64,000 nucleotides of DNA from contig NZ_JAHIAB010000009.1 in the NCBI RefSeq assembly GCF_018760365.1, positions 124,001 through 188,000 on the forward strand, in the 5' to 3' direction. The DNA is from Pseudooceanicola endophyticus. GTDB taxonomy: Bacteria > Pseudomonadota > Alphaproteobacteria > Rhodobacterales > Rhodobacteraceae. The position numbers were made by a program, and so were the translations under genes. Below the pieces are notes generated by a model. The model did not search any database. It saw nothing but the letters and a program-made list of their open reading frames with translations, and was not told the origin of the DNA. The first letter of the stretch is position 1. Every line of letters starts with the position of its first letter. Positions 1 to 64,000 of this stretch are shown one piece after another.

Positions 1-290
1 ATGCCGATGACGAAGCACAGCACGGTTGCCGCCAGCGCCACCATCATGGTGTTGCGGGTGCCGTACAGCAGCCGGGTGAACAGGTCGCGGCCCAGCTGGT
101 CGGCGCCCAGGATCATGCCCTTGTGCTCGGATGTGGCCTGCCAGAAGGTACCGGACCAGGCCGATCCGACAATCTCGTTCGGGGTGAAGGGGGCGACCAG
201 CGGTGCCGCGAAGGAGGCCAGAAGCCACAGCAGCACCAGGCCCATGAAGATCCAGCGCAGCGGCGAAAGAAGGCGGGAGGTCATAGTCAT
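1..290 (-). CDS. ABC transporter permease, DppC-like (partial, runs off window)
   Basis: N-terminal part of an inner-membrane permease of a peptide/nickel-type (family 5) ABC importer. About 96 codons are visible before the window edge. The start ATG at 290-288 overlaps the stop codon of the preceding DppB-like permease by one base (TGATG), so the two are translationally coupled; a second ATG six bases in is also possible. The visible protein has a first membrane segment (hydrophobic run near residues 13-30), a periplasmic stretch, and the LGADQLGRDLFTRLLYGTR segment that is the hallmark of DppC/OppC permeases, followed by the start of the next membrane helix. It would pair with the adjacent DppB-like subunit. 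The ATPase genes are probably outside the window. Confidence 0.9.
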   Translation of the reverse strand, partial: MTMTSRLLSPLRWIFMGLVLLWLLASFAAPLVAPFTPNEIVGSAWSGTFWQATSEHKGMILGADQLGRDLFTRLLYGTRNTMMVALAATVLCFVIG

Positions 291-1246
291 CAGCGCGGGA
301 ACCGGAGGCGGGGGTTGAAGGCAATGGCCAGCACGTCGGCCACGGTGTTGAGCAACAGGTAGAGGCCGGCGAAGATCAGGCAGGAGGCCTGCACCAGCGG
401 CAGGTCGCGCTGCGACACGCTGTCGATCAGCAGCTGACCCAGGCCCGGGTAGACGAAGATCACCTCGACCACGACGACGCCGACGATCAGATAGGCCAGG
501 TTCAGCACGATGACGTTGATGATCGGCGCCATGGCATTGGGCAGCGCATGGCGCAGCACACGGCGGCGCATCGGCACGCCCTTCATCTCGGCCATGGCCA
601 TGTAGGGGCTGTCCAGCACGTCGATCAGCGCTGCGCGGATCATCCGCATCATATGCGCCACCACCGAGAAGGCCAGCGTGATGGCGGGCAGGATCAGCAC
701 CTCGATCCGGTCCCCGAAGCTGGGGTCGGGCGGCAGCGTGGCAATCGGCGGGAAGATCTGGAAATGCAGCGCGAACCAGGCGACCAGCGTATAGGCCACG
801 AAGAATTCCGGCATGGAGATCGCGCCCAGCGTCAGGATCGAGGCCGCCCGGTCGAACAGGCTGCCCCGCCACAGCGCCGAGCCGATGCCGAGCGCCAGCG
901 CCAGCGGCACCGAGATCACCGCGCCCAGCCCCGCGAGGAACAGCGTATTGTAAAGCCGGAACGAGATCGCCTGCGCCACCGGCTCTCCCGAGCCCAGCGA
1001 GACCCCGAAATCTCCGTGCAGCACGCCGCGCGCCCATTCGAAATAGCGCAGCACCGCCGGCTGATCGAGCCCGAGCTTGAGGCGCAGCGCCTCCAGGGCC
1101 TCGGTGGAGGCATTGGAGCCCAGGATCGCCCGGGCAACATCGCCCGGCAACATGTCGACGGCGAAGAAGACCAGCGCCGAGATCACGATCAGCATCACGA
1201 TGCTGGTCACGAGGCGCTGGAGGATGGTCTTTGTCAGGGTGCTCAC
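290..1246 (-). CDS. ABC transporter permease, DppB-like
   Basis: 318-residue inner-membrane permease of a peptide/nickel-type ABC importer. Family features: N-terminal membrane helix, the MLPGDVARAILG segment after it, ALRLKLGLDQP in the periplasmic region, and the cytoplasmic EMKGVPMRRRVLRHALPNA loop, which matches the EAA motif that contacts the ATPase. About six membrane helices, normal length. The start is GTG at 1246, with GGAG a few bases upstream. It follows the binding-protein gene after a 68-base gap that holds a strong hairpin, and overlaps the next permease by one base. The paralogue at 13794-14819 belongs to a second transporter in this window. Confidence 0.93.
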   Translation of the reverse strand: MSTLTKTILQRLVTSIVMLIVISALVFFAVDMLPGDVARAILGSNASTEALEALRLKLGLDQPAVLRYFEWARGVLHGDFGVSLGSGEPVAQAISFRLYNTLFLAGLGAVISVPLALALGIGSALWRGSLFDRAASILTLGAISMPEFFVAYTLVAWFALHFQIFPPIATLPPDPSFGDRIEVLILPAITLAFSVVAHMMRMIRAALIDVLDSPYMAMAEMKGVPMRRRVLRHALPNAMAPIINVIVLNLAYLIVGVVVVEVIFVYPGLGQLLIDSVSQRDLPLVQASCLIFAGLYLLLNTVADVLAIAFNPRLRFPR

Positions 1247-1267
1247 GGAGGCTCCGGTCTGGTCGGG

Positions 1268-1298
1268 CCCGGCGCGGCCCTTGAAGGGTCGCGCCGGG
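1268..1298 (-). terminator. Hairpin between binding-protein and permease genes
   Basis: Inverted repeat with 13-base arms (1268-1280 and 1286-1298), fully paired apart from one G-U, and a five-base loop TTGAA. There is no clear T-run. It sits just after the stop of the binding-protein gene and before dppB on the same strand, the usual place for a partial terminator or 3'-end stabilising stem that keeps binding-protein mRNA in excess over permease mRNA. Confidence 0.6.
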
Positions 1299-1314
1299 GA
1301 TCGGTTTCAGAGGG

Positions 1315-2871
1315 TCAGGCGAACCACCAGCGCTCGGGCGCACGCATGCTGTCGAGCTCGCGGTCGTTGCCCAGCTTCTCGGGCGTGGCGACCTTCTTGG
1401 TGGTGGCGTCGGTGAAGTTCGCGAAGGCGAAGATGTTGTTCGACCCGCGGTCGCGGATGATCTCCTGCATGTCGTAGTACATCTGGCGGCGCTTGTCCTC
1501 GTTCAGCTCCGAACGGCCCTTGATGACCAGCTCGTCCAGCTGGGGATCCTTCATCGCCGTCTCGTTCCAGCCGGCATTGGCCGCAGAGGTGGTGTAGACA
1601 CCGCCGATCATGATGTCCTCGGTCAGGCGGCCCGACCAGCGGGTCGCGCACAGCGGCACATGGGTCCAGATCTTGTCCCAGTAGCTGTCGTCGGGAACGC
1701 GCTTGACGTCGATGTCGATGCCGGCGGCCTTGGCGTGTTCCTTGTAAAGGACCGCCGCATCCGTCGCGCCCGAGAACGGCACTTCGGAAACGTTCAGCGT
1801 GACCGCCAGATGATCCATGCCGGCCTTCTTCAGCAGCGACTTGGCCTTTTCGGGGTCATATTCGCGCTGCGGCAGATCGGCGTTGAAGTAGCGGTAGCTG
1901 GCGTTGATGGGCTGGTCGTTGCCCACGGTGCCGTAGCCGTTCAGGATGCGGTCCACCATGTCCTGCCGGTTGATGCCGTAGCGCATCGCATCGACCACCG
2001 CCTGGTTGGTGAACGGGTCCATGTCCATCATCATCGGGAAGCAGTAATGCGCCTTCGAGGACACCGACAGGATGTTGACGGTGGGCGCGGCCTTCAGCAG
2101 CTTCACGGTCTTCAGATCGACCTGGTTGTAGGCGTCGATCTTGCCGCCGATCAGCGCCGAGGTGCGCGCCGAAGGATCGGCGATGCCGATCAGCTCGACC
2201 GCGTCGAAGTGGGCGCGGCCTTCCTTCCAGTAGTTGGGGTTCTTCTTGAAGCTGGCGCTGACGCCGGGCTGCCAGTTCTCCAGGATGTAGGGGCCGGTGC
2301 CATTGCCGTCCTTGGGATCGCGGTTGCCATCGGCGACAATCACCGCGTTCGGGGTGGCCAGGATCGCCGGGAAGTCGACATTGGCGTTCTTCAGGGTGAT
2401 CTTCACCTCCAGCGGGCCGGCAGCCTCGAAGGTCTCGACATCCTCCAGGAAGGGCTTGATCCCCGAGGTGGTGCCCTTTTCCAGGTGACGGCCCAGGGTG
2501 AAGACGACGTCCTGCGCATCCAGCGTCTTGCCGCTGTGGAAGGTGACGCCCGAGCGCAGCTTGAAGGTCCAGACCTTGGCGGTGTCGTCGCTGCCCCAGC
2601 TTTCGGCCAGTTCCGGGATCAGCGACCCGTCGGGGGCGATCTCGATCAGGCAGTTGCGGGCGCAGAGCTGGGCGATGTTGTAGAACTTGGTATCGTTCGA
2701 CGTCACGTCCATCGTGTCGGTCGGAGAGAAGTCCCCGATGCCCAGGCGGAAGGTGCCGCCCTGTTTCGGTTCGGCGGCCTGCGCCAGCCCGGGGGCCAGC
2801 ATCAGGCCCGCGCCCATCGCGGCGGTGCTCGCCAGGAAGCCGCGTCGGTTGAGGCGGAAGGTCTTGTCCAT
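1315..2871 (-). CDS. ABC transporter substrate-binding protein, family 5 (peptide/nickel type)
   Basis: 518-residue periplasmic binding protein of the SBP_bac_5 family. The start at 2871 is chosen because CAGGAGA lies just upstream and the protein then opens with a Tat-type signal: NRRGFLA at residues 8-14, a hydrophobic run and an Ala-rich cleavage site (PGLAQA). An open frame continues upstream but has no signal-like sequence. Family features include FKLRSGVTFHSGKTLDAQDVVFTL and the GTGPYILENWQPG segment. The ligand cannot be deduced: the family binds di- and oligopeptides, nickel, opines and glycosides. The C-terminal half is clearly related to the binding protein at 14860-16455 (shared GYGxxGND and YWxxxW blocks). 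First gene of a minus-strand operon with the two permeases. Confidence 0.92.
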   Translation of the reverse strand: MDKTFRLNRRGFLASTAAMGAGLMLAPGLAQAAEPKQGGTFRLGIGDFSPTDTMDVTSNDTKFYNIAQLCARNCLIEIAPDGSLIPELAESWGSDDTAKVWTFKLRSGVTFHSGKTLDAQDVVFTLGRHLEKGTTSGIKPFLEDVETFEAAGPLEVKITLKNANVDFPAILATPNAVIVADGNRDPKDGNGTGPYILENWQPGVSASFKKNPNYWKEGRAHFDAVELIGIADPSARTSALIGGKIDAYNQVDLKTVKLLKAAPTVNILSVSSKAHYCFPMMMDMDPFTNQAVVDAMRYGINRQDMVDRILNGYGTVGNDQPINASYRYFNADLPQREYDPEKAKSLLKKAGMDHLAVTLNVSEVPFSGATDAAVLYKEHAKAAGIDIDVKRVPDDSYWDKIWTHVPLCATRWSGRLTEDIMIGGVYTTSAANAGWNETAMKDPQLDELVIKGRSELNEDKRRQMYYDMQEIIRDRGSNNIFAFANFTDATTKKVATPEKLGNDRELDSMRAPERWWFA

Positions 2872-3436
2872 CGTGTTCTCCTGTCCGCGCCGGGAGGGTC
2901 GCGGGATCTCTGTTGGATAAGTGTCGCTGATCCCGGCGGGCCGCCTTCTGGCGGCGGGGGCCGGTCTTGGACGATCTCCCTCCGGCCTTCGCAAGAGCCG
3001 GTTGAGGACCGGGCGGATCACCCTGCCGGGTGGCCCTCCGGGACGCGGGAGGCAGTCGATCGTCTGGGCTGTGGCATCTGGTCGTCTTTCGTTCGGTGGC
3101 GGTCCCTGAGCGGGCTGGTCGGCTGACCCGGACACCCCGGTCCCTGCCCCGAGCAGACAGAAAGCTGTAGGGGAGATAAATTATGAATAACCGCACTACG
3201 ACTTAGCTCAGGACTAACCCAGATCGCCGCAGATACGGTTATGCCTTCTCAACTCCGTGAACATATGCGCGCGTAGAAATGTTTTCGCAAGGAATTTCAT
3301 CACCTTATGCGGTGAGCTTGCGTCAGGCGGGCCGGACAGGCGTTTATGCCCCCTGTCGCGCCCCCCCTGCCCTGCCGGTAGCGCCTCCTGTCGGGTCAGG
3401 CAGGAGCGCCTAATTTCTGGTCATTCGGGAAACCGC
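2872..3436. other. Intergenic region between rep and the peptide transporter
   Basis: 565 bases without a supported gene; both flanking genes are on the minus strand. The part nearest 2871 must hold the transporter promoter and leader. The stretch around 3165-3320 is less GC-rich than its surroundings. Near 3383-3412 there is an imperfect inverted repeat (CTCCTG/CAGGAG core with flanking GCGC on both sides), placed to end rep transcription. Short open frames here have no recognisable product. Confidence 0.5.
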
Positions 3437-4636
3437 TCAGGCTTCTTCCATGCCGTCGAAGGCCCCGGGGTTCAGCTCTTCCCAGAAGGCGCGGATGGCC
3501 TCGGCGTTCAGCGCCGACATCCAGCCGTAGCGCTCGAAATCGTCCCGCGCCGCGCCTTCCAGCTGCGACAGGAACAGCCGACGGTCGGCATCGCGCTGCG
3601 TCGGCGTGCGGGCGGCAACCAGCTCCTGGATCCGGCCCAGCCGCCGGGCCCGGGGCGAGGACGGGTTTCGCGGCGAAACCTCGGGGGCGGCGGCGGGCTC
3701 CGGGTTGCCGTAATCTGCACGCAGCGCGGCGGTCAGGTAGCCCACCGCGTTCTTCACGCCCCCCTGCCCCGCGATGTAGTCGAGCTTCTGGCGCACGTAG
3801 TCCTCGCCATGTTCGCCGACCCATTGCCGGGCCAGACGGTCGCTGACGCCAAGCGCCCGGATGCGGGCATAGACGTCGGAGTTGCGCAGCCCCTCGCCGT
3901 CGTCCAGATCCAGGATCGCCAGCTGCGGGTTCTCGGCGATGCGGAAGCGGATGTCCGTCACCGTGCGGCCCATCTTGCGGACCTCGGGCGTCACCACGAT
4001 GTTGGAGGTCTTGTTCACCTCGGCCACCGCCGGCTTGATGATCTTGGCGTTGAGATGCTTGAACGTCTCGTAATAGGGGCTGTCGGCCACCCCCATCAGG
4101 CGGCGGAACAGCTCCAGGCTCCACCAGCCGGTGGACCCCGTGCGCACGAAGCGGTAGCAGTTCTCGTAAAGCGCCAGCGCATGGCCCGAGGTGAAGCGCC
4201 GCTGGATGTTGAGGTTGATCAGCGCGAAGACCTTCGGGTCGTTCAGCTTCTCGGCCAGCGCCGGGGAATAGGCGTATTCGCAGACGCCGCCCTTCAGCTT
4301 GGCATAGGCCAGCAGCGCGCTGACCCCCCATTCCTGCTGGCCGTCGGCATCCAGCATGTCCCATTCGGCGACGGTCTCGGCCAGGCCGCGCAGGCTGGCC
4401 TTCAGCGTCTCCATGTCGTTCGAATTGTAGCCGATCATCAGGCAGAGCGTCTTGGCGTCGATCCGGTGCACCTGCTGGCTGACCAGCGTGTCATAGGCAT
4501 TCAGCAGCAGGACGTTGGACAGCTTGCGCTGCAGCAGCGTCAGCTTGCCCGAGACGTGGATCGCCGCCACGTGTTTCTTGACGGCGCCGCGGCGCAGGCT
4601 TCCGGTCAGCCGGTCACGGGGAATGATGTCTTCCAT
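3437..4636 (-). CDS. Plasmid replication initiator, Rep_3 superfamily type
   Basis: 399-residue protein resembling Rep_3-type initiators, which bind iterons at the plasmid origin and open it for replication. The N-terminal half carries the family pattern: KKHVAAIHVSGKLTLLQRKL, then SNVLLLNAYDTL, then a winged-helix region with TLCLMIGYNSNDMETLKASL (about residues 55-75). A second winged helix follows (FTSGHALALYENCYRF, TGWWSLELFRRLMG). The C-terminal quarter is charged and less recognisable. The start at 4636 (MEDII) removes a 36-residue low-quality extension; no strong ribosome site is visible. Divergent from parA across a 560-base origin region. One parS-like palindrome lies inside the gene at 3664-3680. 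In Rhodobacterales classification it probably corresponds to a RepB-type replicon, but the class name is inferred. Confidence 0.8.
   Translation of the reverse strand: MEDIIPRDRLTGSLRRGAVKKHVAAIHVSGKLTLLQRKLSNVLLLNAYDTLVSQQVHRIDAKTLCLMIGYNSNDMETLKASLRGLAETVAEWDMLDADGQQEWGVSALLAYAKLKGGVCEYAYSPALAEKLNDPKVFALINLNIQRRFTSGHALALYENCYRFVRTGSTGWWSLELFRRLMGVADSPYYETFKHLNAKIIKPAVAEVNKTSNIVVTPEVRKMGRTVTDIRFRIAENPQLAILDLDDGEGLRNSDVYARIRALGVSDRLARQWVGEHGEDYVRQKLDYIAGQGGVKNAVGYLTAALRADYGNPEPAAAPEVSPRNPSSPRARRLGRIQELVAARTPTQRDADRRLFLSQLEGAARDDFERYGWMSALNAEAIRAFWEELNPGAFDGMEEA
3664..3680. promoter_or_regulatory. parS-like palindrome, copy 1 (inside rep)
   Basis: Perfect 17-base palindrome around one central base, GGTTTCGCGGCGAAACC. 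Its 15-base core GTTTCGC-N-GCGAAAC recurs at 5898-5914 and 6678-6692. It lies within the initiator coding region and encodes VSPRN on the rep strand. The likely role is a ParB-binding centromere site. Confidence 0.6.
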
Positions 4637-4780
4637 GCGGGGGCCCTGTCTGTGCTCCGCCCGGGTCCGCGCACGGCCCGAGTCATTGTGCTCGGGACGA
4701 GTATGCCTGCATAAGGTGCCCAGGCGCAAGCGCGACGCTGGCACCTTTCGGGTCTCCCGGAAACGGGTACCTTGGCCTCT

Positions 4781-4808
4781 GTAGCCGGTTCGAAAGGTAC
4801 CCGGCTAC
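4781..4808. promoter_or_regulatory. Inverted repeat upstream of rep, candidate operator
   Basis: Perfect 8-base arms GTAGCCGG (4781-4788) and CCGGCTAC (4801-4808) separated by 12 bases that include GGTAC. It lies about 145-170 bases upstream of the rep start. Rep_3 initiators often bind inverted half-iterons in their own promoter to limit their expression, and this site is placed for that. Function is inferred. Confidence 0.4.
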
Positions 4809-4898
4809 GGGATCGCCCCGCCGGAGCCCCCCGCCCCGTCCCGGGCTGCGGGCGCAAACAGACTCGAAACCTGGGGGAATTGCAGGCTTCGGGCAGCG

Positions 4899-5008
4899 AA
4901 AAGCCCCGGTTCCCGGGAATCGGTGCCCCTGATCCCGCAGATGGGTGCCTTTGGTCCCGGATCCGGCGCCCCCTGGTCCTGAAAACGGGAACCTATGAGC
5001 CCCTATCC
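4899..5008. repeat. Five degenerate 22-bp direct repeats (iterons)
   Basis: Units at 4899-4920, 4921-4942, 4943-4964, 4965-4986 and 4987-5008 are exactly 22 bases apart. Aligned, they share the consensus GGGtgCCcctGgtCCc in the first 16 columns: columns 6-7 and 14-15 are CC in all five and column 11 is G in all five. The first unit is weakest in its left half. A 22-base period is about two helical turns, typical of iterons that bind initiators of this type. Confidence 0.65.
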
Positions 5009-5196
5009 GTCTGAGAACAAAAAGGTTATTCCGCCGGAAAGTCCTTAAATAGACTCTCAAAGAGCAAAAACACTTGCTGCTGCTGTCTGATTTTTGTCTC
5101 TTTTCAAGGAAATCGGTGCCGACTGATTCCCATTCCCCCAGACATGTGCGATAGTTTCCCGGATATCTGGTAAAACAGCGGACATGCGGAGTTTCC

Positions 5197-6612
5197 ATGG
5201 CACCGAAATCCGGCAACGGGTCGTCTTCCGGCCTGCCCCCCTATTTCAACATCGATCCCGCGAAGGCCGCAAGTCTGCTGTCCGAGCCGATCACCACGAC
5301 CCGTTTCGCCAAGGCCGCGAACTTTGCCATGCGGGGCCGCGATGATCTGGCTCGGCGCGGCTATGCGCCCGACGGAGAGAAGCGGCTGCGCAAGTTCTCC
5401 ACCTGGGAAGTCTGCCGCTACCTGATCCCGGTCGGCGCCGGCCATCTGCGCCGGGTGCTGCGCACCCACCCCGAGCTGCCCCAGGGCACCGGCGAGGGCC
5501 ATTCGAAATGGTTCACCCTGGAAGAGGTCCTGCGGCTGCGCGACCACTTCGCCGAGGAAGGCGATCCCAACCGCGAATATGCCGCCTGGCGCCCCGAGGG
5601 GCTGCCCGCCAAGGTCGTCGCCGTGGCGAATTTCAAGGGCGGCGTCGGCAAGACTTCGACCGCCGCGCATCTGGCGATGTCGGCGGCGCTCGATGGCTAC
5701 AAGGTGCTGGTGATCGATCTGGACAGCCAGGGCTCGATGACCTCGATCATGGGCGGCAAGGTCGAGGACGAATGGCAGACCGCCTTCCCGCTGCTGGCGC
5801 GCGACTATGCCCGCCACCTCCAGGAAGAGAACCGGGTCCGCGAAGCTCAGGGCCAGGCCCCTTTCCCCTTCGACGAAACCCTGACCGAGGCGCTGACGGT
5901 TTCGCCGCGAAACCTCGTCCAGAAGACCCACTGGCCGAACATCGACCTGATCGGCGCGCAGCTGAACCTCTACTGGTCCGAATTCCAGGTGCCGGTCTGG
6001 CGGATGAACCTGCGCAGCTGGCCGCTCTGGGACGCCTTGCAGAACGCGCTGGAGGATTCCGGGCTGCTGGACGATTACGACGTGGTGCTGCTGGATACCC
6101 CGCCCGCGCTCGGCTACCTGACGATCAACGCGCTCTCGGCGGCCGATATCCTGCTGGTGCCGCTGGGCGCCTCCTTCCTTGAGTTCGACAGCACGGGGCG
6201 GTTCTTCGACATGATCTACTCGACCTTCGCCTCGATCGAAGAGGGCGAGAACCGGATCCGCCGCCAGGACGGCCTGCCAGAGATGCGCTTTGAATGGGAC
6301 GCCGTGCGGGCGCTGGTCACCCGCTTCGATGCCGCCCAGCAGACCGATCTGGCCAACGTCATCCAGGCCTATTTCGGCGATTTCATGACCACCTACCGCC
6401 AGGAGATGACCGCCATGGTCGGCCAGGCCGGCGAGCAGGTCTCGGGCATCTACGAGATCGACTACCGCGACTTCAACCGCGACACCTACGTGCGTGGGCG
6501 CGAGACCTTCGACCGGACCTGGGCGGAGGTGAAGCAGGTGATCCTGGGAACCTGGTGGCGCGATCAGCAGATGGCCGCCGCCGAGCAGACCCCGCGCGCA
6601 GAGGAGGCGTAA
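5197..6612 (+). CDS. parA: Plasmid partition ATPase ParA
   Basis: 471-residue ParA-type partition ATPase that drives segregation of the replicon with ParB and parS. The N-terminal ~130 residues form a DNA-binding extension (FSTWEVCRYLIPVGAGHLRRVL, a MerR-like helix-turn-helix seen in plasmid type Ia ParA proteins), which in relatives represses the par promoter. The deviant Walker A motif KGGVGKT is at residues 147-153, followed by VLVIDLDSQGSMTS and DYDVVLLDTPPALGYLTINAL for the other nucleotide-binding motifs. Length is normal for the family. GGAG lies five bases before the ATG. parB follows after three bases. A parS-like palindrome lies inside the gene at 5898-5914. Confidence 0.95.
   Translation: MAPKSGNGSSSGLPPYFNIDPAKAASLLSEPITTTRFAKAANFAMRGRDDLARRGYAPDGEKRLRKFSTWEVCRYLIPVGAGHLRRVLRTHPELPQGTGEGHSKWFTLEEVLRLRDHFAEEGDPNREYAAWRPEGLPAKVVAVANFKGGVGKTSTAAHLAMSAALDGYKVLVIDLDSQGSMTSIMGGKVEDEWQTAFPLLARDYARHLQEENRVREAQGQAPFPFDETLTEALTVSPRNLVQKTHWPNIDLIGAQLNLYWSEFQVPVWRMNLRSWPLWDALQNALEDSGLLDDYDVVLLDTPPALGYLTINALSAADILLVPLGASFLEFDSTGRFFDMIYSTFASIEEGENRIRRQDGLPEMRFEWDAVRALVTRFDAAQQTDLANVIQAYFGDFMTTYRQEMTAMVGQAGEQVSGIYEIDYRDFNRDTYVRGRETFDRTWAEVKQVILGTWWRDQQMAAAEQTPRAEEA
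5898..5914. promoter_or_regulatory. parS-like palindrome, copy 2 (inside parA)
   Basis: Perfect 17-base palindrome GGTTTCGCCGCGAAACC within the parA coding region, identical to the reverse complement of the copy in rep at 3664-3680. It encodes VSPRN, as does the rep copy. Confidence 0.6.
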
Positions 6613-6615
6613 CCC

Positions 6616-7719
6616 ATGGCCAAGCGTCGCAAGCTGGAAGCCCCTTCGGTCCAGGATCTGAACCGGCTGGAAGAGGAGTTTCGCCGCGAAACCCCCGCCG
6701 AGGGGGGCGGGCGTCCGCGTGCCTCGCTGGCCGCGCCCATCGCCCAGGTGGCCGCCGAGGCCGCCAGCAGCCACCAGCCGCGCCCCGCCGAGGAGCGCGC
6801 CGCCCAGGCCCGCGACCAGCGCGACGCCGAGCGGCTGCGCGAGGCCGAGGGCCGCGGGCTGGTCATGCTGGAGATCCCGCTGGACGAGATCGACCCCGAT
6901 GCGCTGGTGCGCGACCGGGTGGTGCTGGATGCCGAGGAGATGCAGGAACTGCAGCTCTCGATCGCCGCGAACGGGCTGCGCCTGCCGGTCGAGGTCTTCG
7001 CGCTGGCCGAGGGGCAGGGCTATCGCTACGGGCTGCTGTCGGGCTACCGGCGGCTGCGGGCCTTCCAGGCGCTGAAGGGGGGAAACCCGCGCGCCGGGAC
7101 CTACGACACGATCAAGGCCGTGCTGCGCGAGCCCGAGGCCATGGGCGGCACCTTCGCCGCGATGATCGAGGAGAACGAGATCCGCTCGGGGCTGAGCCAT
7201 TTCGAGCGCGGCCGGATCGCGGTGATCGCCAGCCAGCAGGGCGCCTTCGTCAACGTCGAGGCGGCGGTGGACGGGCTGTTCCCGATGGCCTCGAAGGCGA
7301 AGCGTTCGAAGATCCGCAGCTTCGCGCTGATCTTCGAGGAGCTGGGCGACATGCTGGCCTTCCCGGATCTGATCCGCGAGAAGGACGGGCTGAAGATCGC
7401 CGCCGCCCTGCGCAACGGTGCCGAAAGCGCCCTGCGTGAAGCGCTGGCGCGCCGCCATGCCGAGACCCCCGACGAGGAGGCCGAGATGCTGACCGCCGCC
7501 CTGGCCGAGGTCACGCCGAGCGATCCCGATCCCCGCAAGGGGGGGCGCCCGAAGAAGCAGCCCGAGACGCGCTCGGTGCCGCTGGACAGCGGGATCGTGC
7601 TGGAATACGGGCCGGAGGGGAAGGGCTGGACCATCCGCCTGAAGGGCCGCCGTCTGGACCGGGAGCTGGTGGAGCTGGCGGTTTCCGAGCTGGAGCGGAT
7701 GCTGTCCCGGGACCGCTAG
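6616..7719 (+). CDS. parB: Plasmid partition protein ParB
   Basis: 367-residue ParB/RepB-type centromere-binding protein. The ParB N-terminal (Spo0J-like) domain is seen in MLEIPLDEIDPDALVRDRV and LQLSIAANGLRLPVEVF, then YRYGLLSGYRRLRAF, which corresponds to the GxRRxxA-like CTP-binding patch. Next comes the ALREP..GTFAAMIEENEIRSGLSHFERGR segment and a helix-turn-helix region. The C-terminal ~80 residues, with a KGGRPKKQ stretch, look like the dimerisation part. It starts three bases after the parA stop, so it is in the same operon. A 15-base parS-like palindrome lies near its 5' end (6678-6692). Confidence 0.93.
   Translation: MAKRRKLEAPSVQDLNRLEEEFRRETPAEGGGRPRASLAAPIAQVAAEAASSHQPRPAEERAAQARDQRDAERLREAEGRGLVMLEIPLDEIDPDALVRDRVVLDAEEMQELQLSIAANGLRLPVEVFALAEGQGYRYGLLSGYRRLRAFQALKGGNPRAGTYDTIKAVLREPEAMGGTFAAMIEENEIRSGLSHFERGRIAVIASQQGAFVNVEAAVDGLFPMASKAKRSKIRSFALIFEELGDMLAFPDLIREKDGLKIAAALRNGAESALREALARRHAETPDEEAEMLTAALAEVTPSDPDPRKGGRPKKQPETRSVPLDSGIVLEYGPEGKGWTIRLKGRRLDRELVELAVSELERMLSRDR
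6678..6692. promoter_or_regulatory. parS-like palindrome, copy 3 (inside parB)
   Basis: Perfect 15-base palindrome GTTTCGCCGCGAAAC, identical to the core of the copies in parA and rep but in a different reading frame (it encodes part of EFRRETP). Keeping the DNA palindrome in a different frame argues for selection on DNA, not protein. Confidence 0.6.
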
Positions 7720-7727
7720 GTCCTGGC

Positions 7728-7759
7728 GCGCCAGAGATTGAAAGCGCCAGAGATTGAAA
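7728..7759. repeat. Two tandem 16-bp repeats upstream of the toxin-antitoxin operon
   Basis: The sequence GCGCCAGAGATTGAAA occurs twice head to tail (7728-7743 and 7744-7759) with no mismatch, just after the parB stop. The second copy ends in TTGAAA, which could serve as a -35 box with TATCTC at 7777-7782 (17-base spacer). It probably forms part of the operator/promoter of the toxin-antitoxin pair. Confidence 0.5.
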
Positions 7760-7767
7760 TCCGCCGC

Positions 7768-7805
7768 TATATCTGCTATCTCTATCTTCAACGGTAGCAG
7801 ATATA
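7768..7805. promoter_or_regulatory. Long inverted repeat, candidate antitoxin operator
   Basis: Perfect 11-base arms TATATCTGCTA (7768-7778) and TAGCAGATATA (7795-7805) separated by 16 bases, ending ten bases before the antitoxin start codon. The arms are AT-rich in a GC-rich context and overlap the likely -10 region. Toxin-antitoxin operons are usually repressed by the antitoxin binding such repeats. The function is inferred. Confidence 0.55.
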
Positions 7806-7815
7806 CGAGGTTGCC

Positions 7816-8532
7816 ATGGCCATCCATCCCGAAAGGGCCCAACCGGAACGCACCCTGCTGGTCCAGGACGGGCAGGTGCGGGCGGTGGCCAGACATGCGC
7901 TTGAGGTGGACGTGCACCTGAGCCTCGGGGCCGACCGCGAGGGGCTGGGCGCCGCGATCCGCTCGGTGCTGGCCAATGCCGGCAGCGGGGTCAGCCCGCG
8001 CCGGGTGGAGGCGCTGGTTGCCTCGGCGGTCAGTGCCCGCATTGCCGACCGGCTGGAGCACGAGTTCGACGCGTTGCAGCGGGCCTATGGGGCGATGCTG
8101 GATGCGCGGATGCCCGAGGGCACCGACCAGGCGGTGCTTGAGGCGCTGACCCGCACCCGGCTGCGCCACGCGCTGCTGGAAGGGGCACAGCTGGTCGACC
8201 AGGCCCAGGCCTGCGAGCTTCTGGGGCGCTCCACCGCCAACCCCTCGGCCACTATGAAGCGGCTGGAGCAGAAGGGCCTGCTACGCTTCCTGCGCGCCGG
8301 GCGGGCGGCCTATCCGCTGTTCCAGTTCGACACCGACGCCCAGCAGGTGCATCCGGTGGTCCCACGCATCCTGGCCGCGCGGCCCGAAGGCATGTCGGAT
8401 TTCGCCGTGCTGCAATGGTTCAGCGCCTGGCACGAGGAATTCCAGGGCCCGCCGCGCGATCACCTGGCCCGGGCCCCCGAGGCGGTCTTCCAGGCCTTCC
8501 TGCGCAGCACCGAGGCGCCGCAGCACGGATGA
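7816..8532 (+). CDS. Probable antitoxin of a RES-type toxin-antitoxin pair
   Basis: 238-residue protein with no membrane segments. It has a helix-turn-helix-like segment in the middle (DQAQACELLGRSTANPSATMKRLEQKGLLRF), then a region rich in aromatic residues. Its C-terminus (FAVLQWFSAWHEEFQGPPRDHLARAPEAVFQAFL) resembles the toxin-binding domain of Xre/MbcA/ParS antitoxins, where a paired helix leads into the RES toxin gene. Its stop TGA overlaps the ATG of the RES gene (ATGA), the coupling typical of antitoxin-toxin operons. It has an extra N-terminal ~90 residues compared with common MbcA-like antitoxins, and I cannot assign that part. Sits directly after parAB, where it would add plasmid stability. 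Confidence 0.6.
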   Translation: MAIHPERAQPERTLLVQDGQVRAVARHALEVDVHLSLGADREGLGAAIRSVLANAGSGVSPRRVEALVASAVSARIADRLEHEFDALQRAYGAMLDARMPEGTDQAVLEALTRTRLRHALLEGAQLVDQAQACELLGRSTANPSATMKRLEQKGLLRFLRAGRAAYPLFQFDTDAQQVHPVVPRILAARPEGMSDFAVLQWFSAWHEEFQGPPRDHLARAPEAVFQAFLRSTEAPQHG

Positions 8533-9188
8533 TCTTCAGCCTGACCCTTCCGCCCGTGACGGCCTTTCGTCCGGGCGCAGAGGCGCATGTGGAGCTGCCC
8601 GAGGGCCGCGTGCTGCATCGCATCCACCCCGCGGCCTATGCGGCGGCGGCGTTCAATCCGACGGGGCTGGGGCAGGCGCGGTTTTCGCCGCTGCGGGACG
8701 GGCAGGGGGATGTGATCGCGACGATCTACGCCGCCGAAAGCTTCGAATGCGCCCTGGCCGAGACGATCCTGCGCAGCCCCGACCATCCGGAGGTGCCCGG
8801 CAGCCTGCGGGTGGAAAGCCCGGCCCGCTGGCGGGACTATTGCCACAGCACGGTGCGGCTGACACGGGCGCTGCGGCTGCTCGACCTCTCGACGCAGGGG
8901 CAAAGGCGCATCGGGGTGGAACATGCGGCGCTGACCGCAGGCCCAACCCGCAGCTATCCCGAGACCCGTGCCTGGGCGGAAATGCTGCACCGCAGCTTCC
9001 CCGGCATCGACGGGCTGCATTACCATTCGCACCAGTATGGTCCGGATGCCGCGATGCTGCTGTTCGGTGACCGGGCGGGGGATGCGCTGGTTGCGGCGGG
9101 GCTCAGCCGGGCGGTCGGCGATCCCGATTGCCACCGTGCGATCTATGCCCTGGGGCAGTCCCTGGGCATCACCTATATCGACCTCTAG
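8529..9188 (+). CDS. RES-domain toxin
   Basis: 219-residue RES-family protein. RES toxins are ADP-ribosyltransferase-like enzymes that deplete NAD+ or modify Prs when freed from their antitoxin. Candidate family residues can be seen: Arg31 (VLHRIHP), Arg51 (ARFSPL), the YAAESFECALAET segment with Glu70/Glu78, and Ser167 in HYHSHQYGPD. The start ATG at 8529 overlaps the antitoxin stop; the open frame extends further upstream inside the antitoxin gene, but that extension is not family-like. The C-terminus ends in GITYIDL. The gene ends about 35 bases before a strong hairpin. Confidence 0.75.
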   Translation: MIFSLTLPPVTAFRPGAEAHVELPEGRVLHRIHPAAYAAAAFNPTGLGQARFSPLRDGQGDVIATIYAAESFECALAETILRSPDHPEVPGSLRVESPARWRDYCHSTVRLTRALRLLDLSTQGQRRIGVEHAALTAGPTRSYPETRAWAEMLHRSFPGIDGLHYHSHQYGPDAAMLLFGDRAGDALVAAGLSRAVGDPDCHRAIYALGQSLGITYIDL

Positions 9189-9223
9189 GCGGGGCGCCCC
9201 CCCGTGTCTTCGGGACAGCCAAA

Positions 9224-9251
9224 GGGCCGGGCGGTGGAAACCGCCCGGCCC
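9224..9251. terminator. Bidirectional hairpin terminator
   Basis: Perfect 12-base stem (9224-9235 with 9240-9251) and four-base loop GGAA, between the convergent toxin gene (ends 9188) and CocE-type hydrolase gene (ends 9286). There is no real T-run on either side, though AAA precedes the stem and gives TTT after it on the minus strand. Confidence 0.65.
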
Positions 9252-9285
9252 GGGACGCGTGCCGCGCCAACGCCTGTCGGGGGCG

Positions 9286-11271
9286 TTACATGAAATCGCG
9301 CGGGATCTCCTGCGCGAAGCTCTTGCGATGCACCTCGGTGCCATCCTCGTAGCCCACCACCTCGGCCGAGATCTGCCAGTGGGTCTTCGTGCAGGTCATC
9401 AGGGCGCGGCAGGTCGAACGGGTCTCCCAGCCCGGGCGCTGCACCCGGATCTCCCAGTCGATCTCGCCCCTGGAAGAGGTCGGATCGGTCCCGATCGACC
9501 AGTCCTCGTTGCGGATCTCCTGGGATTGCAGGCCGCTGGTCGGGTGCACCTCCAGCCCGGTGTCCTCGTAGATGCGGTAATGTGTGAGGCCGCTCATCTG
9601 GTCGCGTACCACGGTGCGGCGCGTCTCGGCCTCCGCCAGCATCTCGTAGACGGGCAGGGGGCTCGGGTTCTCGGGCTCGGGCACGGTGATGCGTTCATGC
9701 GCGCCCAGTTCGGGCAGGGCGAGGTGGATCGAGGAGGTGTCGATCACCAGGCCCGGCGCCTCTGGCGAGGGCAGGATCAGCGGCCAGTAGGAGGTCGAGA
9801 GCGCCAGCTTGATGCGGTGCCCCGGCGCGAAACGGTAGCCCATGGCATCCAGCTGCATCGTCACCTCGGCCATGCCCTCGGGCATCGCCTTGGGTTCGGC
9901 ATAGCTGTCGCGATGGGCCAGGTTCAGCACGCCGTAGCAGGCCCGCGTCTCGGTGCCGTCGGGATGCACGTCGATGATCCGCACCGCCAGGTTTTCCCAG
10001 TCGGCGGCGCAGGCGACGTTCAGCGTCAGCTTCGGGGCGCCCAGGTAGACGGCCTCCGCCTCCAGCGGCGCGGTCTCGAAGCACAGCGATCCGCCGTTGT
10101 CGATGCGCTGGTCGCCGGCGATCTCGGCATCCGGCTTCAGGGTGAACCATTCGCCGGCGGCGATCCCGGTATCGAGGGGCGAGCGCAGGAACAGATCCCC
10201 CACGCCTGCGCCATCGGCGCCGCGCGCCAGCGCCCCGGTCCCGCCGACCGAGAAGACATCCTCGGACGGGGTGCTCCAGTGCGCCTTGGCGACCCAGTAG
10301 CCGGGATCACGGTCGCGCCAGGCGGCGGGGCGGGGGGCATCCAGGATATAGGCGCGCATCTGCGGCAGCGCCTCGGCGCCGGTGTCCTCGTCCGAGAGCC
10401 ACTTTTTCCACCAGGCGATGGCCTCGGCGTGGAAATCGGCGCGCGGTTTCGGCCAGGCGAAATGCGGGTACTTGTGGATCCAGGGGCCGATCATCGCCTT
10501 GGCGGTGGCGGGCATCCCCTCGATCGCCTTCAGCGGCGTGTTGCGATAGCCGTCGGCCCAGCCTGCGATGACCAGGGCGGGCACCGGGAAGCCTTCGAAA
10601 TCCTCGCAGATGGAGCCATGTTCCCAGAAGGCATCGCGGCGCTGATGAGAGAGCCATTCTTCCATGAAGAAGGGTTCGTCCTTCAGCCGTTCCAGCCACA
10701 TCTCGCGCCAGCTGTCGCCGACCAGCGCCTTGTCGGGGCTGCGCGACTGGTAGGCCAGCATGGTGCCCGCCCAGGACAGCTGCGCCGACAGATGCGTGCC
10801 GTTCTTGTAATGGATGTCGTCGTTGTAGCGATCCACCGTCGAGGCGATGGAGATCACGGCCTTCAGCGGTTCCGGCTTCAGCGCGGCGACCTGGAGGCAG
10901 TTGAAGCCGCCCCAGCTGATGCCCATCATGCCGACATTGCCGTTCGACCAGGGCTGCGCCGCGATCCAGTCCAGCACCTCGCAGGCGTCCGAGAGTTCGC
11001 GGGGCGTGTATTCGCCGTCGATCACCCCGTCGCTTTCGCCCGAGCCGCGGATGTCGACGCGCACGCCGGCGATGCCGGCCTCGGCGAAGACCGGATAGGT
11101 GCTTTCGTCGCGCGGATCGGTGCCGCCGCGCTTGCGGTAGGGCAGGTATTCCAGAACGGTCGGCACGGGGGTGTCGGCGGCACAGGCGGGCATCCAGATG
11201 CGGGTGGCAAGCTTGGTGCCATCCTTCAGCGGGATCCAGATCTCTTCCGAGACGGTATGGGTTTCGGACAT
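9286..11271 (-). CDS. CocE/NonD family alpha/beta hydrolase
   Basis: 661-residue hydrolase of the CocE/NonD (peptidase S15-like) family, which includes cocaine esterase, alpha-amino acid ester hydrolases and glutaryl-7-ACA acylases. The N-terminal alpha/beta hydrolase domain starts with IWIPLKDGTKLATRIWMP, has the oxyanion-region tyrosine in EYLPYRKR, VDIRGSGES, and the nucleophile elbow GISWGG (Ser119). A C-terminal jelly-roll domain (about residues 330-600) is typical. No signal peptide, so it probably acts in the cytoplasm. Last gene of the second peptide-transporter operon, 62 bases after the ATPase gene with a hairpin between, which suggests it cleaves an imported peptide or acyl-amino compound. 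Exact substrate unknown. Confidence 0.85.
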   Translation of the reverse strand: MSETHTVSEEIWIPLKDGTKLATRIWMPACAADTPVPTVLEYLPYRKRGGTDPRDESTYPVFAEAGIAGVRVDIRGSGESDGVIDGEYTPRELSDACEVLDWIAAQPWSNGNVGMMGISWGGFNCLQVAALKPEPLKAVISIASTVDRYNDDIHYKNGTHLSAQLSWAGTMLAYQSRSPDKALVGDSWREMWLERLKDEPFFMEEWLSHQRRDAFWEHGSICEDFEGFPVPALVIAGWADGYRNTPLKAIEGMPATAKAMIGPWIHKYPHFAWPKPRADFHAEAIAWWKKWLSDEDTGAEALPQMRAYILDAPRPAAWRDRDPGYWVAKAHWSTPSEDVFSVGGTGALARGADGAGVGDLFLRSPLDTGIAAGEWFTLKPDAEIAGDQRIDNGGSLCFETAPLEAEAVYLGAPKLTLNVACAADWENLAVRIIDVHPDGTETRACYGVLNLAHRDSYAEPKAMPEGMAEVTMQLDAMGYRFAPGHRIKLALSTSYWPLILPSPEAPGLVIDTSSIHLALPELGAHERITVPEPENPSPLPVYEMLAEAETRRTVVRDQMSGLTHYRIYEDTGLEVHPTSGLQSQEIRNEDWSIGTDPTSSRGEIDWEIRVQRPGWETRSTCRALMTCTKTHWQISAEVVGYEDGTEVHRKSFAQEIPRDFM

Positions 11272-11304
11272 GTCTTTCGTCCTTCGTGAGGGGGGAGGAG
11301 GGGA

Positions 11305-11328
11305 GGGGGCCGGCGCGCACCGGCCCCC
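11305..11328 (-). terminator. Hairpin between the ATPase and hydrolase genes
   Basis: Perfect 9-base stem GGGGGCCGG/CCGGCCCCC (11305-11313 and 11320-11328) with a six-base loop. It lies in the 62-base gap of the minus-strand operon and may reduce hydrolase expression relative to the transporter. No T-run. Confidence 0.45.
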
Positions 11329-11333
11329 GGTTC

Positions 11334-12971
11334 TCAGGCGCGGCGGCGGGCCAGGACCTTTTCCAGCCAGCCCAGCTCCATCTCGGGAACGGAGGCGAGC
11401 AGCAGCGCGGTGTAGTCGTCGAAGGGCGGCGCAAGGACCTGGCTTTTCGGCCCGAAGCGCACCAGCCGCCCGCGATGCATCACCGCCACGCTGTCGGCGA
11501 TGGCGCGCACGATGGCGATGTCATGGGTGATGAAGACGTAGGAGAGGCCCTTTTCCGCCTGCAATTTCAGCAGCAGCTTCAGGATGCCGTCGGCGACCAG
11601 CGGATCCAGCGCCGAGGTGGGCTCATCGCAGAGGATCAGCTCGGGTTCGGCGGCAAGTGCGCGGGCGATGGCGACACGCTGCTTCTGGCCGCCCGACAGT
11701 TCGGCGGGGTAGCGATCCAGATAGGCCTCGCCCAGCTCGATCTGGTCCAGCAGCTCGATCACGCGGGCGCGCCGTGCCGCGCCCCGCTTGCCGCTGTAGA
11801 AGGTCACCGCGCGGCCGATGATCTGCCCGACCGTCTGGCGCGGGTTCATTGCCGTATCGGCCATCTGGTAGATCATCTGCATCCGGCGCAGCTGCTCGCG
11901 TGTCCGCTTCTTCAGGGTGCGGGGCAGGGGGGCGCCGTCAAAGCTGATCTCGCCGGAGGCGGGGGGTAGCAGCCCGCAGGCGACCCGCGCCAGCGTCGAC
12001 TTGCCCGAGCCGCTTTCGCCGACGATGGCCAGCGTCTGGCCGCGCGGCACGTGCAGGCTGACGTCGTGCAGCACCTGGAACGAGCCGTAGAAGGCGTTGA
12101 TGCCCGACAGGCGCAGGAACTGGCCGGACTGGTCGGGCGCCTCCGCGTGGCGGATCGAGCGGACGTTGACCAGGTTGCGGGTATAGTCCTGGGTCGGGGC
12201 CTCGATGATCTGGCGGGTGGGGCCGTATTCGACCGTCTCGCCATGGCGCAGCACCATGATGTCATCGGCCACCTGCGCCACCACGGCAAGGTCGTGGGTG
12301 ATGTAGAGCGCCGCGGTATGGGTTTCCTCGATGGCGGCCTTGATCGCGGCCAGAACCTCGATCTGGGTGGTCACGTCGAGGGCCGTCGTGGGTTCGTCGA
12401 AGACGATCAGGTCGGGTTCGGGGCACAGCGCCATGGCGGTCATCGCCCGTTGCAGCTGCCCACCCGAGACCTGATGCGGGAAGCGATCCCCGAAGCTGTC
12501 CGGGTCGGGCAGGCTCAGCAGGCGGAAGAGATGCGCGGCGCGCGCCAGCGCCTCCTTGCGGGTGGCAAGACCGTGGTGCAGCGTCGCCTCGATCACCTGA
12601 TCGCCCAGCCGTTGCGCCGGGTTGAAGGAGGCGGCGGCGGATTGCGAGACGTAGCAGACCCGCGCCCCGCGCAGCGCCCGCACGCCCTTCTTGCCAAGCG
12701 CGAGGATATCGGTGCCCTCCAGTCGGACCTCGCCGCCGGTGATGCGCACGCCGCCGCGCCCGTAGGCCAGCGCCGCCAGCCCGATGGTGGACTTGCCGGC
12801 GCCGGATTCCCCGATCAGCCCCAGCACCCGGCCCTTCGAAAGGTCGAAGTCGATGCCCTTGACGATCTCGATGTCGCGGGGGGCTTCGCCGGGGGGATAG
12901 GCGGTGGCGCCGATGCGCAGGCCGCGCACCGAGAGCAGGGTTTCGGGGCGCAGGGTTTCTGGGTCAGCCAT
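11334..12971 (-). CDS. Peptide ABC transporter, fused DppD-DppF ATPase
   Basis: 545-residue protein with two complete ABC ATPase domains, supplying both nucleotide-binding sites of the importer in one chain. Domain 1: Walker [10 protein letters not shown] at 54-62, signature VSGGQ at 168-172, Walker B LIVFDEP at 188-194. Domain 2: Walker [10 protein letters not shown] at 318-326, signature LSGGQ at 425-429, Walker B LILCDEP at 445-451. All motifs look intact. The start at 12971 lies inside the end of the DppC gene (8-base overlap). Such fusions are common in alphaproteobacterial peptide and glutathione-type (GsiA) transporters. Acts on the cytoplasmic face with the two permeases upstream. Confidence 0.93.
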
Positions 12972-13797
12972 CGCCGCGCCCTCCCTTCAGGCTAGAGGTG
13001 CGCTTGAGCAGCCAGTCCACCACGAGGTTGATCGAAACGGTCAGCACGGCGATTGCCATGCCCGGCACCAGTGCGGCGGAGACGCCGAAGATGATGCCGT
13101 CCTTGTTGTCCTTGACCATGCCGCCCCAGTCGGGCGTGGGCGGCTGGATGCCAAGGCCCAGGAACGACAGCGTCGAGATGAAGAGCACCGCGAAGGCCAG
13201 ACGCAGGCCGAACTCGGCCAGCAGCGGGGTCATGGCGTTGGGCAGGACCTCCTTGAAGACGATCCAGAGCGTGCCTTCGCCGCGCAGCCGCACGGCCTCG
13301 ACGAATTCCATGGCGACAAGGTCCATCGCCAGGGCGCGGCCCAGCCGGAAGACCCGGGTGGCATCCAGCACGGCCATGACCATGATCAGCACGCCCAGCG
13401 TCTGGGGCAGCGCCGACAGCACGATGAGCGCGAAGATCAGCGTCGGGATCGACATCAGCAGGTCGTTCAGGCGCGACAGGCCGATATCGACCACGCCGCG
13501 CATCACGGCGGCCACAAGGCTGAGGATCACCCCCATGGAGAAGGCGATGACCGTCGCGACGGTGGCGACGAACAGCGTCATCCGGGTGCCCCAGATCAGC
13601 CGCGACAGCAGGTCCCGGCCCAGGTTGTCGAGGCCCAGCAGGTATTCGGGCGAGCGTTCGGCCCAGGGATCCCCGAGGATCTGGTTGGGATCATAGGGAG
13701 AGATCCAGGGCGCGAAGAGCGCGGCGAAGACGCAGAGCGAGATCCCCAGGATCCCGATCCAGGCCGAAAGCGGAACGGTTTTTAGGGTCTGTTTCAT
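12964..13797 (-). CDS. Peptide ABC transporter permease, DppC-like
   Basis: 277-residue permease. The N-terminal helix is followed by APWISPYDPNQILGDPWAERSPEYLLGLDNLGRDLLSRLIWGTR, the DppC/OppC hallmark region. The cytoplasmic coupling loop is EAVRLRGEGTLWIVFKEVLPNA. About six membrane helices, normal length. The start at 13797 (MKQTLK) overlaps the stop of dppB (ATGA). An open frame runs on upstream inside dppB in another frame, but it is not family-like. The C-terminus ends in a charged tail ([12 protein letters not shown]). Confidence 0.93.
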   Translation of the reverse strand: MKQTLKTVPLSAWIGILGISLCVFAALFAPWISPYDPNQILGDPWAERSPEYLLGLDNLGRDLLSRLIWGTRMTLFVATVATVIAFSMGVILSLVAAVMRGVVDIGLSRLNDLLMSIPTLIFALIVLSALPQTLGVLIMVMAVLDATRVFRLGRALAMDLVAMEFVEAVRLRGEGTLWIVFKEVLPNAMTPLLAEFGLRLAFAVLFISTLSFLGLGIQPPTPDWGGMVKDNKDGIIFGVSAALVPGMAIAVLTVSINLVVDWLLKRTSSLKGGRGDG

Positions 13798-14819
13798 CGC
13801 GGATGCCTCAGGCGCGGGTTGACGAAGATCGACAGGATGTCCGCCGCCATGTTGAGCAGGATGTAGATGCCCGCGAAGACCAGGCCGCAGCCCTGCACCA
13901 CGGGCAGGTCGCGCACGGTGACGGCATCGACCATGTACTGGCCCATGCCGGGATAGACGAAGACCACCTCGACCACGACGACGCCGACGATCAGGTAGGC
14001 CAGGTTCAGCGCCACCACGTTGATGATCGGCGCGAGCGCATTGGGCAGGGCGTGGCGCACGATGATGCGCAGCGCGCCCAGGCCCTTCAGCGTCGCGGTT
14101 TCCATGTAGGCGGAAGAGAGCAGCGACAGGATCGCGGCCCGGGTCATGCGCATCATATGGGCGATGACCACCAGAACCAGGGTGGCGACCGGCAGGGCGA
14201 TGGTGTGCAGTTTCTCCCAGATCGACATGCTGTCGTAGACGGTGGCGGGGAAGGCCGCGACCGGGTGCTGGACCACCAGCCACAGGATCAGCAGGTAGGC
14301 CACGAAGAATTCGGGCAGCGACACGGCCGCCAGCGAAACCAGATTGATCAGCTTGTCCGGCCAGCGGTCGCGGTAAAGCACCGCCAGCAGGCCCAGGCTT
14401 ACGGCGAGGGGCACGGCAATGACCGCCGCGCAGCCTGCCAGCAGCATCGAGTTGCCCAAACGGTGCCAGAGCTGGTCGGCGATGACCTGTCCACTGGCCC
14501 AGGAGGTGCCGAAATCGCCGTGCAGGATGCCACCGGCCCAGGCCAGGTAGCGGGTCAGCATCGGCTGGTCGAGGCCGAGCTCGGCGCGGATGTTGGCGAC
14601 GGCCTGGGGCGTTGCCGCCTGGCCCAGATAGGTGGTGGCGAAATCGCCGGGCAGGGCCTCGATGCCGCAGAAGATCAGCACGGAGCTGGCCCAGAGCAGG
14701 ACAAGGCCCAGAAGCAGGCGGCCCAGGATGCGGCTGCCCATCGGATAGTCGGACCGGATCTCGTGGAGCTTGCGGGCAAGCGTCCGCGGGACCGGCGTGT
14801 CGGAGCGGGGTGCGGTCAT
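13794..14819 (-). CDS. Peptide ABC transporter permease, DppB-like
   Basis: 341-residue permease with a cytoplasmic N-terminal extension of about 30 residues before the first helix (GSRILGRLLLGLVLLW). Family features: EALPGDFATTYLG, IRAELGLDQPMLTRYLAW, and the coupling loop ATLKGLGALRIIVRHALPNALAPIINV. It is a clear paralogue of the permease at 290-1246, with the near-identical C-terminal stretch NLAYLIVGVVVVEV. Follows the binding-protein gene by 40 bases, with a hairpin in the gap. Confidence 0.93.
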   Translation of the reverse strand: MTAPRSDTPVPRTLARKLHEIRSDYPMGSRILGRLLLGLVLLWASSVLIFCGIEALPGDFATTYLGQAATPQAVANIRAELGLDQPMLTRYLAWAGGILHGDFGTSWASGQVIADQLWHRLGNSMLLAGCAAVIAVPLAVSLGLLAVLYRDRWPDKLINLVSLAAVSLPEFFVAYLLILWLVVQHPVAAFPATVYDSMSIWEKLHTIALPVATLVLVVIAHMMRMTRAAILSLLSSAYMETATLKGLGALRIIVRHALPNALAPIINVVALNLAYLIVGVVVVEVVFVYPGMGQYMVDAVTVRDLPVVQGCGLVFAGIYILLNMAADILSIFVNPRLRHPR

Positions 14820-14829
14820 GTCAGATGAC

Positions 14830-14851
14830 GGGGGGCGGCGGACCGCCCCCC
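14830..14851 (-). terminator. Hairpin between binding-protein and permease genes
   Basis: Perfect 9-base stem GGGGGGCGG/CCGCCCCCC (14830-14838, 14843-14851) with a four-base loop CGGA. It fills the 40-base gap after the second family 5 binding-protein gene. Candidate partial terminator or mRNA-stabilising stem. Confidence 0.55.
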
Positions 14852-14859
14852 GGTGCTCC

Positions 14860-16455
14860 TCAGGCCGAGAGCCAGCAGCGGCTGGCGACCTGACCGTTCG
14901 AGAGGTCGTTGCCCAGATCGTCCACCCAGCCCATCAGCTTCTTGGAGCGCGCGTTCAGGTAGTTGTTGAACACCGGCAGGATCAGCCCGGAGGTGTCGCG
15001 CACCAGCACGGCCATCTTCTGGTAAAGGTCGCGGCGGACCTCCTGATCGGTTTCGGCGCGCGCCTGCATCAGCATGGCGTCGAACTCGGGGCTCTTGAAA
15101 TGGGTGTCGTTCCAGGTCGAGGTCGACAGCTGCGTCGTGGTGTAGCGGATGTCCTGGGTCGGACGGCCCCCCCAGTAGGAGGCGCAGAAGGCCTTCTTGT
15201 TCCAGACGTTGGACCAGTAGCCGTCATCGGGCTCGCGCTTGATCTGGAGGTCGATGCCGCAGGCCTTGGCGTTCTGCTGGAACAGCACGGCGGCATCCAC
15301 GGCGCCGGTGAAGGCGGCATTGGCGGTGCGCAGCTCGATCGGGCCGGAATGGCCGGACTTCTTGTAGTAATGCGCGGCCTCCTCGGGGTCGTAGGCGCGC
15401 TGTTCGATGCCGGTGGGGGCCAGGGCATAGGCCTCGTTCACCGGGTAGTCGTTGCCGAGGGAACCGTAGCCGCCCAGGATCTGGTCCAGCATCGCCTGCC
15501 GGTCGATCGACAGCTTCAGCGCCATGCGCAGGTCGTTGTTGTCGAAGGGCGCCATGTCGCCCATCATCAGGAAGGAATAGAAGCCCTTGCCCTTGGTGCT
15601 GATGGTTTCGACATTGGGCGCGCGCTTGAGCAGCTTCATCGTCTTGGGATCGAGCGAGTTGATGAAATGCACCTTGCCCGAGGACAGCGCGGCGATGCGC
15701 GCGGTGTTGTCGTTCATCACCAGGATCTCGACGCTGTCGACGAAGCCGCGCTCCTCGTTCCAGTCGTTCTTGTTCTTGGAGAAGGCGATGCGCACGCCCG
15801 GCTCGAAGCTTTCGAGCTTGTAGGGGCCGGTGCCGACGGCGCTGTTGGGATCGTCCATCCCGCCGTTCTTCTGGATCTGCAGGTGGTAGTCCGAGAACAG
15901 CAGCGGCAGGTCGGCATTGCCGTTGGACAGGGTGATCACCAGATCCTTGCCGTCTTCCTCGATCTTGGTGATGTCGGCCAGCAGGCCGAGGGCCGCGGAT
16001 TTGGAGTCCTTGTCGGAATGGCGGCGCAGGGTCTGGGCGGCGTCGGCGACGGTGAAGGGCGTGCCGTCATGGAAGCTGACGTCCTGGCGGATCTTGAAGC
16101 GCCAGGTCTTGGCGCCGTCCGAGGGCTCCCACGAGGTGGCCAGCATCGGCAGCGCCTCGCCCGAGACCGGATCGGTGGTGACCAGCCGGTCGCCCCAGGT
16201 GAAGGCGGCGGCGAACATGGTCGAGCCGGCATAGGTGCCCGGATCCAGCGTGTCGGTGGTCTGCCCGCCATCAAGGCCCAGCTTCATCGTGCCGCCGCGG
16301 GTCGGCGTTTCAGCCGCGCGGGCGCTGCCCGGCAGCCACAGGCCGGAGGTTCCGGCCACGGTCCCGGCGGCCAGCGCGGTCCCGAGGAAACTTCTCCGGT
16401 TCAGGCCATCGGCCGTTTCCGGGGTCTTGGTGCTGGCGGACATCTGGATCTTCAT
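14860..16455 (-). CDS. ABC transporter substrate-binding protein, family 5 (second copy)
   Basis: 531-residue periplasmic binding protein. With the start at 16455 (MKIQMSASTK) it has a long Tat-type signal: NRRSFLG at residues 19-25, an Ala/Gly-rich hydrophobic run and ARAAE at the cleavage site. An in-frame ATG at 16443 is an alternative. Family blocks: WRFKIRQDVSFHDGTPFTVADAAQTL and GTGPYKLESFEPGVRIAF. The related binding protein at 1315-2871 has the same order of conserved blocks. First gene of the operon binding protein-dppB-dppC-dppDF-hydrolase. Its leader holds a 9-base hairpin (16491-16518), and the regulator at 16692 is divergent from it. Ligand unknown; a peptide or peptide-like amide is likely given the terminal hydrolase. 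Confidence 0.92.
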   Translation of the reverse strand: MKIQMSASTKTPETADGLNRRSFLGTALAAGTVAGTSGLWLPGSARAAETPTRGGTMKLGLDGGQTTDTLDPGTYAGSTMFAAAFTWGDRLVTTDPVSGEALPMLATSWEPSDGAKTWRFKIRQDVSFHDGTPFTVADAAQTLRRHSDKDSKSAALGLLADITKIEEDGKDLVITLSNGNADLPLLFSDYHLQIQKNGGMDDPNSAVGTGPYKLESFEPGVRIAFSKNKNDWNEERGFVDSVEILVMNDNTARIAALSSGKVHFINSLDPKTMKLLKRAPNVETISTKGKGFYSFLMMGDMAPFDNNDLRMALKLSIDRQAMLDQILGGYGSLGNDYPVNEAYALAPTGIEQRAYDPEEAAHYYKKSGHSGPIELRTANAAFTGAVDAAVLFQQNAKACGIDLQIKREPDDGYWSNVWNKKAFCASYWGGRPTQDIRYTTTQLSTSTWNDTHFKSPEFDAMLMQARAETDQEVRRDLYQKMAVLVRDTSGLILPVFNNYLNARSKKLMGWVDDLGNDLSNGQVASRCWLSA

Positions 16456-16490
16456 ATGCGGGTCTATCCCTACCTTGTTGACATGACGAA

Positions 16491-16518
16491 GCCCCCGGCA
16501 GAAAGACGCGCCGGGGGC
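16491..16518. promoter_or_regulatory. Hairpin in the leader of the second peptide-transporter operon
   Basis: Perfect 9-base arms GCCCCCGGC (16491-16499) and GCCGGGGGC (16510-16518), ten-base loop, starting 36 bases upstream of the binding-protein start. It could act as an attenuator or 5'-stabilising stem; no known riboswitch pattern was recognised. Confidence 0.35.
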
Positions 16519-16639
16519 GCAATCTGCCGGACAAGTGGCGGTGGGGGCCGGGCGAGGGGGGCATTTCCCCCGAAGCTGGGACCGGACACCGCGGTCTTCT
16601 GGTTTATGCGCAAGGGGTGACAGCCTTCGAAAGGCTCGA

Positions 16640-16654
16640 CAACTTCGCAAGTTG
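16640..16654. promoter_or_regulatory. 15-base palindrome in the divergent promoter region
   Basis: CAACTTCGCAAGTTG is a perfect palindrome with a three-base centre, located between the divergent peptide-transporter operon and the HTH regulator gene. Its right arm runs into the first of the phased TGAC repeats. Candidate operator. Confidence 0.45.
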
Positions 16655-16702
16655 ACGCTATCAGACGCGATCTGACGCGAGATGACCCAGGATGACCGTT
16701 AA
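16653..16702. repeat. Five 10-bp phased repeats over the regulator start codon
   Basis: TGAC or AGAC occurs at 16653, 16663, 16673, 16683 and 16693, exactly 10 bases apart (TGACGCTATC, AGACGCGATC, TGACGCGAGA, TGACCCAGGA, TGACCGTTAA). Units 1-3 also share CGC after the core. The last unit overlaps the ATG of the regulator at 16692. One helical turn per unit would place all copies on the same face of the DNA. Confidence 0.5.
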
Positions 16703-17495
16703 AAATCGTGTGTACGCGGCCAATTTGCGCTACGCCTGCGACAGCCGGGCCTCGATTGCCCAAATCTGCCGCGACATCGGGCTGAACCGGCAGCAGTTCA
16801 ACCGCTACCTGTCCGGGCAGACCCGGCCCTCGGGGCACAACGGCAACCGGATCGCGCGCTATTTCGGGGTCTCCGAAGAGCTTCTGTCCCTGCCGCCCGA
16901 GCGTTTCCGCGCCGCTTTCGACGGGGCGGGCAAGATCCCGATCCTGTCGCCGGGCAACATGCTGGACGATGGCTTTCCCGGCGATCTGGGGCAGTTGCGC
17001 AGCTACCTCGGCTATTACGAGACCTATCACAAGAGCCTGTCCTGGCCGGGGATGATCGTGCGCAGCGCGACGCTGCTGCGCGAACAGGGCGGGCGGGTCT
17101 ACACCAAGTCGATCGAGCGCATGACCGACCCGTCCGAGGGCATCCGGCAGATGTCGAAATACGTCGGCCAGGCGGCCTATTGGCGCAACCGGATCTTCCT
17201 GGCGGAGTATCACCACCACCGCCAGCCCTTCCTGTCGCAGACGATCCTGCTGCCCTTCGGAGAGCATCAGCGCAACTACCTGAGGGGGATCTCGACCGGG
17301 GTGGCCTGGCGGCAGGAGAACCTGCCCTATTGCACCCGGATCATCCTGCGGGCGGTCGGGCGCAGCCCCGACGGGCGCGCCCTGTTGCAGAACTGCGGCC
17401 TGCTGGGCGAGGACAGCCCGGCGATCCCGCTGCCGGTGCGCCGCTACCTGAACGCGGAAACCGCGCCGCAGATGCTGACCGTGCCGCAGGCCTGA
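16692..17495 (+). CDS. HTH-type transcriptional regulator (Xre-like N-terminus)
   Basis: 267-residue regulator. The first ~65 residues form a helix-turn-helix of the Xre type (SRASIAQICRDIGLNRQQFNRYLSGQTRPS, then HNGNRIARYFGVSEEELLSLP-like sequence). The remaining ~200 residues contain no domain I recognise; they have a mixed alpha/beta look, with aromatic-rich stretches LGYYETYHKSLSWPG and QAAYWRNRIFLAEYHHH. Divergent from the second peptide-transporter operon, which it probably controls. Its start codon lies within a 10-bp phased repeat array, suggesting autoregulation. The C-terminal part may sense a ligand. Similar HTH proteins next to peptide transporters occur in Rhodobacteraceae, but this is from memory of the arrangement only. 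Confidence 0.7.
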   Translation: MTVKNRVYAANLRYACDSRASIAQICRDIGLNRQQFNRYLSGQTRPSGHNGNRIARYFGVSEELLSLPPERFRAAFDGAGKIPILSPGNMLDDGFPGDLGQLRSYLGYYETYHKSLSWPGMIVRSATLLREQGGRVYTKSIERMTDPSEGIRQMSKYVGQAAYWRNRIFLAEYHHHRQPFLSQTILLPFGEHQRNYLRGISTGVAWRQENLPYCTRIILRAVGRSPDGRALLQNCGLLGEDSPAIPLPVRRYLNAETAPQMLTVPQA

Positions 17496-17558
17496 GGGGG
17501 GCTGGGCAGCGCCGCCCGGCGGGTCTAGGCTGGCCGGGATCTGCGGGAGGATGTGCCG

Positions 17559-18104
17559 ATGCGGGAAATGCCGCTGTCGCGGGCCTTCACCTGGCTTGAA
17601 CCGGGGCCGGTGGTGCTGGTCACCACCCGCGACCGGGCCGGGCGGGCCAATGTCATGACGATCACCTGGACCATGGTGCGCGGCTTCGATGCGCGCTTTG
17701 CCCTGACCACGGGGGCCTGGAACCATTCCTGGACGGCGCTGTGCGAGACGATGGAATGCGTGCTGGCGGTGCCCGGCGCCGATCTGCTGGATCAGGTCGT
17801 GGGGGTTGGCACCTGTTCGGGAACCGAGGTCGACAAGTTCGCCCGTTTCGGCCTGACCGCGCGCCCGGCCCGCCATGTCGCGGCGCCGCTGATCGCGGAG
17901 GCGCTGGCCAATATCGAATGCCGTGTCGAGGAGATCGTGCCGCGCCTCGATCTGGTGCTGTTGCAGGGGCTGGCCGCCTGGGAAAACCCCGACCGCCCCG
18001 ACCGCCGGCTGCTGCACGCGGTGGGCGACGGCACCTTCACCGCCGATGGGGCGGGCTTTGACCGCCGCGAGGCGATGCGCAACCGCCTGCCCGGAGGGCT
18101 GTGA
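17559..18104 (+). CDS. Flavin reductase-like (FMN-binding split-barrel) protein
   Basis: 181-residue protein of the flavin reductase-like domain family. These bind FMN and either reduce it with NAD(P)H for a partner oxygenase or act alone. Family pattern: PGPVVLVTTRDRAGRANVMTITW near residues 15-40, then FALTTGAWNHSW and LAVPGADLLDQVVGVGTCSG. Start ATG at 17559 is chosen over GTG at 17553 because GGGAGG at 17545-17550 gives proper spacing only to the ATG. It lies 63 bases after the regulator gene on the same strand. The partner enzyme, if any, is not obvious. Confidence 0.8.
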   Translation: MREMPLSRAFTWLEPGPVVLVTTRDRAGRANVMTITWTMVRGFDARFALTTGAWNHSWTALCETMECVLAVPGADLLDQVVGVGTCSGTEVDKFARFGLTARPARHVAAPLIAEALANIECRVEEIVPRLDLVLLQGLAAWENPDRPDRRLLHAVGDGTFTADGAGFDRREAMRNRLPGGL

Positions 18105-18318
18105 CGCCCCGTGCCCCCGCGTCATGAGCAAAAGTCATGCCAGTCTGATGAATTGCAGAGTTCTCAGGCCCGGCCATTCCGGTCATAACCCGGGCAACAA
18201 TGCGACATCGTATCATTTTGCGACACAGAGAGGGGCGGCGTGGCCTGGCGCCGGCCCGGAGACGGAACGCCATGCAGCACACGGAACCGAAACAGCCGCG
18301 ACGGGCGGGCCGCCCCGC
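18105..18318. other. Intergenic region upstream of the membrane transporter
   Basis: 214 bases without a supported gene. It includes a less GC-rich stretch (about 18120-18230) with two TGCGACA repeats, a plausible promoter for the membrane protein/amine oxidase genes. No strong hairpin was seen. Confidence 0.35.
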
Positions 18319-19713
18319 ATGAGTCTGGTGGAACGGTCCTGGAGCGGCGGGATGCGGCTGGGGCTGGGCGTCTGGCTGCAGCTTGCGCTGCTGGCGACGC
18401 TGGTGCTGGGCGCGGTGGCGCAGCGCCCCGCCGTGGAAGAACTGGCGGGCGCGCTGGCCGGGCTTTGGGCGCTCAGCCAGTGGCGCCGGCTGCTGCCGCT
18501 GGCGCGGCTCTTCGTGGCGCTGGCGGGGCTGTCCTTCGCGCTGGTGCTGCTGCTGGCCCCGGCCGAGGGGCCGCGGCTGGTGACGGCGCTGGTGCAGGGC
18601 ACAGGCTTTGCCGCGCTGATGATGGTGCTGGGGCTGTTGCGCCAGCCGGTGAAACGCGCCGAGGTCACCCGGGCGGCGGCGCAGTACCTGCTGTCGGCGC
18701 CGCCGCGCCGGCGCTACGGCGTACTGCTGAGCGGCGCGCAGTTCATGGCGCTGATCTTCAACGTCGGCATCATCGCGATGATCGGCGACCTGACCCGCGA
18801 TCCCGACCACGAGGGGCCCGATGCCGATCCCGGGCGCCGGGCCATGGTGATGGCGGCGCAGCGCGGGGCGGCGCTGGTGGCGGTCTGGTCGCCGATGTCG
18901 CTTGGCTTTGCCATCGTCACCACCGGCATCCCGGCAGTGGCGCCGCTGGCGCTGATCGGCCTGGCCTTCGCATTCACCATGCTGGTGCTGGCGCTGTCGG
19001 CCTTCTGGCCGCTGCTGCCGGCGGCGGCGCGGCTGCCGCGCGGCCAGGCAGGCCCGCGGGCCGGGCGCGCCGGGGCCGTCGGCGCGGTGCTGGCAGTCAG
19101 TGCCGGGCTGCTGGCGGCCAACCTGACGCTGCACCACCTGACCGGCTTCGGCTTCACGCTGTGTTCGGTCATCGTGCTGCCGCTTTTCGCGCTGGTCTGG
19201 CTGGCGCTGGAGCGCGACGGGCGCGCCGATTTCGGCACCCGGCTGGGCCAGGCCCTGGCGGCGCTGGCGGATCTGCGCAACGAGGGGACGCTGTTCCTGG
19301 CGGCCAACGTGATCGGCGCGGCGCTGTCGCTGGCGATCCAGTCCAGCCCGCTGTGGCCGCTGCTGTCGGGCGCGGCGCTCTCCAGCCTGCCGGCGCTGCT
19401 GGGGCTGCTGGTTCTGATCCCGCTGGCCGCCGCGCTGTATCTGCCCAACACCATCATGGTGGTGCTGGCGGCGCAGATCTTCGGACCCACCCTGCTGGGC
19501 CAGGCGCATCCGCTGGCGCTTGGCCTGACGCTGTGCATCGGCTGGGGCCTGGCGATCTGCATCAACCCGATCAGCGCCATGAACCTGATCGTCGGGCGCT
19601 TTGCCGGGGTGCCGGCGGCGCAGGTGGCGCATCGCTGGAACGCGGGCTTCGTGGCCGCGACCGGTGCCCTGGCCGCGCTGACGATCAGCCTTGTCTACCG
19701 CATGGGCGGCTGA
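18319..19713 (+). CDS. Multi-pass membrane protein, putative transporter
   Basis: 464-residue, strongly hydrophobic protein with roughly 10-12 membrane helices and a short charged cytoplasmic loop near residues 155-175 (DLTRDPDHEGPDADPGRR). I do not recognise a specific family. Two halves each end in a loop with Asn/Pro/Gly before a helix (MSLGFAIVTTGIPAV; ICINPISAMNLIVGRFAGVP), a layout reminiscent of ion-transporter-superfamily carriers such as DASS, ArsB or Gnt, where re-entrant loops bind substrate. The start at 18319 (MSLVERSW) is chosen because translation upstream in this frame is not membrane-like. It is followed after 27 bases by the amine oxidase gene, so it may import or export an amino acid or its oxidation product. 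Confidence 0.6.
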   Translation: MSLVERSWSGGMRLGLGVWLQLALLATLVLGAVAQRPAVEELAGALAGLWALSQWRRLLPLARLFVALAGLSFALVLLLAPAEGPRLVTALVQGTGFAALMMVLGLLRQPVKRAEVTRAAAQYLLSAPPRRRYGVLLSGAQFMALIFNVGIIAMIGDLTRDPDHEGPDADPGRRAMVMAAQRGAALVAVWSPMSLGFAIVTTGIPAVAPLALIGLAFAFTMLVLALSAFWPLLPAAARLPRGQAGPRAGRAGAVGAVLAVSAGLLAANLTLHHLTGFGFTLCSVIVLPLFALVWLALERDGRADFGTRLGQALAALADLRNEGTLFLAANVIGAALSLAIQSSPLWPLLSGAALSSLPALLGLLVLIPLAAALYLPNTIMVVLAAQIFGPTLLGQAHPLALGLTLCIGWGLAICINPISAMNLIVGRFAGVPAAQVAHRWNAGFVAATGALAALTISLVYRMGG

Positions 19714-19740
19714 GCCCCCGCCACAGAAACGGAGTGTCCC

Positions 19741-21393
19741 ATGACCCTGAGCGCCTTCGGACCGGATTTCCCCTTCGCCTATGACGACTGGCTGCGCCAC
19801 CCCGCCGGGCTGGGCCGGCTGCCCGCCGACAGCCTGGGCGCCGAGGTCGCGGTGATCGGCTCCGGCGCTGCCGGGATCATCGCCGCCTACGAGCTGATGA
19901 AGCTGGGCCTGCGTCCGGTGGTCCACGAGGCGGCGCAGTTCGGCGGCCGCCTGCGCTCTCAGGTCTTCGAGGGCACCGACGGCATCGTCGCGGAACTGGG
20001 CGGGATGCGCTTTCCGGTCTCCTCGCGCGGGTTCTACCACTACCTCGAACTGACCGGCTGCGAGACCCGCCCCTTTCCGAACCCGCTGACCGAGGCCGCG
20101 GGCTCCACCGTGATCGACCTGGAGGGCGAGACGCATTTCGCCCGCCGCCTCGAGGATCTGCCGCCGCTCTACGCCGAGATCGCCCGCGCCTATGACGCCG
20201 CGCTGGCCGAGCAGGCGGATTTCCCGGCGCTGCAGGACGCGATCCGGCGCCGCGACATCCCGGCGATCAAGGCGATCTGGGATCCGCTGGTCGCCGCCTG
20301 GGACGAACGCACCTTCTACGATTTCGTCGCCGGCTCCGAGGCGTTCCGGGCGCTGGACTTCCGCCACCGCGAGGTGTTCGGCCAGGTGGGGTTCGGCACC
20401 GGCGGCTGGGACAGCGATTTCCCCAATTCCATGCTGGAGATCCTGCGGGTGAACCTGCTGGGGCTGGATGATGCGCAGCGCTACGTGGTGGGCGGGGTGG
20501 AGCAGTTGCTGCACCGGCTCTGGGCCGCGACGCCCGATTGCGCGCACTGGCCCGAAGGCACCTCGCTGGCGGGACTGAACGGCGGGGCGACGCGGGGGCG
20601 GGTGACGGCGCTGCGCCGGGCGGGATCGCAGATCCTGCTGCGCGACCAGTGGGGCAACGAGACGACCTACCCGGCGGTGCTGGCGACCTGCCAGACCCAC
20701 CTGCTGACCACCGCGATCGACGTGGAGGAAAGCCTGTTCGACCAGAAGACCTGGATGGCGCTGGACCGCACCCGCTACATGCAGGCGGCCAAGACCTTCG
20801 TGGCGGTGGACCGGCCGTTCTGGAACGACACCGACCCGCAGACGGGCCGCCCGCTGATGTCGATGACGCTGACCGACCGGCACACCCGCGGCACCTATTT
20901 CTTCGACAACGGGCCGGATCGCCCGGCGGTGATCTGCCTGAGCTATTCCTGGATGACCGATGCGCTGAAGGTGCTGCCGCTGCCGGTGGAAAAGCGGGTC
21001 GACCTGGCGTTGCGCGCGCTTGGCCAGATCTATCCCGGGGTCGACATTGCCGGGCATATCCGCAGCACCCCGATCTGCGTCAGCTGGGAGGCGGACGAGA
21101 ATTTCCTGGGCGCCTTCAAGGGCGCGCTGCCGGGGCATTACCGCTACAACCACCGGATCTTCGGCCATTTCATGCAGGCCGACCTGCCCGAGGCCGAGCG
21201 CGGGCTGTTCGTGGCCGGCGACGGGGTCAGCTGGACCCCGGCCTGGGTCGAGGGCGCGGTGCAGACGGCGCTGAACGCGGTCTGGGGCATCATGACCCAC
21301 ATGGGCGGCGCCTGCGCACCCGAGAACCCCGGGCCGGGCGATCTTTACGCCGAACACGGGCCGGTGGCGCTGCGCGACGGGGCGGGGGCTTGA
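19741..21393 (+). CDS. Flavin monoamine oxidase / L-amino acid oxidase-like enzyme
   Basis: 550-residue FAD enzyme of the amine oxidase family. The Rossmann dinucleotide motif VIGSGAAG is at residues 38-45, followed by HEAAQFGGR and then ELGGMRFP, which is characteristic of the tryptophan 2-monooxygenase/L-amino acid oxidase branch. The C-terminal FAD-binding part, VAGDGVSWTPAWVEGA at residues 491-506, also fits that branch. It would oxidise an L-amino acid to an imine/keto acid or, if a monooxygenase, to an amide. No signal peptide. Neighbours are a putative transporter and an Asp/Glu racemase-like gene, so an amino-acid scavenging unit is likely. The specific substrate cannot be read from the sequence. 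Confidence 0.8.
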   Translation: MTLSAFGPDFPFAYDDWLRHPAGLGRLPADSLGAEVAVIGSGAAGIIAAYELMKLGLRPVVHEAAQFGGRLRSQVFEGTDGIVAELGGMRFPVSSRGFYHYLELTGCETRPFPNPLTEAAGSTVIDLEGETHFARRLEDLPPLYAEIARAYDAALAEQADFPALQDAIRRRDIPAIKAIWDPLVAAWDERTFYDFVAGSEAFRALDFRHREVFGQVGFGTGGWDSDFPNSMLEILRVNLLGLDDAQRYVVGGVEQLLHRLWAATPDCAHWPEGTSLAGLNGGATRGRVTALRRAGSQILLRDQWGNETTYPAVLATCQTHLLTTAIDVEESLFDQKTWMALDRTRYMQAAKTFVAVDRPFWNDTDPQTGRPLMSMTLTDRHTRGTYFFDNGPDRPAVICLSYSWMTDALKVLPLPVEKRVDLALRALGQIYPGVDIAGHIRSTPICVSWEADENFLGAFKGALPGHYRYNHRIFGHFMQADLPEAERGLFVAGDGVSWTPAWVEGAVQTALNAVWGIMTHMGGACAPENPGPGDLYAEHGPVALRDGAGA

Positions 21394-21418
21394 CCCGGGG
21401 CGGGGGGCTGGGGCTTTC

Positions 21419-22159
21419 ATGGGCGCGGGCGGCATCGCCCGGCCCCGCGTGAAAGGCCTCCCCTTGCAAGCGTTCATCGGCATCCTCAGCCTTGATACCC
21501 GGTTTCCCCGCATCCCGGGGGACGCCGGCCATCCGGGCAGCTATCACCTGCCCGCGCGGGTGCGGATCGTGCCGGGCGCCGAGAGCCCGCTGATCGTGCG
21601 CGACGGGCGCCCCTCGGAGGCGCTGGTGGCGGCCTTCTGCGCGGCGGCGCAGGCGCTGGAGGCCGAGGGCGCCTGCCTGATCACCTCGACCTGCGGGTTC
21701 CTGGTGCAGGTCCAGGCCGAGATCGCCGCCAGCGTGCGGATCCCTGTGCTGATGTCGGGCCTGTGCCTGCTGCCGGTGCTGGGCGCGATGACCGGCGGGC
21801 GCCCGGTGGGCGTGCTGACGGCCGATCGCGGGGCGCTGCGCGACGGCGCGATCCGGGCGGCGGGGGCCAGCCCCGGGGCGGTGCGGATCGGCGGCCTGGA
21901 GGACAGCGCGCTGTTCCGGGGCACCTTCCTGGCTGCCAAGGCAGAGCAGAACCAAGCCTTCGACCGGGACGCGATGGAAGCCGAGGTGGTCGCGGCGGCA
22001 CAGGCCCTGGTCGGGCGCCACCCCGAGATCGGCGCGATCCTCTTCGAATGCGGCAACCTGCCGCCCTATGCCGCCGCGGTGGCAGCGCGGACCGGGCGGG
22101 CGGTGTTCAGCCTGCTGGACGCGGCGCGGCTGGTGGCGGGGCCGGGGGCGCGCGTCTAG
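21419..22159 (+). CDS. Aspartate/glutamate racemase family protein
   Basis: 246-residue protein of the Asp/Glu/hydantoin racemase superfamily. The two catalytic-type cysteines are visible in ITSTCGFL (about residue 85) and FECGNLPPY (about residue 214), in the same order as in racemases of this fold. The ATG at 21419 gives 246 residues; GTG at 21449 is in frame and would trim ten unremarkable residues. It follows the amine oxidase by 25 bases. It may supply or recycle the enantiomer that the oxidase uses, or act as a decarboxylase or isomerase, since the superfamily includes arylmalonate decarboxylase and maleate isomerase. Confidence 0.75.
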   Translation: MGAGGIARPRVKGLPLQAFIGILSLDTRFPRIPGDAGHPGSYHLPARVRIVPGAESPLIVRDGRPSEALVAAFCAAAQALEAEGACLITSTCGFLVQVQAEIAASVRIPVLMSGLCLLPVLGAMTGGRPVGVLTADRGALRDGAIRAAGASPGAVRIGGLEDSALFRGTFLAAKAEQNQAFDRDAMEAEVVAAAQALVGRHPEIGAILFECGNLPPYAAAVAARTGRAVFSLLDAARLVAGPGARV

Positions 22160-22350
22160 CGCCAGGGCGGACGGGCCAGCTCGGCGCGGCGCTGCGCCTC
22201 GCTCAGGCCGATGTCCTTCAGCCGTTCGGGGGGCAGGCGGCGCAGGGCGCGGCGACTGTGCCAGCGCCGGTGCCAGAGTTTCAGACGCGACAGCACGGCG
22301 CGGCCTCCGGGGCGGAGACGATGGGCGGGGGTCAGGATTTCATGTGTCAT
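22156..22350 (-). CDS. DUF1127 domain small protein
   Basis: 64-residue arginine-rich protein with a DUF1127 core: RLKLWHRRWHSRRALRRLPPERLKDIGLSEAQRRAE. Alphaproteobacterial DUF1127 proteins are small, basic, and in studied cases linked to RNA turnover and phosphate or carbon responses. It overlaps the end of the racemase-like gene by four bases, convergently, and is divergent from the LysR gene with only 71 bases between their starts, so the LysR protein may regulate it. Length and composition are usual for the family. Confidence 0.85.
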   Translation of the reverse strand: MTHEILTPAHRLRPGGRAVLSRLKLWHRRWHSRRALRRLPPERLKDIGLSEAQRRAELARPPWR

Positions 22351-22421
22351 TCCGTCTTATCGGCGATAGGATGGCGCCTGAAAAACGATGAGTTCTCACG
22401 TTGCATGACAAGAAACCTCAC

Positions 22422-23309
22422 ATGAAGCGGGGGGCTTTGCCGCTGAATGCGCTGCGCGCCTTCGAGGCGACGCTGCGGCTGGGACAGATGAAGCTGGCTG
22501 CCGAGGAACTGGGCGTGACCTATGGCGCGATCAGCCGGCAGGTGCGCGGGCTGGAGGCGTTGCTGGGAGTGACGCTGTTCGAGGGGCCGCGCAACAAGCT
22601 GGTGCCGACCCCCGCCGCCCAGTCCCTGCAGCCGGCCCTTCAAAGCGCCTTCGACGGCATCGAGGAGGCGCTGGCGCGGCTGCTGGGACAGGAGCGCCGG
22701 CTGGTCGACCTGTCCTGCCTCAGCACGCTGTCGATGCGCTGGCTGATCCCGCGGCTCTATGATTTCCAGGACGCTCACCCGCAGATCGAGCTGCGGCTGA
22801 GCGCCGCCGACGGGCCGGTGGATTTCCGGCGCGACCGCCACGACCTGGCGATCCGGGTGGGCCCTGGCCCCTGGGCGCCTGCCGAGGCGGTCGCGCTGTT
22901 CGAGGATCGCGTGGGGCCGGTGCTGGCGCCGGGGCGCTGCCCGGCGGGGGCGGATTGGGCGGCGCTGTCGGCGCTGCCGCTGCTGCACACCCGCACCCGG
23001 GCCGGGGCCTGGGCCGACTGGTGCGCCGGGCAGGGCCTGCCGCTGCCCCCCGGCGGCCGCAGCTTCGAGCATTTCTACTTCCTGCTGGAGGCCGCGACGG
23101 CGGGGCTGGGCATGGCCATCGCCCCGGAGGTGCTGGTGCGCGACGATCTGCAGGCCGGGCGGCTGGTGGCGCCCTTCGGCTTCGTGCCCTCGGGGCAAAG
23201 CTATGTCTGCCTGGCGCCGCCGGGGCTGCGCCCCGAGGCCGCGCTGGTGCGCGACTGGCTGGTGGCGCAGGCCCGGACGGCGCAGGACCTGCCCCGCCCG
23301 GGCCGCTGA
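22422..23309 (+). CDS. LysR-family transcriptional regulator (GcvA-like)
   Basis: 295-residue LysR regulator. The N-terminal winged helix-turn-helix reads LNALRAFEATLRLGQMKLAAEELGVTYGAISRQVRGLEALLGVTLFE, the form typical of the GcvA/AmpR branch. The effector domain follows (VDLSCLSTLSMRWLIPRLYDFQDAHP, a GcvA-like segment). I prefer ATG at 22422; an in-frame TTG at 22401 would add seven residues. Divergent from the DUF1127 gene. The usual targets of this branch are adjacent divergent genes, but here it could also act on the amine oxidase group. Confidence 0.88.
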   Translation: MKRGALPLNALRAFEATLRLGQMKLAAEELGVTYGAISRQVRGLEALLGVTLFEGPRNKLVPTPAAQSLQPALQSAFDGIEEALARLLGQERRLVDLSCLSTLSMRWLIPRLYDFQDAHPQIELRLSAADGPVDFRRDRHDLAIRVGPGPWAPAEAVALFEDRVGPVLAPGRCPAGADWAALSALPLLHTRTRAGAWADWCAGQGLPLPPGGRSFEHFYFLLEAATAGLGMAIAPEVLVRDDLQAGRLVAPFGFVPSGQSYVCLAPPGLRPEAALVRDWLVAQARTAQDLPRPGR

Positions 23310-23323
23310 TCAGCCGATCCCCG

Positions 23324-24700
23324 TCACGCGTTTATATTGTTAACTGCGTTATCGAGGGCATTTTTGAGGCGCGCGAACATTTCTTCGACTTCGGGTTGCG
23401 TGATGATCTGTGGGGGGGCGAGGGCGATGCGGTTGCCGATCAGGCGGGTGATGAGGCCGTGTTCGCGGGTCAGCCGGTCGAGCATGGGCATGATCTGGAG
23501 GGCGGGATCATGCATGGCGCGGGTGTCCTTGTCGGCGACGATCTCGAGGGCGCCGATCAGGCCGATGCCGTCGATATTACCGACCAGCGGGTGATCCTCC
23601 AGCGCCTTGAAGCCGGCCAGGAAGGTCGGTTCGAGGGACTTGACGTGGGTCACCAGGTCCATTTCCTCGTAGATGGTCAGCACCTCGTGGGCGACGGCGC
23701 AGGCGACGGGGTGCCCGCTGTAGGTGTAGCCATGGGTGAAGCTGCCGCGCCTGTCGCTCTGCTGCATCATGCCCTCGAAGACGCGGGGGCCGACGATGAC
23801 GGCCGAGATCGGGATGACGGCAGCCGAGAGCGCCTTGGCGCAGCAGATCAGGTCGGGCTTCAGGTTGTAGGTCTGGCTGCCCCACATCTCACCGGTGCGG
23901 GCGAAGCCGCAGATCACCTCGTCGACGACGAAGAGCACGCCGTATTTGTCGAGCACCGCCTGGACCTTCTCGAAATAGCCCTCGGGCGGGGTGATGGCGC
24001 CGCCCGAGCCCAGCACGGGTTCGGCCCAGAAGGCGGCGATGGTCTCGGGGCCCTCGCGCAGGATCAGCGCCTCGATCTCCTCGGCGAGGCGGGTGGAGAA
24101 CTGCTGCTCGCTCTCGCCGGGCTCGGCCTTGCGGTAGTAGTAGGGCATGGTGACATAGTGGAAGTCGCTGAAGGGCAGGCCGTAGCCCTCGTGGAACTTG
24201 GTCTTGCCGGTCAGGCAGGAGGTCAGCGTGCCGGTGCCGTGATAGCCCTCGTGGCGCGAGATGATCTTGCGCCGCTTGGGTTCGCCCATGGCATCCCAGT
24301 AGTACCAGACCAGCTTCAGCGCGGTGTCGTTGGCCTCGGTGCCCGAGGATTGCAGCAGCACCTTGTCCATGCCCTCGGGGGCGATGTCGGCCAGCTTGGA
24401 GCACAGCTGCGCGGCCTGCGGCGTGCCCGAGCCGCGGAAGTTGTGGTAATAGCCCAGATCGGTGATGGCCTGTTTGGCGACCTCGGCCAGGCGTTCGTTG
24501 CCAAAGCCCAGGGAGGAGCACCACAGCGCCGCCGCGCCCTCGATGTAGCCCTTGCCGGTCTCGTCGAAGACCTGGATGCCCTGGCCGCGCACCAGCAGTT
24601 CGTTCGGGCCGGTTTCCAGGTGCCTGCGCAGGTTGGTATGGGGGTGGATCTGGTGCGCCGCATCCATGGCGGCGATGGAATTGGGAAGCGGTTTGTTCAT
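23324..24700 (-). CDS. Class III pyridoxal-phosphate aminotransferase
   Basis: 458-residue omega-aminotransferase-type enzyme. Key features: LQSSGTEANDTALKL (phosphate-binding region, residues 117-131), HEGYHGTGTLTS (150-161), VVDEVICGFARTG with Asp260 and Glu261, and the Schiff-base lysine Lys289 in CCAKALSAA. These are typical of putrescine/beta-alanine/omega-amino acid:pyruvate transaminases. The start at 24700 (MNKPLP) fits the family N-terminus. It would transfer an amino group from an amine or omega-amino acid to a keto acid, giving an aldehyde for the aldehyde dehydrogenase encoded at 26114-27613. Divergent from the AbrB-family/dehydrogenase genes, and shares promoter motifs with the pot operon. 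Confidence 0.9.
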   Translation of the reverse strand: MNKPLPNSIAAMDAAHQIHPHTNLRRHLETGPNELLVRGQGIQVFDETGKGYIEGAAALWCSSLGFGNERLAEVAKQAITDLGYYHNFRGSGTPQAAQLCSKLADIAPEGMDKVLLQSSGTEANDTALKLVWYYWDAMGEPKRRKIISRHEGYHGTGTLTSCLTGKTKFHEGYGLPFSDFHYVTMPYYYRKAEPGESEQQFSTRLAEEIEALILREGPETIAAFWAEPVLGSGGAITPPEGYFEKVQAVLDKYGVLFVVDEVICGFARTGEMWGSQTYNLKPDLICCAKALSAAVIPISAVIVGPRVFEGMMQQSDRRGSFTHGYTYSGHPVACAVAHEVLTIYEEMDLVTHVKSLEPTFLAGFKALEDHPLVGNIDGIGLIGALEIVADKDTRAMHDPALQIMPMLDRLTREHGLITRLIGNRIALAPPQIITQPEVEEMFARLKNALDNAVNNINA

Positions 24701-25004
24701 CGAGGACAGCCTTTCATCGTCTGGATGTCGATGCGTCGCGGGCGGGGCCCGGCCGGTCGGAGGGGATCGGCGACCGTTCCGCACAGCAGAACAGCGTTAT
24801 GCAAAATAGAACAATTGCCCTCTGATCCGTCAAGTATCTCTCCGGCCTTCCCGCAGGCGGGCTCTGGCGGTGGCGCGGCGGTTGCCTGTTACGTAGGCTC
24901 TTGTCAGCTCGGAGGTTTGTTGTTCTACTTAATACAAGTGTATTCTACCTAGCAGAACGGCAAGGCAGGCGCCTGCCCTCTGCCCCGGCAGCTTTGGGGG
25001 CATC
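24701..25004. promoter_or_regulatory. Divergent promoter region with ATTCTAC/TTGTTCTA motifs
   Basis: 304 bases between the aminotransferase and AbrB-family genes. It holds TTGTTCTACTT at 24920-24930 and its near-copy in opposite orientation at 24804-24814 (AAATAGAACAA on this strand), a perfect palindrome AATACAAGTGTATT at 24931-24944, and ATTCTACCTAGCAG at 24942-24955. The last closely matches ATTCTACTAAGCAG upstream of potD (28492-28505). No gene is seen in it. The shared motifs are candidate sites for the IclR regulator at 27656-28411. Confidence 0.5.
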
Positions 25005-26057
25005 TTGGCCGACATCAAGAAACTGACGATGGTCTTCGCGGCGGCGGGTCTGGGCGGCGCGCTGACCCATGCGCTGCACGTGCCGCTGGGCTGGCTGATC
25101 GGCGCGCTGCTGGTCAGCGCCGGGCTGACGCTGGCGGGGATGGAGATCCGGGTCGACAGGATCCGCTCCTACGGGCTGGTGGTGCTGGGCCTGTCGCTGG
25201 GCCAGAGCTTTACCCCCGAGATCATGGCGCAGCTGCTGGGCTACCTGCCGCTGGTGCTGGTCAGCGGCATGTTCACCCTGCTGTCGGGCATGGTCTTCCT
25301 GGGGCTGTTCACCCGCGGCGCGGGGCTGGACGGTTCGACGGCGTTCTTCTGCACGATCCCGGGCGGGGTGGTGCTGATGGCGGTGCAGGCGCAGCGGGCC
25401 GGTGCCTCGGAGGCGCATGTGATCCTGGCGCAGACGGTGCGGCTGACGGTGGTGGTGCTGATGTATCCGCTGCTGCTGCGGATCTTCCTGCCCGATCACG
25501 TGGCGGCGGTGCAGGATGCGGTGCAGGTCGCGGTGCAGGGGATCGGCCCGGCCGAGCTGCCCTGGCTGGCGCTGCTGCTGGCGGGGGGCGTGGCGATCGC
25601 GCATCTGGCGCGCTATACCGTGCTGCCCAATCCCTGGATGATCGCGCCCTGCCTGCTGGCCATCGCGCTGCAGCAGCTGCAGCTGGATCCGGTGGCGCTG
25701 CCGCGCTGGATCGTCACCGTCTGCCAGGTGATCCTGGGGGTGTCGCTGGGGGCGCGGATGGTGCCGGAGTTCCTGGCGCGCTCGATGCGGCTGGTGGCGA
25801 TCTCGGTGCTCTCGACGGTGGGGCTGACGCTGCTGCTGCTGGCGGCGGCGCTGCTGATGTCGCAGTTCACCACGATGGACCAGGCGGCAGTGCTGTTCGG
25901 CATGTCCCCCGGCGGCATGCCCGAGATGACGGTGGCGGCCCGCGCGATGGGCGTCTCGGTGCCCCTGGTGCTGAGCTTCCACCTGGTGCGCATCCTGCTG
26001 GCGAACCTGATGCTGGAACCGGTCTGGCGGCTGCTGAGCCGGGGCCTCAAGATATGA
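25005..26057 (+). CDS. AbrB-family (duplicated) membrane protein
   Basis: 350-residue membrane protein of the AbrB family (often annotated putative ammonia monooxygenase, although that name is not supported biochemically). It shows an internal duplication: GGALTHALHVPLGWLIGALLVSA in the first half and ARYTVLPNPWMIAPCLLAIA in the second, each followed by a long hydrophobic half. The second has SPGGMPEMTVAARAMG, matching PGGVVLMAVQAQRAG in the first. About ten membrane helices. Start is TTG at 25005 with GGGGG four bases upstream; ATG at 25029 is the alternative. Overlaps the next open frame. Likely a transporter of unknown substrate co-expressed with the aldehyde dehydrogenase. Confidence 0.75.
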   Translation: MADIKKLTMVFAAAGLGGALTHALHVPLGWLIGALLVSAGLTLAGMEIRVDRIRSYGLVVLGLSLGQSFTPEIMAQLLGYLPLVLVSGMFTLLSGMVFLGLFTRGAGLDGSTAFFCTIPGGVVLMAVQAQRAGASEAHVILAQTVRLTVVVLMYPLLLRIFLPDHVAAVQDAVQVAVQGIGPAELPWLALLLAGGVAIAHLARYTVLPNPWMIAPCLLAIALQQLQLDPVALPRWIVTVCQVILGVSLGARMVPEFLARSMRLVAISVLSTVGLTLLLLAAALLMSQFTTMDQAAVLFGMSPGGMPEMTVAARAMGVSVPLVLSFHLVRILLANLMLEPVWRLLSRGLKI

Positions 26058-26113
26058 CGAAGGCAGCCGGCCCGGGCGGGCCCGGCCAGGAGAGGCCAGG
26101 AGAGGACAGGACG

Positions 26114-27613
26114 ATGAAGGACCAGGCGATGACCCTGCTGACAGTTGAGAACTACATCGACGGCGCATATGCCCCGGCGGCTTCGGGCGGCTGGCTGACA
26201 TGCGAGGATCCCTATGCGGCGGCGCCCTGGGGGCGGATGCCGCGCTCGGGTCCCGAGGATGTCGACCGTGCGGTCGCGGCGGCGCGGCGCGCCTTCACCG
26301 CAGGCCCCTGGGCGCGGATGACCGCCCCGCAGCGCGGCGCCCAGCTGCACCGCATCGCCGAGGCGATCGCCGCCCATGCCGAGGAACTGGCCCGCATCGA
26401 GAGCCGCGACAACGGCAAGACCTACCGCGAGATGCTGGGCCAGCTGAAGCGGGTGCCGGAATGGTACCGCTTCTATGGCGGCCTGTGCGACAAGATCAAC
26501 GGCGCGGTGCTGCCGACCGAGAAGCCCGAGATGATGAACTACACCCGCTACGAGCCGCTGGGTGTCATCGGCATGATCACGCCCTGGAACTCTCCGCTGA
26601 TGCTGCTGAGCTGGAAGCTGGCGCCGGCGCTGGCGGCGGGCAACGTGGCGGTGGTGAAGCCCTCGGAATACACCTCTGCCTCGGCGCTGCGCTTTGCCGA
26701 GATCCTGACCGAGGAGGCCGGGCTGCCGGCGGGCGTGCTGAACGTGGTGACGGGGCTGGGGGCAGAGGCCGGGGCGGCGCTGACCGCCCATCCCGATGTC
26801 GCCAAGGTGGCCTTCACCGGCGGCATCGGCGGCGGGCGCGCGGCCTACATGGCGGCGGCGGCGAACCTGCGGCCGGCCTCGCTGGAGCTGGGCGGCAAGT
26901 CCCCGAACATCATCTTCGCCGATGCGGATCTGGAACAGGCGGCGCGCGGCGTCGTCTCGGGGATCTTCGGCTCGGGCGGGCAAAGCTGCGTGGCGGGCTC
27001 GCGCGCGCTGGTGCACCGCTCGGTCCATGATGCGCTGGTGGCGCGCATGGCCGAGCTGACCGGCAAGATCCGGCTGGGCGACCCGATGGAGGACAGCACC
27101 GATATCGGCCCGGTTGCCAACCGCGCCCAGTACGACCGGATCATGACCTGCATCGGCTGGGCCAAGGAAGACGGCGCGACCTGCGTCACCGGCGGCGCGG
27201 CGCTGGCCGATCCCAAGGGCGGCGCGGCGCTGTTCGTGGCGCCGACGATCTTCACCGGCGTGGCGCCGAAGGACCGGATCGCCCAGGAAGAGGTCTTCGG
27301 CCCGGTTCTGGCGGTCCTTCCCTTCGACACCGAGGAAGAGGCCATCGCGATCGCCAACGACAGCGCCTTCGGCCTGGGGGCCGGGATCTGGACCCGCGAC
27401 GTCGCCCGGGTGCACCGGGTCGCGGCCCGCATCGAGGCCGGCACGATCTGGGTCAACAGCTACAAGGGCGGCTCGCATATCTCGCCCTTCGGCGGCTACA
27501 AGCAGTCGGGCATCGGGCGGGAAGGCGGGATCGAGATGATCCACGACTACCTGCAGGTCAAGAGCATCTGGCTGAACCTGGCCGAGGAAGCGCCCTATCC
27601 CTTCCCGCTGTGA
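26114..27613 (+). CDS. NAD(P)-dependent aldehyde dehydrogenase
   Basis: 499-residue aldehyde dehydrogenase. The catalytic cysteine Cys292 is in GSGGQSCVAGSR and the general base Glu258 in SLELGGKSPN; the cofactor-binding segment is ITPWNSPLMLLSWKLAPALAAGN, and FTGGIGGGR fits the NAD-binding turn. Length is normal for the superfamily. Start ATG at 26114 follows purine-rich GGAGAGGACAGG; an in-frame ATG at 26129 is possible, and the open frame extends to 26054. It is 56 bases after the AbrB-family gene. It probably oxidises the aldehyde produced by the aminotransferase encoded divergently upstream, or an aldehyde from the FAD oxidase at 32888. Confidence 0.92.
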   Translation: MKDQAMTLLTVENYIDGAYAPAASGGWLTCEDPYAAAPWGRMPRSGPEDVDRAVAAARRAFTAGPWARMTAPQRGAQLHRIAEAIAAHAEELARIESRDNGKTYREMLGQLKRVPEWYRFYGGLCDKINGAVLPTEKPEMMNYTRYEPLGVIGMITPWNSPLMLLSWKLAPALAAGNVAVVKPSEYTSASALRFAEILTEEAGLPAGVLNVVTGLGAEAGAALTAHPDVAKVAFTGGIGGGRAAYMAAAANLRPASLELGGKSPNIIFADADLEQAARGVVSGIFGSGGQSCVAGSRALVHRSVHDALVARMAELTGKIRLGDPMEDSTDIGPVANRAQYDRIMTCIGWAKEDGATCVTGGAALADPKGGAALFVAPTIFTGVAPKDRIAQEEVFGPVLAVLPFDTEEEAIAIANDSAFGLGAGIWTRDVARVHRVAARIEAGTIWVNSYKGGSHISPFGGYKQSGIGREGGIEMIHDYLQVKSIWLNLAEEAPYPFPL

Positions 27614-27655
27614 GGCCCTGGGGGAGGGCTTTGGGGGAGACCTTGGGGAGGGCGC

Positions 27656-28411
27656 TCAGAGGCGCCCTTCCCAGAGTTCGTAGAAGCGCGCGCCCAGCGA
27701 GGCGCAGCAGGTCGCGGCGCCGTTCATCAGCAGGGGCTGGATCTCGTCGATCTTCGCCGCGGTCAGCCGCGAGGCCGGGCCGGAAACCGTCAGCGCCCCC
27801 AGCATGTCGCCATCCGCGCCGAAGATCGGCACCGAGAGCCCGGCGATGCCCGGCCCGCGTTCCCCGATCGAGATCACCGGCAGCTCTTCCAGGATGTCGA
27901 GCGGCGCCGGCTGGTCGCCCCGCATCATGTCGTATTCGATGAAGACATGGCTGGGCGCGCCCTTGTCGATATCCACCGCATCGCCCTCGGCGATATGTTC
28001 GCGCAGCAGCTGGTTGGTATCCTCGCGGTACAGGCAGACGCGCTTCTGGCCCTCGCGGCGGAAAAATGAGGCGCTTTCGCCGGTCGCCGCCACCAGGCGC
28101 TTCAGCACGGGCCGGATCTCGCCCTCCAGGTTGAAGGTGGACTGGTAGATGCGCCCGACGCGGAAGGCCTCGGGGCCGACGACATAGGCCTTGTCGGGGG
28201 TCATCCGCAGGTAGCCTGCCGATTGCAGGGAGACCAGCAGGCGCAACACCGAGCTCTTGACCAGCCCGGTGCGCTGGCTGATGTCACCCAGCGTCAGGCG
28301 CTTTGAGGAGGAGTCGAAAAGGCTTAGGATTCTCAATGCCTTGTAGACGGCCTCCACGCCCTTTGTCTTCAACGGTGCCGGCGCCTGGTAGCCACTTTTT
28401 TGATCCTCCAA
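27656..28411 (-). CDS. IclR-family transcriptional regulator
   Basis: 251-residue IclR regulator. The N-terminal winged helix-turn-helix is AVYKALRILSLFDSSSKRLTLGDISQRTGLVKSSVLRLLVSLQSAGYL (about residues 22-69). The effector-binding domain follows, with FRREGQKRVCLYR, APSHVFIEYD, and the family-typical GIAGLSVPIFGADGDMLGALTVSGP. The start is TTG at 28411, supported by GGGAGG six bases upstream. Divergent from potD; the region between holds an inverted ATTCTACT/AGTAGAAT pair that it may bind. Convergent with the aldehyde dehydrogenase. Confidence 0.9.
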   Translation of the reverse strand: MEDQKSGYQAPAPLKTKGVEAVYKALRILSLFDSSSKRLTLGDISQRTGLVKSSVLRLLVSLQSAGYLRMTPDKAYVVGPEAFRVGRIYQSTFNLEGEIRPVLKRLVAATGESASFFRREGQKRVCLYREDTNQLLREHIAEGDAVDIDKGAPSHVFIEYDMMRGDQPAPLDILEELPVISIGERGPGIAGLSVPIFGADGDMLGALTVSGPASRLTAAKIDEIQPLLMNGAATCCASLGARFYELWEGRL

Positions 28412-28491
28412 CGGGGACCTCCCTTTGCAGATGCGGAAAATCGCTTTGCCGCGTGTCGATGAACTTGACGCTCAAATGAGCATTCCACACA

Positions 28492-28528
28492 ATTCTACTA
28501 AGCAGCAAGTTATTCCGTACAGTAGAAT
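28492..28528. promoter_or_regulatory. Inverted ATTCTACT repeat, candidate IclR operator
   Basis: Perfect 8-base arms ATTCTACT (28492-28499) and AGTAGAAT (28521-28528), 21 bases between, in the promoter region shared by the IclR gene and potD. The left arm is part of ATTCTACTAAGCAG, which recurs with two changes at 24942-24955 in the aminotransferase promoter. Confidence 0.5.
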
Positions 28529-28603
28529 ATGGCAAAAGGAAAACAAACCCGCCCGGGCGCCTGCGCAAAGACCCCGGCTTGCTGCGCCAACAAGGAGATG
28601 GAC

Positions 28604-29767
28604 ATGACGAAGACAAAAGACACCAACGGCACGGTCCTGGCCGGCGCGGCGGCGCGCCGCTTCAACCGCCGCACCCTGCTGGGCACTGCGCTCGCCGCCG
28701 GGGTGGGCACGGCCGTCTCGCCGCTCTATGTGCGCCGGGCCTTCGCCAGCAGCGGCGAGCTGAACATCCTGTGCTGGTCCGACGAGCTGCCCGACGAGGT
28801 GCTCTCGGGCTTCAAGGAGGCCACCGGCATCACGGTCAACAAGACGCCCTTCTCCTCGAACGAGGAGGCGATCAACAAGATGCAGGCGACCTTCGGCGAA
28901 GGCTTCGACCTGGTGATGCCCTCGTTCAACCGCGCTTCCGAGTTCCAGTACATCGAGGTGCTCAAGCCCTTCGACGAGGCCCGGCTGAACCTCTCGGCCT
29001 ACGAGCCCTCGATCCTGAAGGCCTCGCAGAAGATCTGGACCTGGGACGGGCTGTATCACGTGCCCCACGTCTGGGGCACCGAGGGCATGGCCTGGAACAC
29101 CAGCACCGGCCTTGATTATTCGAAATCCAGCTATGGCCTGCTGTGGGAGCCCGAATATGCCGGCAAGGCGCAGCTGCGCCCGACCTCGGGGCTGCTGGGG
29201 CTGGGCCTGTGGCTGGATGCCACCGGCAAGCTGCCGTCGAACCGGATGCTCGACTGCTACAAGGACCCCGACACGATGCGCAAGATCTACGAGGAGATCT
29301 ATGCCTTTGCGGTCGGCAAGAAGGCCAACTTCAAGCAGTTCTGGGACAGCGCCGACAGCATCCGCGCCGGCTTCACGCAGAACGGCTGCCTGGTCGGCCA
29401 GACCTGGGACGGCCCGGTCAAGTCGATGGCCAAGGCCGGCGAGCCGGTGGCCTTCGTGGCCCCGCAGGAAGGCGCGCTGACCTGGATGGACGGCTTCGCC
29501 CTGTCGGCGGCGGCGCGCAACACCGATGAGGTCTATGCCTTCTTCGACTACATCCTGAAGCCCGAGACCGCCGGCAAGATCTGCTCGCTCGGGGGCTACA
29601 ACCCTTCCGTGAAGGGCGCCTCGGACTTCCTGAGCGCGGAAGACAAGACGCTGTTCACCCAGGCCTATCCGGAAGACGCGCTGGACAAGCTCTGGTGGTA
29701 CCCGGCCAGCCCCGAGTGGTTCAACCCGATCCGCAACGAATACGCCGAACGCTTCAAGGTCGCCTGA
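28604..29767 (+). CDS. Polyamine-type ABC transporter substrate-binding protein (PotD-like)
   Basis: 387-residue extracellular binding protein of the spermidine/putrescine (PotD/SBP_bac_8) type. The start at 28604 has AAGGAG six bases upstream and gives a Tat-type signal: RRTLLG at residues 22-27, a hydrophobic run and AFASS. Mature features: ELNILCWSDELPDEVLSGFKEATGI, and VPHVWGTEGMAWN, matching the VPYxWGTxG segment of PotD-like proteins. First gene of potDABC followed by a DadA-like oxidase. The ligand may be a polyamine or an amino acid-like compound. Confidence 0.88.
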   Translation: MTKTKDTNGTVLAGAAARRFNRRTLLGTALAAGVGTAVSPLYVRRAFASSGELNILCWSDELPDEVLSGFKEATGITVNKTPFSSNEEAINKMQATFGEGFDLVMPSFNRASEFQYIEVLKPFDEARLNLSAYEPSILKASQKIWTWDGLYHVPHVWGTEGMAWNTSTGLDYSKSSYGLLWEPEYAGKAQLRPTSGLLGLGLWLDATGKLPSNRMLDCYKDPDTMRKIYEEIYAFAVGKKANFKQFWDSADSIRAGFTQNGCLVGQTWDGPVKSMAKAGEPVAFVAPQEGALTWMDGFALSAAARNTDEVYAFFDYILKPETAGKICSLGGYNPSVKGASDFLSAEDKTLFTQAYPEDALDKLWWYPASPEWFNPIRNEYAERFKVA

Positions 29768-29787
29768 GCCCCCCTTCCCGAATGACC

Positions 29788-29820
29788 GGCGCGTCCGTGC
29801 CCGCGGGCGGCGGACGCGCC
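29788..29820 (+). terminator. Hairpin between potD-like and potA-like genes
   Basis: Perfect 10-base stem GGCGCGTCCG/CGGACGCGCC (29788-29797, 29811-29820) with a 13-base loop that itself contains CCCGCGGG. It lies in the 78-base gap after the binding-protein gene. No T-run, so it is more likely a partial terminator or 3'-stabilising stem. Confidence 0.55.
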
Positions 29821-29845
29821 CAGCCCCCAAAGTGAAAGCAGACTC

Positions 29846-30961
29846 ATGACGAGCGCAATCGAACTTGAGAAGGTGCGCATCACCTTCGGCACCTTCACGG
29901 CCGTTCATGAGACGGACCTCCAGATCCGGGACGGCGAATTCTTCTCCTTCCTGGGCCCGTCGGGCTGCGGCAAGACCACGTTGCTGCGCACCATCTCGGG
30001 CTTCGTGCAGCCCAGCTCGGGCCATGTGCGGATCGGCGGCGCGGACATGGCGGGCATCGGTCCCAACAAGCGCCCCACGGCGCTGATCTTCCAGAACCTC
30101 GCCCTGTTCCCGATGATGAGCGTGGCCGAGAACGTGGCCTACGGGCTGCGGGTGCGCGGCGTCGGCAAGTCCGAGCGCGAGGCGCGGGCGCTCAAGCTGC
30201 TGGACCAGGTGGCGCTGAGCCCCCATGCCCACAAGAAGGTCTCGGCGCTTTCCGGCGGGCAGAAGCAGCGGGTGGCGATCGCCCGGGCGCTGGCGGTGGA
30301 ACCCAAGGTGCTGCTGCTGGACGAGCCGCTCTCGGCGCTGGACCTGAAGCTGCGCCAGCACATGCGCCGCGAGCTGCGCGAGATCCAGCAGCGCGTCGGC
30401 ATCACCTTCATCTACATCACCCATGACCAGGGCGAGGCGCTGAACATGTCCGACCGGATCGCGGTGATGAACGCGGGCCGGATCGAGCAGGTCGGCCATG
30501 GCCGCGAGATCTACGCCAATCCCCAGAGCGCCTTCGTGGCCTCCTTCGTGGGCGAAAGCAACGTGATCCCGGGCCGGGTCGCGGCGGTGGGCAATGGCCT
30601 GGCCCATGTCGAGACGCCGCTGGGCCGGCTGGCGGGGCGCGTCGGGCTGGGGCCCGACGGCAGCGCGCCGATCGCGCTGTCCGCCGGCGACGAGGCCCAG
30701 CTCTTCGTGCGCCCCGAGCAGATCCGCCTGGTCGCGCCCGATCAGCCCCGCCCCGCATGCGGCTTCGGCGCGCGGCTGCGCGACCTCTCCTTCGAGGGCT
30801 CGATGACCCATCTTGAGCTGGACGCGGGCCTGGGCATGCCCTGCAACGCCAGCTTCATGACCTCCAACGCCGGCGCGCTGCCCGAGATCGGCACCGATCT
30901 GGCGCTGCAGTTCGACCCGCTGGACGCCATCGTGCTGCGCCAGGAAGGCCGCGCGGCATGA
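29846..30961 (+). CDS. Polyamine-type ABC transporter ATPase (PotA-like)
   Basis: 371-residue ATPase. Walker A GPSGCGKT at residues 37-44, Q-loop FQNLALFP near 82-89, signature LSGGQ at 135-139, Walker B VLLLDEP at 155-161, and the switch histidine in YITHDQGEAL. The C-terminal ~130 residues form a TOBE-type regulatory domain (FVGESNVIPGRV, ALSAGDEAQLFVRPEQIRL). Normal length and intact motifs. Energises the two permeases that follow; its stop overlaps the first permease start (ATGA). Confidence 0.93.
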   Translation: MTSAIELEKVRITFGTFTAVHETDLQIRDGEFFSFLGPSGCGKTTLLRTISGFVQPSSGHVRIGGADMAGIGPNKRPTALIFQNLALFPMMSVAENVAYGLRVRGVGKSEREARALKLLDQVALSPHAHKKVSALSGGQKQRVAIARALAVEPKVLLLDEPLSALDLKLRQHMRRELREIQQRVGITFIYITHDQGEALNMSDRIAVMNAGRIEQVGHGREIYANPQSAFVASFVGESNVIPGRVAAVGNGLAHVETPLGRLAGRVGLGPDGSAPIALSAGDEAQLFVRPEQIRLVAPDQPRPACGFGARLRDLSFEGSMTHLELDAGLGMPCNASFMTSNAGALPEIGTDLALQFDPLDAIVLRQEGRAA

Positions 30962-31965
30962 ACAACCTCGGGATCACCTTCGTCGCAACGGCGCTGATGC
31001 TGGCGCTGTTCTTCTTCCTGGTGCGCTACGACCGGCACCGCGCCGTCACCGCCCAGGTCGGCTTCTTCCGCCGCAACGGCGCGCTGGTGGGCACCTACCT
31101 GGTGCTGGGCGTCGGCATCTGGATGCTGTTCACCTTCATCATGCCGATGGTCTTCATGGTGGACCTGTCGTTCCACCACAAGCTGCCGCCCTCCAAGGTC
31201 GGCGGCCCGGAGGATGTCTATACCCTCGACAACTACCGGATGTTCCTGTTCGGCTCGACCACCAGCACCGACAGCCTGAACTGGCTGCACCTGCGCAGCT
31301 TCTTCATGACGATCTTCATCTCGATCCTGATCACGCTGGTGACCTTCGCCATCGCCTATCCGCTGGCCTATTACATGGCCCAGGTGGCGCGGATGCAGGT
31401 GCTGCGCCTGCTGCTGCTGCTGCTGGTCATTCCCTACTGGGTCAACGACATCCTGCGCGCCTTCGCCTTCCGCATCGTGATGGCCGAGAACGGCTTCCTG
31501 AACCAGTTCCTCCAGGGCATCGGGCTGACCCATGGCCCCATCGACTTCCTGGGCCAGAACATCGCGCTCTATGTCGCGCTGTGCTACTCGCACCTGCTGC
31601 TGATGACCTTCCCGCTCTACAACGCCATCGAGGCGCAGGATCACAACCAGATCGAGGCCGCCCGCGACCTGGGCGCGCCCTGGTGGCACATCCACCTCTT
31701 CGTGGTGATGCCCCATGCCAAGCCCGGCATCGCCTCGGGCATGACGCTGTGCTTCATGCTGACCGCCGGCGCGGTGGCCACGCCCATGGTTCTGGGCGGC
31801 CCCAACTCGCTGTGGTTCACGCCCATCGTCTACGACCGCTTCTACCAGCTCTTCGACTGGCCGCAGGGCGCCGCCTACGCGATCGTGCTGCTGCTGGCCT
31901 GCATCGCCTTCGTCTTCGGCGTGCTGAAACTGACCGGGCTCAAGCTTGGGGAAATCACCAAATGA
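30958..31965 (+). CDS. Polyamine-type ABC transporter permease (PotB-like)
   Basis: 335-residue permease with an extra N-terminal helix and a charged loop (VRYDRHRAVTAQ) before the PotB-like core. It has about six or seven membrane helices and a coupling loop EAARDLGAPWWHIHLFVVMPHAKPGI, matching the EAA motif. The periplasmic stretch LSFHHKLPPSKVGGPEDVYTLDNY is longer than in E. coli PotB. It overlaps the ATPase and the next permease genes by four bases each, indicating tight coupling. Confidence 0.9.
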   Translation: MNNLGITFVATALMLALFFFLVRYDRHRAVTAQVGFFRRNGALVGTYLVLGVGIWMLFTFIMPMVFMVDLSFHHKLPPSKVGGPEDVYTLDNYRMFLFGSTTSTDSLNWLHLRSFFMTIFISILITLVTFAIAYPLAYYMAQVARMQVLRLLLLLLVIPYWVNDILRAFAFRIVMAENGFLNQFLQGIGLTHGPIDFLGQNIALYVALCYSHLLLMTFPLYNAIEAQDHNQIEAARDLGAPWWHIHLFVVMPHAKPGIASGMTLCFMLTAGAVATPMVLGGPNSLWFTPIVYDRFYQLFDWPQGAAYAIVLLLACIAFVFGVLKLTGLKLGEITK

Positions 31966-32828
31966 ACGCGCAAAAGATCAACTCCGCCCTGGTCAGCCTG
32001 TACCTGGTGCTGTTCTTCCTGTTCCTGCTGGGGCCGCTGCTGGTGATGGCCGTCTCGGCCTTCAACACCCCCAGCTATCCCCAGGTCTGGCCGATCAGGG
32101 GGGTGACGCTGAACTGGTTCGTCCAGCTGTTCCACGACAAGGAGATGCTGGAGGGGCTGCGCACCTCGGTGGTGATCGGCGTCAGCGTCTCGATCCTGTC
32201 TGTGGCGATGGGCCTGGCCGGGGCGCTGGTGATGACCCAGCTCTTCGGCACCTCGCGGGCCTATTACTACTTCCTCGTGGTGGCCCCGGTGCTGATCCCG
32301 GGCATCGTGCTGGGCATCGCGACGGTGGTGTTCTGGCGCGACTTCACCGGGCTGCTGGGGCTGCGCTCGCTGCTTTACAACGGTACGGTGCTGACCATCC
32401 TCGCGCAGTCGAGCTTCGTCTCCTCCTACTGCATGCTGATCATCCTGGCCCGCCTGCAGCGCTTCGACGTCTCCCAGGAGGAGGCGGCGCTGGACCTGGG
32501 CGCCAGCTATCCGCAGGTGTTCCGCGACGTGCTGCTGCCCTATCTGCGCCCGGCGATCCTGTCCTCGGCGATGCTGGGCTTCCTGACCTCCTTCGAGAAC
32601 TACAACGCCACCACCTTCGCGATCCTGGCCGACAAGACCCTGACGACGGTGCTGGCCTCGCGGGTGCGGATGGGCTCCTCGCCGGTGATCTCGGCGCTGG
32701 CGACGGTGATCGTGGTGCTGACCATCCTGGCGGCGCTGATGTTCGAATGGGTCAAGCGGCGCGAGCAGCGCCGGCAATGGTCGCGGGAAAAGGAGGCGCG
32801 CGAGAGCGAGCGCCTGGAAACCGCCTGA
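31962..32828 (+). CDS. Polyamine-type ABC transporter permease (PotC-like)
   Basis: 288-residue permease; second channel subunit. Its EAA coupling loop is EEAALDLGASYPQVFRDVLLPYLRPAI, and SFNTPSYPQVWPIRGVTLNWF is the post-helix-1 region found in PotC-like permeases. Start ATG at 31962 overlaps the preceding stop; the frame is open upstream but that part is read in another frame of the PotB-like gene. The C-terminus is highly charged (VKRREQRRQWSREKEARESERLETA in substance). Its stop codon falls within the first copy of a tandem 28-bp repeat. Confidence 0.92.
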   Translation: MNAQKINSALVSLYLVLFFLFLLGPLLVMAVSAFNTPSYPQVWPIRGVTLNWFVQLFHDKEMLEGLRTSVVIGVSVSILSVAMGLAGALVMTQLFGTSRAYYYFLVVAPVLIPGIVLGIATVVFWRDFTGLLGLRSLLYNGTVLTILAQSSFVSSYCMLIILARLQRFDVSQEEAALDLGASYPQVFRDVLLPYLRPAILSSAMLGFLTSFENYNATTFAILADKTLTTVLASRVRMGSSPVISALATVIVVLTILAALMFEWVKRREQRRQWSREKEARESERLETA

Positions 32829-32878
32829 GGCCGCAAGGGCCTTGCTGAAAGCCTGAGGCCGCAAGGGCCTTGCTGAAA
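32823..32878 (+). repeat. Tandem 28-bp duplication between permease and oxidase genes
   Basis: Two exact head-to-tail copies (32823-32850 and 32851-32878). Each contains GGCCGCAAGGGCC, which can form a small hairpin, and the first copy carries the stop codon of the PotC-like gene. The second copy ends ten bases before the DadA-like start. Looks like a recent slippage duplication that lengthened the intergenic spacer. Confidence 0.75.
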
Positions 32879-32887
32879 GGAAGTCAT

Positions 32888-34222
32888 ATGTCACCGAAGG
32901 TAGATCAGGTGGTCACGCAGGACGTGCTGCCCGACAGTGCCGATGTCGTCATCGTCGGCGCCGGCATCGTCGGGATCACCACCGCGCTGTTCCTGGCCGA
33001 GCGCGGGCTGCGCGTCACCGTGCTGGAAAAGGGCCGCGTCGCCGGAGAGCAGTCCGGCCGCAACTGGGGCTGGGTGCGCGAGCAGCTGCGTTCCCCGGTC
33101 GAGCAGGGGCTGGCGATCCTGTCGCTGAAGCTGTGGCGGGGGATGTCCGAACGCATCGGCGCCGATGCCGGCTTCCGCAAGACCGGCATGATGGTGGTCT
33201 CGAAGGATCCCGCCGAGCGCGCCCGCTGGGAGGCCTGGCAACGCCAGATGGCGCCCTATGACCTGCCCGGCGGGATCCTCGAGGCCGAGGAGGTGCGCGC
33301 CGCGATCCCCGAGACCGCCGAGCCCTGGACCCATGCGATCCATTCCCCCGAGGACGGCTGGGCGGAGCCCCGGATCGCCGTGCCGGCGATGGCGCGCGCT
33401 GCCATGGCGCGGGGCGCGGTGATCGTGCAGAACTGCGCCGTGCGCGGCTGGGAAAGCGAGGCGGGCCGGATCGCCCGCGTGGTCACCGAACGCGGCACGA
33501 TCCGCACCGCAAGGGTGGTGGTCGCCGGGGGCGCCTGGAGCGCGATGCTGCTGCGCCACCAGGGCATCCGCTTCCTGCAGTCGGGCGTCTACGGCACCGC
33601 CTTCCGCACCGAGGCCGCCCCCGAGGTCTATGCCGGCGGCGTCGGCAGCCCGCTGTTCTCCTATCGGCGCCGCGATGACGGCGGCTACACGGTCGGCTTG
33701 CGCGGACGCGGCCGGATCGAGCTCTCGCCGATGGGGCTGCGCGATGCCTGGGCCTTCCGCAACCTGTTCTTCCTGCGCCGCGACCAGCTGACCTTCGCGG
33801 TGGGGAAATCGGCGCTGAACGGGCCCTTCGCGCTGCGCTCCTGGAAGAACAGCGGGCCCTCGCCCTTCGAGGAGGACCATGCCCGGGTCTATGATCCCCC
33901 CGCCGATCCGAAGCTGGTCGAGGGCGGCATGGCCGCCTTCCGCGCCGCCTATCCGGTGCTGGAGGGAACCGGCGTGGCCGAAAGCTGGGGCGGCGTCATC
34001 GACGCCACCCCCGACATGGTCCCGGTGATCGGCCCGGTGCCCCGCCACGACGGGCTCTTCGTCGCCAGCGGGTTCTCCGGACACGGCTTCGCCATCGGAC
34101 CCGGCGCCGGATGGCTGATCGCCCAGATGGTCGCCGGCGAGGAAACGGACATCCCGGTGCAGGACTTCCGCTTCCAGAGGTTCGCGGAACAAAAACAACA
34201 TCCCGTGCACCACTGGATCTGA
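32888..34222 (+). CDS. FAD-dependent amino acid/amine oxidoreductase (DadA/DAO family)
   Basis: 444-residue FAD enzyme of the DAO family. The Rossmann motif VIVGAGIVG is at residues 21-29, followed by VTVLEKGRVAGEQSGRNWGWVRE, which resembles the FAD-anchoring region of D-amino acid dehydrogenases and N-methyl amino acid oxidases. The C-terminal part, ESWGGVIDATPDMVPVIGPV and GFSGHGFAIGPGAGWLIAQM, is typical. The start at 32888 has GAAAGGAAG upstream; seven extra residues are possible from 32870. Last gene of the pot operon, so it probably oxidises the imported compound (an amine, N-methyl or D-amino acid). Confidence 0.88.
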   Translation: MSPKVDQVVTQDVLPDSADVVIVGAGIVGITTALFLAERGLRVTVLEKGRVAGEQSGRNWGWVREQLRSPVEQGLAILSLKLWRGMSERIGADAGFRKTGMMVVSKDPAERARWEAWQRQMAPYDLPGGILEAEEVRAAIPETAEPWTHAIHSPEDGWAEPRIAVPAMARAAMARGAVIVQNCAVRGWESEAGRIARVVTERGTIRTARVVVAGGAWSAMLLRHQGIRFLQSGVYGTAFRTEAAPEVYAGGVGSPLFSYRRRDDGGYTVGLRGRGRIELSPMGLRDAWAFRNLFFLRRDQLTFAVGKSALNGPFALRSWKNSGPSPFEEDHARVYDPPADPKLVEGGMAAFRAAYPVLEGTGVAESWGGVIDATPDMVPVIGPVPRHDGLFVASGFSGHGFAIGPGAGWLIAQMVAGEETDIPVQDFRFQRFAEQKQHPVHHWI

Positions 34223-34229
34223 AACTGGC

Positions 34230-34251
34230 GCCTTCCGGAAAACCGGAAGGC
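34230..34251 (+). terminator. Hairpin after the DadA-like oxidase gene
   Basis: Perfect 9-base stem GCCTTCCGG/CCGGAAGGC (34230-34238, 34243-34251) with loop AAAA, starting eight bases after the oxidase stop codon. No T-run follows. Good position for the end of the potDABC-oxidase transcript. Confidence 0.65.
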
Positions 34252-34348
34252 CAAGCCCCCGGGGACGCCCCCTGACGACCCGGGGGAACCAGCCGCCCCC
34301 CGCAACCAAAACATCGCAACAACCCCGGCTTGCCCCAGCTCCCGAAAC

Positions 34349-34374
34349 CCCCCGCTGGATCAGACCAGCGGGGG
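34349..34374 (-). terminator. Hairpin at the end of the minus-strand sulfatase remnant
   Basis: Perfect 10-base stem CCCCCGCTGG/CCAGCGGGGG (34349-34358, 34365-34374) with a six-base loop. On the minus strand it is followed by GTTTCGGG. The stop codon of the small sulfatase-like fragment (34360-34362) lies in the loop. It could end transcription of the sulfatase/TctCBA/dehydrogenase operon. Confidence 0.5.
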
Positions 34375-34512
34375 CGACAGCAGATGCTTCCTCAGCTTGG
34401 CGGACTTTCTGCGGGTGCGGCGACCGCGAAAGCCGTGGCAATCGCCCCGCTGCTGGTCGTCTGTGATGAACAGGATGTCGGGGCGCCTCCGGGGCCGGTC
34501 ATGGTGGAGCAT
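34360..34512 (-). pseudogene. Sulfatase N-terminal fragment (remnant)
   Basis: A 50-residue frame starting at 34512. Residues 11-28 (RPDILFITDDQQRGDCHG) match the first metal-binding segment of the sulfatase family (compare RNVLVIMTDEQQASALSCAG in the intact sulfatase at 39520-40944, and the family form NILFITTDQQRGDCLG). After HGF the sequence turns into an unrelated basic run and stops at 34360, with none of the PNLDRLA or CxPxR segments that should follow. So only the beginning of a sulfatase gene remains. It is more like the choline-sulfatase/DDQQR subgroup than the intact neighbour, so it is probably a separate gene that was cut by a deletion. Confidence 0.5.
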
Positions 34513-34760
34513 TTCCGGAGCGGCGGGGGCCAGCCAGAACTGAAAATACCGGTTTGGCATGGTCGGATGACTGAACGGTCGTGGGACGAGACCGGCGGCA
34601 GCATCAGCGTCCTGACGGCGCGGGTCGCAAGCGGACGGGCCGCGACCATCGTGGCCCTGACCCATTGCCATGACCAGATGGCCGCCACTTGGGTGACGGT
34701 GCGGCGATCCGGGGACCTTGCCGGGGGCATTCGCTTTGCCGCCACCCGGCTGGGGCGGAA

Positions 34761-36176
34761 TCAGGACGCCGGGAAGAAGATGCCGCTGCCCAGGCAGCCG
34801 CCGGGATCGAGCGCGGATTTGATCGCGCGCATCGCCTCGTACTGGGCGGCTTCCTTGCGGCTGGCCAGAACCGCCGCCTTGTGCCGCCCGATGCCGTGTT
34901 CGGCGCTGAACGAGCCGCCCAGATCATCGAGCACATCGTAGATCCGGCCCGAGACCTGGCGGATCAGCTCCGGATCCCAGTCCTGCGGGCGCTGTGCCAG
35001 CAGCGAGTAGTGGATATTGCCGTCGCCCAGATGGCCGATCGGCAGCACCCGCAGCCCGGCGGCCCGGGCAATGGCATCGGCACGCGCCAGGAAGGGCGGG
35101 ACGTGCGACAGCGGCAGCGAGGCATCCAGCGCCACGAAGGGCCCGAGCCGCATCAGCATCTCAAGCGTGGCCTCGCGCAGGTGCCACATTTCCTGACGCT
35201 GGCGTTCGGAGCTGGCAAAGGCCCCGTCCAGGATCAGCCCGTCCTCCATCAGGTCCCCGATCACCGACATCAGCAGCGCCTGCAGAACGCTTTCCCCTTC
35301 GGCGGTGGGGGCGGCGTCACTGTCCCGGGTCGAGGCCAGTTCGAGCAGGAGGCCGGTGCGGGGGATCTGCTCCAGCGGGGCCTGGGTGCCGGGGATGGCG
35401 CCCAGGATCGCCTCCACGGTCTCTCCGGGCATCCATTCGAAGGCCTCGACCAGCCCGCCGCTGGCATCCTGGAGACGGTTCAGCACGGTCAGGGCGCTGT
35501 CGATGCCGTCGAGGGCCAGGAAGGCGGTGACGCGCACCTTCGGGGTCGGGACCAGCCGGACGACCGCCCCGGTGATGATGCCCAGCGTGCCTTCCGACCC
35601 GATCATCAGGTTGCGCAGGTCGTAGCCGCGGTTGTCCTTCACCAGCCCGCTCAGGGCATGGATGATCCGGCCATCGGGCAGTACGGCCTCGATCCCCAGG
35701 CACAGTTCGCGGGCATTGCCGTGGCGCAGCACGTTGGAGCCCCCGGCATTGGTGGCAAGCGCTCCGCCGATCATCGCCGAACCGCGGGCGCCGAACATCA
35801 GCGGATAGTCCAGCCCGTCCTCGGCAACGCGGGCCTGCAGGGTCTGGATGACCACGCCGGCGTCCACCGTGGCGGTGCGGGCGCCGGTATCGACCGCGCG
35901 GATGCGGTTCAGCCGGTGCAGCGACAGAACGATCTCGTCCGGATGGACCGGGACCGAGCCGCCGCAGATCGAGGTATTGCCCGACTGCACGGTGATGCGC
36001 ATCCCCAGCTCGTTCGCCAGCCGGAGGGTCCGGGCGACCTCCTCGGGGCTGCCGGGGCAGACCACGGCGGCGGCCTGTCCCCGGACATGGCCGGTGATGT
36101 CGGCCAGGTGGCGGGCCATCTGCTCGGGTGCGGTCAGCACCTGCCGGGCGCCGACGATGCGGGCGAATTGTTCCAT
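34761..36176 (-). CDS. FAD-binding oxidoreductase, GlcD/D-2-hydroxy acid dehydrogenase type
   Basis: 471-residue FAD-linked oxidase of the FAD_binding_4/FAD-oxidase_C (VAO) family, to which glycolate oxidase GlcD, D-lactate and D-2-hydroxyglutarate dehydrogenases belong. FAD-binding segments: TVQSGNTSICGGSVP, GGALATNAGGSNVLRHGNARE and MIGSEGTLGIITGAVVRLVP. The C-terminal domain carries HLGDGNIHYSLL and the usual FSAEHGIGRHK near residue 425. It would oxidise a 2-hydroxy acid to the keto acid. Last intact gene of an operon with a sulfatase and a tripartite carboxylate transporter, 83 bases after TctA. Confidence 0.92.
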   Translation of the reverse strand: MEQFARIVGARQVLTAPEQMARHLADITGHVRGQAAAVVCPGSPEEVARTLRLANELGMRITVQSGNTSICGGSVPVHPDEIVLSLHRLNRIRAVDTGARTATVDAGVVIQTLQARVAEDGLDYPLMFGARGSAMIGGALATNAGGSNVLRHGNARELCLGIEAVLPDGRIIHALSGLVKDNRGYDLRNLMIGSEGTLGIITGAVVRLVPTPKVRVTAFLALDGIDSALTVLNRLQDASGGLVEAFEWMPGETVEAILGAIPGTQAPLEQIPRTGLLLELASTRDSDAAPTAEGESVLQALLMSVIGDLMEDGLILDGAFASSERQRQEMWHLREATLEMLMRLGPFVALDASLPLSHVPPFLARADAIARAAGLRVLPIGHLGDGNIHYSLLAQRPQDWDPELIRQVSGRIYDVLDDLGGSFSAEHGIGRHKAAVLASRKEAAQYEAMRAIKSALDPGGCLGSGIFFPAS

Positions 36177-36259
36177 TCAGTCCTCCTTCGGTGCCGGCGG
36201 GCGGCGTGTCCGTCTGGTGCCCGGCCCCCGCGGTTTCCCGGCGCGGAGCGGGCTGGGGT

Positions 36260-37876
36260 CTATTCGGCGGCGGCCCGGGTGGCGGGGGCTGCGGATTTGC
36301 GGCGGTCGCCGTCGCGGCGGCGCGAGACCAGCACCACCACCAGCACGGCCGCCACCAGGAAGGCCACCGAGAGCGGGCTGCGGAACAGGAAGAACGGGTC
36401 CGCCCCGGAGACCGAGAAGGCCTGGCGGACCGCATTTTCCAGGTTGCCGGCCAGGATCAGGGAGATGACCAGCGGCAACGTCGGGATCATCAGCTTGCGC
36501 ATCAGGTAGCCCAGCAGCGCGAAGGCGAAGGCGAAGACGAAGCTGTCGATCCGGGGATCCTGCACGTAGATCGCGGTCAGCGTCAGCAGCAGCACCATGG
36601 GCAGCAGGATCTGCTTGGGCACCCGGGCCATGATCCCGCAGGCGCGCATCAGCTGGCCGCCGACGATCCAGTTCAGGATATTGGCGAACATCATGGCGGT
36701 GAACAGGCCGAAGGCCGTGATCAGCTGGGGGTTCACCTCGGACAGGCTGAAGCGGAAAACTCCGGGGCCGGGGTTGAAGCCGCCGATGGAATCCGCCGCC
36801 AGGATCAGGAAGACCGCGCCGACGTTGCCGGGAATGCCGAGCGAGAGCACCGGGATCAGGTTGGCCCCCGAGACGGAGCTGTTGGCGGCCTCGGTTGCGG
36901 CAACCCCCTCGGGGGCGCCCTTGCCGAAGGGCACCTTGCCCTTGTGCATCCGGTGGCCGGCGACATAGCCCAGCGTCGCCGCCAGGGTCGAGCCGATGCC
37001 GGGCAGGGCGCCGACGATGGTGCCGATCACCGCCGAGACGCTGATGTAGGGCATCAGGCGCCAGCGCTCGCGCAGCGACAGGCCATTGTCGTTGCTGCGC
37101 GGTGGCGCCTCCGAGATCGGGCGGGCATTGTGGCGGGCGCGGAACATCTCCTCGAAGGCGGCCAGCACCTCTCCCAAAATCAGCACGCCTAGGATCGCGG
37201 TGCTGAGCGGGATGCCCTCGCGCAGGATTTCCGTGTGCATCGACAGGCGCGGATAGCTGTCCTGGCCGCTGGCGATGGAGGCGATAAACAGGCCCAGGAA
37301 GGCGGCCATCAGCCCCTTCATCGGGCTGGAGCCGACCACCGCCGCGATGAAGCTGAGCGACAGGATGATCAGCGCCGCCTTCTCGGTGAAGCCCAGGTAA
37401 TGCTCGACCAGGACGGCCAGGAAGGGGGCGCAGGTGAACAGCACCAGATCCGAGAAGGTGTCACCGGTGACGGAGGCGAAATGCGCCACCCTCAGGGCCT
37501 TGCCGCTCTGGCCCCTGCGCGACATCGGGTAACCGTCGAGCGTGGTCATCATGGCGTCCGGCGTGCCCGGGGTCTGGAACAGGATGGCCGGCACCGCGCC
37601 GCCCACCGTGGCACCCTTCATGACGCCGACGAGAAAGCCCATGACCGGCAGCAGCGCATCGGGGGTGAAGCCGAAGACCTGCAGCAGGATCGGCAGAGAC
37701 ACGGCCATCAGGAAGGCCCCCGACAGGCCCGGCGTGGCGCCGCCGACGAGGCCGGTCAGGAAGCCGGCGATCACCATCAGCACCGCCGAGGAAATGCCGA
37801 GGCCGAAGATCGTGAAGGCCGTGGGCCCCTGGAAAAAGGCCAGGACGCCGGCCAGGACGTAGTGCAGCGGATCCAT
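36260..37876 (-). CDS. Tripartite tricarboxylate transporter large permease, TctA family
   Basis: 538-residue TctA-type membrane protein with about 12 helices. Family segments: GLVGGATPGLSGAFLMAVSLP (residues 29-49), FQTPGTPDAMMTTLDGYPMSRRGQSGKAL, GALPGIGSTLAATLGYVAGHR and GIPGNVGAVFLI. Start at 37876 overlaps the TctB stop by one base; the open frame continues upstream inside tctB but is not membrane-like. Works with TctB and the periplasmic TctC in sodium- or proton-driven uptake of a carboxylate. Confidence 0.93.
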   Translation of the reverse strand: MDPLHYVLAGVLAFFQGPTAFTIFGLGISSAVLMVIAGFLTGLVGGATPGLSGAFLMAVSLPILLQVFGFTPDALLPVMGFLVGVMKGATVGGAVPAILFQTPGTPDAMMTTLDGYPMSRRGQSGKALRVAHFASVTGDTFSDLVLFTCAPFLAVLVEHYLGFTEKAALIILSLSFIAAVVGSSPMKGLMAAFLGLFIASIASGQDSYPRLSMHTEILREGIPLSTAILGVLILGEVLAAFEEMFRARHNARPISEAPPRSNDNGLSLRERWRLMPYISVSAVIGTIVGALPGIGSTLAATLGYVAGHRMHKGKVPFGKGAPEGVAATEAANSSVSGANLIPVLSLGIPGNVGAVFLILAADSIGGFNPGPGVFRFSLSEVNPQLITAFGLFTAMMFANILNWIVGGQLMRACGIMARVPKQILLPMVLLLTLTAIYVQDPRIDSFVFAFAFALLGYLMRKLMIPTLPLVISLILAGNLENAVRQAFSVSGADPFFLFRSPLSVAFLVAAVLVVVLVSRRRDGDRRKSAAPATRAAAE

Positions 37877-38439
37877 CACCAGTCTCCGTTGGGGGGCAGC
37901 AGCAGGCTGTCGAAGGGCAGGTCGAACACGGCGATCAGGAGCAGCGTGAACAGGAACGCCGCGACCAGCCGGCGGCGGCTGAAGTGACCTTCGATCGCGG
38001 CCATCAGGCCCCAGGTCATCCAGGTGCCGCCCAGCAGGAAGCCGATGTATTTCCACGGCGCGTCGCCGCGCACCTCGCGATAGCCGCTGCCATCGCCCAG
38101 CAGCGCCCAGGCCAGCGGGCCGGCCCAGAACATCAGCACCATGGCGCTGGCCATGACGCCTGCCAGCAGCGCCAGGAAGGCCAGGCTGTGGCCATCAAGC
38201 GGCGGGGCGGACTCAAGGGTTTTCGGTCGCCGCCATTGCAGGACGCCGTGGATCGCGGCGCACAGCGCCACGGCGGCCATGGCCAGCTGCGGCAGGAAGG
38301 CGTCGCCGATCTGGGTCTGGCGGCGGTAGGTATAGACGGCGGGCGTCTGGCTGTCGGACGGGATCCAGATCAGCACCGCGACCAGTCCGAGGACCAGCAT
38401 CACGACGGCGATCCAGAGCTCTGCTTTGCGCTCCAGCAT
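37876..38439 (-). CDS. Tripartite tricarboxylate transporter small permease, TctB family
   Basis: 187-residue protein with four to five membrane helices and the low sequence conservation usual for TctB. Identity rests on size, the early IPSDSQTPAVYTYRRQTQIGDAFLPQL region after helix 1 (a pattern often seen in TctB proteins) and its position between tctC and tctA. It overlaps tctA by one base (TGATG). Confidence 0.82.
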   Translation of the reverse strand: MLERKAELWIAVVMLVLGLVAVLIWIPSDSQTPAVYTYRRQTQIGDAFLPQLAMAAVALCAAIHGVLQWRRPKTLESAPPLDGHSLAFLALLAGVMASAMVLMFWAGPLAWALLGDGSGYREVRGDAPWKYIGFLLGGTWMTWGLMAAIEGHFSRRRLVAAFLFTLLLIAVFDLPFDSLLLPPNGDW

Positions 38440-38468
38440 GAAGACCTCCTGGAACCGGAAGGACGGGA

Positions 38469-38495
38469 CGCCCCCCGCCGGTCCTGCGGGGGGCG
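38469..38495 (-). terminator. Hairpin between tctC and tctB
   Basis: Perfect 10-base stem CGCCCCCCGC/GCGGGGGGCG (38469-38478, 38486-38495) with a seven-base loop, eight bases past the tctC stop on the minus strand. Same placement as the hairpins after the three ABC binding-protein genes in this window. Confidence 0.55.
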
Positions 38496-38502
38496 GGCGG
38501 GC

Positions 38503-39471
38503 TCACTCGGCGGCGTCGTCGATCAGCTTGGTCGCCTGGTCGTAGCGCTGCTGCATCGCGGCGCGCAGGGCCGCGCCCTGGACCACCTCGGGGCCGGAGA
38601 AATTCCTGACCGTCAGGGTGTGCAGGGCGCTGTCGGGATCGTTCAGCAGCCCGGCCACCGCCTGCTCAAGAGAGGTTTTCACCTCCTCGGGCAGCCCGGC
38701 GGGGGCGATCAGCAGGAACTTGGCGCCGAAATCGTAGGGCACGTCGTATTGCGACAGCAGCGGCGCATCGGGGGACATGATCAGCGGCGTCGCCTCGCCG
38801 GAGGCCAGGTTCACCAGATCGCCCGAGCTTACCGAACTGGCCTGCGTCCCGCCGGCCCAGGCAATGTCCACATCCTGCGCCATCACCGCATTGACGCCGC
38901 CACGCCCGCCCTGGACATTGACCGAGGTGAACGCGACCCCGTTGTGCTTGCCGATGACATAGGTTCCGTCGGACAGCTGCTGGGTCATGGCGGCAAAGCT
39001 GATCTTCTGGCCGGCCCTGGCCGCCTCGATCACGTCGCCAAGCGTCTTCCACCCCCGGTCGGCCCGCGCCACGATGCCCACCTGGGATCCGGTGACGCTG
39101 GAAAGGAAATCGAAGTCCTCCAGCCCGTAGGTCGGGATCATGGCGATCTGGGGATCGTAGGCCAGCGACTGGCTGACGGTGAAGCCGATGGTCAGCCCGT
39201 CGGCGGGTTCCTTCTTCAGCGCCTCGGCCATGGCGGCGCCGCCGCGCCCGGCGATGTTCTCGGGGACGACGGTCCAGCCGTAGGTGGCCGAGAGCGCATC
39301 CGAAAGCACCCGCGCCAGGCTGTCGGCGCCGCCGCCGGCCTGAAAGCCGATCATCATGGTGATCTGGCCCGAGGGGGTCCAGGGCAACGTCGGGGTCTCG
39401 GCCTGGGCGCCAAGGCTCAGCGCTGCCGACAGCGCGCTTGCCGCTGCGAAGGTTCGTGCGAAATGGGCCAT
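38503..39471 (-). CDS. Tripartite tricarboxylate transporter binding protein, TctC family
   Basis: 322-residue periplasmic binding protein (Bug/TctC type). It has a Sec-type signal peptide (MAHFARTFAAASALSAALSLGAQAE) and family features: ITMMIGFQAGGGADSLAR near residues 37-54 and VVPENIAGRGGAAMAEALKKEPADG, which correspond to the ligand-binding loops of Bug proteins. The ligand is unknown; Bug proteins bind dicarboxylates, aromatic acids and other carboxylates. The sulfatase gene precedes it by 48 bases. Confidence 0.9.
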   Translation of the reverse strand: MAHFARTFAAASALSAALSLGAQAETPTLPWTPSGQITMMIGFQAGGGADSLARVLSDALSATYGWTVVPENIAGRGGAAMAEALKKEPADGLTIGFTVSQSLAYDPQIAMIPTYGLEDFDFLSSVTGSQVGIVARADRGWKTLGDVIEAARAGQKISFAAMTQQLSDGTYVIGKHNGVAFTSVNVQGGRGGVNAVMAQDVDIAWAGGTQASSVSSGDLVNLASGEATPLIMSPDAPLLSQYDVPYDFGAKFLLIAPAGLPEEVKTSLEQAVAGLLNDPDSALHTLTVRNFSGPEVVQGAALRAAMQQRYDQATKLIDDAAE

Positions 39472-39519
39472 TGTTCTCCTCCCTGAGATGGCATCCTTGG
39501 CAGGCCGGTCGGAGCCGGT

Positions 39520-40944
39520 CTAGCTGGGGGCGGGTGAGGCCCCCTTGGGTCCGACCTGCAGCGCCTCCTCAACGCCGCCGAAGGTCATGACCAGGGCGTT
39601 TTGCCGGTCCTTGGCCGCCCGGTCCGTGGCGACCGGATCGCAGATCCGGTGCAGGGCGGCGCGGAACTGCTCCCTCACGTCCGCATGGGCCGGGTCGGCG
39701 GCCAGGTTCCGGCATTCCCGCGGATCGCTTTCCAGGTCGAAAAGCTCGGGCGGGTAATCGGGGTATTCGTGGTATTTCCAGCGCGCATCCGCCAGCATGA
39801 AACCGCCGCAGTCCGAGGCCACGGCATGGTATTCCGAGAACACCTGACGCGCCGGATCCTGGTGCCGCATCACCGTCAGAAGCGAGGTGCCGACCCAGGC
39901 GGGATCGGGCGGCAGGCCCAGGGCATCGGTGATCGTCGGCGTCACGTCCAGCAGGCTGACCGGGGTCACGTTGCACGCCCCTTTCGCAATCCCGGGCCCG
40001 GCCAGGATCATCGGGATGCGCGTCGATTCACCGTAGAGCACGCTCTTGCCCCAGCGACCGCGCTCGCCCAGCGTCTCGCCGTGGTCGGAGGTGAAGATGA
40101 CGGTGGTCCGCCCGGCCTGTCCGCTCGCGTCAAGGGCATCGAGGATGCGGCCGATCTGGTCATCGACGAAACTGCACAGCGCATAGTAGCAGGCCACCGC
40201 AAGGCGGCGTTCATCGTCCGAGGCGAAATCGGCATCGGGGTCATGATAGGCGCTCATCCGCGCGAGCCAGGGATGCGGCTGGTAGCCCGGGCCGGGGCGC
40301 AGCGCCGGCAGCGGCATGTCTTCGGGCGGGTACATGTCGAGGTAGCGTTGCGGCACGATCAGCGGGAAATGCGGGGCCACGAAACTGGCGAAGAGCGCCC
40401 AGGGCTTGCTTTGATCGGTGGCGTGCAGGGCTGCCACGGTTTCGGTGGCGACCCGGCTGTCATAGCGGTTGTATTTCGATTCGCCCGCTCCGATCCCGCC
40501 GATCATGCCAGGGGGGGCTGGCCGTGCGGGCAGCGGATCGCGGACCGAGCCCCAGACCTGCCCGACCCCGTCGAGGATGTGCAGCGGTTCGATCTGGCGC
40601 ACGAAGCCGGTGTCGTCCGAACCGTTGCGGTAATGCAGCTTGCCGATGCTGACCGGCGCGATGCCCGCATTTTGCAGCACATGCCCCCAGGAGGGCAGGG
40701 CGCCGTCATAGGCCAGGGCATTGTCCCAATAGCCGCATTGATGCACGTAGCGCCCCGTCGCGAAGGCGGCGCGGGCGGGCACGCAGATCGGGCTGGGGGT
40801 ATAGGCATTCTCGAACCGGACCCCGCGGGCGGCCAGCCGGTCTAGGTTGGGGGTGCGCACAAGGGGATGGCCCGCGCAGGACAGGGCAGAGGCCTGCTGC
40901 TCGTCCGTCATGATGACAAGGACGTTGCGGTGCGGCTCTGGCAT
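39520..40944 (-). CDS. Sulfatase (alkaline phosphatase superfamily)
   Basis: 474-residue sulfatase. The formylglycine signature CVPAR is at residues 54-58 (Cys54 is the residue to be modified). The N-terminal metal-binding segment is VLVIMTDEQQ (8-17), TPNLDRLAARGVRFENAY follows, and FTSDHGETLGERGRWGKS supplies the second metal site. No signal peptide, so it is probably cytoplasmic and acts on an imported sulfate ester. First gene of the operon sulfatase-tctC-tctB-tctA-dehydrogenase. It has its start 111 bases from a divergent MarR gene. Formylglycine maturation would need an FGE or anSME enzyme encoded elsewhere. Confidence 0.9.
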   Translation of the reverse strand: MPEPHRNVLVIMTDEQQASALSCAGHPLVRTPNLDRLAARGVRFENAYTPSPICVPARAAFATGRYVHQCGYWDNALAYDGALPSWGHVLQNAGIAPVSIGKLHYRNGSDDTGFVRQIEPLHILDGVGQVWGSVRDPLPARPAPPGMIGGIGAGESKYNRYDSRVATETVAALHATDQSKPWALFASFVAPHFPLIVPQRYLDMYPPEDMPLPALRPGPGYQPHPWLARMSAYHDPDADFASDDERRLAVACYYALCSFVDDQIGRILDALDASGQAGRTTVIFTSDHGETLGERGRWGKSVLYGESTRIPMILAGPGIAKGACNVTPVSLLDVTPTITDALGLPPDPAWVGTSLLTVMRHQDPARQVFSEYHAVASDCGGFMLADARWKYHEYPDYPPELFDLESDPRECRNLAADPAHADVREQFRAALHRICDPVATDRAAKDRQNALVMTFGGVEEALQVGPKGASPAPS

Positions 40945-41055
40945 GGCGGTTCTCCTCCCCAGGAACTTCCTCTATCAGATGCTGTAGAGATGATACTCGA
41001 TTTATGGAGACAAATCCACAATAATGGGGATCTGTCATGAATAATGGAGGCGCCG

Positions 41056-41523
41056 ATGCAGAGCCGAAAGCAGGACCTTGCCGATGAGCTTCAGCGCATT
41101 GAGGCGCTGGAACAGCGGCTGACGTTCCGGCTGCATGTCCTCAGCAAGCAGATCGACCAGCAGGCCAGCGCGCTGTTGGAGGGATCGGCGCTGAACCTCT
41201 CGGCCTACCGGTTCCTGACCACGGTCGAGAGCCTCGGGGACAGTTCCATCGCGGATATCGCCCGCTTCATGGCGATGGACCGTGCCCTGGCCAGCCGCAC
41301 CGCCAGCGACCTGGAGCGGCGTGGGCTGATCGGTTTTGACAAGGCCCCCGACAACCGGCGCAAGAAGCTGGTGCGGATGACGCCCGAGGGCCAGGCCCTG
41401 CTGGACCAGATGATGCCGCGCTTCGAGGCGCGGCGGCAGAGGTTGCGGGACCGGCTGGGCCCGGACCGGTTCGCGGTGCTGAACGAATGCCTGGACCTGC
41501 TGCAGGAGGCGATCCGGGAGTGA
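41056..41523 (+). CDS. MarR-family transcriptional regulator
   Basis: 155-residue MarR regulator. The winged helix-turn-helix is LNLSAYRFLTTVESLGDSSIADIARFMAMDRALASRTASDLERRGLIGFDKAPDNRRKKLVRMTPEG in outline (about residues 48-115), with the wing NRRKK. The start at 41056 has GGAGG five bases upstream; an earlier in-frame ATG at 41044 overlaps that ribosome site. Divergent from the sulfatase operon, its probable target. The ligand is unknown; many MarR proteins next to such operons respond to the transported acid. Confidence 0.88.
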   Translation: MQSRKQDLADELQRIEALEQRLTFRLHVLSKQIDQQASALLEGSALNLSAYRFLTTVESLGDSSIADIARFMAMDRALASRTASDLERRGLIGFDKAPDNRRKKLVRMTPEGQALLDQMMPRFEARRQRLRDRLGPDRFAVLNECLDLLQEAIRE

Positions 41524-41560
41524 TCCCCCGGACCGCCCCCGGACCTGTCGCGGAGGCGGA

Positions 41561-44500
41561 TCAGAACCCGGCATCCTGCAGGGCGGCATCCCTGCGGCGG
41601 GCATAATCCGCCGCGGCGGCTTCCTTGACCGGCCCGTAGCCCCGGACCTCCATCACCAGCGCGGCGATCCCGGCGGCCTCGTCGCGGTTGCCGGCATTCA
41701 GGCTGGCGGCCAGCCGCCCCAGCAGGGCGCAGTACTCCTCGATCATCCGGCGCTCCATCCGGCGCTCGGCGGTGCGGCCAAACGGGTCGAGCGCGGTGCC
41801 GCGCAGGCGCTTCATCCGGGCCAGCGCCTTCAGGCCGCCCTGCATCCAGGGACCGAAGCTGCGCTTGAGCGGACGGCCCCGCCCATCGGTGCCGCTGTTC
41901 AGCATCGGCGGTGCGAGGTGGTGGTGGACGGTGAAATTGCCCTCGAAGCGCTGCTTCAGCCCCTCGTAGAAGCCGGTCTGGCTGTGCAGCCGGGCGACTT
42001 CGTATTCGTCCTTGTAGGACATCACCTTGAAGAGGCCCTTCATCGCGGCCTCGGTCAGGGCGCCGGCACCGCCGGTCGCCAGCACCTCGGCCTTGCGGAC
42101 GGCGGCGATGGCGTCGGTGTAGCGGCGGGCCCAGGCGGCATCCTGGTAATCGCTCAGGAAGGCGGCACGGCGGGCGATCTGCGCGTCCAGGGTCTGCACC
42201 GGGCTGACCGGCAGGTTGGCGATGCGCTCGACCGCGGCGCGGTCGTTGATGATGATCCGGCCCCAGGTGAAGGCGGCCTTGTTCAGGTCGGGCTTCACCC
42301 CGTTCAGCTCGATCGCGCGCATCAGCGCATCCAGCGCCAGCGGCACCAGACCGGCCTGCCAGGCGGCGCCGAGGATCATCACGTTGGCAAAGACGCTGTC
42401 GCCCAGAAGTGCCTCGGCCAGGCGGTTGGCATCCAGCGTTTCCAGGGCGTTGCCATTGACGGTGGCGCGGATCGCCTCAAGCCGCCGGGCGGCGTTCAGA
42501 TCGGCATCGCGGTTCTGCACCAGATCGCCCGTCGGCATGACGGCGGTGTTGACCACGGCGCGCGTCACCCCGGGCCGGTAGGTCATCGAGGCCTTGGGCG
42601 AGGTGCTGACCACGAGATCGCAGCCGATCAGCGCATCGGCCGAGCTGGGCTCGATCCGGACCTGGTGCACCTCGGCATCGCTGCGCGCCATGCGCAGGTA
42701 GCTGAGGACGGGGCCGAACTTCTGCGCGAAGCCCATGAAGTCCAGCACCGAGGTTCCCTTGCCCTCAAGGTTGGCGGCCATGGCGATCAGCTGGCCGACG
42801 GTGACGACGCCGGTGCCGCCGACGCCGGTCACAAGGATGTCCCAGGGCGTCGCGAGGTCCGGCATCTGCGGCAGCGGCAGCGCGGCCGAGAGGCGCTTGA
42901 AGGCGTCTGTGTCGGCGCTGGCGCCGGGCTTTCTGAGGGTGCCGCCCTCGATGGTCACGAAGCTGGGGCAGAAGCCGTTGACGCAGGTGAAATCCTTGTT
43001 GCAGGTGTTGAGGTTGATCTGCCGCTTGCGACCGAACTCGGTCTCCAGCGGCTCCACGCTGAGGCAGTTCGATTCCACCGAGCAATCGCCGCAGCCCTCG
43101 CAGACCAGCGGGTTGATGACGGCGAATTTTTTCGGGTCCTCCATCTTGCCGCGCTTGCGCATCCGGCGCTTCTCGGTGGCGCAGGTCTGCTGGTAGATCA
43201 GCACGGTGGTGCCGGGGATCTCGCGCAGCTGGCGCTGGACGCGGTCCATCTCGGTGCGGGGGTGGAACTCTACCCCGGCAGGGAAGTCGGCCTTGCGGAA
43301 GGCCTCGGGCTGATCGGAGACGACGACGACCTTGCGCGCCCCCTCGGCGGTCACCGACTGGGCGATTGCCGCGACCGAGATCGGGCCGTCGACATGCTGC
43401 CCGCCGGTCATCGCCACGGCCTCGTTGAAGAGGATCTTGTAGGTGATGTTGGTGCCGGCGGCGATGGCCTGACGGATCGCGAGCGAGCCCGAGTGGTAAT
43501 AGGTGCCATCGCCGAGGTTCTGGAAGATGTGCTTGTTGCCGTTGAACCGCGCGCGCGAGACCCAGTTGACCCCTTCACCACCCATCTGGATCAGCGAGGT
43601 GGTGTTGCGGTTCATCCAGCTGGCCATGAAGTGGCAGCCGATGCCGGCCATGGCCTGCGACCCCTCGGGCACCTTGGTCGAGGTGTTGTGCGGGCAGCCC
43701 GAGCAGAAATAGGGCGTGCGGGTCGCCCCCTTCACCAGGATCGGCGCGGGTTCGGGAACCACCTTGTCGGCGATCTCGACCAGCTCGATGTCGATGAAGT
43801 TGCGCTCCAGCCGGGCGGCGATGTGGCGGGCCAGCATGACGGGCCCCAGCTCCTGGGTCCAGGGGATCAGGCGGTCGCCCTTCTCGTCGCGCTTGCCGAC
43901 CATGCGGCGCGGTTTGCGCCCGGGGAAGTCGTAGAAATACTCCTTCAGCTGGCTTTCGATGATGCCGCGCTTTTCCTCGATGACCAGCAGCTCTTCCTTG
44001 CCCTGGGCGAAGGCCAGCGCGCCCTCGTGCTCCAGCGGCCAGACCATGCCGACCTTGTAGATGTCGATGCCCAGCTCGGCGGCGCGGGCCTGATCGATGC
44101 CCAGCAGCCGCAGCGCCTCCAGCACGTCGAGGTGCGACTTGCCGGTGGTGACGATGCCGAAGCGGGCGCCCTCGTGGTTCCATTCGGCACGGTCGATGGG
44201 GTTGGCGCGGGCGAAGGCCAGAACGGCGGCCTTCTTGGGCTCCAGCCGGGCCTCGATCTGGGGCCCGGGCAGGTCGGGCCAGCGGTAGTGCAGACCGCCC
44301 TCGGGCGGGGTGAAATCGGTGGGGAGGACAAAGCTGCGGTCCGCGGGCAGTTCGAACGACATGCCCGATTCCACGGTTTCCGAGATCGCCTTGAAGCCGA
44401 CCCACATGCCGGAGAAGCGCGACAACGCATAGCCGTATTCGGCGAAGGGCAGGAATTCGGCCACGTTGGCGGGGTTCAGGATGGGCATGAAGAAGCCCAT

Positions 44501-45004
44501 GAAGGCGACGTCGGACTGGTGCGACATGGAGGAGGAGACGCAGCCGTGGTCATCGCCCGCGACCACCAGCACGCCGCCATGCGGAGAGGATCCGTAGGCG
44601 TTGCCATGCTTGAGCGCATCGCCCGCCCGGTCCACCCCCGGCCCCTTGCCGTACCACAGGCCGAAGACGGCCTCGCAGGTCTTGTCCGGATCGCTTTCGA
44701 CCTGCTGGGTGCCGATGATCTGGGTCGCGCCCAGTTCCTCGTTCACTGCCGGGATGAAATCGACGCCGGCCTCGTTGACCAGCCTGAGGTTGCTGGTGAC
44801 TTCCAGGTCGATCCCGCCGACCGGTGAGCCGCGGTAGCCGGAAATGAAGCCGCGGGTATCAAGCCCTGCGGCGCTGTCGCGCCGCGCCTGGTCGAGCGCC
44901 ATGCGCACGATGGCCTGGGTGCCGGTCAGGAACACGCGGCCCGTCCGGCGCGTGTAGCGGTCCAGCAGTTCGTAATCCATCTGGATCGGCATCTGGTCGT
45001 TCAT
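41561..45004 (-). CDS. Indolepyruvate ferredoxin oxidoreductase, fused alpha-beta subunits
   Basis: 1147-residue 2-oxoacid:ferredoxin oxidoreductase of the IorA-IorB fusion type, which converts aryl-pyruvates (indolepyruvate, phenylpyruvate) and CoA to aryl-acetyl-CoA. N-terminal pyrimidine-binding region: GFISGYRGSPVGGIDLE. Thiamine diphosphate motif: LGDGTYYHSGSLAIRQAIAAGTNITYKILFNEAVAMTGG. Iron-sulfur cysteines: CEGCGDCSVESNC, then CNKDFTCVNGFC. The gamma-type domain (GVGGTGVVTVGQLIAMAA) follows. Start at 45004 (MNDQMP). Divergent from an Lrp gene and adjacent to the paa cluster, so its product phenylacetyl-CoA would feed that pathway directly. Confidence 0.93.
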   Translation of the reverse strand: MNDQMPIQMDYELLDRYTRRTGRVFLTGTQAIVRMALDQARRDSAAGLDTRGFISGYRGSPVGGIDLEVTSNLRLVNEAGVDFIPAVNEELGATQIIGTQQVESDPDKTCEAVFGLWYGKGPGVDRAGDALKHGNAYGSSPHGGVLVVAGDDHGCVSSSMSHQSDVAFMGFFMPILNPANVAEFLPFAEYGYALSRFSGMWVGFKAISETVESGMSFELPADRSFVLPTDFTPPEGGLHYRWPDLPGPQIEARLEPKKAAVLAFARANPIDRAEWNHEGARFGIVTTGKSHLDVLEALRLLGIDQARAAELGIDIYKVGMVWPLEHEGALAFAQGKEELLVIEEKRGIIESQLKEYFYDFPGRKPRRMVGKRDEKGDRLIPWTQELGPVMLARHIAARLERNFIDIELVEIADKVVPEPAPILVKGATRTPYFCSGCPHNTSTKVPEGSQAMAGIGCHFMASWMNRNTTSLIQMGGEGVNWVSRARFNGNKHIFQNLGDGTYYHSGSLAIRQAIAAGTNITYKILFNEAVAMTGGQHVDGPISVAAIAQSVTAEGARKVVVVSDQPEAFRKADFPAGVEFHPRTEMDRVQRQLREIPGTTVLIYQQTCATEKRRMRKRGKMEDPKKFAVINPLVCEGCGDCSVESNCLSVEPLETEFGRKRQINLNTCNKDFTCVNGFCPSFVTIEGGTLRKPGASADTDAFKRLSAALPLPQMPDLATPWDILVTGVGGTGVVTVGQLIAMAANLEGKGTSVLDFMGFAQKFGPVLSYLRMARSDAEVHQVRIEPSSADALIGCDLVVSTSPKASMTYRPGVTRAVVNTAVMPTGDLVQNRDADLNAARRLEAIRATVNGNALETLDANRLAEALLGDSVFANVMILGAAWQAGLVPLALDALMRAIELNGVKPDLNKAAFTWGRIIINDRAAVERIANLPVSPVQTLDAQIARRAAFLSDYQDAAWARRYTDAIAAVRKAEVLATGGAGALTEAAMKGLFKVMSYKDEYEVARLHSQTGFYEGLKQRFEGNFTVHHHLAPPMLNSGTDGRGRPLKRSFGPWMQGGLKALARMKRLRGTALDPFGRTAERRMERRMIEEYCALLGRLAASLNAGNRDEAAGIAALVMEVRGYGPVKEAAAADYARRRDAALQDAGF

Positions 45005-45092
45005 GGTTCCTCCCCCCTGAAGCGCCACAAGGATGTAGACAAGTCCTCATCCCTCGATGCTAACTCGCAAAGGTTGAAAGGCGATTCCTAAA

Positions 45093-45121
45093 CACATCAG
45101 ATCGGAGGAGATCCTGATGTG
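45093..45121. promoter_or_regulatory. Inverted repeat in the ior-lrp divergent promoter
   Basis: Perfect 8-base arms CACATCAG (45093-45100) and CTGATGTG (45114-45121) with a 13-base spacer. The right arm is part of TGATGTGATG (45115-45124), which recurs upstream of paaX. Candidate regulator site 25-50 bases upstream of the Lrp start. Confidence 0.45.
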
Positions 45122-45145
45122 ATGCCATCAACAGGAGGGAAGAGG

Positions 45146-45616
45146 ATGAAACAGGATTTCATAATTGGGACATTGGAGACTCGCATTCTCGGGGCGCTGC
45201 AGCGCGATGCCTCGATCAGCATGGCCGATCTCGCGCAGGAGGCGCGCAGTTCCACGGCGACCTGCTGGCGCCGGATCCGCGACATGGAAGAGGCCGGGGT
45301 GATCGGTGCGCCGGTTCGCATCGTCGATCCGGCGCGGGTCGGGCGCGGCATGGATGCCTTCTGTCAGGTGCGGATGAAGGCGCAGAATGCCGGGGCGCGG
45401 GCGGCCTTCCAGAAGGCGATGGAGGCGGAGCCCTCCATCGTCGAGGTCTACTCGATTTCCGGGGACTGGGATTACCTGCTGCACCTCGTGGTGCGCGACA
45501 TCGCCGATCTGGAATCGATCCTGATGAACCGCGTGCACGAGCTTGACTGCGTGGCCAGCGCCTCGACGCTGTTCGTGCTGCGGCGGGTCAAGCATACGAC
45601 GGCAATCCCGGTCTGA
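45146..45616 (+). CDS. Lrp/AsnC-family transcriptional regulator
   Basis: 156-residue Lrp-type regulator. The helix-turn-helix is LETRILGALQRDASISMADLAQEARSSTATCWRRIRDMEEAGVI (residues 8-51), and the C-terminal RAM ligand-binding domain follows (VEVYSISGDWDYLLHLVVRDIADLESILMNRVHEL). Start at 45146 with AGGAGG seven bases upstream. Divergent from the indolepyruvate oxidoreductase gene; Lrp proteins next to ior genes typically respond to aromatic amino acids, so it is probably the ior activator. Confidence 0.92.
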   Translation: MKQDFIIGTLETRILGALQRDASISMADLAQEARSSTATCWRRIRDMEEAGVIGAPVRIVDPARVGRGMDAFCQVRMKAQNAGARAAFQKAMEAEPSIVEVYSISGDWDYLLHLVVRDIADLESILMNRVHELDCVASASTLFVLRRVKHTTAIPV

Positions 45617-45623
45617 GCTTTCA

Positions 45624-45665
45624 AACATCACGGGAATGGTCCAAAGTGGATATTGATGTGATGTT
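45624..45665. promoter_or_regulatory. Inverted repeat upstream of paaX
   Basis: Perfect 8-base arms AACATCAC (45624-45631) and GTGATGTT (45658-45665) with a 26-base spacer, covering the 61-base gap between lrp and paaX. The right half includes ATTGATGTGATGT (45652-45664), which matches ATTGATGTAATGT at 46575-46587 upstream of the thiolase gene in 12 of 13 positions. Candidate PaaX operator. Confidence 0.5.
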
Positions 45666-45677
45666 ATGGAGGGCGCG

Positions 45678-46523
45678 ATGCAGATGGCAGAGATCCGGGA
45701 GGGCACGACGCCGCGCGCGGCGGCCTTTATCGTCACGCTGTACGGGGATGCGGTGGAGCCGCGCGGCGGTCAGCTCTGGATGGGCACTCTGGTCGAGAGT
45801 TGCGCGACCCAGGGCCTGAGCGAGAGCCTGGTGCGCACCGCCGTCTCGCGCCTGACACAGGCCGGCCAGCTGGAGGGCGACCGGATCGGGCGGCGCAGCT
45901 ATTACCGCCTGACCGGGCGGGCGCAGGCCGAATTCCATCGCGCCGCCCGGGTGATCTATGCGCCGCCGCCCCCGCCGCAGGGCTGGCTGGTCGCGCTGGA
46001 GGCCCCGGCGGCGCTGCCGGGCGACTGGATGGCGCTGTCCGGATCGGTGGCCATTGCGCCGAACCGCTCTGATGTCGCGCCCGTGTCCGGCCCGGTTCTG
46101 TCGGCAGAGGCTCTTGGCAATGCAGCGGAAATGCAGGCCGTCGTGGCCCGCTGCCGGGACCTGGCGCCGGTGGCGGAGGCCTACCGCAACTTCCTGGCCG
46201 CCTGGGCCGCGCCGGATCCGTCAGAGGACGATCTGCCGGGGGCCGAGGCGCTCGCACGGCGGCTGCGGCTGGTGCATCTCTACCGGTTGGCGGCCCTGTC
46301 GGACCCGCGCCTGCCGCCCGAGGCCCTGCCGGACGACTGGCCCGCCGCCGCTGCCCGCGCGCTGTTCGTGCGGTGCTACTGCGCGCTGAGCCCCGCCGCC
46401 GACCGTCTGATCGGCGACAGCTTCCGCGATTGCCAGGGGCTGCTGCCGGCGGAAACCCTGCATACGCAGCGCCGGATGGACCGGCTGCGCCGGGAACTGG
46501 CGCTAAGCCCCCGTGCCGGCTGA
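45678..46523 (+). CDS. paaX: PaaX-family transcriptional repressor of phenylacetate catabolism
   Basis: 281-residue PaaX-type regulator. The N-terminal winged helix region is AAAFIVTLYGDAVEPRGGQLWMGTLVESCATQGLSESLVRTAVSRLTQAGQLEGDRIGRRSYYRLT (in outline residues 14-80), whose EPRGG and GRRSYYRLT segments are the hallmarks of PaaX. PaaX represses paa genes and is released by phenylacetyl-CoA. Start at 45678 has GGAGGG four bases upstream; ATG at 45666 overlaps that site. It stands just before the paa catabolic genes, so a second regulator (TetR at 54353) governs the same cluster. Confidence 0.88.
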   Translation: MQMAEIREGTTPRAAAFIVTLYGDAVEPRGGQLWMGTLVESCATQGLSESLVRTAVSRLTQAGQLEGDRIGRRSYYRLTGRAQAEFHRAARVIYAPPPPPQGWLVALEAPAALPGDWMALSGSVAIAPNRSDVAPVSGPVLSAEALGNAAEMQAVVARCRDLAPVAEAYRNFLAAWAAPDPSEDDLPGAEALARRLRLVHLYRLAALSDPRLPPEALPDDWPAAAARALFVRCYCALSPAADRLIGDSFRDCQGLLPAETLHTQRRMDRLRRELALSPRAG

Positions 46524-46661
46524 ACAATTTCAGACCCCCTGATAAATTGTCACAGAAAAATCAAAAATGACTGGATTGATGTAATGTCCTGATCAATAAT
46601 GTGACCGTTCGGTCGGGGAATGGAGGCTCCGGCGGACAGGCAAGACAGCGGGGAGGACACG
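46524..46661. promoter_or_regulatory. paaJ promoter region with several operator-like elements
   Basis: 138 bases between paaX and the thiolase gene. It holds an inverted repeat ACAATTT/AAATTGT (46524-46530, 46544-46550) just past the paaX stop, the ATTGATGTAATGT motif (46575-46587) with ATCAAT completing a 6-base inverted pair (46592-46597), and the GACCG/CGGTC palindrome at 46603-46614. The stretch 46540-46600 is AT-rich for this genome. Confidence 0.5.
46603..46614. promoter_or_regulatory. TetR-type palindrome, candidate PaaR site 1
   Basis: GACCGTTCGGTC: 5-base arms GACCG/CGGTC around TT. The identical 12 bases occur at 57711-57722 in the paaG/fused-hydratase promoter. It lies 48 bases upstream of the thiolase start, in the first promoter of the paaJ-ABCDE-Z-Y operon. 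Such palindromes are typical of TetR-family operators; the TetR gene at 54353 is the likely binder. Confidence 0.6.
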
Positions 46662-47867
46662 ATGTCAGAGGCTTTCATCTGCGATGCGCTGCGCACGCCC
46701 ATCGGCCGCTACGGCGGGGCGCTGTCGACGGTGCGCCCCGACGATCTGGCCGCCGTGCCGATCCGCGCCCTGATGGAGCGCAACCCCGCCGTCGACTGGG
46801 AGCAGGTCGAGGACGTGATCCTGGGCTGCGCCAACCAGGCCGGTGAAGACAACCGCAACGTGGCCCGCATGGCGGTGCTGCTGGCGGGCCTGCCGGTGGG
46901 CGTGCCGGGGACCACGGTCAACCGGCTCTGCGGGTCGGGCATGGATGCCATAGGGCTTGCCGCCCGCACGATCCGCGCCGGCGACGCCGAGATGATGCTG
47001 GCCGGCGGCGTCGAAAGCATGTCGCGCGCGCCCTTCGTGATGCCCAAGGCAGAGAGCGCCTTTTCCCGCAAGGCCGAGGTCTACGACACCACGATCGGCT
47101 GGCGCTTCGTCAATCCGAAGCTGCACGCGGCGCACGGGTCCCATTCCATGCCGCAGACCGCCGACAACGTGGCCGCAGATTACGGTATCAGCCGCGCGGA
47201 CCAGGACCGTTTCGCCGCCGAAAGCCAGCGCCGCTGGGAGGCGGCACAGCAGGCCGGCATTTTCGCCGAAGAGATCACTCCGGTCAGCGTGCCGCGCCGC
47301 AAGGCCGATCCGCTGGTCGTCGACACCGATGAACACCCCCGTCCCGGGACCACGGTCGGGCAGCTTGCCAAGCTGCGCGGCGTCAACGGGCCCGAGCTGA
47401 GCGTGACCGCCGGCAATGCCTCGGGGGTCAACGATGGCGCGGCGGCGGCGCTGCTGGCCTCGGAAAAGGCGGCAGCGACCAACGGGCTTGGCCCCAGGGC
47501 GCGGATCGTGGCGATGGCCGCGGCGGGCGTGCCGCCCCGGATCATGGGCATCGGGCCGGAACCGGCGGTGCGCCGGGTGCTGGCCAAGGCCGGGCTGACG
47601 CTGGGCCAGATGGACGTGATCGAGCTGAACGAGGCCTTCGCCGCCCAGTCCCTGGCGGTGCTGCGCGCCCTCGGACTGCCCGATGACGCGGGCCATGTGA
47701 ATGCCAACGGCGGGGCCATTGCGATGGGCCATCCGCTGGGCATGTCGGGGGCACGCCTTGTGCTGCACGCGGCCAACCAGCTGCATCGCACTGGCGGTCG
47801 TTACGCGCTCTGCACCATGTGCGTGGGCGTGGGGCAGGGGATCGCCCTTATCCTGGAACGGGTCTGA
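46662..47867 (+). CDS. paaJ: 3-oxoadipyl-CoA/3-oxo-5,6-dehydrosuberyl-CoA thiolase
   Basis: 401-residue thiolase for the last step of phenylacetate catabolism: thiolysis of 3-oxo-5,6-dehydrosuberyl-CoA and 3-oxoadipyl-CoA. The nucleophile Cys90 is in NRLCGSGMDAI. The GHP histidine is in NANGGAIAMGHPLG (about residue 358), and the second catalytic Cys is in CTMCVGVGQG (about 388). Start ATG at 46662 is chosen because the family N-terminus SEAFICDALRTPIGRYGG begins there; 14 more residues are open upstream but lie over the promoter. Twelve bases separate it from paaA. Confidence 0.93.
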   Translation: MSEAFICDALRTPIGRYGGALSTVRPDDLAAVPIRALMERNPAVDWEQVEDVILGCANQAGEDNRNVARMAVLLAGLPVGVPGTTVNRLCGSGMDAIGLAARTIRAGDAEMMLAGGVESMSRAPFVMPKAESAFSRKAEVYDTTIGWRFVNPKLHAAHGSHSMPQTADNVAADYGISRADQDRFAAESQRRWEAAQQAGIFAEEITPVSVPRRKADPLVVDTDEHPRPGTTVGQLAKLRGVNGPELSVTAGNASGVNDGAAAALLASEKAAATNGLGPRARIVAMAAAGVPPRIMGIGPEPAVRRVLAKAGLTLGQMDVIELNEAFAAQSLAVLRALGLPDDAGHVNANGGAIAMGHPLGMSGARLVLHAANQLHRTGGRYALCTMCVGVGQGIALILERV

Positions 47868-47879
47868 GAGGAAACAGCC

Positions 47880-48863
47880 ATGTACGCCCAGATGATCAAG
47901 TCGGAAGGTACCAAGCGCGAGGACATGTCGCCCCAGGAACTGGCGTTCCAGGCGCGCATCGATCGCGGTGAAAAGATCGAACCCAAGGAGTGGATGCCCG
48001 AGGGCTACCGCAAGACGCTGATCCGCCAGATCGGCCAGCACGCCCATTCCGAGATCGTCGGCCAGCTGCCCGAGGGCAACTGGATCACCCGCGCCCCCAC
48101 GCTGGAGCGCAAGGCGATCCTGCTGGCCAAGGTGCAGGATGAGGCGGGCCATGGGCTCTACCTCTATTCCGCCGCCGAAACGCTGGGCGTCTCGCGCGAT
48201 GAGCTGTTCGAGAAGCTGCATTCGGGGGCGATGAAATACAGCTCCATCTTCAACTATCCCACCCTGACCTGGGCCGACATGGGCGCGGTGGGCTGGCTGG
48301 TCGATGGCGCGGCGATCATGAACCAGGTGCCGCTGCAGCGGACCTCCTATGGCCCCTACAGCCGCGCCATGATCCGCATCTGCAAGGAGGAAAGCTTTCA
48401 CCAGCGGCAGGGCTATTCGATCATGATGACCATGGCGAAGGGGACGCCGGCGCAGAAGGACATGGCGCAGGATGCGCTGAACCGCTTCTGGTACCCGGCG
48501 CTGATGATGTTCGGCCCCTCGGACAAGGACAGCGTCCATTCCGAGCAGTCGATGGCCTGGAAGATCAAGATGAACACCAACGACGAGCTGCGGCAGAAAT
48601 TCGTCAACGAGACGGTGCCGCAGGCGGAATACCTCGGGCTGAGCGTCCCCGACGAGACGCTGGCCTGGAACGAGGAAAAGCAGGGCTACGACTTTGCCGA
48701 GCCCGACTGGTCCGAGTTCTTCGAGGTGATCAAGGGCAACGGTCCATGCAACCGCGAACGGCTGGAAGCCCGGGTCACTGCCTGGGACGAGGGGGCCTGG
48801 TTCCGCGAGGGGCTGAGCGCGCACGCGGAAAAGGCCGCCGCCGCCCGCATGGCGGCTGAGTGA
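47880..48863 (+). CDS. paaA: Phenylacetyl-CoA 1,2-epoxidase subunit PaaA
   Basis: 327-residue catalytic, di-iron subunit of the phenylacetyl-CoA epoxidase. The ferritin-like iron ligands are visible as ExxH pairs in [15 protein letters not shown] and [13 protein letters not shown]-terminal [30 protein letters not shown] is also typical of PaaA. Normal length. Ribosome site GAGAGGAAA precedes the ATG. It acts with PaaC as the core complex and receives electrons from PaaE. Confidence 0.95.
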
Positions 48864-48885
48864 CAGGCAGAGGGAGGAGCACGTC

Positions 48886-49173
48886 ATGACACACAAGCAA
48901 TGGCCCCTTTGGGAAATCTTCATCCGTGGCCAGCACGGTCTGAACCACCGTCACGTCGGCAGCCTGCACGCGCCCGACGCCGAGATGGCGATCAACAACG
49001 CCCGCGATGTCTACACCCGCCGCAAGGAGGGCGTGTCGATCTGGGTGGTGCCCTCGAGCGAGATCACCGCATCCAGCCCGTCCGAGAAGGGTCCGCTCTT
49101 CGATCCGGCGGAAAGCAAGGTCTACCGGCACCCGACCTTCTTCGACATCCCCGAGGAAGTGGGGAAGATGTGA
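48886..49173 (+). CDS. paaB: Phenylacetyl-CoA 1,2-epoxidase subunit PaaB
   Basis: 95-residue small subunit. Features: WEIFIRGQHGLNHRHVGSLHAPDAEMAINNARDVYTRRKEG (in outline), matching PaaB. The short acidic C-terminus (EEVGKM) ends just before the PaaC start (one-base overlap, TGATG). A strong ribosome site GGGAGGAG precedes it. PaaB links the PaaAC core in the complex. Confidence 0.95.
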   Translation: MTHKQWPLWEIFIRGQHGLNHRHVGSLHAPDAEMAINNARDVYTRRKEGVSIWVVPSSEITASSPSEKGPLFDPAESKVYRHPTFFDIPEEVGKM

Positions 49174-49991
49174 TGACCGGGATCGCTGAGCTTGAGGCCC
49201 CGCTGGCCGATCCGCACCTGAGCGACGAGGCGCTGCGGCCTGCCTTCTTCGAATGGCTCTGCCGGATGGGCGACAGCACGCTGATCCTGGGGCACCGCAC
49301 CTCGGAATGGTGCGGCCACGGGCCGGCGCTGGAAGAGGATATCGCGCTGGCCAATACCGCGCTGGACCTGATCGGGCACACCCAGTTCTGGCTGGGCCTG
49401 GCCGCAGAGGTCGAGGGCAAGGGCCGCAGCGCCGACCAGCTGGCCTATCTGCGTGACGCCTGGCATTTCCGCAACCTGCTGCTGGTCGAGCTGCCGAAGG
49501 GCGACATGGGCCAGACGCTGGTGCGCGAATTCCTTTTCGATGCCTGGCATCACCTGCAGCTGGACTGGCTGGCGGCGAACTCCTCCAGCCCGCGCGTGCG
49601 CGAGATCGCCGCGAAGGCCCTGAAGGAAGTCAGCTACCACCTGGAACGCGTCTGCGACCTGGTGATCCGGCTGGGCGACGGCACGGAGGAAAGCCACCGC
49701 CGCCTGCAGGATGCGCTGGACCGGCTCTGGCCCTATACCGGAGAGATGTTCACGGGCGACGCCGTTGATGCGACCGTCGCCGGAGCCGGGATCGCGCCGG
49801 ATCCGGCCAGCCTGCGCCCCGCCTGGGACGCGCTGGTGGACGAGGTGCTGGAGGCCGCGACCCTGACGCGCCCGCAGACCCGCCCCGATGCCCAGAAGGG
49901 CGGCCGGCAGGGCCGCCATACCGAGCACCTGGGCTTCATCCTGGCCGAGATGCAGTTCCTGCAGCGGGCCTATCCCGGCGCGACGTGGTGA
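49173..49991 (+). CDS. paaC: Phenylacetyl-CoA 1,2-epoxidase structural subunit PaaC
   Basis: 272-residue structural subunit related to PaaA but without its catalytic role. Family segments: FFEWLCRMGDSTLILGHRTSEWCGHGPALEEDIALANTALDLIGHTQ and FLFDAWHHLQLDWLAANSS. The start at 49173 overlaps the PaaB stop by one base; upstream open frame is read within paaB. Ends in HTEHLGFILAEMQFLQRAYPGATW, the usual PaaC C-terminus. Confidence 0.95.
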   Translation: MTGIAELEAPLADPHLSDEALRPAFFEWLCRMGDSTLILGHRTSEWCGHGPALEEDIALANTALDLIGHTQFWLGLAAEVEGKGRSADQLAYLRDAWHFRNLLLVELPKGDMGQTLVREFLFDAWHHLQLDWLAANSSSPRVREIAAKALKEVSYHLERVCDLVIRLGDGTEESHRRLQDALDRLWPYTGEMFTGDAVDATVAGAGIAPDPASLRPAWDALVDEVLEAATLTRPQTRPDAQKGGRQGRHTEHLGFILAEMQFLQRAYPGATW

Positions 49992-49995
49992 TGTC

Positions 49996-50520
49996 ATGGG
50001 CACCGACACGCTTCCCGATCTGACCCAGATCCGGGCCTGGCTGGACGAGGTGCCGGACCCGGAAATCCCCGTCGTCTCGGTCACCGAGCTGGGGATCATC
50101 CGGGACCTGCGCTACGAGGGCCGGACCCTGGTGGTGGCGGTGACGCCCACCTATTCCGGCTGCCCCGCCACCGCCGTCATCGACCTGATGATCGAGGAGA
50201 AACTGCGCGACAAGGGCGTGCAGGACCTGCGGCTGGAACGCCGCCTGTCACCGCCTTGGACGACCGACTGGGTGACGCCCGATGCCCGCGAGAAGCTGCG
50301 CGCCTTCGGCATCGCGCCCCCCATCGACGGCACCGCGCCGGACGGACGGCTGGCGGGACGGGCCAGCCGGATGGCCGGGGCATCGAACCTCTCCGTGGCC
50401 TGTCCGCGCTGCGGCTCGACCCATACCGAACAGCAGAGCCGGTCGGGCTCCACCCCGTGCAAGGCCGCGTGGCGCTGCCGGGACTGCCTGGAGCCCTTCG
50501 ACTACTTCAAATGCATCTGA
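49996..50520 (+). CDS. paaD: Phenylacetate degradation protein PaaD (Fe-S assembly-like)
   Basis: 174-residue PaaD, a MIP18/DUF59-family protein thought to help assemble the metal centre of the epoxidase. The DUF59 part covers residues 9-95 (VPDPEIPVVSVTELGIIRDL, PTYSGCPAT). The C-terminus holds a four-cysteine zinc-ribbon-like module (CPRCGSTHTEQQSR, then CKAAWRCRDCLEPFDYFKCI). Start at 49996 lies four bases after the PaaC stop. Confidence 0.95.
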   Translation: MGTDTLPDLTQIRAWLDEVPDPEIPVVSVTELGIIRDLRYEGRTLVVAVTPTYSGCPATAVIDLMIEEKLRDKGVQDLRLERRLSPPWTTDWVTPDAREKLRAFGIAPPIDGTAPDGRLAGRASRMAGASNLSVACPRCGSTHTEQQSRSGSTPCKAAWRCRDCLEPFDYFKCI

Positions 50521-50544
50521 CGACGCCCGGGAGGAGGGCAAGAC

Positions 50545-51621
50545 ATGGCACGATTTCATCCGCTCGAAGTGACCGACATCCGCCGCGACACCCGCGATGC
50601 GGTCGTCGTTACCCTGAAACCCCGGCCCGAGGATGCCGAGGGCTTCGCCTTCACCCAGGGCCAGTACCTGACGTTCCGGCGCGCCTTCGACGGCGCGGAG
50701 CTGCGCCGCTCCTACTCGATCTGCGCGGGCCTCGACGAGGGCTGCCTGCGCGTCGGCGTGAAGCGGGTCGAGGGCGGCGCCTTCTCGACCTTCGTGAACG
50801 AGGAGCTGGCCGTTGGCGACACGCTGGAGGCCATGGCCCCCTCGGGGCGCTTCTTCACGGTGCTCGAACCCGACAGGGCGCGCCACTACCTGGGCTTTGC
50901 CGGCGGTTCGGGCATCACCCCGGTGCTGTCGATCCTGAAGACGGTGCTGGCGCGCGAGCCCGCCTCGACCTTCACGCTGGTCTACGCGAACCGGCAGACC
51001 AGCTCCATCATGTTCCGCGAGACGCTGGAGGATCTGAAGAACCTCTACCTCGGGCGCCTGTCGGTGATCCACGTTCTGGAAACCGAGGGCCAGGAGATCG
51101 ACCTGTTCACCGGCCGCGTCGATGCCGCCAAGCTCGAGATGCTGTTCCGCCTCTGGGTCGATCCCGGGACCGTCGACACCGCCTTCATCTGCGGCCCCGA
51201 GCCGATGATGCTGACCATCGCCGAGAGCCTGCGCCGCCACGGGCTGAGCGACGACCAGATCAAGTACGAACTGTTCGGATCCTCCCAGCAGGGCCGGGCG
51301 AAGGCGCCCGCCGTGTCGAAGGTGGCGCGCGAGGCGCAGGGCACCTGCGAGGTGTCGGTGACGCTGGATGGCACCACGCGCAACTTCACCATGCCCAAGG
51401 ACGGCGAGGCGATCCTGGACGCGGCGATCCGCAACTCGATGGATGCGCCCTATTCCTGCAAGGCGGGCGTCTGTTCGACCTGCCGCGCCAAGGTGATCGA
51501 GGGCGAGGTGGAGATGATCCAGAACCACGCGCTGGAGGATTACGAGGTGCGCGCCGGCTACGTGCTGTCCTGCCAGTGCCTGCCGGTCTCCGACAAGGTC
51601 GTGCTGAGCTACGACGAATGA
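50545..51621 (+). CDS. paaE: Phenylacetyl-CoA epoxidase reductase PaaE
   Basis: 358-residue iron-sulfur flavoprotein that passes electrons from NADPH to the epoxidase. The N-terminal FAD-binding domain carries RRSYSICAG, then the NAD(P)-binding domain GFAGGSGITPVLSILKTVL, and a C-terminal plant-type [2Fe-2S] ferredoxin domain with CKAGVCSTCRAKV and a last cysteine in LSCQCLPVSD. Ribosome site GGAGGAGGG. Normal length for PaaE. Confidence 0.95.
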   Translation: MARFHPLEVTDIRRDTRDAVVVTLKPRPEDAEGFAFTQGQYLTFRRAFDGAELRRSYSICAGLDEGCLRVGVKRVEGGAFSTFVNEELAVGDTLEAMAPSGRFFTVLEPDRARHYLGFAGGSGITPVLSILKTVLAREPASTFTLVYANRQTSSIMFRETLEDLKNLYLGRLSVIHVLETEGQEIDLFTGRVDAAKLEMLFRLWVDPGTVDTAFICGPEPMMLTIAESLRRHGLSDDQIKYELFGSSQQGRAKAPAVSKVAREAQGTCEVSVTLDGTTRNFTMPKDGEAILDAAIRNSMDAPYSCKAGVCSTCRAKVIEGEVEMIQNHALEDYEVRAGYVLSCQCLPVSDKVVLSYDE

Positions 51622-51679
51622 TCCCGGGGCCGCGCGGCCCCGAGCGACACAGTCCGACAACGAACCGGAAGGACATCCC

Positions 51680-53752
51680 ATGAAGGATACCGCAGCGACA
51701 CCGCGCCGCCTGGAAAGCTATGTCGCGGGCGCCTGGCGTACCGGGCACGGAGAGGGCCAGCCGGTGCTGAATGCCGCCACCGGCGCGGTCCATGCGCTGA
51801 TCGGGACCGAGGGGCTCGACATGGCCGAGGCGCTGGACTTCGGGCGCCGCAGCGGCGGGCCTGCCCTGCGGGCCATGACGATCCACGACCGCGCCCTGAT
51901 GCTGAAGGCGATCGGCCTGAAGTTGCTGGAGATCAAGGAGGAATTCTACCTCGAAAGCTTTGCCACCGGGGCCACGCGTAAGGATGGCTGGATCGATATC
52001 GAGGGGGGGATCGGCACCATGCTGACCTTCGCCAGCATGGCCCGGCGGGAATTTCCCAATGCCCATGTGCTGACGGAAGGCCCGGTCGAGATGCTGTCGC
52101 GCGACGGCAGTTTCGTGGGCCAACACATCCTCAGCCCGATGCAGGGCGTGGCGGTGCATATCAACGCCTTCAACTTTCCGGTCTGGGGGATGCTGGAAAA
52201 GATCGCCCCCTCGCTGATCGCGGGGATGCCGGTGCTGGTGAAGCCGGCCTCCCAGACCGCCTATCTGACGGAACTGGTGGTGCGCCGGATGCTGGACACC
52301 GGGCTGCTGCCCGCGGGCGCGCTGCAGATCGTCACCGGCCCCGCCCGCGACCTGCTGGAGCATGTGAGCGAACAGGACGTGGTGACCTTCACCGGCTCTG
52401 CCGCGACGGGGCGCAAGCTGCGCGCGGGCCGCGCGGTGGTCGAGCATTCGGTCCGCTTCACCATGGAGGCCGACAGCCTGAACGCTGCCATCCTGGGGGC
52501 GGATGCCGGGCCGGGCAGCGAGGAATTCGACCTGTTCGTGCGTGATGTGGCGCATGAGATGACGGCCAAGGCCGGGCAGAAATGCACCGCCGTGCGACGC
52601 ATCCTTGTTCCGGCCGCCCATGAGGAAGCGCTGATCGGGGCGCTTTCGGCGCGGCTGGCGAAGACGGTGATCGGCCTGCCCGACGACGCGGGTACCCGCA
52701 TGGGCGCGCTCGTGTCGCTTTCGGACCGCGAAGGCGTGCGCGCCAAGATCGCCGAACTGGCAAAGGAGGCCGAGGTCGTCTTTGGCACCCCGAACGAGGT
52801 CTCCGTGGCCTCGGGCGATGCCGAAGCGGGTGCCTTTCAGTCGCCCGTTCTGCTGCGCGCGCAGGATCCGCTGAACGCCCGCGCTCCGCATGAGGTCGAA
52901 GCCTTCGGCCCGGTCGCGACGGTCATGGCCTATGGCGATGCCGACGAGGCGGTCGCGCTGGCAAGGATGGGGCGCGGTTCCCTCGTCAGCTCTGTCTACA
53001 GCAACGATGCCGGGTTGGTGGGCAAGCTGGTTACCGGTGTCGCACCCTTTCATGGCCGGGTCCATATCGGCAACCGCGGTTCCGCCAAAAGCTCGACCGG
53101 GCACGGCTCTCCGCTGGCGCCGCTGGTCCATGGCGGTCCCGGTCGCGCGGGCGGCGGCGAAGAGATGGGCGGTATGCGCGGCGTGAAGCATTTCATGCAG
53201 CGCAGCGCCCTTCAGGGCACGCCCGAGATGCTTTCGGCCGTGACCGGACAATGGGTGCCGGGCGCGCCTGCGCAGGTCGATGTGCATCCCTTCCGGAAAT
53301 CCCTGGCCGAGCTGAAGATCGGCGATCAGGTCGTGACCGCCGCGCGCGAGATCACCGAGGCCGATGTCGAACACTTCGCCCATTTCACCGGCGATACCTT
53401 CTATGCCCACATGGACAGCGCGGCGGCGCGGGCGAACCCCTTCTTCGACGACCGCGTGGCCCATGGCTACCTGATCGCGAGCTTTGCAGCCGGTCTCTTC
53501 GTCTGGCCCGATCCCGGCCCGGTGCTGGCGAATTACGGCGTCGACAACCTGCGCTTCCTGACCCCGGTCTACTTCGGTGACAGCCTGAAGGTGCGGCTGA
53601 CCTGCAAGCAGATCAACCCGCGGGCAGGCGGCGATTATGGCGAGGTCCGCTGGGACTGCTGCGTCACCAAGCAGGACGACACGGTCGTTGCGCAATATGA
53701 CGTGCTGACCATGGTCGCCAAGGTCTGGCCGCCGGCGGGCGATGTGGCGTGA
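51680..53752 (+). CDS. paaZ: Bifunctional oxepin-CoA hydrolase/3-oxo-5,6-dehydrosuberyl-CoA semialdehyde dehydrogenase
   Basis: 690-residue PaaZ. The N-terminal ~520 residues form an aldehyde dehydrogenase domain, with catalytic Cys in [10 protein letters not shown] and Glu in [10 protein letters not shown]. The C-terminal domain (about 550-690) is a MaoC-like hotdog hydratase ([30 protein letters not shown]), which opens the oxepin ring. Both active sites look intact, so it should do the ring cleavage and aldehyde oxidation in one chain. It follows paaE by 58 bases and overlaps paaY by one. Confidence 0.95.
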
Positions 53753-54369
53753 TGGGCATCTATGCCTATGACGGCCTTGTCCCGGTGGTCGATCCGGAGG
53801 CCTATGTCCACCCGGAGGCGACCCTCGTGGGCGACGTCATCATCGGGGCTGGCTGCTATGTCGGCCCCGGGGCGGTGCTCCGCGGCGATTTCGGCCGGAT
53901 CGAGATGCGCCCCGGCTCCAACTTCCAGGAAACCTGCGTTGCCCATGCCTTTCCCGGCAAGGACGTGCTGGTCGAGGAAGAGGGACACGTGGGGCACGGT
54001 GCGGTGCTGCACGGCTGCAGGATCGGGCGCAACGCCATGGTCGGCATGAATGCCGTGGTGATGGACGAGGCCGTGCTGGGCGAGAACGTCATCCTGGGCG
54101 CCATGAGTTTTGTCCGCGCGGGCATGGAGATTCCGGCGGGACACATGGCGCTCGGATCCCCGGCGAAGGTGATCCGGGCCCTGAGCGAGGAGGAGATCGC
54201 TTGGAAACGCGCGGGCACCGGCGTCTATCGCCAGCTGGCCTTCGAGGCGGGCCGGAAAATGGTGCCGTCAGAGCCGCTGGCCGCCCCCGAACCGGACCGC
54301 CGCCGTGCCGAGGCGCCGCGCTACGATCCGCTGGTGCTGGAACGGCGCCGGTTCAGCGGACAGCCTTGA
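53752..54369 (+). CDS. paaY: PaaY-like gamma-carbonic anhydrase family thioesterase
   Basis: 205-residue left-handed beta-helix protein with hexapeptide repeats (VGDVIIGAGCYVGPGAVLRGDFGRIEMRPGSNFQETCVAH; the repeats IGAG, VGPG, LHG-C-R-I-G, MVGMNAVVMD are visible). Trimeric; the metal-type histidines are in CVAHAFPG and HVGHGAVLHG. PaaY is proposed to hydrolyse a dead-end CoA ester that arises when the pathway stalls. It overlaps the PaaZ stop by one base, and its 3' end overlaps the TetR gene by 17 bases convergently. Confidence 0.9.
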   Translation: MGIYAYDGLVPVVDPEAYVHPEATLVGDVIIGAGCYVGPGAVLRGDFGRIEMRPGSNFQETCVAHAFPGKDVLVEEEGHVGHGAVLHGCRIGRNAMVGMNAVVMDEAVLGENVILGAMSFVRAGMEIPAGHMALGSPAKVIRALSEEEIAWKRAGTGVYRQLAFEAGRKMVPSEPLAAPEPDRRRAEAPRYDPLVLERRRFSGQP

Positions 54370-54952
54370 CCCCTTCCAGGATCAGCGTCGTCGCCATCTG
54401 CGCGTAATCGGCCCGGCTGATCTTGCCGCCCTCGCGGAACCACATGTAGACCCAGTTCATCATCCCGAAAAGCGACATGGTGACGGGCATCAGCAGCGGC
54501 CGGTCGGGCCGGTCCAGATCGGGATGGATGGCGCGGATCACGTCCGAGAAATGCCGCACGATGGCGCGCTCCAGCGTGACGATCTGGGCTTTCTGGTCCT
54601 CCGACAGGGCGGGCCCGGCGTTCAGCTGCACCTTGTGCTGGTCATCGGCGCCCCGGTAGGCGTCAAGCACGGTCATCACATAGGTCTCAAGCTGGCTCCG
54701 GTGATCGAGGGCGGGATCGCGGGCCGCCTCCAGCGCCTCGTCCAGCTCCTGCAGGTGGCTTTCGATGATCGCGAAGATCAGCGCGTCCTTCGACGGGTAG
54801 TAGTGATAGAGCAGCGACTTCGAGACCCCCGCCTGCGCCGCGATCTGGGACATGGAGGCCTTTTCCATGCCCTGGGTCGCGAAGACATGGGCGGCGGTAA
54901 GCAGCAATCCGTGCCGCTTCTCGTCGAAGTCGCTGGCGCGGGGTCTGGCCAT
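54353..54952 (-). CDS. paaR: TetR-family transcriptional regulator of phenylacetate genes (PaaR-like)
   Basis: 199-residue TetR regulator. The N-terminal helix-turn-helix is LLTAAHVFATQGMEKASMSQIAAQAGVSKSLLYHYYPSKDAL, followed by the ligand-binding domain. Position inside the paa cluster and the two identical palindromes (46603-46614 and 57711-57722) make a PaaR role likely, with phenylacetyl-CoA as expected ligand. It lies 104 bases after paaK on the same strand, with a hairpin in between, and converges on paaY. The symbol is inferred from context. Confidence 0.75.
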   Translation of the reverse strand: MARPRASDFDEKRHGLLLTAAHVFATQGMEKASMSQIAAQAGVSKSLLYHYYPSKDALIFAIIESHLQELDEALEAARDPALDHRSQLETYVMTVLDAYRGADDQHKVQLNAGPALSEDQKAQIVTLERAIVRHFSDVIRAIHPDLDRPDRPLLMPVTMSLFGMMNWVYMWFREGGKISRADYAQMATTLILEGVKAVR

Positions 54953-55007
54953 GAGGGTCTCCGGGGTCGTCTGCGAGGGTCTGTCGGGGGTGTAGCCGAG
55001 CCGGGTC

Positions 55008-55030
55008 CGCCGCGCCAGCGCAGCGCGGCG
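55008..55030 (-). terminator. Hairpin after paaK
   Basis: Perfect 8-base stem CGCCGCGC/GCGCGGCG (55008-55015, 55023-55030) with a seven-base loop, 26 bases past the paaK stop and upstream of the TetR gene on the same strand. It may separate regulator expression from the catabolic genes. Confidence 0.45.
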
Positions 55031-55056
55031 ATCCCGGGCCGGGTGTGGCGCGGGGT

Positions 55057-56364
55057 CTACTTCGGACGGTTGTCCAGCACGCGCATCGCCTTGCCCTCGG
55101 AGCGGGGCACGGCGCCCGGATCCCGGACCTCGATCCGCGCCGAGACCCCGATCACCGATTTCACATGATGCGCCAAGGCCCTGGCCGAGGCCTGTCGGGC
55201 CTCTTCGCTACAATGCGCGGGCGTGGCCTCGGCATGGATGACCATCGCGTCCATGCGCCCCGCGCGGGTCAGCTCGATCTGGAAATGCGCCGCCAGCCCC
55301 GCGACCTTCAGGATCTGTTCCTCGACCTGGGTCGGGAAGACGTTGACGCCGCGCAGGATGATCATGTCGTCGCTGCGCCCGGTGATCTTCTCGATCCGGC
55401 GCATGGCGCGGGCGGTGCCGGGCAGCAGGCGGGTCAGGTCGCGGGTGCGGTAGCGCACCATCGGCAGGCCTTCCTTGGTCAGCGTGGTGAAGACCAGCTC
55501 TCCCAGCTCGCCATCGGGCAGCACGGCGCCGCTCACCGGGTCGATGATCTCGGGGTAGAAGTGATCCTCCCAGACATGCAGCCCGTCCTTGGTCTCCACG
55601 CATTCCTGCGCCACGCCCGGCCCCATGACCTCGGACAGGCCGTAGATGTCGACGGCGTGCATGTCGAAGGCCTCTTCGATCTCGGCGCGCATGGCGTTGG
55701 TCCAGGGCTCGGCGCCGAAGATCCCGACCTTGAGGGAGCTTTGCCGCGGATCGAGGCCCTGGCGGCGGAACTCGTCCAGGATCGACAGCATGTAGGAGGG
55801 CGTCACCATGATGATGTCGGGCCGGAAGTCCTGCATCAGGGTCACCTGGCGCTCGGTCATGCCGCCGGACATCGGGACTACGGTGCAGCCCAGCCGTTCG
55901 GCGCCGTAATGCGCGCCCAGCCCGCCGGTGAACAGGCCATAGCCATAGGCGTTGTGCAGCATGTCCCCGGGCCGCCCGCCCGCCGCCCGGATGGAGCGCG
56001 CCACGAGGTCCGCCCAGGTCGAGATGTCGCGCGCGGTATAGCCGACCACGGTGGGCTTGCCGGTGGTCCCGGAAGAGCCGTGAAGGCGCACCAGCCGTTC
56101 GCGCGGCACCGCGAACATGCCGAAGGGATAGCTGTCGCGCAGGTCCTGCTTAACCGTGAAGGGGAATTTCGACAGGTCCGCCAGGCTGCGGAAATCGTCC
56201 GGATGCACCCCCTCGGCGTCGAAGCGGGCGCGGAAGAAGGGCGAATTGTCATAGGCATGGCGCAGGGTCCGCGACAGGCGCCGGGTCTGCAGATCGGTGA
56301 TCTCGTCGCGGCTGGCGATCTCGATCGGGTCGAGCATGTCGCTCTGCGGGGTCAGGTCGTTCAT
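55057..56364 (-). CDS. paaK: Phenylacetate-CoA ligase
   Basis: 435-residue PaaK. It forms phenylacetyl-CoA from phenylacetate, ATP and CoA. The AMP-binding P-loop is HGSSGTTGKPTVVGYTARD (in outline), with GAEPWTNAMR, DIYGLSEVMGPGVAQEC, and YRTRDLTRLLPG in the adenylation site, then the C-terminal lid domain GRSDDMIILRGVNVFPTQVE. Start at 56364 (MNDLTP), with GGAGGAGA upstream; the open frame continues upstream without similarity. Operon paaG-paaI-paaK. Confidence 0.95.
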   Translation of the reverse strand: MNDLTPQSDMLDPIEIASRDEITDLQTRRLSRTLRHAYDNSPFFRARFDAEGVHPDDFRSLADLSKFPFTVKQDLRDSYPFGMFAVPRERLVRLHGSSGTTGKPTVVGYTARDISTWADLVARSIRAAGGRPGDMLHNAYGYGLFTGGLGAHYGAERLGCTVVPMSGGMTERQVTLMQDFRPDIIMVTPSYMLSILDEFRRQGLDPRQSSLKVGIFGAEPWTNAMRAEIEEAFDMHAVDIYGLSEVMGPGVAQECVETKDGLHVWEDHFYPEIIDPVSGAVLPDGELGELVFTTLTKEGLPMVRYRTRDLTRLLPGTARAMRRIEKITGRSDDMIILRGVNVFPTQVEEQILKVAGLAAHFQIELTRAGRMDAMVIHAEATPAHCSEEARQASARALAHHVKSVIGVSARIEVRDPGAVPRSEGKAMRVLDNRPK

Positions 56365-56411
56365 GGTGTCTCCTCCTCGGGGCGCTCTCCCTGCGCCCGG
56401 TGCGCTTGGGG

Positions 56412-56861
56412 TCAGGCTTCGGGCAGAAGCGTGCCCCGGATGGTGCGGGACTGCCCGCGGAACTCCGCGAGCGTCATGTCGTCCCCGGCGCGCGAGATCC
56501 GCACGTCGTAGAGGCCCGAGCGGCCCTGGCGCGCGACCTCGCGCGCTTCGGCGATCAGCACGTCGCCCAGCCGTCCCGGGGCGATGTAGGTGATCGAGCA
56601 CCCCTGACCTACGGTCCGCGCGTCATAGGTGTTGCAGGCAAAGGCGAAGGCGCTGTCGGCGAGCGTGAACAGGTACCCGCCGTGGGCGCTGCCGTGGCCG
56701 TTGGTCATCTCGGGCGTGACGGTCATGCGCAGCCGCGCCCGGCCCGGCGCGACCCAGAGGACCTCCATCCCGAGGGCCCGGCTGGCGCGGTCCTGCGCCC
56801 ACATTCGCGCGGCGCAGGCTTCGGCGAGGGATTGCGCAGAGCGCTCCGGTGCGGGCTGCAT
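56412..56861 (-). CDS. paaI: Hotdog-fold thioesterase PaaI
   Basis: 149-residue hydroxyphenylacetyl-CoA thioesterase. The hotdog helix region NGHGSAHGGYLFTLADSAFAFACN contains the conserved HGG and the catalytic-type Asp of the PaaI group. It hydrolyses ring-hydroxylated or stalled phenylacetyl-CoA esters. Start ATG at 56861 overlaps the PaaG stop (TGATG); GTG at 56864 is an alternative. Confidence 0.92.
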   Translation of the reverse strand: MQPAPERSAQSLAEACAARMWAQDRASRALGMEVLWVAPGRARLRMTVTPEMTNGHGSAHGGYLFTLADSAFAFACNTYDARTVGQGCSITYIAPGRLGDVLIAEAREVARQGRSGLYDVRISRAGDDMTLAEFRGQSRTIRGTLLPEA

Positions 56862-57655
56862 CACAGCCCCCGGAAGGCCGGCGCGCGCTTTTCGAGGAAG
56901 GCGGTGACCCCCTCGGCGTAATCGGCGCTCTGACCGGCGGCGCGCTGGCAGTCGCGTTCCTGGTCCAGCTGCTGGTCAAGGTCCTGCCCGGCGGCGGACT
57001 GGATCAGCCGCTTCGTCAGCCCCAGCCCCAGTGTCGGCCCGCCGGCCAGACGGGTGGCGATGCGGGTGGCCTCGTTCATCAGCTCCGCATCCTCGACCGC
57101 CTTCCAGATCAGGCCCCAGTCCTCGGCCTGCCCGGCCATCAGCGGCTCTGCCAGCAGGGCCAGTCCCTTGGCGCGCGCCTCTCCGACAAGGCGGGGCAGG
57201 GACCAGCTGCCGCCGGCATCCGGCACCAGTCCGATCTTGGCGAAGGCCTGGATGAACTTCGCCGATTTCGCCGCCAGCACGATGTCGCAGGCCAGCGCGA
57301 TGTTGGCCCCGGCGCCCGCCGCCACGCCGTTGACCGCGCAGACCACCGGTTTCTCAAGCGCCCGGATCAGCCGCAGCGTCGGATTGTAGAAGGTCTCGAG
57401 CGTGTGGCCCAGGTCCGGCGCGCCCGTCCCCTTGCGGGGATCGCGGTCGCCCAGGTCCTGCCCGGCGCAGAAAGCACGCCCCGCTCCGGTCAGCAGGATG
57501 GCCCGCACCTGCGGGTCGCGGCCCGCGCGCTCGATCTGGGCCCTGAGGGCCAAGTGCATCTCTTCGTTGAAGGAATTCAGCTTGTCCGGGCGATTGAGGG
57601 TCAGGCGCAATACGCCATCCCCGAGCCTTGCCAGCACGGTTTCTTCGGATGTCAT
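56861..57655 (-). CDS. paaG: 1,2-epoxyphenylacetyl-CoA isomerase PaaG
   Basis: 264-residue enoyl-CoA hydratase/isomerase (crotonase) fold protein. Features: FCAGQDLGDRD (oxyanion loop, about residues 62-72), NGVAAGAGANIALACD and GLVPDAGGSWSLPRLVG, with Asp146 in the PDAGG position typical of PaaG-type isomerases. It turns ring-1,2-epoxyphenylacetyl-CoA into the oxepin. Start ATG at 57655; 23 upstream residues are open but cover the promoter and its palindrome. First gene of the paaG-I-K operon, divergent from the fused hydratase/dehydrogenase. Confidence 0.9.
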   Translation of the reverse strand: MTSEETVLARLGDGVLRLTLNRPDKLNSFNEEMHLALRAQIERAGRDPQVRAILLTGAGRAFCAGQDLGDRDPRKGTGAPDLGHTLETFYNPTLRLIRALEKPVVCAVNGVAAGAGANIALACDIVLAAKSAKFIQAFAKIGLVPDAGGSWSLPRLVGEARAKGLALLAEPLMAGQAEDWGLIWKAVEDAELMNEATRIATRLAGGPTLGLGLTKRLIQSAAGQDLDQQLDQERDCQRAAGQSADYAEGVTAFLEKRAPAFRGL

Positions 57656-57710
57656 CGGTGTCCTCCTGCCGCCTCTTCCCTGCGGCCCCGTCAAAATCCT
57701 TGCATAAGCC

Positions 57711-57722
57711 GACCGTTCGGTC
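57711..57722. promoter_or_regulatory. TetR-type palindrome, candidate PaaR site 2
   Basis: GACCGTTCGGTC, identical to 46603-46614. It lies in the 164-base region between the divergent paaG and fused hydratase/dehydrogenase genes, 56 bases from the paaG start and 98 from the other, so one site could control both promoters. Confidence 0.6.
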
Positions 57723-57819
57723 AATGAATTGAATCGGCAAAGATCGCAAAGCCGCCCTGGCAGGTGGCCCGGCTTGAGGAGGCCGGTCGAGCGCGATCCG
57801 GACAGGAGAGGAGCCCCCC

Positions 57820-59787
57820 ATGTCGCTACTGAGCATCGCGCAGCACGGAGAGATTGCCGTCGTCACGCTGGACAATCCACCGGTCAACGCCATCTCGGCG
57901 GCGGTCCGGCAGGCGCTGGTCGCGGCGGTGGCGCGCTGCGATGCGGACGCGGCGGTGCGCGGCGTGGTGCTGTGCTGCGCCGGGCGCACCTTCCTGGCCG
58001 GCGCGGACGTGAAGGAATTCGGCCTGCCCCCGGTGCCGCCGCATCTGCCGGACGTGGTGGCGGCGATCGAGGGGGCGGCCAAACCCTGGATGGCGGCGAT
58101 CCATGGGGCCGCGCTTGGCGGCGGGCTGGAGATCGCCATGGCCTGCCGGTTCCGCGTCGCCGCACCCGATGCCCGGCTTGGCCTGCCCGAGGTGACCCTG
58201 GGCGTGATGCCCGGCGCCTCCGGCACGCTGCGCCTGCCGCGGCTGATCGGTGTCGCGGAAGCGGCCCGGATGATCCTGACCGGGACGCCCGTCGCGGCGC
58301 CCTGGGCCCAGAAGGCCGGGCTGATCGACGCGCTGATCGGGGGCGATCTGGCCGAAGGCGCGGCTGCGGTGCTGGCCGAGCGGCTGGCCGCACCCGTGCC
58401 GGTGCCGGTCTCGGCCCGTCCGCTTGGCCCCTGCGCGACCGAGGTCTTGGAGGCGGCGGAGGCGCTGGCGAAGCGCGGTGGCAAGGCGGCCCGGGTCGCG
58501 CTCGAGACCCTGCGTTATGCCACCGAGGTGCCTTATGAGGCTGCGCTGATCCGCGAGCGCGAGAATTTCCTGGCCCTGCGCGCCTCGCCCGAGGCTGCGG
58601 CCCTGCGCCATGTCTTCTTTGCGGAACGCGCCGCGCCGCGTCCGGTCGCGCTGAAGGGGGTCAGCCCGAAGACGCTTGGCGCGGTCGGGGTGGTGGGGGG
58701 CGGCACGATGGGGGCGGGCATTGCCGCCGCCTGCCTGCTGGCGGGGCTGAAGGTGCATCTTCTGGAACGTGACACCGCCAGCCTGGGGCGCGGGCGCGAC
58801 ACCATCGGGCGCACCCTGCGCAGTGCCGCCGCGCGCGGCAAGCTCCCGGTGGAGGAGGCCGAGGCGCGCCTGGCCGGCCTTGGGGCCCATACCGATGCCG
58901 CCGGGCTGGCGGCCTGTGATCTGGTGATCGAGGCGGTGTTCGAGGACATTGCCGTCAAGCGCCAGGTCTTTGCCGATCTCGACCGGGCCTGCCGCCCGGA
59001 CACGGTGCTGGCGACCAATACCTCCTACCTCGATCCGCGCCGCATCGCCCAGGGCCTCAGCCATCCGGAGCGCTTCCTGGGCCTGCACTTCTTCAGCCCC
59101 GCGCATGTTATGAAGCTGCTCGAGATCATTCCGGTGCCGCAGACCGCGCCCGCAACGCTGGCGACGGCCTTTGCCCTGGGCGGCAGGCTGGGCAAGGTGC
59201 CGGTGCAGTCGGGCATCTGCGAGGGGTTCATCGGCAACCGGATCCTCAAACGTACCCGCGCCGAGGCCGAGGCCCTGCTGCGCGCGGGGGTGTCGATCGC
59301 AGAGGTGGATGCGGCCATGCGCGGCTTCGGGTTCCGCATGGGCCCGTTCGAGACCCAGGACCTGGGCGGGCTCGACATTGCCTACCTGCAACGCGAGGGC
59401 GCGCGGGCCGAGGGCCTCGAGGTGGCCGAAACGCTGGGAGACATCCTGGTGCGGGCCGGACGCAAGGGGCAGAAGACCTTTGGCGGGTGGTACGATTACG
59501 CCACCGACAGCCGCCAGCCGGTGACCTCGGCCGAGGTCGCCGCGCTTCTGGCGCCCCATGTCGCCGCTCCCGCACCGCTGCCGCCCGCGTTGATCGTCGC
59601 CCGGATGCTGGCGGCCATGGCCGCAGAGGGGCGGGCGATCCTGGACGAGGGGATCGCGGGCGGTCCCGCCGAGATCGATCTGGTGCAGATCCACGGCTAC
59701 GGTTTCCCGCGCGAGAAGGGCGGCCCGATGTATCATGCCGAGGCCGGGCTGTGCCCGGAAGCGCCGGTGCGGGCGACGGCCTCCTGA
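57820..59787 (+). CDS. Fused enoyl-CoA hydratase / 3-hydroxyacyl-CoA dehydrogenase (FadB-like, PaaF+PaaH functions)
   Basis: 655-residue bifunctional beta-oxidation protein. The N-terminal ~190 residues are a crotonase domain (NPPVNAISAAV, HGAALGGGLEIAMACRFRVAA, PEVTLGVMPGASGTLRLPRL). The 3-hydroxyacyl-CoA dehydrogenase part has the Rossmann motif VGVVGGGTMGAGIAAACLLAGLKV at about 286-310, ATNTSYLDPRRIA, and GLHFFSPAHVMKLLEIIP with the catalytic His, then its C-terminal helical domains. No separate paaF or paaH gene is seen in the cluster, so this probably performs the hydration and dehydrogenation of the dehydrosuberyl-CoA intermediate. Ribosome site GGAGAGGAG. Confidence 0.92.
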   Translation: MSLLSIAQHGEIAVVTLDNPPVNAISAAVRQALVAAVARCDADAAVRGVVLCCAGRTFLAGADVKEFGLPPVPPHLPDVVAAIEGAAKPWMAAIHGAALGGGLEIAMACRFRVAAPDARLGLPEVTLGVMPGASGTLRLPRLIGVAEAARMILTGTPVAAPWAQKAGLIDALIGGDLAEGAAAVLAERLAAPVPVPVSARPLGPCATEVLEAAEALAKRGGKAARVALETLRYATEVPYEAALIRERENFLALRASPEAAALRHVFFAERAAPRPVALKGVSPKTLGAVGVVGGGTMGAGIAAACLLAGLKVHLLERDTASLGRGRDTIGRTLRSAAARGKLPVEEAEARLAGLGAHTDAAGLAACDLVIEAVFEDIAVKRQVFADLDRACRPDTVLATNTSYLDPRRIAQGLSHPERFLGLHFFSPAHVMKLLEIIPVPQTAPATLATAFALGGRLGKVPVQSGICEGFIGNRILKRTRAEAEALLRAGVSIAEVDAAMRGFGFRMGPFETQDLGGLDIAYLQREGARAEGLEVAETLGDILVRAGRKGQKTFGGWYDYATDSRQPVTSAEVAALLAPHVAAPAPLPPALIVARMLAAMAAEGRAILDEGIAGGPAEIDLVQIHGYGFPREKGGPMYHAEAGLCPEAPVRATAS

Positions 59788-59832
59788 GGGGGCGGGGCAG
59801 GCGCAGCTCCGACCCAGGCGGGCTCCAAGGAA

Positions 59833-59858
59833 AAAGGCAGCGCCGGGGCGCTGCCTTT
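59833..59858. terminator. Bidirectional rho-independent terminator
   Basis: Perfect 11-base stem AAAGGCAGCGC/GCGCTGCCTTT (59833-59843, 59848-59858) with loop CGGG, between the convergent fused hydratase gene (ends 59787) and acnB (ends 59905). T-rich sequence follows on both strands (TTTCACACTTTT on plus; TTTTT on minus). This is the most classical terminator in the window. Confidence 0.85.
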
Positions 59859-59904
59859 CACACTTTTCAGGGATCATGCGGGCGGGGCGACCGCCCGCCT
59901 GCCA

Positions 59905-62694
59905 TCAGAAGTGGACCGAACGGGCGGTGCCGGGCTTTTCGAGCGGCGGCGCGAACTTGGTCAGGTCGATGCCCTTGACGGCAGACTTGTATTCCTCGGC
60001 AGAGGGGGTGCGGCCCAGGATGGCCGAGAGCACCACGACCGGGGTCGAGGCGAGCAGGCTTTCGCCCTTCTTCTCGGCCGAGTCTTCCACCACGCGGCCC
60101 TGGAACAGGCGGGTCGAGGTCGCCAGAACGGTGTCGCCCTTGGCGGCCTTTTCCTGGTTGCCCATGCACAGGTTGCAGCCGGGACGTTCGAGGTAGAGGA
60201 TGTTCTCGTACTCGGTGCGGGCCTTGGCCTTCGGCATCATGTCGTCGAATTCGAAGCCCGAATACTTCTGGAGGATCTCCCAGTCGCCCTCGGCCTTCAG
60301 CTCGTCGATGATGTTGTAGGTGGGCGCGGCGACGACCAGCGGTGCCTTGAACTCGACCTTGCCGGTTTCGGCCTCGAGGTTCTTCAGCATCTGCGCAACG
60401 ATCTTCATGTCGCCCTTGTGCACCATGCAGGAGCCCACAAAGCCCAGGTCAACCTTCTTCTCGGCACCGTAGTAGGAAACCGGGCGGATGGTGTCGTGGG
60501 TGTAGCGGCGCGACGGGTCGGCGTTGTTGACGTCCGGGTCGGCGATCATCGGTTCGTCGATCAGGTCCAGGTCGACGACGACTTCGGCGAAGTACTTGGC
60601 ACTGTCGTCCGGGGTCAGCGCCGGGCGTTCGCCCGAGGTGATCTCGGCGATGCGCTTGTCGGCCTTGTCGATCAGGCCCTGAAGGGTCTGGGCCTCGTTG
60701 TCCATGCCCTTGTCGATCATCACCTGGATGCGCGACTTGGCCAGTTCGAGCGAGCCGATCAGCGTGTCGTCGTTGGAGATGCAGATGGAGGCCTTGGCCT
60801 TCATTTCCGCGGTCCAGTCGGTGAAGGTGAAGGCCTGGTCGGCCAGCAGGGTGCCGATGTGCACTTCGATGACGCGGCCCTGGAAGACGTTGTCACCGTG
60901 CTGCTGGAGCATCTGCGCCTGGGTTGCATGAACCACGTCGCGGAAGTCCATGTAATCCTTCATCTCGCCCTTGAAGGTCACCTTGACGGATTCCGGGATC
61001 GGCATGGTGGCTTCGCCGGTGGCAAGCGCCAGGGCCACGGTGCCCGAGTCCGCCCCGAAGGCCACGCCTTTCGACATCCGGGTGTGGCTGTCGCCGCCGA
61101 CGATGATGTCCCAGTCGCTGACGGTGATGTCGTTCAGCACCTTGTGGATCACGTCGGTCATCGAATGGTAGACGTGCTTGGGATCGCGCGCGGTGATCAG
61201 GCCGAAGTTGTTCATGAAGGACATGAGCTTGGGAATGTTGGCCTGGGCCTTCTTGTCCCAGACGGACGCGGTGTGGCAGCCCGACTGATAGGCGCCGTCC
61301 ACGATCGGAGAGATCACGGTGGCGGCCATCGCTTCGAGTTCCTGCGCCGTCATCAGGCCGGTGGTGTCCTGCGAGCCGACGATGTTGACCTTGACGCGCA
61401 CGTCCGAACCCGCGTGCAGGGTCTTGCCCGGGGTGACGCCGACGGCATTGCGGTTGAAGATCTTCTCAACGGCGGTCAGGCCCTGACCTTCGATGACGAC
61501 CTCTTTGGAGGCGGCATAGACCGGGGTGGCCTCGACGCCGAGGGTTTCGGCGGCGAAGGTCTGGAGTTTCTTGCCGAAGACCACGGCATAGGAGCCGCCG
61601 GCCTTCATGAATTCGACCTTGGCGGGGGTGAAGGCGGAAGCGACATCGGCCAGCTTCTCGCCATCCTCGCTGTAGAGCGCCTTTTCCTTGGTGTTGATCT
61701 TCAGCACGGTGCCGGTCTCGACCGAGTATTTCTGTTCGAGGATCGGGTTGCCGTCGTTGTTCAGCATCACCTTGCCGTCTTCATCGACCTTCTTGACCCA
61801 GTTCTTCAGGTCGAGGCCGATGCCGCCGGTGACGCCCACGGTGGTCAGGAAGATCGGCGAAATGCCGTTGGTGCCGGCGACCACGGGGGCGATGTTGACG
61901 AAGGGCACGTAGGGCGATGCCTTCTTGCCGGTCCACAGCGCGACGTTGTTGACGCCGGACATGCGCGAGGAGCCCACGCCCATGGTGCCCTTTTCCGCGA
62001 TCAGCATGACGCGGGCATCGGGGTGCTTGGCCTTCAGGGCCTCGATCTCGGCCTGGGCTTCGGGCGAGATCATGCACTTGCCGTGCAGTTCGCGGTCAGA
62101 GCGCGAGTGCGCCTGGTTGCCGGGCGACAGAAGGTCGGTCGAGATGTCGCCTTCGGCGGCGATGTAGGTGACGATCTTCACCTCTTCCTCGACGTCGGGA
62201 AGCTTTGTGAAGAACTCGGCCTTGGCGTAGCTTTCCAGAACGGCCTTGGCGACGGGATTGCCGGCCTCGTAGGCGTCCTTCAGGCGTTCCATGTCGGCAT
62301 CGTAAAGGAAGACCTGGGTCTTCAGCACGTCACCGGCCTGGGCGGCAATGTCGGCATCCTTGCCAAGCGCGAGGTCCAGCAGCACGTCGACGGACGGCCC
62401 GCCCTTCATGTGCGAGAGCAGCTCGAAGGCGAAGGCGGGGGTGATTTCCGGAACGATGGCCTCGCCCAGGATGATCTTCTTGAGGAAGGCCGCCTTCACG
62501 CCTGCGGCCGAGGTGGTGCCGGGCAGGGTGTTGTAGATGAAGAACTCCAGCGAGTCCTTGCGGTACGCGTTCTCCGCGTCCTCGATCTGGGTGATCAGCT
62601 CTTCGACCAGGGCGCCGTCTTCGATGGGCTTGGGATGCAGGCCCTCGGCTTTCCGCGTTTCGATTTCAGTCAAATAGTCGGTGTACAAGCTCAT
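59905..62694 (-). CDS. acnB: Aconitate hydratase B
   Basis: 929-residue aconitase B (bifunctional aconitate hydratase/2-methylisocitrate dehydratase type). N-terminal HEAT-like domain SLYTDYLTEIETRKAEGLHPKP, then the swivel domain, then the catalytic domain: GGDSHTRMSKGVAFGADSG; the iron-sulfur cysteines are in FVGSCMVHKGD and GCNLCMGNQ (three cysteines). C-terminus FAPPLEKPGTARSVHF. It interconverts citrate and isocitrate. Own promoter region upstream (62695-62890) includes an AT-rich stretch with GTATAC-like sequences. It is separated from neighbours by terminators and is the only central-metabolism gene in this accessory window. Confidence 0.96.
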   Translation of the reverse strand: MSLYTDYLTEIETRKAEGLHPKPIEDGALVEELITQIEDAENAYRKDSLEFFIYNTLPGTTSAAGVKAAFLKKIILGEAIVPEITPAFAFELLSHMKGGPSVDVLLDLALGKDADIAAQAGDVLKTQVFLYDADMERLKDAYEAGNPVAKAVLESYAKAEFFTKLPDVEEEVKIVTYIAAEGDISTDLLSPGNQAHSRSDRELHGKCMISPEAQAEIEALKAKHPDARVMLIAEKGTMGVGSSRMSGVNNVALWTGKKASPYVPFVNIAPVVAGTNGISPIFLTTVGVTGGIGLDLKNWVKKVDEDGKVMLNNDGNPILEQKYSVETGTVLKINTKEKALYSEDGEKLADVASAFTPAKVEFMKAGGSYAVVFGKKLQTFAAETLGVEATPVYAASKEVVIEGQGLTAVEKIFNRNAVGVTPGKTLHAGSDVRVKVNIVGSQDTTGLMTAQELEAMAATVISPIVDGAYQSGCHTASVWDKKAQANIPKLMSFMNNFGLITARDPKHVYHSMTDVIHKVLNDITVSDWDIIVGGDSHTRMSKGVAFGADSGTVALALATGEATMPIPESVKVTFKGEMKDYMDFRDVVHATQAQMLQQHGDNVFQGRVIEVHIGTLLADQAFTFTDWTAEMKAKASICISNDDTLIGSLELAKSRIQVMIDKGMDNEAQTLQGLIDKADKRIAEITSGERPALTPDDSAKYFAEVVVDLDLIDEPMIADPDVNNADPSRRYTHDTIRPVSYYGAEKKVDLGFVGSCMVHKGDMKIVAQMLKNLEAETGKVEFKAPLVVAAPTYNIIDELKAEGDWEILQKYSGFEFDDMMPKAKARTEYENILYLERPGCNLCMGNQEKAAKGDTVLATSTRLFQGRVVEDSAEKKGESLLASTPVVVLSAILGRTPSAEEYKSAVKGIDLTKFAPPLEKPGTARSVHF

Positions 62695-62890
62695 GATGAC
62701 CCTGGCGATTCGAGGTTGCTACGGTATAACGCACTGAACCAGGAGGCTTTCTGGCCAGTGGTAAAAACTTTGCATACATAAGTATACCTGTTTTGCCCCA
62801 GCGGCAAGAGGCAGTTCGTGCAAATGCCGGATAAGTCCCTGATTTTGCCCCGTCTCGCCGGGGCGCGACGGGGGCGGGGCGGGGCTGCGT
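62695..62890. other. acnB promoter region and nitroreductase 3' region
   Basis: 196 bases. Near acnB it is AT-rich (62755-62800, including GCATACATAAGTATAC), a likely promoter. Nearer the nitroreductase stop there is a CCCCGTC/GACGGGG inverted repeat (about 62849-62875), which may end that transcript. Confidence 0.4.
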
Positions 62891-63499
62891 TCAGAGGATC
62901 TGGCAGCCGTCCTCGAAGGGCAGGCGGGGCAGGCGGTCCCAGACCTTGGCCGGATCGCCGTAGCCGAGATTGATCACGAAGTTCACCTTCCAGGTGGTGC
63001 CGGCGAAGAAGCTTTCGTTGACGCCCGCCGCGTCGAAGCCCGACAGCGGGCCGGCATCCAGGCCCAGGGCGCGGGCCGCGATCAGCAGATAGGCCGCCTG
63101 AAGAGAACCGTTTCGGAAGGCGGTCTCTTCCGCCAGGGCCGGGCTGGAGGTGAACCAGGAGCGCGCATCGCCGTGGGGGAAAAGCTGGGGCAGCTTCTCG
63201 TAGAAGGCGGTGTCATAGGCGGCCAGCACCGTGACCGGCGCGGTCATGGTCTTCTCGAGGTTGCCCTTCGACAGGTGGGGGCGCAGTTTCTCGCGCGCCT
63301 CGGGCGTGGTCAGGAAGACGAAGCGGGCGGGTTCGCAATTGGCCGAGGTCGGGCCCAGGCTGGCCATCTCCCACAGCCGCTCCAGAAGCGCGGGGGCGAC
63401 GGGGATGTCGCGCCAGCCGTTCTGCGACCGGGCCGTGTAGAAAAGCTGGTCGAGGGCGTCCTGGGACAGAGGCGGGGCGGCGGACAGGGTATCGGTCAT
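62891..63499 (-). CDS. Nitroreductase-family protein, RutE/malonic semialdehyde reductase-like
   Basis: 202-residue FMN-dependent nitroreductase-fold protein of the RutE-like group. Family segments: [19 protein letters not shown] (RutE proteins start LDxLFxxARTxxxW), [19 protein letters not shown], and [11 protein letters not shown]. The start at 63499 (MTDTLS) follows GGAGAGC; an 83-residue upstream open frame has no similarity. RutE reduces a semialdehyde in pyrimidine breakdown, but no other rut gene is near, so this copy may serve general detoxification or quinone reduction. Confidence 0.85.
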
Positions 63500-63695
63500 C
63501 GGGGCTCTCCTTGGAAACGGGGGGGACCCGACCGGGCTTGGCGTTCCCTTCCCCTTGCGGCAAGGCAAGGCCCGGGAATGCGTTTTGCATTTCCCGCGCC
63601 GGTGCCGCTTTCGGTGGCAGCCGCCCGCCGGCGGGGCAGCGTTGCACCGCTTCCCCCCCTCGCCTATCCTGAGCCGCGCGAAGGGGAAGACCGGA

Positions 63696-64000
63696 ATGAG
63701 CACACAGCTGGGCGCCGATATCCGCGCGTTGCGACGCAGCCGCAACATGACGCTTCAGGCGGTGACCTCGGTCATCGGACGGTCCCCGGCCTGGCTGAGC
63801 CTGATCGAACGCGACCTGACCCGGCCCTCGATCGGCGATCTGGAGCTGATCGCGCAGGTCTTCGACGTCAGCATCAGCTTCTTCTTCCGCTCCGAAGCGC
63901 AGGATCCCCGGGAACAGGGGGTCGTGGTGCGCGCGGCCCGGCGCGCCCGGCTGGGTTCGGACGAGAGTGGCCTGGTCGAAGAGCTGCTCTCGCCGACGCT
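63696..64000 (+). CDS. Xre-family transcriptional regulator (partial, runs off window)
   Basis: First ~101 residues of an HTH regulator. The Xre helix-turn-helix is [58 protein letters not shown] (residues 8-65 in outline). This layout, with ISFFF after the fifth helix and an acidic linker, is typical of Xre-cupin (PuuR-like) regulators, but the C-terminal domain lies outside the window. Divergent from the nitroreductase gene (196 bases between starts). The start at 63696 has GGGGAAGA upstream. Confidence 0.85.

Follow-up and report, generated by a model that had tools for sequence, protein, structure and literature searches.

Palindromes within the rep, parA and parB genes of a Rhodobacterales plasmid module as predicted ParB centromere sites

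The 64-kb stretch of DNA that was analysed (the window) contains a module in which a rep gene is divergent from a parAB pair. The gene rep (3437..4636, minus strand) encodes a replication initiator of the Rep_3 family of 399 aa (Pfam Rep3_N 1.8e-20, Rep3_C 6e-16). The gene parA (5197..6612, plus strand) encodes a Walker-type partition ATPase of 471 aa with an N-terminal extension (Pfam AAA_31 2.6e-30), which matched NCBIfam RepA TIGR03453 with 1.2e-63, under the cut-off of that model. Only 3 bp separate the end of parA from parB (6616..7719, plus strand), whose product of 367 aa has the ParB/Noc/KorB fold and is the proposed binder of the palindromes described below. Its match to Pfam ParB_N was under the cut-off (4.7e-5), its PDB profile matches included Noc (7ol9, 3e-11) and ParB, and its structure model (pLDDT 87.6) retrieved Noc (3e-7), ParB and KorB (8qa9, 1.4e-5) with Foldseek, the TM-scores over the whole chain being low (0.30 to the query). 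According to the PDB profiles and Foldseek this is a ParB/Srx CTPase fold with a helix-turn-helix (HTH), the HTH being placed by alignment only. The probable origin (4755..4994, plus strand) consists of iteron-like direct repeats (about TCCCGGAAACGGGTACCT) with copies at 4755, 4911, 4933 and 4977, that is, in steps of 156, 22 and 44 bp, while 4955 holds an incomplete copy and 5103 a weaker one. These repeats are likely Rep sites, separate from the palindromes. A search of 3200-8000 for sigma-70 consensus promoters found none.

Each of the three genes carries one parS-like palindrome. The first (GGTTTCGCGGCGAAACC, 3664..3680) is a perfect palindrome of 17 bp in the 3' part of rep; the second (GGTTTCGCCGCGAAACC, 5898..5914), also perfect over 17 bp, occupies codons 235-239 of parA; and the third (GTTTCGCCGCGAAAC, 6678..6692), perfect over 15 bp, lies around 63 nt into parB. 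A pattern search of the window for GTTTCGC-N-GCGAAAC found the exact 15-bp copies at 3665-3679, 5899-5913 and 6678-6692 and no further match with up to two mismatches. Positions, lengths and the lack of another copy in 64 kb were therefore as the original prediction had claimed, and so were the translations, the palindrome being read as VSPRN in Rep and ParA and, in another frame, as (E)FRRET in ParB. The duplex GTTTCGCNGCGAAAC stands for the predicted ParB target of the window. Dinucleotide shuffles of the window had a mean of 0.31 matches with up to two mismatches and reached at least three in 0 of 100. Across the assembly (46 contigs, 5,226,282 bases) the pattern is not scattered: the only three exact copies are those of the rep-parA-parB module, and one mismatch adds 2 places, whereas the reversed control pattern gave no exact copy and 3 places with up to one mismatch. 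The shuffles, the assembly-wide count and the reversed-pattern controls rule out chance as the origin of the palindromes.

We then compared 110 modules picked by ParA/ParB similarity, 77 of them with a near-complete rep. These counts are not independent, because the modules are related and some are identical (117 different ParB rows among the 126 of the tree) and because both searches led to some of the same genomes. Separately, 60 stretches were hand-picked by ParB match only, a selection mostly from genomes with at least two matches listed. A perfect palindrome of the GTTTCGC-N-GCGAAAC family or a close variant was present in 106 modules, and the other 4 had one-mismatch hybrid sites only, so that no module lacked both. 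The 5' slot of parB held a site in 90/110 modules, parA beyond its first 100 nt in 62/110, and rep in 29 of the 77 whose rep is near-complete, the slot lying in a hypervariable stretch of Rep. All these 77 modules had a copy within a gene, and in 37 the copies were intragenic only. The palindromes had been described as dispersed and embedded in the three genes; across the family they are not exclusively intragenic, since 54/110 modules carry an additional copy directly after parB, and in 18/110 one precedes parA, at about 76-120 bp from its inferred start. Moreover, intragenic placement alone is partly expected because the module is mostly coding.

The sites are also confined to the module in complete plasmids of relatives. 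In all 8 of these (2.39 Mb, drawn from 60 listed records of 526, and including P. versutus pTAV3 of 889 kb), the 19 copies of the form with a 1- or 2-bp spacer lay either within the module or immediately after parB. Among 248 family genomes, 49 contained the exact pattern, with 106 occurrences in total against 21 for the reversed control (summed from tabulated counts). Of the matches listed, 75 places were typed; 59 were no further than 8.5 kb from a ParB match and 16 were not near one. As a separate observation, chromosomal sites with a 2-bp spacer exist; 12 loci were inspected.

The conservation could in principle be that of a peptide, VSPRN or FRRET, with the palindrome as a by-product, and actually VSPRN occurs in both Rep and ParA. 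However, when the codons were redrawn synonymously, 1.3 intragenic exact copies were expected and 153 were observed: 24 in 77 rep genes (0.035 expected), 54 in 109 parA genes (0.116 expected) and 75 in 110 parB genes (1.13 expected). In addition, one parB slot is read in two frames across modules, as EFRRET or as GFAAKP, homologues without the parA site carry other residues at the slot, such as VSARD or ITAQD, and intergenic copies occur. The codon redraw, the two parB frames and the parA slot residues contradict a protein motif as the cause, and we regard this explanation as extremely improbable. In the parA genes bearing the site, the codons GTT TCG [CT]CN CGA AAC are constant and the neighbouring codons drift. 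The palindrome is kept in close homologues; this retention and the lack of scatter over the plasmid's own genome were two outcomes on which the original prediction had been staked, and both favour it. The excess of 153 copies over 1.3 and the use of the parB copy in two frames indicate, at the level of sequence comparison, that selection is acting on the palindrome as DNA, which bears out the original suggestion that the DNA itself is conserved.

The half-site and the recognition helix of ParB covary over 57 modules. The helix triplet was RSK in 44/44 modules with a TTTCGC-type site and a different one in 12/13 modules with another recurrent palindrome (Fisher 1.8e-11, relatedness ignored); this test was post hoc, TTTCGC-type modules being counted from one site and the others only if their palindrome was recurrent and started with GT or CT. 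The helix HKMKRSYIRSF was paired with GTAACCC in 6/6. There was no recurrent palindrome in G226:C45, G239:C2, G130:C13 and G137:C7, and in G153:C25, which has the RSK helix, no site within 2 mismatches was found in 9.5 kb. RepA-type replicons (Pfam RPA, PF10134), which have homologous ParAB and an initiator of another Pfam family, have the GTTTCGC half-site in common with the window, and their sister sites with a GC centre read GTTTCGC-GC-GCGAAAC.

Regarding the variants, the spacer is 2 bp at every site of L025, L028, L032 and L114, and GTTTCGT-N-ACGAAAC is found at 3/3 sites of L017 and 4/4 of L079, which count as one event because their ParBs are identical. Variants are mixed within L104, L106, L023, L030 and L111. 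In the 17 genomes compared, co-resident modules always differed in the spacer (1 or 2 bp) or in the outer base, and the variants of the palindrome may serve to distinguish co-resident plasmids. The ParB tree comprised 109 of the 110 modules (L049, whose ParB is cut short, was left out) and 17 further rows, namely L115 and 16 loci (L118-L145) taken for holding the 2-bp-spacer pattern, whose 2-bp-spacer label is consequently circular. ParB residues such as 240 and 251 separate 1-bp from 2-bp spacers, a lead based on the only 9 two-bp ParBs of the first set, which are clustered on the tree. Another lead is residue 207, which is K in 3/3 T-variant ParBs and also in around 10% of 97 others.

Other binders than ParB have to be weighed. 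Rep_3 initiators bind iterons and inverted repeats, one of the sites lies within rep and all of them are near the probable origin, so the palindromes might be Rep binding sites, either operator or origin elements. Nevertheless, the half-site is shared with the RepA-type replicons, whose initiator is PF10134 and whose ParAB is homologous, the gap between rep and parA holds its own iteron-like repeats, and the half-site covaries with the ParB helix; on these sequence comparisons Rep sites are disfavoured, and we consider them quite improbable. Only slightly less improbable is a role of the palindromes as transcriptional operators to which ParA, a type Ia protein extended at its N-terminus, would bind. 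Identities of 77-94% in 80 loci make ParA a strongly conserved protein, and the copies upstream of parA would suit this role, but most copies are far from the parA promoter (in the middle of parA, in the 5' part of parB, after parB or in rep), and the ParB helix covaries with the half-site. Finally, the palindrome could fold as RNA and some copies come directly after parB, as hairpins or intrinsic terminators would. However, none of the 56 sites just downstream of parB has at least five T in the next 8 bases, none of the three terminator-like matches in 3200-8000 is at a palindrome, and many copies are in the middle of genes. The T-run count and the terminator positions contradict the terminator reading, which has hardly any probability left.

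The presence of the same half-site in RepA-type replicons with homologous ParAB and the covariation between helix and half-site make ParB most probably the protein that would bind the palindromes. The palindromes are thus, very probably, dispersed and largely intragenic parS sites of the plasmid's own ParABS system. This prediction, which was already the original one, is strongly supported by the sequence evidence, that is, the conservation at the DNA level, the location in complete plasmids, which is confined to the module, and the covariation with ParB. A ParB dimer would recognise the GTTTCGC half-sites with one HTH per arm and, by analogy with ParB and KorB, would then close as a CTP clamp, slide off and coat the 3-kb rep-parA-parB region, and ParA would move the resulting ParB complex. 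The sites are dispersed over the maintenance genes and lie mostly inside them, most often in the first ~100 nt of parB, presumably at positions where the protein can accommodate the residues that the palindrome dictates. Since one copy is usually found close to the 5' end of parB, the centromere would travel with the gene of its reader. The covariation suggests a code made of a spacer of 1 or 2 bp, an inner C or T and an outer base that is mostly G or T, which would keep co-resident replicons with homologous ParB apart; hybrid half-sites, with C in one arm and T in the other, may be evolutionary stepping stones of this code. It is possible that ParB loading also affects rep/par transcription, and the analogy with KorB makes it plausible that the layout couples the spreading of the partition complex to the expression of the maintenance genes, as originally proposed. 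That a Rhodobacterales replicon family combines a centromere hard-wired in its own rep/par genes, a GTTTCGC-based compatibility code and clamps metering rep, parA and parB transcription is a tentative idea, which may well turn out to be wrong.

These palindromes are not described in the literature that we found, and a letter search of papers for the motif gave nothing relevant among the 20 matches listed of 704; the papers on pTAV3 and DnaA-like plasmids (PubMed 15848227, 11882723, 21062987) may contain an earlier account. The ParABS kind is known, and the intragenic layout and the specificity code look new. Up to twelve extrachromosomal replicons have been reported per Rhodobacterales cell (PMC9025767), and ParB-parS pairs that occur naturally and are distinguished by a single central base pair or a single outer base would provide testable rules against cross-talk between sister partition systems. 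The conserved intragenic sites are examples of DNA sites that take precedence over the codons and residues of maintenance genes. They also allow testing whether ParB clamps loaded in transcribed genes regulate copy number and the dosage of the partition genes.

Regarding known systems, the module has the sequence features of a type I ParABS with an HTH-ParB, with cognate palindromes near the operon that covary with ParB. It resembles RepABC replicons, whose parS consensus in Alphaproteobacteria is GTTNNNNGCNNNNAAC (16 bp), reported at the 5' end of repB for Rhizobiales and, for Rhodobacterales, inside ORFs that follow repC (PMC9040568), in having palindromic sites with GTT...AAC ends in or near the rep/par operon; the RepA-type sister sites even fit the 16-bp consensus. 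However, the window sites do not fit GTTNNNNGCNNNNAAC, as they are 15 bp long with an odd centre, and they lie in the coding sequences of rep, parA and parB. Furthermore, the initiator is a divergently oriented Rep_3 instead of a RepC whose gene shares an operon with repA and repB, and the scores for NCBIfam RepA and RepB stayed under the cut-offs (215.3 bits against 348.45 for RepA, 35.2 against 201.5 for RepB).

KorB of RK2 is likewise a ParB-fold protein and was among the Foldseek matches (8qa9), although its half-site has another sequence and window-type sites are dispersed only within a module of a few kb. The O_B consensus of KorB is odd-centred, TTTAGCSGCTAAA. O_B operators, called 16 bp in the source, are near their target promoters or more than 1 kb away, and KorB is a sliding, repressing CTP clamp (PMC11790492). 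The dual ParABS of Streptomyces SCP1 also has three sites around each operon and two co-resident ParBs whose parS cores are alike (13 bp and 15 bp) but which are strictly specific according to ChIP-seq and BLI; nevertheless, both systems are on one plasmid, and the available text does not describe conserved intragenic slots for SCP1 (PMC13245405). The chromosomal parS, TGTTTCACGTGAAACA, shares the GTTTC...GAAAC half-site ends and differs in the inner bases and the spacing (PMC5450999). The Rhodobacterales RepB-type plasmids, such as the 72-kb plasmid of D. shibae, called RepB-I (PMC9426580), and P. versutus pTAV3, have the same module with divergent rep and parAB and a homologous ParB; the window, with its Rep_3 initiator and its divergent homologous parAB, is a replicon of this type.

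The palindrome GTTTCGC-N-GCGAAAC was found by pattern search at three places in the window: 3665-3679 in the Rep_3 initiator gene rep (3437-4636, minus strand), 5899-5913 in parA (5197-6612, plus strand) and 6678-6692 in parB (6616-7719, plus strand). No fourth match appeared in the window even when two mismatches were allowed. The original prediction of three palindromes without any other copy in 64 kb thus holds, and it extends to the whole assembly (5,226,282 bases, 46 contigs), where the exact palindrome occurs only three times, all of them in the module of the window; allowing one mismatch adds two places, against three for the reversed pattern used as control. The contig containing the window is 236,921 bp long. 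The rep-parA intergenic region is the probable origin, with iteron-like repeats at 4911, 4933, 4955 (partial) and 4977, in steps of 22 bp, and more of them at 4755 and 5103. Directly 3' of parB, at 7816-9188, there is a two-gene cassette encoding a 238-aa protein, with no match in a Pfam search, and a RES-domain protein (PF08808, 1.5e-17), which resembles a plasmid addiction system, a toxin-antitoxin pair of the RES type.

Conservation was analysed in 110 modules, the window included, which came from ParB similarity in the 248 genomes of the family (30 loci, the window's own among them) and, for named genomes, from a ParA similarity search, of whose 417 loci the best 80 were used. A perfect palindrome of the GTTTCGC family was present in 106 modules, and the remaining modules (L033, L040, L041 and L066) had only hybrid sites, with C in one arm and T in the other, which deviate from the consensus by one mismatch; no module of the 110 lacked both. 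The majority shared the form of the window, with a 1-bp spacer. Around 10 modules had a 2-bp spacer at some or all sites. L017 and L079 have an inner T/A pair at every site, L011 at one of its three sites and L111 at one of its four. When each module was scanned de novo for perfect palindromes that recur, only two outside the GTTTCGC family came up (L026 and L048). In the Salipiger-like modules L040, L041, L048, L062 and L066, parA has the hybrid palindrome GTTTCGCCACGAAAC, again with C in one arm and T in the other, possibly an intermediate between two specificities. Additional CTTTCGC-N-GCGAAAG palindromes lie within parA, around parA+125, in L030, L108 and L112; L030 also mixes spacers, of 1 bp upstream of and in parA and of 2 bp in parB and downstream.

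Regarding the position of the sites, hybrids included, parB was occupied within its first 110 nt in 90 modules and further along in 5, and parA within its first 100 nt in 5 modules and past them in 62; 54 modules had a site no more than 120 bp downstream of parB, 18 had one upstream of parA and 6 had one elsewhere in the fetched stretch. Of the 77 modules holding most of rep, 29 had a site in it. There were two sites in 50 modules, three in 41, four in 10, one in 8 and six in 1. All 77 modules with a near-complete rep had at least one intragenic site, 37 of them had intragenic sites only and none had intergenic sites only. Therefore, the layout proposed originally, dispersed and embedded in rep, parA and parB, stands as far as intragenic sites are concerned, but over the 110 modules it is not purely intragenic, given the sites downstream of parB and upstream of parA. 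Intragenic placement alone is partly expected because the module is mostly coding; the unexpected part is that intragenic sites are maintained against codon drift.

The expected number of exact copies was calculated from synonymous codon choice, keeping the proteins as found and using the codon usage of each module. We observed 24 copies against 0.035 expected in rep (77 genes), 54 against 0.116 in parA (109 genes) and 75 against 1.13 in parB (110 genes), although these are not independent events, given the kinship among the modules, some of which are identical (the 126 tree rows hold 117 distinct ParBs). In the homologue alignment, the site-bearing parA genes keep the codons GTT TCG [CT]CN CGA AAC fixed while the adjacent codons drift, and parA genes without a site mostly have different residues there. 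The rep site falls in a hypervariable stretch. At the parB slot, near-identical DNA is read in two frames, EFRRET or GFAAKP (GFARET with a 2-bp spacer), which, together with the excess of copies, bears out the idea that the DNA itself is conserved. In the ParB model the slot is placed at the end of helix 12-25, just ahead of 31-36, the only segment with a pLDDT below 50.

The sites are also largely confined to the module. In 8 complete plasmids (57 to 889 kb, 2.39 Mb in total), hand-picked from 60 listed and including P. versutus pTAV3 and the 72-kb plasmid of D. shibae, all 19 copies with a 1- or 2-bp spacer lay, according to the gene tables, either within the module or shortly after parB. 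A search for the exact 15-bp pattern in the 248 genomes of the family gave 106 occurrences, spread over 49 genomes, compared with 21 occurrences of the reversed control (summed from the table); among the 75 palindrome places listed, 59 were up to 8.5 kb from a ParB match and 16 were not.

Which protein reads the palindromes can be approached through related modules. The window ParB is predicted, by profile and by model, to have the ParB/Noc/KorB fold, and the own genome has more ParB-like modules, of which two were examined. Contig C11, a RepA-type (Pfam RPA) replicon, encodes a ParA 69% and a ParB 43% identical to those of the window; it lacks the 15-bp form and has 4 GTTTCGC-GC-GCGAAAC sites. 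Contig C29, with a more distant ParB (36%), carries at its end 12 GTAACCC-AC-GGGTTAC palindromes, 37-70 bp apart (L116:3777-4276), a putative centromere of classical clustered layout. We compared 63 modules, namely 60 stretches hand-picked around listed ParB matches and 3 own modules. At least one TTTCGC-type site was present in 44, and all 44 had the triplet RSK in the putative recognition helix of ParB. In 13 modules we found a different recurrent palindrome beginning with GT or CT, accompanied by a different triplet in 12 and by RSK in one (G097:C13, CTTTCGC-2). The other 6 had no recurrent palindrome within the fetched stretch; two of these are RSK, G153:C25, which is a real miss, and G203:C9, whose stretch ends at the contig end and whose other end carries two sites. 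The association of RSK with palindrome class gave a Fisher value of 1.8e-11 (57 modules), ignoring kinship, with the triplet picked post hoc and thresholds of one versus two sites. The helix HKMKRSYIRSF went with GTAACCC palindromes in 6 of 6 modules. Since the half-site is common to Rep_3 and RPA modules, whose initiators belong to different Pfam families, the shared ParAB rather than Rep is the likely reader.

Around this half-site, judging from the sequences compared, spacer and outer base vary separately and may form a specificity code. The left outer base was G or A in all 220 one-bp-spacer sites of the 110 modules and the right one was C in 194; an outer T was never found on the left and only twice on the right (as A). 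In RPA modules (fetched stretches and C11), by manual count, T/A was outside in 24 of 32 two-bp-spacer and 5 of 7 one-bp-spacer sites. The Rep_3 modules G035:C6, G067:C28, G072:C3 and G149:C4 have a 2-bp spacer, and a 1-bp spacer occurs in the RPA modules G107:C5 and, at one site, G035:C3. In G107:C5 (L182), about 8.5 kb contain six one-bp-spacer sites, most of them flanked by T, and the Rep_3 module G107:C13 (L181) of the same genome has five, flanked by G or A. Where two site-bearing modules of one genome were compared, the extended palindromes differed in 17 of 17 genomes, by spacer in 12 and by outer base in 5 (G035, G067, G107, G126 and G149). Inheritance within clades, and not selection for compatibility, may account for these differences. 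Mapped on the ParB tree, the variant label requires 7 changes, whereas shuffled labels require 27 on average, the label being circular for the 16 rows chosen for carrying the 2-bp-spacer pattern.

GTTTCGC-NN-GCGAAAC, identical to the putative RepA-type plasmid centromere, was also frequent in some genomes, with 23 copies in G105, 19 in G035, 18 in G133 and 14 each in G092 and G149, and none for the reversed control in any of them. The places listed for G035 (contig C1 included), G092 and G133 are dispersed over contigs. We viewed 12 such loci (L119, L123, L125, L127, L132, L134, L136, L141-L144 and L146); none had a ParB nearby, 9 had T/A outside, and in 7 of 11 the site was outside genes by a naive ORF call. 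They may be sites of a chromosomal regulator or of a Noc-like system, or be usable by a plasmid ParB.

With location, conservation, DNA-level selection and covariation of the palindromes established, a ParB dimer would bind them, load as a CTP clamp and spread across rep-parA-parB, and ParA would drive segregation. Repression or metering of rep/par expression by ParB is speculative; it is physically possible because KorB, a ParB-fold CTP clamp, silences promoters after sliding more than 1 kb, according to PMC11790492. PMC13245405, on SCP1, reports that co-resident ParBs can tell closely similar parS cores apart. In the accessible text of the literature searched, whose reach excludes the papers on pTAV3 and DnaA-like plasmids, palindromes of RepB-type modules are nowhere described, and PMC3235114 cites the 2005 pTAV3 paper among its sources on centromere-like regions. 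Palindromic, group-specific parS are known from the RepABC replicons of Rhodobacterales (PMC5613091 and PMC9040568); the RepABC positions described include the 5' end of repB, in Rhizobiales, and ORFs downstream of repC, in Rhodobacterales. Therefore, there is some risk that part of this is already in print, and we regard the palindromes of the RepB-type modules as probably a variant form of the known parS.
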